Source: a virus. From it: 23,997 bases of DNA. The notes below the pieces were generated by a model. It was not told the origin of the DNA. It was given only the letters and a program-made list of their open reading frames with translations, and searched no databases. The translations under genes and the position numbers were made by a program. The number at the start of each line of letters is the position of its first letter. Position 1 is the first letter of the stretch. The stretch lies in IMG/VR virus record IMGVR_UViG_3300032073_000248, positions 1 through 23,997 of that record. One strand, given 5' to 3'. This document shows positions 1-23,997 of this stretch, one piece after another.

Positions 1-54
1 GGTTACTCAAGTTCAATAGTAGAAGTAAAAACAGAAATAGAAGAAATATTATGA
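1..54 (+). CDS. C-terminal end of an upstream gene (partial)
   Basis: Frame 1 is open from the window edge and ends in TGA at 52-54, giving a 17-residue tail, GYSSSIVEVKTEIEEIL. The stop overlaps the ATG of the next small gene as ATGA (51-54), the same coupling seen at many junctions here, which is the main reason to believe the frame. The fragment is charged and probably helical. Too little is present to name a function. Confidence 0.5.
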   Translation, partial: GYSSSIVEVKTEIEEIL

Positions 55-206
55 GAAAACTTGCTATAATAGGTGGATTAAGTTTAATGACTGCTGGTAC
101 TACTAATATGTTATGGCACAAGCAAAAGTTTAATAATAACCCTAATACATTTGCAATAGCTACAGGAGGGTTTTTTGTAGCTGTAGGAATAACCTACAAA
201 TTTTAA
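51..206 (+). CDS. Small hydrophobic (membrane?) protein, 51 aa
   Basis: The ORF starts at the ATG of an ATGA overlap with the upstream frame and ends in TAA at 204-206. The product has a positively charged start (MRKLAIIGG), a glycine-rich hydrophobic stretch at about residues 4-20, a polar linker with WHKQKF and NNNPN, and a second apolar stretch at about residues 34-48. This suggests two short membrane-associated segments. Holin-like or membrane-anchor roles are possible, but no family is recognised. The next gene begins 25 bases downstream after an A-rich leader. Confidence 0.5.
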   Translation: MRKLAIIGGLSLMTAGTTNMLWHKQKFNNNPNTFAIATGGFFVAVGITYKF

Positions 207-231
207 TTAAAAACAAATCAAAAATAAAATT
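207..231 (+). promoter_or_regulatory. A-rich translation leader before the first ParB-like gene
   Basis: The gap between the 51-aa gene and the ATG at 232 is almost all A with TTAAAAACAAAT at 207-218. The leader of the gene at 978 carries the same TAAAAACAAAT string, and both genes open with ATGAATAAAAA. No Shine-Dalgarno sequence is present. A-rich leaders are usual for Bacteroidota translation starts. Confidence 0.35.
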
Positions 232-951
232 ATGAATAAAAACAATAATATAGAAATAAATGAAACTACTGATTATGGTAGATTTAAATTTTTACATGGT
301 AATAGAAATGTTAATAAAAACCATGTTCAAAGATTAAAAAACTCAATGACTAAAAATTACTTACACACTGTAATAACAGTCAACGAAAACTATGAAGTCA
401 TAGATGGTCAACATAGATTAACAGCTTGCTCAGAACTTGGACTCCCTGTTAAATATGTCATGCTTGAAAATTATGGTTTAAAAGAGGTACAAACTTTTAA
501 TGCAATGACATCAAATTGGACTACAGGTCAATATTTAGATTCATATTGCACCAAGGGTTATCAAGATTATATTGATTATAAAAGGTTTAAATTAAAATAT
601 AATTTATCACATAGGGAAAATATATTGTTATTATGTTCTCCTGATATTAGAACGCATGAAGAAAAATTTAAAAATGGTTCTTTTGAAATAATTAATTATA
701 AAAAAGCGTGCTATTATGGGGATGAATTATCAAAAGTTGCTGAATTTTATAAAGGATACAATAGAAGGTATTTTGTAAGAGCTATATATTTTTTATTAAA
801 TAAATCTGAGTTTTCTATGGATGAATTTTTGCAAAAACTAACATTTCAAAGAACTGCACTTGTTGACTGCGTAAATAGAGATTCATATTTATCTTTAATT
901 GAAGAGATATACAATTATAAAAGAAGAATGAAAATTAATTTAAAATATTAA
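232..951 (+). CDS. ParB-like nuclease-domain protein (DGQHR type), 239 aa
   Basis: The N-terminal 75 residues have the ParB/sulfiredoxin-fold signature: a short strand, a helix (VQRLKNSM, about 32-39), a strand reading TVITVNENYEVIDGQHR, and the DGQHR motif at residues 58-62 followed by LTACSELGLPV. In this fold DGQHR lies in the nucleotide-binding pocket. The rest (about 80-239) is a helical, Tyr/Lys-rich region with no domain I recognise. Phage proteins of this type are often annotated ParB-like and their role is usually unknown; DNA partition, regulation and DNA processing are all possible. The start is ATG inside an A-rich leader, and no upstream in-frame start is better. It heads the small early-gene cluster leading to the helicase. 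A second, different ParB-type gene lies at 5094. Confidence 0.75.
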   Translation: MNKNNNIEINETTDYGRFKFLHGNRNVNKNHVQRLKNSMTKNYLHTVITVNENYEVIDGQHRLTACSELGLPVKYVMLENYGLKEVQTFNAMTSNWTTGQYLDSYCTKGYQDYIDYKRFKLKYNLSHRENILLLCSPDIRTHEEKFKNGSFEIINYKKACYYGDELSKVAEFYKGYNRRYFVRAIYFLLNKSEFSMDEFLQKLTFQRTALVDCVNRDSYLSLIEEIYNYKRRMKINLKY

Positions 952-952
952 C

Positions 953-977
953 TAAAAACAAATAAAAACAAATAACA
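953..977 (+). promoter_or_regulatory. Tandem 10-base repeat leader before the SSB-like gene
   Basis: The 27-base gap before ATG 978 holds two perfect tandem copies of TAAAAACAAA (953-962 and 963-972) followed by TAACA and the ATG. The same unit occurs once before the gene at 232. It is most simply an A-rich, unstructured ribosome-loading leader. A binding site for an early regulator cannot be excluded. Confidence 0.35.
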
Positions 978-1241
978 ATGAATAAAAAAGAAGAAACAAT
1001 ATATTGTGGTAGTGGTAAAGTTATGAATGACAAATGGTTAAAAGTGACTATTAATCCTACTAAAATCGCTGATTACATACAGGAGTATAACGGTAATAAA
1101 TTCATCAAACTAAATATTAATATAAAAGATGAGCCAGACCAGTACGATAAAAATGTAAGTATTAGTGTTGATACTTGGAAACCAGAACCACAAGCAGAAA
1201 CAAAAGCCGTTAGTGATACTTCAAATGATTTACCCTTTTAA
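978..1241 (+). CDS. Probable single-stranded-DNA-binding-like protein with SSB-type C-terminal tail, 87 aa
   Basis: The protein is short and strand-rich (EETIYCGSGKV, KWLKVTINPTKI, NKFIKLNINIKDEPDQY, VSISVDTWKPEP). A disordered, polar linker then leads to an end reading SNDLPF. Bacterial SSB proteins end in an acidic tip such as DDDIPF that docks helicases, primases and nucleases. Tail plus linker plus beta-rich body suggest a minimal OB-fold SSB or an SSB-tail mimic. At 87 residues it is much shorter than a host SSB (about 150 or more), so the fold is inferred. It sits among replication genes, five bases before the next gene and about 1 kb upstream of the helicase, which fits the role. The start is ATG in a tandem-repeat A-rich leader. 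Confidence 0.55.
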   Translation: MNKKEETIYCGSGKVMNDKWLKVTINPTKIADYIQEYNGNKFIKLNINIKDEPDQYDKNVSISVDTWKPEPQAETKAVSDTSNDLPF

Positions 1242-1246
1242 ATATA

Positions 1247-1558
1247 ATGAAGCAATCGAAGGTCTTACAAGCATTGGGTTTAACGTCACAGGATATACAA
1301 AATATGTTAATGAACGGATACACAATGCCAGAGATAGCAAAGAAGTATAAAATAGAATACATTTCTTTAGTACAAGCATATAAAGTACAAAAGAAAAATT
1401 ACAAGTATGTTGATTTTATACAACCTAAAAAAGAAGTGAAGGATATTAAAAACGTATCCTTCACATTCGATAAACTATATACTGAAGAATCACTTAACGA
1501 AGAAGAGCTAATTGCTTACTATAAATACGAATCAAAACACAAAGCATATTATGAATAA
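1247..1558 (+). CDS. Small HTH-like hypothetical protein, 103 aa
   Basis: The start ATG is five bases after the SSB-like gene and the gene ends in TAA at 1556-1558, overlapping the next start as ATGAATAA. Residues about 12-45 (TSQDIQNMLMNGYTMPEIAKKY and onward) read like a helix-turn-helix of the kind with TMPEIAKKY as turn and positioning helix, so DNA binding is plausible. The C-terminal half is acidic and Tyr-rich (EESLNEEELIAYYKYESKHK). No named family is recognised. Placement between SSB-like and helicase genes suggests an early regulator or replication accessory. An overlapping frame at 1165-1350 was judged a shadow. Confidence 0.6.
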   Translation: MKQSKVLQALGLTSQDIQNMLMNGYTMPEIAKKYKIEYISLVQAYKVQKKNYKYVDFIQPKKEVKDIKNVSFTFDKLYTEESLNEEELIAYYKYESKHKAYYE

Positions 1559-1871
1559 AGAAATCGCAAAAGAATTAAATACCAAAGCTAATCACATAGC
1601 AAAACTATATTCAAAAAAAGATAGAGAAGGTAATTATAATAATGAAGATTTTAAAGTAAAAGAAGCAATACCAACCTCTGACCATACAGCAACTGTTATA
1701 ATGCAAAAGAATACAGGAAAGTTAGCTGCTTATTTTTTTTATTATATTAATCGAGGAAAAAGCAAAGGTTGGAAATATTTTGTTCCGACTGATTCTCATA
1801 TAACTGGTATGAGAGCTTTTGAATATTATAAGCTACAATGCGAAAGAACAAACTATAAACACAATTTTTAA
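1551..1871 (+). CDS. Conserved phage hypothetical protein, 106 aa
   Basis: I choose the ATG at 1551 over a TTG at 1512 because it gives the 8-base ATGAATAA overlap with the previous stop, the same junction seen at 6335, and the protein then opens MNKEIAKEL. The sequence is basic, with a helical N-terminus, a strand pair around TSDHTATVIMQKNTGKLAAYFFYYINRG and an aromatic C-terminus (KGWKYFVPTDSHITGMRAFEYYK). From memory, similar GWKYFVPTDSH proteins occur in other Bacteroidota phages without an assigned role. Probably early-expressed in the replication cluster; function unknown. Confidence 0.6.
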   Translation: MNKEIAKELNTKANHIAKLYSKKDREGNYNNEDFKVKEAIPTSDHTATVIMQKNTGKLAAYFFYYINRGKSKGWKYFVPTDSHITGMRAFEYYKLQCERTNYKHNF

Positions 1872-1878
1872 TCAAATT

Positions 1879-2253
1879 ATGAAACTAACAAAAAGAAAGG
1901 GTTTTAACTTTTTTAGAAGTTATTACGATGTATACAACGAATTAGAGAAAGATAGCGATAAAATACAATTTATTGATGCTTTACTGAATAGGCAGTTTTT
2001 AGGTGTTAAACCTACTAATTTAAAAGGCATGGCGAAGTTTGCATACATAAGTCAAACTAATAGTATTGATAGCCAAGTAAAAGGTTATGAAACAAAGACA
2101 GGCAATGCCCTATACCAAGACCCTAAGCAAGGGGGTAGCCAACCCCCTAAGCAACAAGAGAAAGGGAAAGTAGAAGAGAAAGAAAAAGAGAAAGGGAAAG
2201 AGAAAGTTGCAAAATTTAAAGACCCTTATTTAACTACAACATTTATAAAATGA
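1879..2253 (+). CDS. DUF6291-like replication-region protein, 124 aa
   Basis: The ATG at 1879 (MKLTKRKGF) is preferred to the TTG at 1819, which would overlap the previous gene by over 50 bases. Residues about 8-70 (FNFFRSYYDVYNELEKD, QFIDALLNRQFLGVKP, LKGMAKFAYISQ) match the pattern I know from DUF6291-type phage proteins: an FxFYRSYYD-like start, a helix with ALL..QF.G, and a third helix before a long linker. The C-terminal third is low-complexity: a PKQGGSQPPKQ turn, then a Lys/Glu run. It ends in ATGA shared with the helicase gene, so the two are translationally coupled. By analogy with lambda O-P order it may be an initiator or helicase loader; that is inference. The linker DNA carries a GC hairpin described separately. 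Confidence 0.6.
   Translation: MKLTKRKGFNFFRSYYDVYNELEKDSDKIQFIDALLNRQFLGVKPTNLKGMAKFAYISQTNSIDSQVKGYETKTGNALYQDPKQGGSQPPKQQEKGKVEEKEKEKGKEKVAKFKDPYLTTTFIK
2121..2208 (+). repeat. GC-rich hairpin, direct repeats and polypurine tract inside the DUF6291-like gene
   Basis: CCCTAAGCAA occurs at 2121-2130 and again at 2145-2154. Between them AGGGGGT (2130-2136) and ACCCCCT (2142-2148) form a 7-bp stem with a five-base loop, conspicuous in such AT-rich DNA. A purine-only run follows, roughly 2172-2208. The coding frame continues through it (PKQGGSQPPKQ, then a Lys/Glu-rich run). It could be just linker codons. It could also be an origin-like or pausing structure, since it lies in the gene directly before the helicase. 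Confidence 0.35.
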
Positions 2254-3107
2254 TAGTTAACAAAGAAGATAACTTACAATATTTATTTGCTTTTAAAGAA
2301 GGTAAAATTAAACGTGGTTTAGGTATTGGTAATGAATTTGATAATTGGTATGTTCATAAGCGTGGTAGCTTTACTGTTATAGTTGGCCTTGATAATGTAG
2401 GGAAAACTTTTTTTATGTTATGGTACTTTTTATGTATAAGTGTAAAACATAATGTTAAATGGTGTATTTGGTCTGGTGAAAATAGTTCAGGACAATTAAC
2501 AAGAGATTTAATTCAAATGTATGCACAATGTAAATTAAATGAACTAAGTAAAGATGAAATTGATAAATACAATAATAAAATTTCAGAGTGGTTTACTTTT
2601 GTTAGTAATAAAAAAATGTATAACCATAAAGATTTATTAAAGATATTTAAACAAAGTAATTGTGATTCATTTGCTCTTGACCCCTTTACAGGTTTAAACC
2701 ATGATAGAAGAGTAAACCAATATGAACGTAATTATTTAATATGCAATGATATAAGAGATTTTTGCAATACTACTGGTAAATCAATTTATGTAATGACACA
2801 CCCAATGACAGAATCAGCAAGGAGAGTATTTCCACCAAATCACGAATATGCTGGTTATATACAACCACCAAGAAAATCAGATGTTGAGGGTGGTCAAGTG
2901 TTTGCGAATCGCTGCGATTCTTTCCTATCAATACATAGGTTTATTAATTCACCTGAAAGCTGGATGATGACACAAGTAAGAGTAGAAAAAATTAAAGACA
3001 AAGAAACTGGAGGAACACCGACTTTGGATAAGCCGCTATGCTTTGATTACAATAGTGGATTAGGATTTACAATTGGTGGTAATAACGTATTAAAACAAAA
3101 AAAATGA
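2250..3107 (+). CDS. DnaB/Twinkle-type replicative DNA helicase (RecA-fold ATPase), 285 aa
   Basis: It is a stand-alone RecA-like ATPase core without a primase or DnaB N-terminal domain. Walker A reads GLDNVGKT at residues 46-53, the SGEN segment near 75-78 matches the motif 1a area, Walker B ends at Asp144 (SFALDPF), and VMTHPMTESAR near 181-191 resembles the H3 sensor loop of DnaB/gp4/Twinkle helicases. A final block (GGQVFANRCDSFLSIHR) resembles the helicase motif 4 region where the R-finger side lies. The family moves along single-stranded DNA as a hexamer and unwinds the fork. It overlaps the DUF6291-like gene by ATGA and the next gene by ATGA, so translation is coupled. No primase gene is visible in the window; it may lie upstream or be supplied by the host. 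Confidence 0.8.
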   Translation: MIVNKEDNLQYLFAFKEGKIKRGLGIGNEFDNWYVHKRGSFTVIVGLDNVGKTFFMLWYFLCISVKHNVKWCIWSGENSSGQLTRDLIQMYAQCKLNELSKDEIDKYNNKISEWFTFVSNKKMYNHKDLLKIFKQSNCDSFALDPFTGLNHDRRVNQYERNYLICNDIRDFCNTTGKSIYVMTHPMTESARRVFPPNHEYAGYIQPPRKSDVEGGQVFANRCDSFLSIHRFINSPESWMMTQVRVEKIKDKETGGTPTLDKPLCFDYNSGLGFTIGGNNVLKQKK

Positions 3108-3343
3108 GATACACATATAAAAACATACAAGAGTTTATTAATTATAAAACTTGGAGTAATAAAAAAAAGATAGATACACTTTTAGAAATAGATTGCAGTT
3201 TGTATGCACATCTTGGTACTGATTCAACTAAAGCAGAGAAAGAAGAAGTAAAAAGAAAAAGCATAGACATATATAGAACGATAAAAACATTAGATAAAAA
3301 AATGGGTGATTTATTTTTATACTCAGAAGATTTGAAACAATGA
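3104..3343 (+). CDS. Hypothetical protein, 79 aa
   Basis: The ORF starts at ATGA shared with the helicase stop and ends in ATGA shared with the next start, which supports both ends. The product is Lys/Glu-rich and helical (NKKKIDTLLEIDCSLYAHLG, AEKEEVKRKSIDIYRTIKTL). It has no signal peptide or membrane segment. No family is recognised. As it is sandwiched between helicase and coiled-coil genes, a replication-accessory role is possible but not shown. Confidence 0.6.
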   Translation: MRYTYKNIQEFINYKTWSNKKKIDTLLEIDCSLYAHLGTDSTKAEKEEVKRKSIDIYRTIKTLDKKMGDLFLYSEDLKQ

Positions 3344-3603
3344 ACGATTTAGATTATACAATAACAAAGAACAAATTAGAAATATTGCTTTTAAAAGCAC
3401 AAGAAGGTTTAAAGAGTGGTAAAGTAACACAAAGCAAATTAGATGCGGTAGAAACGCTGCAAAGTAGCTTAAAATGCATGCTGGAGCTTAGGTTTACAAT
3501 TGATGAAATGAAAAACAAACAAACATTATTAACAATGCAAAATATAAAAGCATACAAAGAAACTGCAGAACTTAAGAAAAAATTTAATACTTTTAAAAAA
3601 TAA
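3340..3603 (+). CDS. Coiled-coil hypothetical protein, 87 aa
   Basis: The start shares ATGA with the previous stop. The whole chain is predicted helical from its composition, with leucine/isoleucine spacing typical of a coiled coil (LEILLLKAQEGL, KLDAVETLQSSLKCMLEL, ETAELKKKFNTFKK). It probably forms a small oligomeric helper protein. No catalytic motif and no recognised family. The antisense ORF in the same place is a shadow. Confidence 0.6.
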   Translation: MNDLDYTITKNKLEILLLKAQEGLKSGKVTQSKLDAVETLQSSLKCMLELRFTIDEMKNKQTLLTMQNIKAYKETAELKKKFNTFKK

Positions 3604-3613
3604 ACTATAAATT

Positions 3614-3706
3614 ATGTATATAACAATATTATTAACAGCAACACATTTAACTTGTTTTGTAATAGGTATAATAGTAACACACATCATTGAAAAAAGATTT
3701 AAATAA
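3614..3706 (+). CDS. Very small single-span membrane peptide, 30 aa (candidate)
   Basis: An ATG ten bases after the previous stop opens a 30-codon frame: an apolar stretch (ITILLTATHLTCFVIGIIVTHI) followed by a basic end, EKRFK. This is the pattern of one transmembrane helix with a cytoplasmic basic tail. The start context (AAATT before ATG) matches those at 232 and 1879. It overlaps the start of the next frame by 20 bases. Short length makes chance possible. Confidence 0.4.
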   Translation: MYITILLTATHLTCFVIGIIVTHIIEKRFK

Positions 3707-3863
3707 AAAGAAACGAACGCTTAATGAGTACAGACAAACAAAGGACTCGTACTATATTAGCCCTGATAGTCCTGTTGAGTATAACATTGCTTTATTGTGT
3801 AGGATATATCCTAATGATGCCGAGTTAGGTGCTAAAATTAGAAAACACTTTGAAAAGATATGA
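3687..3863 (+). CDS. Small conserved-looking protein with probable TTG start, 58 aa
   Basis: The frame is open from 3678 to TGA at 3861-3863, which shares ATGA with the nuclease gene. There is no ATG in the useful part of the frame, so a TTG at 3687 (MKKDLNKKKRTLNEYRQ after initiation) is the best start. The protein is basic at the start, then reads YYISPDSPVEYNIALLCRIYP and ends DAELGAKIRKHFEKI, a plausible folded helical module. The ATGA junction and protein-like composition support it over the competing hydrophobic frame at 3724-3828. Function unknown. Confidence 0.55.
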   Translation: MKKDLNKKKRTLNEYRQTKDSYYISPDSPVEYNIALLCRIYPNDAELGAKIRKHFEKI

Positions 3864-4210
3864 GTTTAAATGCAAATCAAAAAGGTAAAAGGTTCGAGCT
3901 AAAAATTGCAAAAGATTTAGCTAAGAAATTTGATACTAATATTAGAAGAACACCTAACAGCGGTGGTTTAAGTATAAAAGGTGATATAATGACAACAAGC
4001 GGTATTCTATCTGAGTATAGCTGGGAATGCAAGAACCAAGAGAAATTAAATATCTGGAAAGCATTAGAACAAAGTGAAGGTGATGCACGTGGTACACTAA
4101 AAACTCCAGTAGTTGTATTCACTAAGAACTTTGAAAAAGATTACATTGCTTTGCAATATGATGATTTTGTAAATATACTTCTTGAATTAGATGAGTACAG
4201 AGGTAGATAA
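3860..4210 (+). CDS. PDDEXK-type nuclease, Holliday-junction-resolvase-like, 116 aa
   Basis: The small single-domain protein has the order of a PDDEXK nuclease: an N-terminal helix with Glu13 (KGKRFELKIAKDLAKKF), a strand pair with RRTPNSGG, Asp42 in KGD, then Glu56-Cys-Lys58 (SWECKNQEKLNIWKA) as the E-x-K element. The following helix and strand (VVVFTKNFEKDYIAL) finish the fold. Length and layout fit archaeal Hjc-like or VRR-NUC-like resolvases, which cut branched DNA during recombination or before packaging. The exact subfamily is uncertain. Its last 20 bases overlap the sigma-like gene, and its start shares ATGA with the small upstream frame. Confidence 0.7.
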   Translation: MSLNANQKGKRFELKIAKDLAKKFDTNIRRTPNSGGLSIKGDIMTTSGILSEYSWECKNQEKLNIWKALEQSEGDARGTLKTPVVVFTKNFEKDYIALQYDDFVNILLELDEYRGR

Positions 4211-4700
4211 TATACTACACATTCTAATAAGAGATGAGAAAACTTGGCTCAATATGGCTGAGGAAATAAGTAGCAGTAGCAAAGTACCAGCAAAAGATTT
4301 ATTACACGATTTCTACATAGCTTTACATAGTAAAATTGATAGTGGTAAAGTAAAAATCAATGACATTCTGTATAACGATTCACTTAATAAAGCGTTTATA
4401 TATAAGATGATGCACAATATTTTTATTGATACAATAAGAAATGATAAAGATATTTTAATTGATAAAGAACTAAAAAACATTATAGAAGCAGATAATGAAC
4501 CATACATTGATATTGAAAAAGTAGTTGATGAAATAGTAAATGAATTTTACTGGTTCGATAGAAAGTTATTTAACTTATATAGAAAGAAGTTCCATAGCAT
4601 TAGAAAACTATCCGCAGCAACTAATATATCACACGTAGTTGTATGGAGAACTATAAATAATTGTATTAAAGAAATAAAAAAAAAGATTAATGAAAAGTAA
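4191..4700 (+). CDS. Sigma-70-like RNA polymerase factor / late transcription regulator, 169 aa
   Basis: The layout is that of a small sigma factor. Residues about 32-90 resemble region 2 (AKDLLHDFYIALHSKI, then KAFIYKMMHNIFIDTIRNDK, like the core-binding helix and -10 reader). An acidic linker follows at about 95-112. Residues about 118-165 form a region-4-like helix-turn-helix (FDRKLFNLYRKKFHSIRKLS, AATNISHVVVWRTINNCIKEI). Sigma factors direct RNA polymerase to specific promoters, so this could switch the phage to its late genes. It is more diverged than a host sigma, so confidence is moderate. It overlaps the nuclease gene by 20 bases and the next gene by 11. A promoter-like element lies inside its own coding sequence at 4371-4405 and closely matches the element before the tail module. 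Confidence 0.6.
   Translation: MSTEVDNILHILIRDEKTWLNMAEEISSSSKVPAKDLLHDFYIALHSKIDSGKVKINDILYNDSLNKAFIYKMMHNIFIDTIRNDKDILIDKELKNIIEADNEPYIDIEKVVDEIVNEFYWFDRKLFNLYRKKFHSIRKLSAATNISHVVVWRTINNCIKEIKKKINEK
4371..4405 (+). promoter_or_regulatory. Near copy of the candidate late promoter, inside the sigma-like gene
   Basis: TATAACGATTCACT (4371-4384) and CGTTTATATATAA (4393-4405) are identical to 8757-8770 and 8779-8791, with the same 8-base gap; 31 of 35 positions match. The core reads TATAAC-N13-AAGCGTTTATA. Here the DNA also encodes YNDSLNKAFIYK, so part of the match could be chance. If active, it would transcribe toward the 4690-8656 genes. Confidence 0.4.
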
Positions 4701-5067
4701 AGGTTTAGGAGATACAGTAGAAAAGATTACAAAAGCCACAGGTATAAAGAAAGCTACTGATTGGATATTTGATAAGTTAGGTAAAGATTGCGGATGCTCT
4801 GAAAGAAAGAAAAAGCTGAATTCTATGTTTCCATACAAAGTAGAATGCCTCAACGAAGAAGAATATATGTACTTAAAAGGTTTCTTTAACATTAATAAAA
4901 ACATAGTAAACAACATAGAACAAAAACAACTATTAACAATTCACAATAGAGTATTTAACACCAACAAACAAAGCTCAAGTTGTGGTAGTTGTGTGAAAGG
5001 TTTAGTTGATACTATGAAAAGATTATATAACGAATATGAATACGAAAGAGAAAGCAAAAGCAATTGA
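4690..5067 (+). CDS. Cys-rich, possibly metal-binding phage protein, 125 aa
   Basis: It opens with a helical segment (KGLGDTVEKITKATGIKKATDWIF), then DCGC with Cys34 and Cys36, Cys53 in KVECLNEEE, and a final pair Cys98-x-x-Cys101 (SSCGSCVKG). The spacing of these cysteines suggests a zinc site or a small redox centre. I remember similar GKDCGC...R..KLN..FP proteins next to packaging and structural genes of Bacteroidota phages, without a known role. It overlaps the sigma-like gene by 11 bases. The chain ends in a basic/acidic helix. Confidence 0.6.
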   Translation: MKSKGLGDTVEKITKATGIKKATDWIFDKLGKDCGCSERKKKLNSMFPYKVECLNEEEYMYLKGFFNINKNIVNNIEQKQLLTIHNRVFNTNKQSSSCGSCVKGLVDTMKRLYNEYEYERESKSN

Positions 5068-5093
5068 AAGAAAACTATTAAAATTTTTTAAAG

Positions 5094-5678
5094 ATGAAAA
5101 CACAGAAAGTAAAAATAACACAGATAAAAAGGAATCCGAACAACCCAAGAATAATAAAAGATAATAAATTTCATAAGTTAGTTACTTCAATAAAAGAGTT
5201 TCCAGAGATGTTGGAAATTAGACCAATAGTAGTTAATAAAGATATGATTGTGCTTGGTGGTAATATGCGTTTAAAAGCTTGTCAAGAAGCAGGTTTAAAA
5301 GAAGCTCACGTAATACAAGCAGATAAATTAACAGCCGAACAACAGCGAGAATTTATAGTTAAAGACAATGTGGGTTTTGGTGAATGGGATTGGGATATGT
5401 TAGCAAATGAATGGGATAATACTAATTTAAAAGATTGGGGTTTAGATGTTTGGAATCCTGAAGAGGAAGTTGACTATTCTTTGTTAGATGATGAAGATTT
5501 GAGTAATGAGCTTGATGAAATGACAAACAATGTAAAGAAAGCTATTCAAATAGAATTTGATTTGGAGCATTATGAAGAAGCTGCTGAATTAGTTAAATTT
5601 TGGAGAGAGCGAGAAGCTTATATTGGCGGAATGATTATAGAACATTTAAGAAATGAAAAAAATAAAATTAAGTCATAA
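5094..5678 (+). CDS. ParB-domain protein of the type often fused to DNA methylases, 194 aa
   Basis: Residues 8-75 carry a clear ParB-N domain: NPNNPR at 14-19, a helix, RPIVVNKDMIVLGGNMRLKA with GGNMR at 55-59 in the nucleotide pocket, and QREFIVKDNVGFGEWDWDML after it. The KDNVGFGEWDWD block is typical of ParB domains at the front of phage or mobile-element adenine methylases. Here the methylase domain is absent and the chain goes on to an acidic linker and a C-terminal helical segment (QIEFDLEHYEEAAELVKFW). It may be a regulator, a DNA-recognition subunit or a nicking factor. Its last 26 bases overlap the FkbM-type methyltransferase gene. The ATG at 5094 is the only good start before the domain. 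Confidence 0.75.
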   Translation: MKTQKVKITQIKRNPNNPRIIKDNKFHKLVTSIKEFPEMLEIRPIVVNKDMIVLGGNMRLKACQEAGLKEAHVIQADKLTAEQQREFIVKDNVGFGEWDWDMLANEWDNTNLKDWGLDVWNPEEEVDYSLLDDEDLSNELDEMTNNVKKAIQIEFDLEHYEEAAELVKFWREREAYIGGMIIEHLRNEKNKIKS

Positions 5679-6342
5679 CAATATTGAATTTATTTCAAGG
5701 GTCGGAACAAGTGATGAAAAAACCTTCAAAGAAGTTATTGTAAATAATGTTTACGAAAGAAAACAGTTTAAAATTAACAAGGGTGAAAGGTGGGTTGACT
5801 TAGGTGGCAACGTTGGTGCTTTTGCTTTAGTTGCTCTTTCTAAAGGTGCTGAGGTAGATATTTACGAGCCAGACCCGTATAATTGCAAGATGATAGAAGA
5901 AAATTTAAAGTTAAATAATTATGATGCAAATATATTCAACAAAGCAGTAGTGGCTAACGACAAAAAGAAAATGAAAATGTATGTAGGTAATGATATGCAA
6001 GTATGGAGAAATTCAGTTTACAAAAATTGGGGTAATCAAAGTTTTAATGTTGATTGCATACACTTCTCAGAAGTTTTAAATGATACTAATTTATGTTGCA
6101 AGATGGATATAGAAGGTGCTGAAATGGATATACTTGAAAACATGAAGTTATTTCCAAAAAAGATGGTTGCTGAATGGAGTTTAGATATAGATACAAACTT
6201 AAACAGGTACAGAAAGATTGTAGACAAATTAAAAGTTTCATATTCAAATTTTGTATATAGTAAATATTTATATAATTTACCAGACGATAAATTACCAACA
6301 AACATTTTTCCAAAAGCAGATAATTTTTATTGTTATGAATAA
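5653..6342 (+). CDS. FkbM-family SAM-dependent methyltransferase, 229 aa
   Basis: The Rossmann motifs are plain. Motif I is VDLGGNVG at residues 48-55, which binds S-adenosylmethionine; the acidic strand end is YEPDP at 71-75 (Glu72 for the ribose); LCCKMDIEGAEMDIL near 147-161 contains the MDIEGAE signature of the FkbM family. FkbM enzymes usually O-methylate hydroxyl groups of sugars or antibiotics rather than bases of ordinary DNA. The gene overlaps ParB by 26 bases and the oxygenase by 8 (ATGAATAA), so the three are coupled. The substrate could be a hydroxylated base, a glycan or a cell-surface sugar; the sequence does not say. The C-terminal 60 residues are Tyr/Asn-rich without motif. 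Confidence 0.8.
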   Translation: MKKIKLSHNNIEFISRVGTSDEKTFKEVIVNNVYERKQFKINKGERWVDLGGNVGAFALVALSKGAEVDIYEPDPYNCKMIEENLKLNNYDANIFNKAVVANDKKKMKMYVGNDMQVWRNSVYKNWGNQSFNVDCIHFSEVLNDTNLCCKMDIEGAEMDILENMKLFPKKMVAEWSLDIDTNLNRYRKIVDKLKVSYSNFVYSKYLYNLPDDKLPTNIFPKADNFYCYE

Positions 6343-7117
6343 AATAGATTTAACACAAATAGAACATCAAACAAAAATTGGCGATATATGCGGACATATA
6401 GAACCGAATATAAAAGAAGATAGTATATTTTACTCAGATGGTGAACCAATAGGATTTTACATTAAAGATATTTCCAAACATTCTGAAAAAGCATCTAAAT
6501 TAGCAGCACTTGCAAATAAAGAATTAAGAAGTAAGAACGTGCCAAAAAGTGTAATGAAACGTTCTTCAGGTTTTGCCGATTCTGAAAATGAAGTATTACA
6601 ATATTCTACAATTATTGGGAGTGTACCCCCTAAGCCACATATGAGAAGACCTTACCCAACAATAAGCAGCGTACATAATGTAAAATCTGCTCAAACGTTT
6701 ATAAAATCTATGTTGTTGCTTTGTAGAGAAAGTGAAGATTTGATAAAAAAAATAACACCAAATGTGTATGAAAATCAAGTTAAATTAATTGAGGAAAACG
6801 TACCTAAAGATTGGAGATTTAGCAAACTATTTACAAGTAGCATATCTAATTATAATATTCCAGCACCTTTTCACAGAGACAATGCAAATATTAAAGGTTG
6901 TGTTAATGTAATTATAGCAAAGAAAAACAACGCTACAGGGGGCAATACAACTGTACCTGATTATGGTGCTACAATGGATAGTTGTGATAATTCAATGCTT
7001 GTTTATCCAGCATGGAGAAATGTTCATGGAGTTACACCAATTGTGCCAACATCAAAAGGTGGTTATAGAAATAGTTTAGTATTTTACCCTTTAGCATCAT
7101 TCAAAAAATATAAGTAA
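6335..7117 (+). CDS. 2-oxoglutarate/Fe(II)-dependent oxygenase-like protein, 260 aa
   Basis: The ATG at 6335 is chosen over the TTG at 6251 because of the 8-base ATGAATAA overlap with the methyltransferase stop. The C-terminal half has the double-stranded beta-helix signature: His180-x-Asp182 (PFHRDNANIKG) and His231 (NVHGVTP) as iron ligands, and Arg245 (GYRNSLVFY) for 2-oxoglutarate, separated by a GGNTTVPDYG strand. Spacing and the V-H-x-V-x-P ending resemble TET/JBP-type and related phage dioxygenases. The N-terminal half is family-specific (SVPPKPHMRRPYPT is distinctive). The reaction would be hydroxylation of a nucleic-acid base, protein or small molecule. A role in DNA modification is inferred from the neighbours; TerS starts in its last codon (TAATG). 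Confidence 0.7.
   Translation: MNKIDLTQIEHQTKIGDICGHIEPNIKEDSIFYSDGEPIGFYIKDISKHSEKASKLAALANKELRSKNVPKSVMKRSSGFADSENEVLQYSTIIGSVPPKPHMRRPYPTISSVHNVKSAQTFIKSMLLLCRESEDLIKKITPNVYENQVKLIEENVPKDWRFSKLFTSSISNYNIPAPFHRDNANIKGCVNVIIAKKNNATGGNTTVPDYGATMDSCDNSMLVYPAWRNVHGVTPIVPTSKGGYRNSLVFYPLASFKKYK
6674..6703 (+). promoter_or_regulatory. Weak fourth match to the candidate phage promoter (inside oxygenase gene)
   Basis: AAACGTTTATA at 6693-6703 is identical to the second half of the motifs at 8757 and 17788. CATAAT (6674-6679) sits at the same 13-base spacing where those have TATAAC (4 of 6 bases). It lies within coding DNA (QTFIKS), so it may be chance. If real, it would drive terS and terL. Confidence 0.2.
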
Positions 7118-7464
7118 TGGCAAACGAACAAAATATAAAAAAACACGAATTTAAAAAAGGTCAAAGCGGTAATCCAAAAGGAAGGCCAAAAGGAAGTTTG
7201 AACAGAAGCACAATAGCTCGAAGATGGTTAGAAGCCACAAGGAAAGGAAAGAACCCTATTACAGGAGAAGAGGAGATTTTAACACAAGAAGACGTTATTA
7301 CATTAGCTTTAATACGTAAAGCAATGGAAGGTGATGTAGCAGCATACAAAGCATTAATGGACTCAGGTTATGGAACAGCAAAAGACACTGTAGATATTAA
7401 TACAAATAATGTTGGTTTTGATTTTGATGAAATGATGAAGAAGTTAAGCAATAATGCTAAATGA
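7117..7464 (+). CDS. terS: Terminase small subunit (DUF5681-type N-terminus), 115 aa
   Basis: Residues about 13-30 read KKGQSGNPKGRPKGSLNRS, the DNA-binding-like KGxSGNPKGRPKG motif of DUF5681 proteins found at the front of Bacteroidota phage terminase operons. A helical region follows (DVITLALIRKAMEGDVAAYKALMDSGYG) resembling the oligomer core of small terminases, then an acidic end (DFDEMMKKLSN). The small subunit recognises the packaging site and loads the large subunit. The start shares TAATG with the oxygenase stop, and the last 11 bases overlap terL. Direct adjacency to the large subunit makes the call solid. Confidence 0.8.
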   Translation: MANEQNIKKHEFKKGQSGNPKGRPKGSLNRSTIARRWLEATRKGKNPITGEEEILTQEDVITLALIRKAMEGDVAAYKALMDSGYGTAKDTVDINTNNVGFDFDEMMKKLSNNAK

Positions 7465-8656
7465 AAAGTTTAATATATTTCCTAACAATACAAGATACTA
7501 TTTACTAACTGGTGGTCGTGGTTCTGGAAAATCATTTGCAGTTGCTTTAAATACTCTTGTTCTTTCTTTTGATAATAAATGTCAGCATAAGATATTATTT
7601 ACAAGATATACATTAAGGTCAGCATCTATTTCTATAATACCAGAATTTAAGGAAAAGATAGAGTTAATGGAATGGGAGAATTTATTTCATATAACCAACA
7701 ATGAAATAACTAATCTTGAAACTGGTAGTAAGATTTTATTTAGAGGTATTAAAACAAGTTCAGGAGACCAGACAGCAAATCTTAAATCGTTACAAGGTAT
7801 AACAACTTGGATAATAGATGAAGCTGAGGAAATGGTTGATGAAGATATTTTTGATAAAATAGATTTTTCAGTTAGACAAAAAGGTGCAAAAAACAGGGTT
7901 GTAATGATTATGAACCCCTCAACAAAAGAGCATTGGATTTATCAAAGGTTTTATGAGAATTCAGGAGTGCAAGCTGGTTACTCTGGAATAAAAGGAGAAA
8001 CAACGTATTGTCATTCTACTTACTTAGATAATGTAGAACATCTTTCAGAAAGTTATCTAAATAGAATCAATGAAATGAAACAACGTAGACCTCAAAGATA
8101 TAAACACACTATTGAGGGTGCTTGGTTAGAAAAAGCTGAGGGGGTTATATTTACTGATTGGAGCATTGGAGAATTTAAACAAGTAGGCAAAGTTGTTTAT
8201 GGCCAAGATTATGGTTTTAGCAATGACCCCTCAACATTAGTTAAAACGAGCATAGACAAAGAAAATAAGGTTATTTATATTCAACTATGTTTCTATCAAA
8301 CTAAATTAACTACAAGCGAGATATTACAACTAAATAAAAAGTTTGCAGCAGATAATTTAATAGTAGGTGATTCAGCAGAACCAAGATTAATAACAGAACT
8401 CAGCAGAGATTGTAATGTTGTACCAGCTATCAAAGGTCAAGGTTCAATAACATTTGGTATTAGTTTACTTCAAGATTATGATTTAGTAATAACTGAAGAT
8501 AGCACAGAACTAATTAAAGAGTTAAATAATTATTGTTGGTTAGAAAAGAAATCACAAACACCAGTAGATAACTTTAACCACGCTATTGATGCGTTGAGGT
8601 ATGCAGTTAGTTATCAATTACAGAATCCAAATTTAGGAGAATATCATATTTATTAA
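7454..8656 (+). CDS. terL: Terminase large subunit (ATPase-nuclease), 400 aa
   Basis: The ATPase domain has Walker A GGRGSGKS at residues 20-27 and Walker B WIIDEAEE at 119-126, with Glu123 as the catalytic acid, then VVMIMNPSTKEHW as the coupling motif. The nuclease domain is RNase-H-like: Asp252 (YGQDYGFSNDPSTL), Asp306 (IVGDSAEP) and Asp379 (NHAIDALRYAV) form the metal site. The layout fits the Terminase_3/PBSX type. It translocates DNA into the prohead and cuts the genome ends. At 400 residues it is compact but complete. The start overlaps terS by 11 bases. A 135-base intergenic region follows, ending the packaging block. Confidence 0.95.
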   Translation: MLNEKFNIFPNNTRYYLLTGGRGSGKSFAVALNTLVLSFDNKCQHKILFTRYTLRSASISIIPEFKEKIELMEWENLFHITNNEITNLETGSKILFRGIKTSSGDQTANLKSLQGITTWIIDEAEEMVDEDIFDKIDFSVRQKGAKNRVVMIMNPSTKEHWIYQRFYENSGVQAGYSGIKGETTYCHSTYLDNVEHLSESYLNRINEMKQRRPQRYKHTIEGAWLEKAEGVIFTDWSIGEFKQVGKVVYGQDYGFSNDPSTLVKTSIDKENKVIYIQLCFYQTKLTTSEILQLNKKFAADNLIVGDSAEPRLITELSRDCNVVPAIKGQGSITFGISLLQDYDLVITEDSTELIKELNNYCWLEKKSQTPVDNFNHAIDALRYAVSYQLQNPNLGEYHIY

Positions 8657-8664
8657 TATATTTG
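8657..8664 (+). promoter_or_regulatory. Possible host-type -7 element TATATTTG just after terL
   Basis: TATATTTG matches the Bacteroidota -7 consensus TAnnTTTG and lies directly behind the terL stop. No clear TTG element is visible 17-23 bases upstream, so the promoter is weakly supported. A second TATATTTG lies at 8747-8754. Confidence 0.2.
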
Positions 8665-8668
8665 TTAT

Positions 8669-8704
8669 AGCAAAATAACGGAATCGGGTCCTAACTATTT
8701 TGTT
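8669..8704 (+). other. Inverted repeat after terL, possible small RNA fold or packaging site
   Basis: AGCAAAATA (8669-8677) pairs with TATTTTGTT (8696-8704): nine pairs including one G-T wobble, with an 18-base loop. The loop holds CGGAATCGGGTCC, richer in G+C than the surroundings, with a short internal GGA/TCC pair. With the terminator at 8709-8747 it could form a small RNA of roughly 75-80 bases. Alternatively the GC patch beside terL could be part of a cos or pac site. Confidence 0.3.
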
Positions 8705-8708
8705 TCAT

Positions 8709-8747
8709 AAAAAAGGTAGTCGGCAAAAGAGCGTTACCTTTTTTTTT
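8709..8747 (+). terminator. Rho-independent terminator after terL
   Basis: AAAAAAGGTA (8709-8718) pairs with TACCTTTTTT (8735-8744), a 10-bp stem with a 16-base loop, followed by the rest of a nine-T run (8739-8747). The A and T arms would let it work in both directions. It separates the packaging block from the tail module. Confidence 0.6.
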
Positions 8748-8756
8748 ATATTTGTA

Positions 8757-8791
8757 TATAACGATTCACTAATTTAAACGTTTATATATAA
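8757..8791 (+). promoter_or_regulatory. Candidate phage late promoter before the tail module
   Basis: TATAAC (8757-8762), 13 bases, then AAACGTTTATA (8776-8786), the same architecture as 17788-17817 and near-identical to 4371-4405. Reading TATAAC as -35 and TTTATA as -10 gives an 18-base spacer. The second half contains the perfect palindrome TAAACGTTTA (8775-8784), which could instead be an operator. The ATG at 8792 follows so closely that the transcript might be leaderless. Confidence 0.5.
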
Positions 8792-9463
8792 ATGAAGCTA
8801 ACTATTAATATACCAGAAACACTTAATGAGGTTACTTTAAAGCAATACCAAAAGTGGTTAAAGATTGCTGAGGGTAAAGAACTGGATTCATTTCTACAAC
8901 AAAAGATGGTAGAGATATTTTGTAATATACCACTTAAACAAGTATTACAAATTAAAGCATCTGATATAAACAACATCTGCGAAGAACTTACAAAACTATT
9001 TAATAATGAACCTAAATTTATAGATAGGTTTACAATGAATGATAAAGAGTTTGGTTTTATACCAAAGCTGGATGATATTTCTTTTGGTGAATACGTTGAT
9101 TTAGATACATACCTTGCAGATTGGGAGCTGATGCACAAAGCAATTGGTGTTTTATATAGGCCAATAACATACAAGAAGAAGAAGCAATACTTAATAGAAG
9201 ATTATGAAAGTTCTGATAAATACGATATGTCAGAAACAACTTTAGATATTGTATTTGGTTCAATTGTTTTTTTTTACAGTTTAAGAAACGAATTACAGAA
9301 AACTATCCTGAGTTATTTAGCAACACAACAGGAGATAGAGCTACCTCAGCATCTGCGGGATTCTCTGCAAAGTGGGGCTGGTATCAATCTATCTACGGAC
9401 TTACTATGGGGAACATTCTTAAATACAATCAAATTACCAAATCAAAACTACACACCTGTTTAA
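8792..9463 (+). CDS. Tail assembly chaperone-like protein, G-type (unshifted), 223 aa
   Basis: It is the first gene of the tail module. The N-terminus (MKLTINIPETLNEVTLKQYQ) starts with a strand and helix typical of Bacteroidota phage chaperone-like proteins; FGFIPKLDDISFGEYVDLDTYL and MHKAIGVLYRPITYK follow. A hydrophobic helix (LDIVFGSIVFFYSLRNEL) sits at the frameshift site, and the unshifted frame ends with SLQSGAGINLSTDLLWGTF and LPNQNYTPV. Lambda G/GT-like chaperones coat the tape measure before tube assembly; the match here is by position and frameshift architecture, not by residues. The longer form made by shifting is listed separately. The start ATG is five bases after the candidate late promoter core. 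Confidence 0.6.
   Translation: MKLTINIPETLNEVTLKQYQKWLKIAEGKELDSFLQQKMVEIFCNIPLKQVLQIKASDINNICEELTKLFNNEPKFIDRFTMNDKEFGFIPKLDDISFGEYVDLDTYLADWELMHKAIGVLYRPITYKKKKQYLIEDYESSDKYDMSETTLDIVFGSIVFFYSLRNELQKTILSYLATQQEIELPQHLRDSLQSGAGINLSTDLLWGTFLNTIKLPNQNYTPV
9267..9275 (+). other. Slippery T9 site for probable -1 ribosomal frameshift
   Basis: Nine T's (9267-9275) are read in the zero frame as GTT-TTT-TTT-TAC. Bases 9268-9274 form the heptamer T-TTT-TTT, an ideal X-XXY-YYZ site. After slippage the next codon is TTA at 9274. The -1 frame is open from 9220 to the TGA at 9529-9531. Confidence 0.65.
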
Positions 9464-9531
9464 TGCATTTAGCATTTGAAAAGGATAAATATGAATTAGA
9501 ACAACAGATATTAAAAAGAAGCCAACGATGA
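9274..9531 (+). CDS. -1 frame extension of the tail chaperone (GT-type C-terminal domain), 85 codons
   Basis: This frame overlaps the end of the 223-aa gene and has no convincing start of its own; it becomes coding by a -1 shift at the T9 run. It reads FKKRITENYPELF, SAGFSAKWGWYQSIYGL, KYNQITKSKLHTCLMHL, AFEKDKYELEQQILKRSQR. The KWGWYQSIY block with a following helix and FEKDK end is a pattern I know from proteins at this place in other Bacteroidota phages. Its TGA forms ATGA with the next gene (9528), independent evidence that it is translated. The full shifted product would be about 246 residues: 161 shared plus 85 unique. Confidence 0.65.
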   Translation, partial: LQFKKRITENYPELFSNTTGDRATSASAGFSAKWGWYQSIYGLTMGNILKYNQITKSKLHTCLMHLAFEKDKYELEQQILKRSQR

Positions 9532-9794
9532 CAAAGCAAGATATATTAGAAGAATTAACAGAACGTAATTTATTAATTGAGAATGAACACATAATTTTAG
9601 TTGATGGTTTTGAAGAGGCTTTTTTAGGTATTACAGCTAACAATCCAATACAAGCAATTTACGATTATTGGATATGTTTAGATTTATTAATACAACGTGA
9701 TAATATGGATTTTGATGATGCTATTGATTCTCTTAATGAATTTATAGAACAAGATTTAGGTAATCATACACCACGATATATTAAAATAATATGA
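9528..9794 (+). CDS. Conserved small phage protein, 88 aa
   Basis: The start shares ATGA with the stop of the -1 frame and the end shares ATGA with the next gene. The sequence contains ILVDGFEEAFLGITANN, AIYDYWICLDLLIQRDNMDFDD and FIEQDLGNHTPRYI. This is the arrangement of a common phage hypothetical family (short strand DGFE.AFIG, AIYDY..C, then N..GA..G..TP) that occurs in many phages. The protein is acidic. A role in virion assembly or DNA handling has not been shown to my knowledge. Its placement behind the chaperone suggests the late operon. Confidence 0.65.
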   Translation: MTKQDILEELTERNLLIENEHIILVDGFEEAFLGITANNPIQAIYDYWICLDLLIQRDNMDFDDAIDSLNEFIEQDLGNHTPRYIKII

Positions 9795-10246
9795 ATAGTT
9801 TTTATAACATAATAGATAAAATAAAAGAAGTAATTGCAGCAGAACCATTTAACAATGAAATATCATTTGGTGATATTGCTGATATTGATTTAAAGAAGCA
9901 AAGTTTGTTTCCGTTAGCACACGTAATGATTAACAATAGTACAATAAATAACAATTATGTAACTTTTAACATTACTATTTTCTTTATGGATTTAGTTGAT
10001 ATTAGCAATGAGCAAACAAACGATTTATTTAGAGGTAATGATAATAGGCAAGATATATTAAATACTCAATTAGCATTAGCCACAAGAGTTATGCGAGTTT
10101 TACAAAAAAGTGATTTATATAGAGATAAGTTTGAAGTAATTGATACTGCAAGTTGTGAACCTTTCACAGAAAGATTTGATAATATGCTTGCTGGCTGGGC
10201 TGTTACTTTTAATGCTGGTACTAAAGATGAAATGACTTACTGTTAA
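9791..10246 (+). CDS. Tail completion / tail terminator-like protein, 151 aa
   Basis: The start shares ATGA and the end shares TAATG with its neighbours. Conserved landmarks are SFYNIIDKIKEVI at the start, DIDLKKQSLFPLAHVMI, FNITIFFMDLVDIS, GNDNRQDILNTQLALATRV and SCEPFTERFDNMLAGWAVTF. This pattern is familiar from Bacteroidota phages at the same place, before an HK97-gp10-like gene. Alternating strands and helices plus location fit a tail-terminator or head-tail joining protein that caps the tail tube. The assignment is by synteny; no catalytic motif is present. Confidence 0.55.
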   Translation: MNSFYNIIDKIKEVIAAEPFNNEISFGDIADIDLKKQSLFPLAHVMINNSTINNNYVTFNITIFFMDLVDISNEQTNDLFRGNDNRQDILNTQLALATRVMRVLQKSDLYRDKFEVIDTASCEPFTERFDNMLAGWAVTFNAGTKDEMTYC

Positions 10247-10725
10247 TGGGAAAGTTTCAAGAAGCATTAGAGAAATACGCTAAGTACGTTATACAACAGT
10301 CAAGGAGCAACCTAACTAAAAAGAAAAATAACGCATCTAAACAACTATATAATAGTTTAGAGTATAAAATTAAAGGTGATAAAGTTTCGTTTCTTAGTGA
10401 GAAGTATGGAGAGTTTATAGATAAAGGTGTTAAGGGTTCAAAAACAACATATCCAGAAAGTTCAGCAAGTCCATTTAAATACACTACTAAACAACCACCA
10501 AGTTCAGTATTTGATAAGTGGAGTATAAGAAAGGGAATAGCACCAAGAGATAGTAAAGGAAGATTTATTAAAAGGCAATCATTAAATTTTTTAATTGCAA
10601 GAAGTATTAAAAGCAAAGGTATTAGAGCAACATTATTTTTTACAAAACCATTTGAACGTGGTTTAGATTTATACGGAGATGAAATAGTTGCTGGTTATTT
10701 AGAAGATAATTTAAAAACACAATGA
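10246..10725 (+). CDS. HK97 gp10-like neck / head-tail connector protein, 159 aa
   Basis: It begins with a helical, basic stretch (FQEALEKYAKYVIQQSRSNLTKKK), then LYNSLEYKI and SFLSEKYGEFIDKGVKGSKTTYP, with YGEF.D.GVKG typical of gp10-like proteins. A PFKYTTKQPPSSVFDKWS linker, RGKAP-like GIAPRDSKGRFI and a C-terminal FFTKPFERGLDL follow. Members of this group bridge the head and tail. Size (150-170 aa), order after the tail terminator-like gene, and TAATG start overlap support the call. Its last four bases are the ATGA of the next gene. Confidence 0.65.
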   Translation: MGKFQEALEKYAKYVIQQSRSNLTKKKNNASKQLYNSLEYKIKGDKVSFLSEKYGEFIDKGVKGSKTTYPESSASPFKYTTKQPPSSVFDKWSIRKGIAPRDSKGRFIKRQSLNFLIARSIKSKGIRATLFFTKPFERGLDLYGDEIVAGYLEDNLKTQ

Positions 10726-11867
10726 GTACAATAATTAGAACAAGAAGCCCATTTTTTATAAGAACGCCACAAGAAGCAGATAGTAGTTTAAGTTACTTTC
10801 AAATTAACATAACTGTGTTTGGTGGTTTAAGTACATCAACAGAAGTTTGTGATGATTTATATGCTACCTATGCACTACAAAAAAAACCATTAGGAGCTGA
10901 AAACTCTGTTACTGTAGATATTAGTGAAATAGTAAACGACCATATAGAACAAATATTTACTGGTACTTATTCTGCATCTTCAGCAACAAGTTCTATTTGG
11001 GTAACTGTAGCAACTTCAGCAAGGCAATCAGATGGCACTGTAATTGGTTCTGTAACATCAAATACTTACTTAGCGCAAGAAGGATATAATAAATTTAAAG
11101 AAGGAGTTAACTACACAACGGAACCTATTGCAATGATAACAGGCACTCATTTTGAATATCATAAAGGAAGCACACTAACAATTCCAATAAACGTTGAAAG
11201 AGTAAGCCAAGTTGAATGGATAGGCAGTAATGGTGTTTCAGTTAGAACAGATACATTTACTGATAATTTAAATCAAAATCAAAAAATACAATTTGCTCAA
11301 TTAACAGCAACAGATGTTAAAGACATTGCAAGAGTTAAAATTACTTATGACACATCAAGTTTTACTACAATTTACACAACAAGAATTGAAGAATGTAAAT
11401 ATCCTGTAAATAAAATAACATTTGTAAATAGGTGGGGAGCAATGCAAGATTTATTCTTTTTTAAAAAATCTGTAGATAGTTTAGAAAACAGAAGCGAGAA
11501 CTTTAATAGAAGCATATTTGAAGCAAGAGCAGTACATCTTGACCCACCTGAAGAAGTTGGCCAAGATTGTCAAGAATCTTTAACATTTAATACTTACTCA
11601 ACCACAGCACACGCGAAGAAAACATTTAATGCAAACGCAACTGAAAGTGTTTTATTAAATAGTGGCTTTGTCAATGAATTAATGAATCCATTTTTTGAGG
11701 AGCTAATGGTTAGTGAGTACATCTGGTTAACTGATTCAAGTGCTAACATATATCCAGTTAATTTAAAAGAAAGCTCATTTACTAAAAAAACAAGTTTAAA
11801 TGATAGATTAATAAACTACACAATGAGTTTTGAAAAAGCATTTGATTTAGTAAATAATATTAGATAA
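10722..11867 (+). CDS. Tail structural protein, strand-rich, 381 aa
   Basis: The protein begins RSPFFIRTPQEADSSLSYFQ and is dominated by Ser/Thr-rich alternating strands. Landmarks are VTVDISEIVNDHIEQIF, YHKGSTLTIPINVE, RIEECKYPVNKITFVNRWGA with MQDLFFFKKS, and a C-terminal LINYTMSFEKAFDLVNNIR. These recur in similarly placed Bacteroidota phage proteins that are probably virion components, but the precise role (tail tip, baseplate or sheath-like protein) is unknown. It lies between the gp10-like gene and the tail-tip protein, with ATGA and TAATG junctions. No signal peptide or membrane segment. Confidence 0.6.
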   Translation: MSTIIRTRSPFFIRTPQEADSSLSYFQINITVFGGLSTSTEVCDDLYATYALQKKPLGAENSVTVDISEIVNDHIEQIFTGTYSASSATSSIWVTVATSARQSDGTVIGSVTSNTYLAQEGYNKFKEGVNYTTEPIAMITGTHFEYHKGSTLTIPINVERVSQVEWIGSNGVSVRTDTFTDNLNQNQKIQFAQLTATDVKDIARVKITYDTSSFTTIYTTRIEECKYPVNKITFVNRWGAMQDLFFFKKSVDSLENRSENFNRSIFEARAVHLDPPEEVGQDCQESLTFNTYSTTAHAKKTFNANATESVLLNSGFVNELMNPFFEELMVSEYIWLTDSSANIYPVNLKESSFTKKTSLNDRLINYTMSFEKAFDLVNNIR

Positions 11868-14083
11868 TGCAGAAGCTAATTCTATACATACAACCACAAT
11901 TAACAAACACAACTACTACTCAAGATTTTGTTAGAGTTGATTTAATGGAAGAAGAATTAATTTCATTAACTCAAGTTATTCAAGATGTAAGCGATATAGA
12001 TAAAGTATTTACTGATTATAGTAGAACTTTTAATATCCCAGCATCTAAAACAAATAACAAAATTTTTAAGCACTGGTATAATCCAGATATACAAGGATTT
12101 GATGCAAATGTATTTTGTGAATCAAGAATTGAATTAAACCACTTACATTTTCGATTTGGTAAAATACAATTGAATGAAGTTGTAATGAAACACAATGAGC
12201 CATCAATGTATAAAGTAACATTCTTTGGCAACACAGTATCTTTTAAAGATAAAATTAATGATGACCAGCTTTCTGATTTAGTTTGGTTAAATAATTTTAA
12301 TCACGATGCAGATGCTGACTATATTAAAGCTGCTTTAGAATTTGGAAAAGATGTTACTGTTGATTCTGTAAGTTATACAGATGCAATAATATATCCATTA
12401 ATAGCGCATTCACAAAGTTATATTTATGATGGCACAGGAAGTCAAAGCAATGGTTTAAATATTAGTAATCATCAAAACGCATCACATCTTGGCAAACGTG
12501 GTGTATTTCCAGAAGATTTAAAACCAGCTATTCCAATTAAGAATATTATTAAGGCAATTGAAGAACAATACAATATAACTTTTAAGACAAGTGAGTTTTT
12601 TGATTCTACTGCAATGAATAATTTGTATTTATGGTTACATAGAGCAAAAGGAAGAATTACTGGTGATTTAGTTACTGAGCTAACTGGAACAAGTTTTGTT
12701 TGTCAAACAACTGCTAACTGTGTTCATTATAATGGTACTGCATATGATTCAGTACAATTTTCTCAAGGTGATTATGTTTTTACACAAAGGTTTTCTGAAA
12801 GCGGTAATCCACCAACTCCAATGGAAGAAGGGTTTAAATTTACTGTTACTATAACACCAGCATCAAGTACAATACCTTATACAATAGAAATAGTAGACAG
12901 CTTAACAGATAGTGTTGTAACGACTGCAAGTAATTTATTAGGTCCACAAAGTCATTCTATTGGTTATGGTTTTGGTCAATCGAATTCATTAGCATTAAAT
13001 GAATCAAAAAGATTATTTGCAAGAGTTAGAAGTGTTGATGCTTTAACTTTTTCAGCTTCACTTTCATTAGAACATTCTTTTTATGACCCTAATACACAAA
13101 ATAGAGATTATGGTTTAACTGCTAATTATAATAGTCAATCTTCAAGTATTGTAACAAGTGCCACAATAATAATTACAGAACAAATACCAGAATTATCAAT
13201 TAAAGACTTTTTAAATGGTTTGTTTAGAGCATTTAACTTAACTGCATATGTAGATTTTAATGACCAAATAGTTGTTAAAACTTTAGATAATTATTATGCT
13301 GGTGGTGATACTTTTGATATTACAGAATATGTTAAAACTGATGAGCATACAGTAGGAGAAGCACTACCATTTTCAAATGTAGATTTAGAATACTCAGAAC
13401 CTAAAAGCATACTTGCACAAACTTTTAGAAGTATGAACAATAGAAGGTATGGTGAATTAAATTATATTGGTGATGCAACAAAAAAGAGTGAATACAAAAT
13501 TACTTTACCATTTGAGCATATGTTGTATGAAAGGTTACAAGATAAAACAAGTGGTGCATTAAGTACAGTTCAAGTTGGAAGTTTCTTAGATGATAATTTA
13601 GAACCAAGTATAGGCCAACCACTTTTATTTTATAGTATATATCAACAATCAGCAGATGAAGTACATTTTGTTTATAATACAAGACCTGAAGTTTATGGTG
13701 CTTTAGCAAGTAATACATCAAATGACCAATACGATTTAACAAGCTATTGGATACCAAGTGCTTGCAATGAATTAGGTACATCAACAACAGCACCTACATA
13801 TAATTTAAATTTTGGTAGTGAAATAAATACCTATACACTAACTGATTATGGTGGTAATAATAACAGTTTATTTCAAACTTATTATACTAATTACATCACA
13901 AGAGTATTTAACAAGAAAACAAGAATATTTAAATTCTCTGCTATACTACCACTTAAAGTATTATTAAATCTAACCTTAGATGATTTAATTGTAGTTGGCA
14001 CAAGAGCTTATACGATAAATAAAATGTCTACTAAATTACAATCAGGAGAAACAAATTTTGAACTATTAAATGAACCAACGTGA
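11867..14083 (+). CDS. Large tail-tip / baseplate-like protein, 738 aa
   Basis: It is the largest structural protein in the window. The N-terminal 170 residues (QKLILYIQPQL, FTDYSRTFNIPASKTNNKIF, NPDIQGFDANVF) match a recurrent Bacteroidota phage tail-protein start. The middle is a Ser/Thr-rich strand region, and the last third has YYAGGDTFDITEYVKTDEH, SILAQTFRSMNNRRYGE and GTRAYTINKMSTKLQSGE, resembling the hub or distal-tail pattern in which an ordered domain binds the tube end. Position directly before the tape measure suggests a tail-tip or hub role. Start TAATG overlap; the GTGA at its end couples it to a small downstream gene. Confidence 0.6.
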   Translation: MQKLILYIQPQLTNTTTTQDFVRVDLMEEELISLTQVIQDVSDIDKVFTDYSRTFNIPASKTNNKIFKHWYNPDIQGFDANVFCESRIELNHLHFRFGKIQLNEVVMKHNEPSMYKVTFFGNTVSFKDKINDDQLSDLVWLNNFNHDADADYIKAALEFGKDVTVDSVSYTDAIIYPLIAHSQSYIYDGTGSQSNGLNISNHQNASHLGKRGVFPEDLKPAIPIKNIIKAIEEQYNITFKTSEFFDSTAMNNLYLWLHRAKGRITGDLVTELTGTSFVCQTTANCVHYNGTAYDSVQFSQGDYVFTQRFSESGNPPTPMEEGFKFTVTITPASSTIPYTIEIVDSLTDSVVTTASNLLGPQSHSIGYGFGQSNSLALNESKRLFARVRSVDALTFSASLSLEHSFYDPNTQNRDYGLTANYNSQSSSIVTSATIIITEQIPELSIKDFLNGLFRAFNLTAYVDFNDQIVVKTLDNYYAGGDTFDITEYVKTDEHTVGEALPFSNVDLEYSEPKSILAQTFRSMNNRRYGELNYIGDATKKSEYKITLPFEHMLYERLQDKTSGALSTVQVGSFLDDNLEPSIGQPLLFYSIYQQSADEVHFVYNTRPEVYGALASNTSNDQYDLTSYWIPSACNELGTSTTAPTYNLNFGSEINTYTLTDYGGNNNSLFQTYYTNYITRVFNKKTRIFKFSAILPLKVLLNLTLDDLIVVGTRAYTINKMSTKLQSGETNFELLNEPT

Positions 14084-14217
14084 AAACAATATTAGAAGCA
14101 TTAGAATTTTGTAAAGAAAATAATTTATATAGTGAACATATAAATATAGCATTAGGTATTAATAAAGTACCATTAACACTTAAAGAAGGGTTTAACCAAT
14201 TAAGAATGAAGAAATGA
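14080..14217 (+). CDS. Small helical protein with GTG start, 45 aa
   Basis: GTG at 14080 overlaps the preceding TGA as GTGA, and the stop overlaps the tape-measure ATG as ATGA. The product, KTILEALEFCKEN, NLYSEHINIALGINK, KEGFNQLRMKK, is compact and helical. Being tucked with perfect overlaps between two structural genes is the best evidence for reality. It may be an assembly helper for the tape measure. No family is recognised. Confidence 0.55.
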   Translation: MKTILEALEFCKENNLYSEHINIALGINKVPLTLKEGFNQLRMKK

Positions 14218-16142
14218 GTAAAGAAGTAATTGTAACAGTAAAAGCAGACACAAAAAACGCTCAAACTAACGTAAAAGATTTAAACAAAGATTTAAAAGAA
14301 ACTAAAGGCGATTTATCTGGTGTTGAGAATTTAGCAGATAAAGCTACTGGTGGGTTAATTAGCGGTTTTAAGGGTGTTACATCTACTATTGGTGGAGTTG
14401 TAAAAGGTTTTAAAACTATGCGAATGGCAATTATTGCTACAGGTATAGGTGCTTTAGTTATCGCTGTTTCATCATTAATGGCTGCATTTACGTCAAGTGA
14501 AGAGGGAGCAAATAAATTTAATAAAATACTTGGTGTACTTGGTGCGGTAGTAGATAATTTTATTGACTTACTTGCTGATTTAGGTGAAAAATTAATATCT
14601 GCTTTTGAAAATCCAAAAGAAGCTTTAATGTCTTTTGTTAACTTATTAAAAAACCAAGTAGTTAATAGAATTACAGGTTTATTAGAGTTAATACCTCAGC
14701 TTGGAAAAGCAATTAAATTAGTTTTTGAAGGTGAATTTTCTGAAGCAGGAAAAGTAGCAACAAACGCAGTAGGAAAAGTAGCATTAGGCGTTGAGGATGT
14801 CACTGAAAAAATACAAGCAGCAACACAAGCTACAAAAGAATTTATTGAAGAAAATATTAAAGATGCTGAAGGTGCTGCAAAGGTTGCTGATATGCGAGCA
14901 AAAGCAACTAAACTTGAAAGAGAATTATTAGTTGAACGTTCTAAGTTAGAAAGTGAAATTGCTAATTTAAGGTTAAAATCAAGACAAGAAGAAGAATTTG
15001 GAGCAGAAGAAAGGAAGCAAGCTTTATTAGATGCACAAAAATTAGAAGAACAATTACTTGCTAAAGAAACAGAGGTTTTAGAATTAAGAAGAGATGCACA
15101 AGTTGAGGAAAACACTTTTGCAAGAAGTAATATAGAAAACCTTGATAAAGAAGCGAACGCAATTGCAGCAGTTAACAGAATAGCAGCAACAAGAGCAAAC
15201 CAACAAAGAACTACACAAAGAGAGTTAAATACTCTTAATAAACAAATCTTAGCAGAAGAAAAAAGAATTGCTAACGAAAAGAAAAAAATAGCTGATGAAG
15301 AAATTAAAAGAAAACAATTAGTTATTGATGCAGATGCAAAAGCACTTGCAATAAAAAAAGCTGCTGATGAAAAAGCACAACAAGAAGAATTAGTAAGAGA
15401 GGAGCAACAATTTAATTTATTACAAAAATTAAGAAACACAGCTCAAGAACAAGAGTTATTTGAATTAACACAACAATATGAAAAAAAGTTTGAATTAGCT
15501 GAAGGTAATATTGAATTAGAAAAAGCACTTGAAATACAACGTAATATTGATTTAGCAGAAATAGAAGATAAATATGCAAATGAAGCTAAAATAAAAAGAG
15601 ATGCTATTAATAAGAAAGATGCAGAAGATGCACAACGTTTACAAGATTTAAAAACTGATGCTGTTCTTACTGGTTTAAATACAATATCAAGTTTAACTCA
15701 AACATTTGCTGGAGAAAGTGTAGAACAACAAAAAAAAGCATTTAACATTAATAAAGCGGTTGGTATTGCTTCTACATTAGTTCAAACTTTTCAATCAGCA
15801 CAGGGTGCTTATTTATCACAGTTAAGCATACCATCACCAGATGCGCCAATAAGAGCTAATATAGCAGCTGGTATTGCAACTGCTACAGGTTTGGCTAATG
15901 TTGCAGCTATTGCTGCTCAAAAGTTTAAAGCACCTTCAAAACAAAAACCATCTAAAGAAGAAGGCGGTGGTTTAACATCGCCTACACAACCGCCAAGTTT
16001 CAATGTGGTGGGTGCAAGCGGGTTTAACCAAGTGGCTGGAGTTTTAGGACAACAACAGCCATTACAAGCGTTTGTAGTAGCTGGGGATGTTACTACCGCA
16101 CAACAGCTACAAAACAATACAGTACAACAAGCAACTTTTTAA
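14214..16142 (+). CDS. Tail tape measure protein, 642 aa
   Basis: The gene encodes a long helical protein with a hydrophobic segment at about residues 71-92 (MAIIATGIGALVIAVSS), preceded by Gly-rich GGLISGFKGVTSTIGGVVKG. A Lys/Glu/Ala coiled coil at about 190-460 (KLERELLVERSKLESEIANL, AEEKRIANEKKKIADEE) and an Ala-rich Gln-rich tail complete it. This is the classic tape-measure pattern: it sets tail length and may help inject DNA. At 642 residues it is short for the class; at about 1.5 angstrom per residue the tail would be roughly 95 nm, a rule-of-thumb estimate. The start overlaps the small helper by ATGA. The C-terminal PSKQKPSKEEGGGLTSPTQPP linker is low-complexity. Confidence 0.85.
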   Translation: MSKEVIVTVKADTKNAQTNVKDLNKDLKETKGDLSGVENLADKATGGLISGFKGVTSTIGGVVKGFKTMRMAIIATGIGALVIAVSSLMAAFTSSEEGANKFNKILGVLGAVVDNFIDLLADLGEKLISAFENPKEALMSFVNLLKNQVVNRITGLLELIPQLGKAIKLVFEGEFSEAGKVATNAVGKVALGVEDVTEKIQAATQATKEFIEENIKDAEGAAKVADMRAKATKLERELLVERSKLESEIANLRLKSRQEEEFGAEERKQALLDAQKLEEQLLAKETEVLELRRDAQVEENTFARSNIENLDKEANAIAAVNRIAATRANQQRTTQRELNTLNKQILAEEKRIANEKKKIADEEIKRKQLVIDADAKALAIKKAADEKAQQEELVREEQQFNLLQKLRNTAQEQELFELTQQYEKKFELAEGNIELEKALEIQRNIDLAEIEDKYANEAKIKRDAINKKDAEDAQRLQDLKTDAVLTGLNTISSLTQTFAGESVEQQKKAFNINKAVGIASTLVQTFQSAQGAYLSQLSIPSPDAPIRANIAAGIATATGLANVAAIAAQKFKAPSKQKPSKEEGGGLTSPTQPPSFNVVGASGFNQVAGVLGQQQPLQAFVVAGDVTTAQQLQNNTVQQATF

Positions 16143-16153
16143 AATAAAATACA

Positions 16154-17275
16154 ATGGATATAATAGAATTAATATTAGATGAAGAAAACGAAGAGATGGT
16201 TGGAATAGATGCGGTAAGCATCGTAGAGAATCCAGCTATTGAATCTGACTTTATAACCTTAGCAAGTGATGAGATACAACTTGCAAAAATAGATGAAGAG
16301 AAAAAACTACTTCTTGGTGCAGCACTTATACCAAACAAGCCAATATTTAGAAAGCGTAATGAAACTATGTTTTATGTTTACTTTTCAAAAGATACAGTGA
16401 GAAGAGCAAGCGAATTGTTTTTTCAAAATAGCAATCAAAACAATGCAACCTTAGAACATCAAATGAGTGTAAATGGTTTAACTGTTGTTGAAAGCTGGAT
16501 TGTAGAAGATACTAAAATGGATAAATCAGCTAAGTATGGTTTAGAAATGCCAGATGGTACTTGGATGATTTCAATGAAAGTAGAGAATGATGAAATTTGG
16601 AATGATTATGTTAAAACTGGTAAAGTAAAAGGTTTTAGTATTGAGGGTTATTTTGCAGATAAAGCACAAATTAAAAAACCAGATACAAAAGCAGAGATGG
16701 CAGCTATTGAAGAAGAAGAAGCTGAATATATGCTTAGTAATATTAAAGCACTAATCAAGAAAGATAAAAGAACTAAATCAGGTAAAAAGATAGAATTAGA
16801 AACTTATAATGATTATCCACAAGCAGTTAGTAATAATGCTAAAAGAGGTATTGAACTAAACGAAAAAGTTAATAATAAATGTGCAACACAAGTTGGTAAA
16901 ATAAGAGCGCAACAATTAGCACAAAAAGAAAACATCAGTTTACAAACTTTAAAAAGAATGTACAGCTATTTAAGTAGAGCGCAAGAATATTATGATGAAG
17001 GAGATAAAGAAGCGTGTGGAACAATTAGTTATTTATTGTGGGGTGGTAAAGCTGGTTTAAGATGGTCAGAAAGTAAGTTAAAAAAACTCGGTGAAATTAA
17101 TTTAGCTTCTATGGTAGTTGATGAAACTTTTGCAATTATAGATGACAGATTAGCTTATAGCACACAAGAAAAAGCTGAAGAAATGGCTCAGAATATAGGT
17201 TGTGAGGGTTTTCACATTCACGAGTTTGAAGGTAAAAAATGGTATATGCCTTGTAAAGAACATATAAAAAAATAA
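16154..17275 (+). CDS. XkdF-type prohead serine protease with extra C-terminal domains, 373 aa
   Basis: The N-terminal domain (to about residue 170) resembles XkdF. It contains GIDAVSIVENPAIESDF at the start, FYVYFSKDTVRRASELFF, His102 (NATLEHQMSVNGLTVVESWIVED), and Ser162 in VKGFSIEGYF as likely catalytic residues. Such proteases trim scaffold and capsid precursors. A second domain (ETYNDYPQAVSNNAKRGIEL, LKRMYSYLSRAQEYYDEGD, CGTISYLLWGGKAGLRWSES) is a separate helical module found after XkdF in Bacteroidota phages. The last 40 residues (AEEMAQNIGCEGFHIHEFEG, YMPCKEH) look like a small Cys/His module. It opens the head module, which includes scaffold and capsid genes downstream. Catalytic residues are inferred by position. 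Confidence 0.75.
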   Translation: MDIIELILDEENEEMVGIDAVSIVENPAIESDFITLASDEIQLAKIDEEKKLLLGAALIPNKPIFRKRNETMFYVYFSKDTVRRASELFFQNSNQNNATLEHQMSVNGLTVVESWIVEDTKMDKSAKYGLEMPDGTWMISMKVENDEIWNDYVKTGKVKGFSIEGYFADKAQIKKPDTKAEMAAIEEEEAEYMLSNIKALIKKDKRTKSGKKIELETYNDYPQAVSNNAKRGIELNEKVNNKCATQVGKIRAQQLAQKENISLQTLKRMYSYLSRAQEYYDEGDKEACGTISYLLWGGKAGLRWSESKLKKLGEINLASMVVDETFAIIDDRLAYSTQEKAEEMAQNIGCEGFHIHEFEGKKWYMPCKEHIKK

Positions 17276-17277
17276 TT

Positions 17278-17430
17278 ATGAAAAGTAAAAAATTTAAAAC
17301 ACCAAGTAATACATCACCTAAAAATACTAATAGAGGTTGTCTTTGTCCTGATGGTAAAAGATATAGCAGAAAGTGTTGTGATGGTTCACTACAAGCGCAA
17401 GGTATAGGTTCTATTACTGGTAGTAATTAA
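17278..17430 (+). CDS. Small Cys-rich conserved protein (CLCPDG...RKCCDG), 50 aa
   Basis: The ATG is two bases after the protease stop. The basic N-terminus (KSKKFKTPSNTSPKNTNRG) leads to Cys21-Leu-Cys23-Pro-Asp-Gly, then Cys33-Cys34-Asp-Gly-Ser and a Gly/Ser end. I know near-identical CLC..G..YS.KCCDGS..AQGIG peptides from many Bacteroidota phages at the same place. Two CxC/CC pairs suggest disulfide bonding or metal binding, perhaps in the virion. Role unknown. It ends just before the minus-strand gene. Confidence 0.65.
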   Translation: MKSKKFKTPSNTSPKNTNRGCLCPDGKRYSRKCCDGSLQAQGIGSITGSN

Positions 17431-17460
17431 AAAAGCATTTATCAATTTAAAGTTTGGTTT

Positions 17461-17688
17461 TTATTGTTTTTGTTTGTTTTGGTTTAAAATCTTTTCTCCT
17501 CTTCTCCATCCTTCAATGTAGTAATCAATATTATTAGGGTCATAACCTAATTCTTTAATTTTTGATTTCAAGAACTTATCTTGTACAGTTCTAAAATTAT
17601 AGTTATAACCTAATATTTCAAGAAAATTAAATCTGTCATATTTACTTGATTTAAGTTTTTTTGTTGGGTTGTTTGGGGTTGATTTCAT
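17461..17688 (-). CDS. Minus-strand small protein, 75 aa, with its own promoter
   Basis: This is the only credible minus-strand gene. The ATG is at 17688-17686 and the stop at 17461. The product is basic, with KKLKSSKYDRFNFLEILGY, DKFLKSKIKELGYDPNNIDY and GWRRGEKILNQNKQKQ, a plausible small helical fold without recognised family. A Bacteroidota-type promoter (TTG, 19 bases, TATATTTA on the minus strand) lies 30-60 bases upstream of its start. Its placement, reversed in the head module, is the pattern of a moron gene expressed apart from the lytic programme. A role in lysogeny, exclusion or host change is possible but unproved. Confidence 0.6.
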   Translation of the reverse strand: MKSTPNNPTKKLKSSKYDRFNFLEILGYNYNFRTVQDKFLKSKIKELGYDPNNIDYYIEGWRRGEKILNQNKQKQ

Positions 17689-17716
17689 TTCTTTTAATTT
17701 TAATTAATTATTTATG

Positions 17717-17746
17717 TAAATATAATTATAAATATTTAATAAACAA
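17717..17746 (-). promoter_or_regulatory. Bacteroidota-type promoter for the minus-strand gene
   Basis: On the minus strand TTG (17746-17744) is followed by 19 bases and TATATTTA (17724-17717), close to the consensus TTG-N17-23-TAnnTTTG (last base differs). The start codon is about 30 bases further on, giving a short untranslated leader. The host RNA polymerase would be expected to use it. Confidence 0.45.
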
Positions 17747-17753
17747 GCATTTT

Positions 17754-17788
17754 TTAAAAAAAAAATTAAAAAAAAATTAAAAAAAAAT
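17754..17788 (+). repeat. Phased A-tracts upstream of the head-module promoter
   Basis: Three A-tracts of 10, 9 and 9 bases begin at 17756, 17768 and 17779, each preceded by TT, at 12- and 11-base spacing. Tracts repeated at about one helical turn bend DNA. They end directly at TATAAC (17788), as an UP-like upstream element would. They could also simply separate the divergent genes. Confidence 0.5.
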
Positions 17789-17823
17789 ATAACAGTAAAG
17801 GTTTTCAAACGTTTATAGGTATA
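17788..17823 (+). promoter_or_regulatory. Candidate phage late promoter before the head module (scaffold)
   Basis: TATAAC (17788-17793), 13 bases, AAACGTTTATA (17807-17817): exactly the spacing of the copy before the tail module. Interpreted as -35 TATAAC and -10 TTTATA, with an 18-base spacer, it would start transcription a few bases before the scaffold ATG at 17834. The AAACGTTT core is palindromic. Confidence 0.55.
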
Positions 17824-17833
17824 TACTCAAATT

Positions 17834-18445
17834 ATGAAAGCAAACGAAATACTAAACAAAATAAAAAATATTGTTGGTGAAAAAGTTGAACTTTCTGAAG
17901 AAAAAATAGAAATGGCTGAAATTACATTAGAAAATGGTACTGTACTTGTTGCAGAATCTTTTGAAGCTGGTAAATCTGTATTTATTAAAACTGATGATGA
18001 GCAAATTGCTCTACCAATTGGTGAATATGAATTAGAAGAAGGCAAAATTTTAGTTGTAACTGAAGAAGGTTTAATTGACAGTATTAAAGAAGCTGCTGAA
18101 GAAGCGGTCGAAGAAGAAGAATTATCTGAAGAATCTGAAGAAGTTAAAGAAACTGAATTAGAGGAAGAAGAGAAAAAAGAAGAAATGAACTATGTAACCA
18201 AAGAAGAGTTTACATCTGCTGTTGAAGAAATCAAAGCAATGATTGACGAAAAACTTGGTAACAAAGAAGAAATGAAGGAAGAAGTAAAAGCGGAAGAAAA
18301 AGAAGAACTTTCTGCTGTTGCTCCTGAACCTGTAAAACATAATCCTGAAGCTGAAGTTGATAATAAAGTGAATTTTCATATTGGAAGCAATAGAACAGCT
18401 ACAACTAAAGACAGGGTTTTTGATAAAATTTTTAACAATAATTAA
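17834..18445 (+). CDS. Capsid scaffolding protein, 203 aa
   Basis: It is an acidic, low-complexity helical protein directly before the major capsid gene. The N-terminal part has a strand-rich start (KNIVGEKVELSEEKIEMAEI, TLENGTVLVAESFEAGKSVF, IALPIGEYELEEGKILVV), then a long Glu/Lys-rich coil (EAAEEAVEEEELSEESEEV, FTSAVEEIKAMIDEKL) and a Asn-rich tail (DRVFDKIFNNN). I know the same order in Bacteroidota phages, where this type is called scaffold. It would guide capsid assembly and be removed by the protease at 16154. The start follows the candidate promoter by 16 bases. Confidence 0.7.
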   Translation: MKANEILNKIKNIVGEKVELSEEKIEMAEITLENGTVLVAESFEAGKSVFIKTDDEQIALPIGEYELEEGKILVVTEEGLIDSIKEAAEEAVEEEELSEESEEVKETELEEEEKKEEMNYVTKEEFTSAVEEIKAMIDEKLGNKEEMKEEVKAEEKEELSAVAPEPVKHNPEAEVDNKVNFHIGSNRTATTKDRVFDKIFNNN

Positions 18446-18455
18446 ATAAAATAAA

Positions 18456-19400
18456 ATGGCGAATAGTTTAAATACACCAATTACAAGTACTTATGCTGGT
18501 GAGTTTGCGGGGAAATACCTGTCAGCAGCTTTACTGAGTGCTAATACAATTGATAAAGGCGGAATAGAAGTAATGCCTAATATCAAATATAAGTCTACAA
18601 TGAAGAAAGTAGCAACTGCATCATCTATTATAGGTAATGCTGCTTGTGATTTTTCTGGAACTGCAGACCAAGTAACATTAACTGAAAGATTATTACAACC
18701 TGAAGAATTTCAAGTAAACCTTGAGTTCTGTAAGCAAGATTTCCAATCGGATTGGGAAGCTGCTCAAATGGGATATTCTGCATTTGATAAAATGCCACCT
18801 AAATTTTCAGATTTCATTATTGGCCACGTAGCTGGTTTAGTAGCTGAAAAAACTGAGCAAAACATTTGGAAAGGTGTTAATGCAAACGCTGGAGAATTTG
18901 ATGGTTTAACAACTTTAGCTTTAGCTGATGCTGATGTTATTGATGTAGCATCTCACGCTGCTGTAACTGCTGCTAACGTAATTGATAAATTAGGTTCTAT
19001 TGTTGATGCAGTACCTTCTGCACTTTACAATAAAGAAGATTTACACATTTACGTATCACAAAACATTGCAAGAGCTTATGTTAGAGCTTTAGGTGGTTTT
19101 GCTACTTCAATTGGTGCTGCTGGTACTGATTCAAAAGGAACACAATGGTACAACGCTGGTGGACAACTATCTTTTGATGGTGTGAAAATATTTGTTGCTA
19201 ATGGTTTAGCTGATGATACTGCAATGGCTGCACAAAAATCTAACTTATACTTTGGAACTGGTTTATTAAACGATATGAACGAAGTTAAAGTACTGGATAT
19301 GAGCGATTTAGACGGAAGTCAGAATGTCAGAGTAATAATGCGTTTTTCTTCTGGTGTACAATACGGAATAGGTTCTGATATAGTTTTATACCACGCCTAA
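18456..19400 (+). CDS. Major capsid protein, 314 aa
   Basis: The protein starts MANSLNTPITSTYAGEF. Landmarks: GKYLSAALLSANTIDKGG, FKQ-like EFQVNLEFCKQDFQSDWEAA, LHIYVSQNIARAYVRALGG, NAGGQLSFDGVKIFVANGL and a C-terminal MRFSSGVQYGIGSDIVLYH. The Ala-rich N-arm, P-domain-like sequences and final strand fit an HK97-fold capsid protein. Size (314 aa), location after the scaffold gene, and a strong hairpin terminator directly behind it support a highly expressed capsid gene. The start follows the scaffold stop by ten bases. Confidence 0.85.
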   Translation: MANSLNTPITSTYAGEFAGKYLSAALLSANTIDKGGIEVMPNIKYKSTMKKVATASSIIGNAACDFSGTADQVTLTERLLQPEEFQVNLEFCKQDFQSDWEAAQMGYSAFDKMPPKFSDFIIGHVAGLVAEKTEQNIWKGVNANAGEFDGLTTLALADADVIDVASHAAVTAANVIDKLGSIVDAVPSALYNKEDLHIYVSQNIARAYVRALGGFATSIGAAGTDSKGTQWYNAGGQLSFDGVKIFVANGLADDTAMAAQKSNLYFGTGLLNDMNEVKVLDMSDLDGSQNVRVIMRFSSGVQYGIGSDIVLYHA

Positions 19401-19413
19401 GAATTAATTAATA

Positions 19414-19442
19414 ACAAGGGGGTGTGATTCCCCCTTTATTTA
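19414..19442 (+). terminator. Hairpin terminator or attenuator after the capsid gene
   Basis: AAGGGGG (19416-19422) pairs with CCCCCTT (19430-19436) around a seven-base loop, followed by a T-rich TATTTAAATTTT. The GC stem is conspicuous. The T tract is broken by A's, so read-through is likely, making this an attenuator. Confidence 0.65.
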
Positions 19443-19454
19443 AATTTTAATAAT

Positions 19455-20003
19455 ATGGCTTGCGATTTAACAGCTGGTAGAAAAGTACCTTGTAAAGATG
19501 TAATTGGTGGTATTGTTAGAGCTTGGTTCATTGATTTTGGTGAATTAGGAACTGTAACAAAAACTGCTGATGAAATTACAGATATGACAGGTACAATAAC
19601 TGCCTTACAATACGATTTAAAAGGTACTAATAGTTTAGAAACTGCTATTACCTCAAGTAGAGAGAATGGAACAACATTCTTTGAAGAAACATTAACTTTA
19701 ACATTACCTAAACTATCTAAAGAAGATAATAAGGAACTGAAGCTGATGGCTTACGGTAGACCGCATATATGTGTAGAAGATAGAAACGGAAACTTCTTTT
19801 TATGTGGTTTAGAACACGGAATGGAAGTTACTGGCGGAAGTATAGCGACTGGTACTGCATTTGGTGACTTAAGTGGATATAGCTTGACTCTGACAGGTCA
19901 AGAATTAGAACCAGCTAATTTTATTGCTGGTGGTACTTCTGCTGACCCTCTTGCTGGAATGAGTTCTGCGACTGTAACCGTTACTGTAGGTACAAATAGT
20001 TAA
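19455..20003 (+). CDS. Major tail tube-like protein, 182 aa
   Basis: It begins MACDLTAGRKVPCKDVIGG, has FIDFGELGTVTKTADEITDM, KGTNSLETAITSSRENGTTF, KLSKEDNKELKLMAYGRPHI, NGNFFLCGLEHGMEVTGGS and SLTLTGQELEPANF, all familiar from a Bacteroidota phage family next to the capsid gene. Mainly strands with Gly turns. Major tail-tube or capsid-decoration protein are both possible; tail tube is favoured by the strand content. It is bracketed by hairpin terminators on both sides, suggesting separate adjustment of its dosage. Confidence 0.55.
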   Translation: MACDLTAGRKVPCKDVIGGIVRAWFIDFGELGTVTKTADEITDMTGTITALQYDLKGTNSLETAITSSRENGTTFFEETLTLTLPKLSKEDNKELKLMAYGRPHICVEDRNGNFFLCGLEHGMEVTGGSIATGTAFGDLSGYSLTLTGQELEPANFIAGGTSADPLAGMSSATVTVTVGTNS

Positions 20004-20053
20004 AAAAGACGCGATTAATATAATTGTGTGATTCATAATATATAGTTTGATTG

Positions 20054-20086
20054 GAGGAGAGGGAGTGATTAACCTCTCCTTTTTTA
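20054..20086 (+). terminator. Strong hairpin terminator after the tail-tube-like gene
   Basis: AGGAGAGG (20055-20062) pairs with CCTCTCCT (20073-20080), eight pairs with a ten-base loop, followed by a run of T's (20080-20085) and TTATT. It lies in a 93-base gap and is the most classic Rho-independent terminator in the window. Confidence 0.8.
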
Positions 20087-20096
20087 TTAAAAAAAT

Positions 20097-20450
20097 ATGC
20101 AAATATTAACTACAAGTGGCACACGAATTATTAACTTTATACCAAGAGAAACAATTTCAGGTACTAAAACTTATAAATTAGTGATAAAGTCAGAAGCTCA
20201 AAATAAAGTTATAGCAACAGATAATGATGCAACATTTTCTGAACTGGATTACTATTACCAATATTCAACTACACAAGCATTAGTTGAAAACAATTACTAT
20301 ACTATTACAATCACCAATACAACAGATAACGCAATAATTTTTAAAGATAAAATGTACTGTTCAGACCAAACACTTTCAGATTACTCAATCAGTAATGGTG
20401 TTTATATAGAACAAAGTACAGGAGATAACAACTTTGTATATTATGGATAA
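20097..20450 (+). CDS. Conserved virion-region hypothetical protein, 117 aa
   Basis: A strand-rich protein: ILTTSGTRIINFIPRET, TYKLVIKSEAQNKV, YYTITITNTTDNAIIFKDKMY, then YSISNGVYIEQSTGDNNFVYYG. From memory the same FKDKMYCSDQ and GDNNFVYYG pattern occurs upstream of portal genes in other Bacteroidota phages. Role unknown; perhaps a decoration or neck protein. The ATG lies 10 bases after the terminator's T tract. The last 8 bases (ATGGATAA) overlap the portal start. Confidence 0.55.
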   Translation: MQILTTSGTRIINFIPRETISGTKTYKLVIKSEAQNKVIATDNDATFSELDYYYQYSTTQALVENNYYTITITNTTDNAIIFKDKMYCSDQTLSDYSISNGVYIEQSTGDNNFVYYG

Positions 20451-22239
20451 CTTACACTTAATACAATTAGGCCAATATGAAAGGCCAACAATTACAGAAG
20501 AACGTAATAGAAATTATGTATCAATAGGTGATGATAATAATTATTATCAAAGTTTGATTGATGCTTATATGGATAGCACTACAAACAATGCTGTAATAAA
20601 TGGTATTGTTAATCAAATATATGGCAAAGGTTTAGATGCTACTGATTCTAATAAAAAACCAGAACAGTATGCACAAATGAGAACATTAATTAAACCTCAC
20701 GACTTAAGAAATGTTTGTCAAGATTTAAAATTATTAGGTGAGGCAAGTTTTCAAATTACTTACAATGGTAATAAAATATCAGCAATAACACACTTTCCAA
20801 GAGAAACGTTAAGAGCTGAAAAAATGAATGATAAAGGTGAAATAAAAAACTATTATTATTCTGCTGATTGGAGCAAAGTTAATAGAAATACAAAACTAAA
20901 AAAGTTTCCTGTTTTTGGTAGTGGCGCACAAAATGAGATATATATTGTAAAAAGATATGTTACTGGTTTTTACTATTATTCACCAGCAGATTATAATACC
21001 GCCTATGCTACACTTGAAAACGAAATTGCTTGTTATTTAATTAACGATACACAAAATGGTTTTTCAGGTACAAAGGTTGTTAATTTTAATAATGGTGTAC
21101 CAGATAGAGAAAAACAATTAGCTATTAAGAATGATGTAATGCAAAAGCTAACTGGTAGTTATGGAGAACGCGTAATTGTCGCATTCAATAATAATGCAGA
21201 AAGCAAAACAAGTGTTGAAAATATACCGCTTGACAATGCACCTCAGCACTATGAGTATTTAAGTACAGAATGTTCAAAAAAAATTATGTTAACTCATAGA
21301 GTTACTTCACCATTATTACTTGGTTTATCTTCTGCTAATGGTTTTTCAAGCAATGCTGATGAAATAGAGAACGCCTCACGTCTTTTTAACAACGTAGTTA
21401 TACAACCATATCAAAACCTTTTAATTGATAGCTTAGATGCAATATTAGCGGTTAATGATATTAGTTTAAATCTTTACTTTAAAACTATTGAGCCATTAGA
21501 GTTTATGGAGTTGGATGAACTTGATAATGAAGAAAAAGAAGAGCAAACAGGTATTAAAGAAGAAGAAGAAAGCACAGAGCTTGAAATAATGGCTTCTAAC
21601 GCTAAAAAAACTGCTTTAGATGAATTAATTGATTTAGGTATTGATGAAGATGAATTATTGAAAGATTATGAAATGGTTCATAGTGCTGAGGTTGATTATG
21701 ATTTAGAGGAAGAACTTGATTTTGTAATAACTGAAATAAATAAAACTTCAAAAAAAGAGTTTGCAAGTACAGGAAGTGCAAAACCATATAGAGAGAGTGA
21801 ACAGGATGGAACTTCAAAAAAGAAAACTGAAGAAGGCACTGAATTTTTAGTTAGATATATGTATGAAGCAGCACCTAACCCAGCAAGTAGCTCAAGAACA
21901 TTTTGCGATAAAATGATGAGTGCTAAAAAAGTATATCGTAAAGAAGATATTATTGAAATGGGTAAAAAACCTGTTAATTCTGGTTTTGGTAAAGGTGGTT
22001 CTGATACGTATTCAATCTGGCTCTATAAAGGTGGTGCAAGATGTAATCACAGATGGACACGTAAACTGTATGCAAAAAAAGGCGGTAGAAGTTTAGGAGA
22101 AGCTATTAGTACAACACAAGCTATTAAAAGAGGTTTTAAACCTGAAACAAATGCAAAGAAAGTATCTATTGCACCAAAAAATATGAGATATGCTGGTTAT
22201 ACTGCTGCATATTGGAACAAAATGGGATATAAGAAATGA
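20443..22239 (+). CDS. Portal protein with extended C-terminus, 598 aa
   Basis: The ATG at 20443 is preferred to the TTG at 20434, giving the 8-base ATGGATAA overlap. The core is portal-like: RNYVSIGDDNNYYQSLIDAY, GIVNQIYGKGLDATD, LRNVCQDLKLLGEASFQITY, DNAPQHYEYLSTECSKKIML, RVTSPLLLGLSSANGFSSNA and VVIQPYQNLLIDSLDAILAV. The portal ring is the DNA gate and tail docking site. Residues about 350-440 are an acidic linker. A final conserved module at about 443-598 has FCDKMMSAKKVYRKEDIIEM, DTYSIWLYKGGARCNHRW and MRYAGYTAAYWNKMGY, with Cys/His residues of unknown role. It lies after the capsid gene, not before it as in lambda. Confidence 0.8.
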   Translation: MDNLHLIQLGQYERPTITEERNRNYVSIGDDNNYYQSLIDAYMDSTTNNAVINGIVNQIYGKGLDATDSNKKPEQYAQMRTLIKPHDLRNVCQDLKLLGEASFQITYNGNKISAITHFPRETLRAEKMNDKGEIKNYYYSADWSKVNRNTKLKKFPVFGSGAQNEIYIVKRYVTGFYYYSPADYNTAYATLENEIACYLINDTQNGFSGTKVVNFNNGVPDREKQLAIKNDVMQKLTGSYGERVIVAFNNNAESKTSVENIPLDNAPQHYEYLSTECSKKIMLTHRVTSPLLLGLSSANGFSSNADEIENASRLFNNVVIQPYQNLLIDSLDAILAVNDISLNLYFKTIEPLEFMELDELDNEEKEEQTGIKEEEESTELEIMASNAKKTALDELIDLGIDEDELLKDYEMVHSAEVDYDLEEELDFVITEINKTSKKEFASTGSAKPYRESEQDGTSKKKTEEGTEFLVRYMYEAAPNPASSSRTFCDKMMSAKKVYRKEDIIEMGKKPVNSGFGKGGSDTYSIWLYKGGARCNHRWTRKLYAKKGGRSLGEAISTTQAIKRGFKPETNAKKVSIAPKNMRYAGYTAAYWNKMGYKK

Positions 22240-22739
22240 GTAAAGCACTATTTGTAACAAGACACGATATTTCAGTATTTACTGCTGCTAATGGTAATAT
22301 AGATAATGATAAAATCTTACCATTTTTAAATCAGGCGCAAGATATACATATACAAAATTATTTAGGTACTGAGTTATATGTTAAAATACAAAATGAAATA
22401 GTAGCTGGCACTTTAGCTAATCCTTACTTAGCTTTGTTAAACGATTATATTAAACCAATGCTTCTACATTGGAGTTTAGTTGAATACTTACCTTATGCAG
22501 GTGTTAATATTTCAAATGGTGGTATATATACTAAGAATCCTGAAAATAGCACAGCACTAACAAAAGAACACGTAGACAGCTTAGTAGAAAGAAGCCGAAC
22601 AACAGCGCAGTTTTATACGAATAGATTTATAGATTGGATGCAAAATAACGCAGCTGGATTAATACCTGAGTATTATAGTAATTCTCAAGAGGATATGTAT
22701 CCAGATGATGTTGCAGATTTTGGAGGTTGGGTACTTTAA
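22236..22739 (+). CDS. Head-tail connector / DUF6712-like protein, 167 aa
   Basis: The start shares ATGA with the portal stop. The sequence has ISVFTAANGNIDNDKILPFL, QAQDIHIQNYLGTELYVKIQ, LLNDYIKPMLLHWSLVEYLP and FTNRFIDWMQ-like FYTNRFIDWMQNNA: a helical bundle with a conserved NYLG and HWSL core that matches DUF6712 as I know it. By its place after the portal it is probably a connector that extends the portal for tail binding. No catalytic motif. Confidence 0.65.
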   Translation: MSKALFVTRHDISVFTAANGNIDNDKILPFLNQAQDIHIQNYLGTELYVKIQNEIVAGTLANPYLALLNDYIKPMLLHWSLVEYLPYAGVNISNGGIYTKNPENSTALTKEHVDSLVERSRTTAQFYTNRFIDWMQNNAAGLIPEYYSNSQEDMYPDDVADFGGWVL

Positions 22740-22748
22740 AAATATATT

Positions 22749-23997
22749 ATGCCAGATAATAACATAGAATGGGGACAGGGTGGAGTAAACAACAACAACG
22801 ATTGGGGAAAAGCAAAAGCTAATTCTACCAATAACTTTGGTGCTGTTTATGATAGTTCGCCAAGTGGTGATACTAATATTGCTGGTGGTTCACCTGTTGT
22901 ATCAATAACCTATTCTGCAAGTGCTTTTTGTGCTGATGCAAGCGACCCTACACCAACTATACAAAACAACGCTGGAGCTGGTACATTTAGTTCTACTACT
23001 GGATTAGTATTTATTAGCACAACCACAGGTCAAGTTGATGTTTCTGGTTCAACTGCAGGAAGTTATCTAATTACATATACAGATACAGATTCTGCTACTG
23101 CTACATTTAACTTAACTGTTAATGCACTACCAACTGTTATTGTAAGTGTTTCTGCTGGTACAATTTGTAATGGTGAAAGTACAATATTAACTGCAAGTGG
23201 TGCTTCTACTTATGTATGGAATGATGGCAATACAGATAATCCAAGAACAGTATCACCAACAACAACAACTTTATTTACTGCTACAGGTACGGATTCAAAT
23301 GGTTGTTCAAGTTCTGGTGGAACTACAATTACAGTAAATGCTCAAGATAGTGCTGCTTTTAGTTATGCTGCAAGTGCTTATTGTGCTAATGGTACAGACC
23401 CTACACCAACAATAACTGGTACTGCTGGCGGTGCTTTTACTTCTACTGCTGGATTAGTTATTAATAGTGGAACTGGTGAAATAGATTTGGATGCTTCTAC
23501 AGTTGGAACTTATTCAATTACTTATACGACTACAGGAGTTTGTCCAGCTAACCAAAGTACAAACATTACAATTAACGCTGCTGACAATGCTGCTTTTGCT
23601 TATTCTGCGAGTAGTTACGAACCAACAGATGCAGACCCAACACCAACTATAACTGGTTTAACAGGTGGAACGTTTAGTGGAACTACTGGTTTAGTAATTA
23701 ATTCAACTACTGGTGAAATAGATTTAAGTGCTTCTACTGTTGCAAGTCACACTATTACTTATGATACTACTTCAAGTGGTTCAAGTGTTTGTCCAAATAC
23801 ATCTACACAAACAGTAGATATTGCTTTAGCTGGTATTGCTAATAATTACAGTATGAGCTTTGATGGTTCGGATGATTATATAGATGCTGGAAATATTTCA
23901 GCACTAAACGGAGCTACGCAAGCAACTTGGTCTTGTTGGTATAGAAGAACAGGTGGCGGGTCTACTTATTTTATGGGTAATTGGGGGAATGGAGCAA
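22749..23997 (+). CDS. Virion adhesin / receptor-binding protein: Ig-like repeats then LamG-like domain (partial)
   Basis: The frame is open from ATG 22749 to the window edge (416 codons). After a short head (PDNNIEWGQGGVNNNND) it has Ig-like modules. A-type (YSASAFCADASDPTPTI) recurs as YAASAYCANGTDPTPTI and YSASSYEPTDADPTPTI, each closing with TG.(I/V)D and TYT. One B-type module (ICNGESTILTASGASTYVW) resembles repeats of gliding-motility adhesins. From about residue 362, NNYSMSFDGSDDYIDAGNIS starts a LamG/concanavalin-like fold, usually carbohydrate-binding. A cell-binding fibre or capsid decoration is likely. The 3' end is cut. Confidence 0.7.
   Translation, partial: MPDNNIEWGQGGVNNNNDWGKAKANSTNNFGAVYDSSPSGDTNIAGGSPVVSITYSASAFCADASDPTPTIQNNAGAGTFSSTTGLVFISTTTGQVDVSGSTAGSYLITYTDTDSATATFNLTVNALPTVIVSVSAGTICNGESTILTASGASTYVWNDGNTDNPRTVSPTTTTLFTATGTDSNGCSSSGGTTITVNAQDSAAFSYAASAYCANGTDPTPTITGTAGGAFTSTAGLVINSGTGEIDLDASTVGTYSITYTTTGVCPANQSTNITINAADNAAFAYSASSYEPTDADPTPTITGLTGGTFSGTTGLVINSTTGEIDLSASTVASHTITYDTTSSGSSVCPNTSTQTVDIALAGIANNYSMSFDGSDDYIDAGNISALNGATQATWSCWYRRTGGGSTYFMGNWGNGA
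22896..23835 (+). repeat. Coding repeats of Ig-like modules (A-B-A-A)
   Basis: Three divergent A-type units begin near 22896, 23345 and 23580; one B-type unit lies between the first two. Conserved marks in A-type units are DPTPTI, GTF or GAF with S, GLV, TG.(I/V)D and ITYT. Units are about 70-85 codons. Arrays like this can change unit number by recombination. Confidence 0.6.

What the first reader, a model, noticed from the sequence alone, without database searches (positions are those of the whole stretch)
5094..7117. ParB-like, FkbM methyltransferase and 2OG oxygenase in one coupled set
The three genes overlap by 26 and 8 bases and lie just before terS. Oxygenases of TET/JBP type hydroxylate bases; FkbM enzymes methylate hydroxyls. 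A two-step path (hydroxylate, then O-methylate a base or glycan) would be a new type of DNA hypermodification or virion/host glycan change. I did not see a base methylase, pyrophosphorylase or glycosyltransferase in the window, which weakens the DNA reading.
Basis: inference. Interest (0 to 1): 0.6.

Follow-up and report, generated by a model that had tools for sequence, protein, structure and literature searches.

The report
Phage DNA-base oxidation and methylation cassette
A phage carries a three-gene cassette (ParB, an FkbM-family methyltransferase and a TET/JBP oxygenase) that most likely hydroxylates a pyrimidine in its DNA and then caps the new hydroxyl with a methyl group, a DNA base decoration we found no report of.

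Summary
ParB (5094-5678), an FkbM-family methyltransferase (5653-6342) and a TET/JBP 2OG oxygenase (6335-7117) overlap by 26 and 8 bases; the next gene starts at the oxygenase's last base and TerL follows. The oxygenase passes the Pfam Tet_JBP cut-off, keeps the HxD..H/R motif, and its AlphaFold model is closest to NgTET1 and TET2 (Z about 18).

In 141 distinct viral relatives the frame ParB-[slot]-TET-terminase is constant and only the slot varies. It holds this FkbM, nothing, a TET-associated glycosyltransferase, or GATase + amino acid:DNA transferase + P-loop kinase (the thymidine-hypermodification kind). Every FkbM relative retrieved lies beside a TET. Slot contents switched at least 30 times on the TET tree; two TETs 91.5% identical sit beside FkbM and kinase/ADDT respectively.

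FkbM is therefore best read as one of several interchangeable enzymes decorating the TET product. Predicted product: 5-methoxymethyl-pyrimidine, more likely from thymine than 5-methylcytosine: the window, cyanophage MED4-117 and most relatives lack a C5-MTase. TET/JBP tailoring is a known concept; FkbM as tailoring enzyme appears new, but the founding papers could not be read. No biochemistry has been done.

The parts
5094..5678 (+). ParB N-terminal-domain protein, 194 aa; constant first gene of the cassette
   Evidence: PF02195 E 5.2e-6; PHROG 620/940/498 (ParB or ParB+DNA methylase); present upstream of the TET in 134 of 136 relatives with room
5653..6342 (+). FkbM-family SAM methyltransferase, 229 aa; the variable 'slot' gene
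   Evidence: PF05050 E 2.8e-9, TIGR01444 E 4.3e-17; AF2 model pLDDT 92.5, class I MTase fold; motifs D49xGGNxG, E72P, K150-x-D-I-E-G-A conserved
6335..7117 (+). TET/JBP-type Fe(II)/2OG dioxygenase, 260 aa
   Evidence: PF12851 E 1.3e-9; H180xD182, H231, R245 conserved; AF2 pLDDT 94.4, best PDB matches NgTET1 Z 18.5 and TET2 Z 18.4
7117..7464 (+). DUF5681 protein in the small-terminase position; starts at the last base of the oxygenase
   Evidence: PF18932 E 3e-17
7454..8656 (+). Large terminase; flanks the cassette in most relatives
   Evidence: PF04466 E 9.5e-35; conserved position in loci

Best explanation
A phage DNA-hypermodification cassette. The TET/JBP oxygenase hydroxylates the 5-methyl group of a pyrimidine already in phage DNA, most likely thymine, giving 5-hydroxymethyluracil. 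The FkbM enzyme then transfers a methyl from SAM to that hydroxyl, giving a 5-methoxymethyl pyrimidine whose oxygen can no longer be glycosylated or phosphorylated. The ParB-domain protein is the constant partner of the TET and probably positions the enzymes on DNA. The likely role is protection of packaged DNA from host nucleases, including enzymes that target glycosylated or bare hydroxymethyl bases. Shown: gene order, families, folds, catalytic motifs, the consistent FkbM-TET linkage, slot exchange. Inferred: the substrates, the product, the order of steps, the ParB role and the benefit.
For: Tet_JBP and FkbM family hits above curated cut-offs. The oxygenase model is nearest to DNA-acting TETs (NgTET1 Z 18.5, TET2 Z 18.4, CcTET 17.3, CMD1 16.3; next FTO and others about 14). 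All 121 loci with this FkbM also carry an adjacent TET. Between ParB and TET the slot holds FkbM, nothing, TAGT (PF20691), GATase+ADDT (PF18724)+P-loop kinase, kinase alone, or glycosyltransferase-like genes. At least 30 slot changes on the TET tree, at least 12 for FkbM forced by well-supported branches. L160 (FkbM) and L231 (kinase/GATase/ADDT) TETs are 91.5% identical. Tonitrus ParB+TET+aGPT-Pplase2+kinase has been described as a thymidine hypermodification system (PMC11955845). No thymidylate-synthase-type hydroxymethylase in 46 records. No C5-MTase in the window, in MED4-117, or in 82 of the 96 records searched. TAGT in none of the FkbM records and GT2 in only two. FkbM enzymes with assigned activity are O-methyltransferases with one N-methylating exception (PMC9259500).
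Against: No chemistry has been measured. Six of about 50 FkbM-type records do carry a C5-MTase, so 5-methylcytosine as substrate is not excluded. Two loci (L126, L131) carry FkbM together with ADDT and kinase, so FkbM might methylate a larger adduct there. One FkbM-family member N-methylates (PMC9259500). The FkbM fold is generic class I MTase; its nearest matches are RNA MTases, which is compatible but not specific.
Confidence: 0.66

Rival explanations
1. Same two-step logic but on cytosine: a phage or host C5-methyltransferase makes 5mC, the TET makes 5hmC, and FkbM makes 5-methoxymethylcytosine.
For: Phage TETs are reported to act on 5mC with co-occurring C5-MTases (Burke 2021, cited in PMC12730594). 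Some close relatives carry a C5-MTase near ParB-TET (L025, L027, L030, L056). The Asn that contacts the base in TET2 (N1387, from general knowledge) has an equivalent here (N185, invariant).
Against: C5-MTase is absent from the window, from MED4-117 and from most relatives. The same TET subfamily feeds kinase/ADDT enzymes of the thymidine pathway. TET2 His1904, which contacts cytosine (general knowledge), is Leu253 here in nearly all members, as in Tonitrus and Reprobate.
Confidence: 0.22
2. FkbM methylates something other than the 5-hydroxymethyl oxygen: an N or O of a larger adduct, a methyl ester of a carboxylated base, or a sugar attached to the base.
For: FkbM can N-methylate (PMC9259500); FkbM co-occurs with ADDT and kinase in L126 and L131; TETs can oxidise further to carboxyl (general knowledge).
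Against: In 73 of 75 FkbM loci FkbM is the only slot enzyme, and TAGT and nearly all GT2 genes are missing from FkbM records, so the hydroxymethyl group is the simplest acceptor.
Confidence: 0.18
3. The genes modify a virion or host glycan, lipid or small molecule, not DNA.
For: FkbM enzymes are best known from polyketides and glycans (PMC9259500; general knowledge).
Against: Consistent linkage to a DNA-type TET and to ParB, exchange with DNA-base decorating enzymes, and few glycosyltransferases in the same records.
Confidence: 0.05
4. Ordinary mosaic neighbours without a shared pathway.
For: Phage genomes are mosaic; 30 relatives have ParB-TET without FkbM.
Against: 121 of 121 FkbM loci next to a TET; FkbM is retained through divergence to about 45% identity and overlaps the TET start in most cases.
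Confidence: 0.03

Closest known systems
Phage TET cytosine hypermodification with C5-MTase and TET-associated glycosyltransferase (Burke et al. 2021, known here from citations and memory only)
   Same: TET/JBP dioxygenase makes a hydroxymethyl pyrimidine in DNA that a neighbouring enzyme decorates; TAGT occupies the same slot in close relatives
   Different: No C5-MTase or glycosyltransferase here; a methyltransferase takes the decorating place
Thymidine hypermodification (5-hmU kinase, ADDT/aGPT-PPlase; Lee et al. 2018, 2022; Tonitrus, PMC11955845)
   Same: ParB-TET core with ADDT and P-loop kinase in relatives; one such TET (L231) is 91.5% identical to an FkbM-linked TET (L160)
   Different: Window lacks kinase and ADDT in the slot; 5hmU would come from a TET rather than a dUMP hydroxymethylase; the step would be methylation
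Base J synthesis (JBP hydroxylase + glucosyltransferase) in kinetoplastids
   Same: Hydroxylation of thymine in DNA followed by capping of the hydroxyl (general knowledge)
   Different: Cap would be methyl, not glucose; different cap enzyme; phage
FkbM O-methyltransferases of natural-product pathways (PF05050)
   Same: Family profile and SAM motifs
   Different: Predicted acceptor is a DNA base

Membership tests
TET/JBP dioxygenase | Family profile above curated cut-off | tested here: met
   PF12851 37.9 bits vs 34.9
TET/JBP dioxygenase | HxD...H iron triad and 2OG-binding Arg | tested here: met
   H180, D182, H231, R245 invariant in the aligned relatives
TET/JBP dioxygenase | Double-stranded beta-helix fold of DNA TETs | tested here: met
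   AF2 model pLDDT 94.4; NgTET1 Z 18.5, rmsd 2.8 over 210; TET2 Z 18.4, rmsd 3.7 over 244
TET/JBP dioxygenase | Oxidises 5-methylpyrimidine in DNA | not testable with these tools
   needs enzyme assay
FkbM methyltransferase | Family profile above curated cut-off | tested here: met
   PF05050 37.8 vs 22.7; TIGR01444 62.9 vs 37.7
FkbM methyltransferase | Class I SAM fold, resemblance to solved FkbM | tested here: met
   2py6 E 9.1e-7 by sequence, Z 12.0, rmsd 3.0 over 160 by structure
FkbM methyltransferase | O-methylation | not testable with these tools
   needs enzyme assay; one family member N-methylates
ParB N-terminal-domain family | Family profile | tested here: met
   26.9 vs cut-off 26.3, marginal; PHROG ParB family 620 E 3e-24
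ParB partition protein (ParABS) | ParA partner and parS sites | not tested
   TIGR00180 far below cut-off; no search for ParA or parS was made
Thymidine hypermodification system (Lee type) | 5-hmU source by thymidylate-synthase-type hydroxymethylase | tested here: not met
   PF00303 in 0 of 46 records including the window; records may be fragments
Thymidine hypermodification system (Lee type) | 5-hmU kinase and ADDT/aGPT-PPlase | tested here: not met
   absent between ParB and TET in the window, present there in close relatives
C5-cytosine TET hypermodification (Burke type) | C5-MTase in the genome | tested here: inconclusive
   PF00145 absent from the 24 kb window and from MED4-117, but the window may be a fragment and six FkbM-type records have one
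C5-cytosine TET hypermodification (Burke type) | TET-associated glycosyltransferase | tested here: not met
   PF20691 absent from the window and all FkbM records tested

The most novel reading that the evidence does not exclude
A widespread, previously undescribed class of phage DNA whose thymines (or cytosines) carry a methyl ether, 5-methoxymethyl, made by a TET oxygenase plus an FkbM methyltransferase, within a plug-in system where one ParB-TET core accepts interchangeable decorating enzymes.
Probability: 0.55. Interest if true: 0.78.

Novelty: new variant of a known kind. Interest (0 to 1): 0.66.

Why it matters
It predicts a specific, testable new DNA base (5-methoxymethyl pyrimidine) in common environmental phages, including cultured cyanophages such as MED4-117. 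It also gives a rule, ParB-[slot]-TET, by which further base-decorating enzymes can be read straight from gene order. A methyl cap is the smallest possible shield on a hydroxymethyl base and might escape both ordinary restriction enzymes and Type IV enzymes aimed at glycosylated bases.

Tried and rejected
A first count of C5-MTase next to empty slots versus FkbM slots (7/12 vs 4/32, and the Fisher p) used a wrong profile, built partly from a neighbouring DnaB-like ATPase. Redone with verified C5-MTase ORFs it is 3/12 vs 2/33, p = 0.11, so no enrichment is claimed. The PHROG and record label 'queuine tRNA-ribosyltransferase' for the oxygenase is rejected: sequence and fold are TET. A glycan role was considered and disfavoured. 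Full-text searches for FkbM with hypermodification, and for 5-methoxymethyl bases in phage DNA, found nothing relevant. Burke 2021, Iyer 2013 and Lee 2022 are not held, so an earlier mention of FkbM there cannot be excluded. The Leu253/His1904 comparison alone does not settle the base: C5-MTase-linked relatives in the same clade also have Leu, and other phage TETs vary at this position.

Full report
Observation. A DUF5681 gene starts on the oxygenase's last base and TerL follows. Curated profiles confirm each: ParB_N (marginal), FkbM (PF05050 and TIGR01444, both well above cut-off) and Tet_JBP (above cut-off). The window is a viral record of 23,997 bases, possibly a fragment.

The oxygenase. 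Iron ligands H180, D182 and H231 and the 2OG arginine R245 are invariant among the aligned relatives. A 70-sequence AlphaFold2 model (pLDDT 94.4, pTM 0.91) matches the DNA-acting TETs best: NgTET1 Z 18.5, human TET2 18.4, CcTET 17.3, CMD1 16.3, with FTO and other oxygenases lower at about 14. The database label 'queuine tRNA-ribosyltransferase' on its phage relatives is not supported.

The methyltransferase. It is a class I SAM fold (pLDDT 92.5). Its nearest solved sequence is an FkbM enzyme (2py6) and its nearest folds are mostly RNA methyltransferases such as Trm5 and RlmK, which fits a nucleic-acid substrate but does not prove it. FkbM enzymes with assigned activity are O-methyltransferases, with one N-methylating exception (PMC9259500).

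The neighbourhood. The TET was used to pull 80 and then 80 viral loci, and the FkbM alignment 80 (these sets overlap). After removing duplicates, 141 distinct TETs remain. ParB lies upstream in 134 of 136 with room. Between ParB and TET is a slot whose content varies: this FkbM alone (73), nothing (30), TAGT (10), kinase/ADDT-type sets (17, two of them also with FkbM), a 300 aa glycosyltransferase-like protein (2), other glycosyltransferase-like genes read by eye (2), and the rest cut or without ParB. These counts include loci found through FkbM itself. In the TET-only scans the FkbM share is 15 of 60 and 12 of 45. Conversely, all 121 loci with this FkbM carry an adjacent TET. The FkbM scan kept only the best 80 hits, down to about 45% identity, so more distant FkbM proteins were not surveyed.

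Slot exchange. On a TET tree the slot labels need at least 30 changes; FkbM alone needs 19, of which at least 12 are forced by well-supported branches. TETs 91.5% identical (L160, L231) sit beside FkbM in one case and kinase + GATase + ADDT in the other. So one TET product is handed to different decorating enzymes, and FkbM is one of them. This is the main argument that FkbM acts on the TET product.

Which base. The alternative slot set (ADDT PF18724, P-loop kinase) is that of thymidine hypermodification, and the Tonitrus ParB+TET+aGPT-Pplase2+kinase set has been described so (PMC11955845). No thymidylate-synthase-type hydroxymethylase was found in 46 records, so the TET itself would be the source of the hydroxymethyl base. 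C5-MTase is absent from the window, MED4-117, HTVC112P, Reprobate and Tonitrus, and from 82 of 96 records searched, but six FkbM-type records have one. Thymine is therefore favoured over 5-methylcytosine, not proven. The residue matching TET2 His1904 is Leu253 here and Leu in Tonitrus and Reprobate, weak support for a base other than cytosine. For contrast, the distant Melnitz TET sits directly behind a HhaI-type C5-MTase.

What is methylated. FkbM records have no TAGT, and a GT2 gene was found in only two of them (L139, L141). In 73 of 75 FkbM loci FkbM is the only slot enzyme, so the hydroxymethyl oxygen is the simplest acceptor. Loci L126 and L131, with FkbM plus ADDT plus kinase, do not fit neatly and are left unexplained.

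ParB. It is the constant partner of TET whatever the slot holds, also in actinophages (Tonitrus, Bolt007). ParB-domain genes are also reported next to other phage DNA modification genes with unknown function (PMC12783734). A role in placing the enzymes on DNA is inference.

Novelty. TET/JBP-generated hydroxymethyl pyrimidines as starting points for tailoring is an established idea (from memory of Iyer 2013 and Burke 2021). FkbM as tailoring enzyme, and the exchangeable slot, were not found in the papers searched, but Iyer 2013, Burke 2021 and Lee 2022 are not held. I file it as a new variant of a known kind.

Correction. An early C5-MTase enrichment (also in notebook entry 2) was caused by a faulty profile and disappeared when redone.

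Noticed in passing
window 232-951: A second ParB-domain-like protein (PHROG 12305; weak GmrSD_N resemblance, below cut-off) lies upstream and shares a short motif with the cassette ParB.
   Followed up: partly
L126:2807-6965 and L131:4369-8482: FkbM occurs together with ADDT, a P-loop kinase and, in L131, a weakly NAD-binding-like protein between ParB and TET; the product is unclear.
   Followed up: partly
L210:2779-3609, L229:4045-5004, L234:4075-5004: Further glycosyltransferase-like genes (judged by eye) fill the slot between ParB and TET, suggesting more decorating chemistries.
   Followed up: no
L069:922-1842 and L084:4158-5063: A roughly 300 aa slot protein without any Pfam hit that looks like a glycosyltransferase.
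   Followed up: no
phage records, e.g. NC_020857.1 and Mycobacterium phages: TET/JBP proteins are widely labelled 'queuine tRNA-ribosyltransferase', apparently through PHROG 6059.
   Followed up: partly
window 16154-17275: A prohead protease (Peptidase_S78_2) that ends in a DUF3721 domain.
   Followed up: no
L002 (HTVC112P) 7599-9195 and L139 4075-5666: Gene order TET then FkbM, the reverse of the usual FkbM then TET.
   Followed up: no
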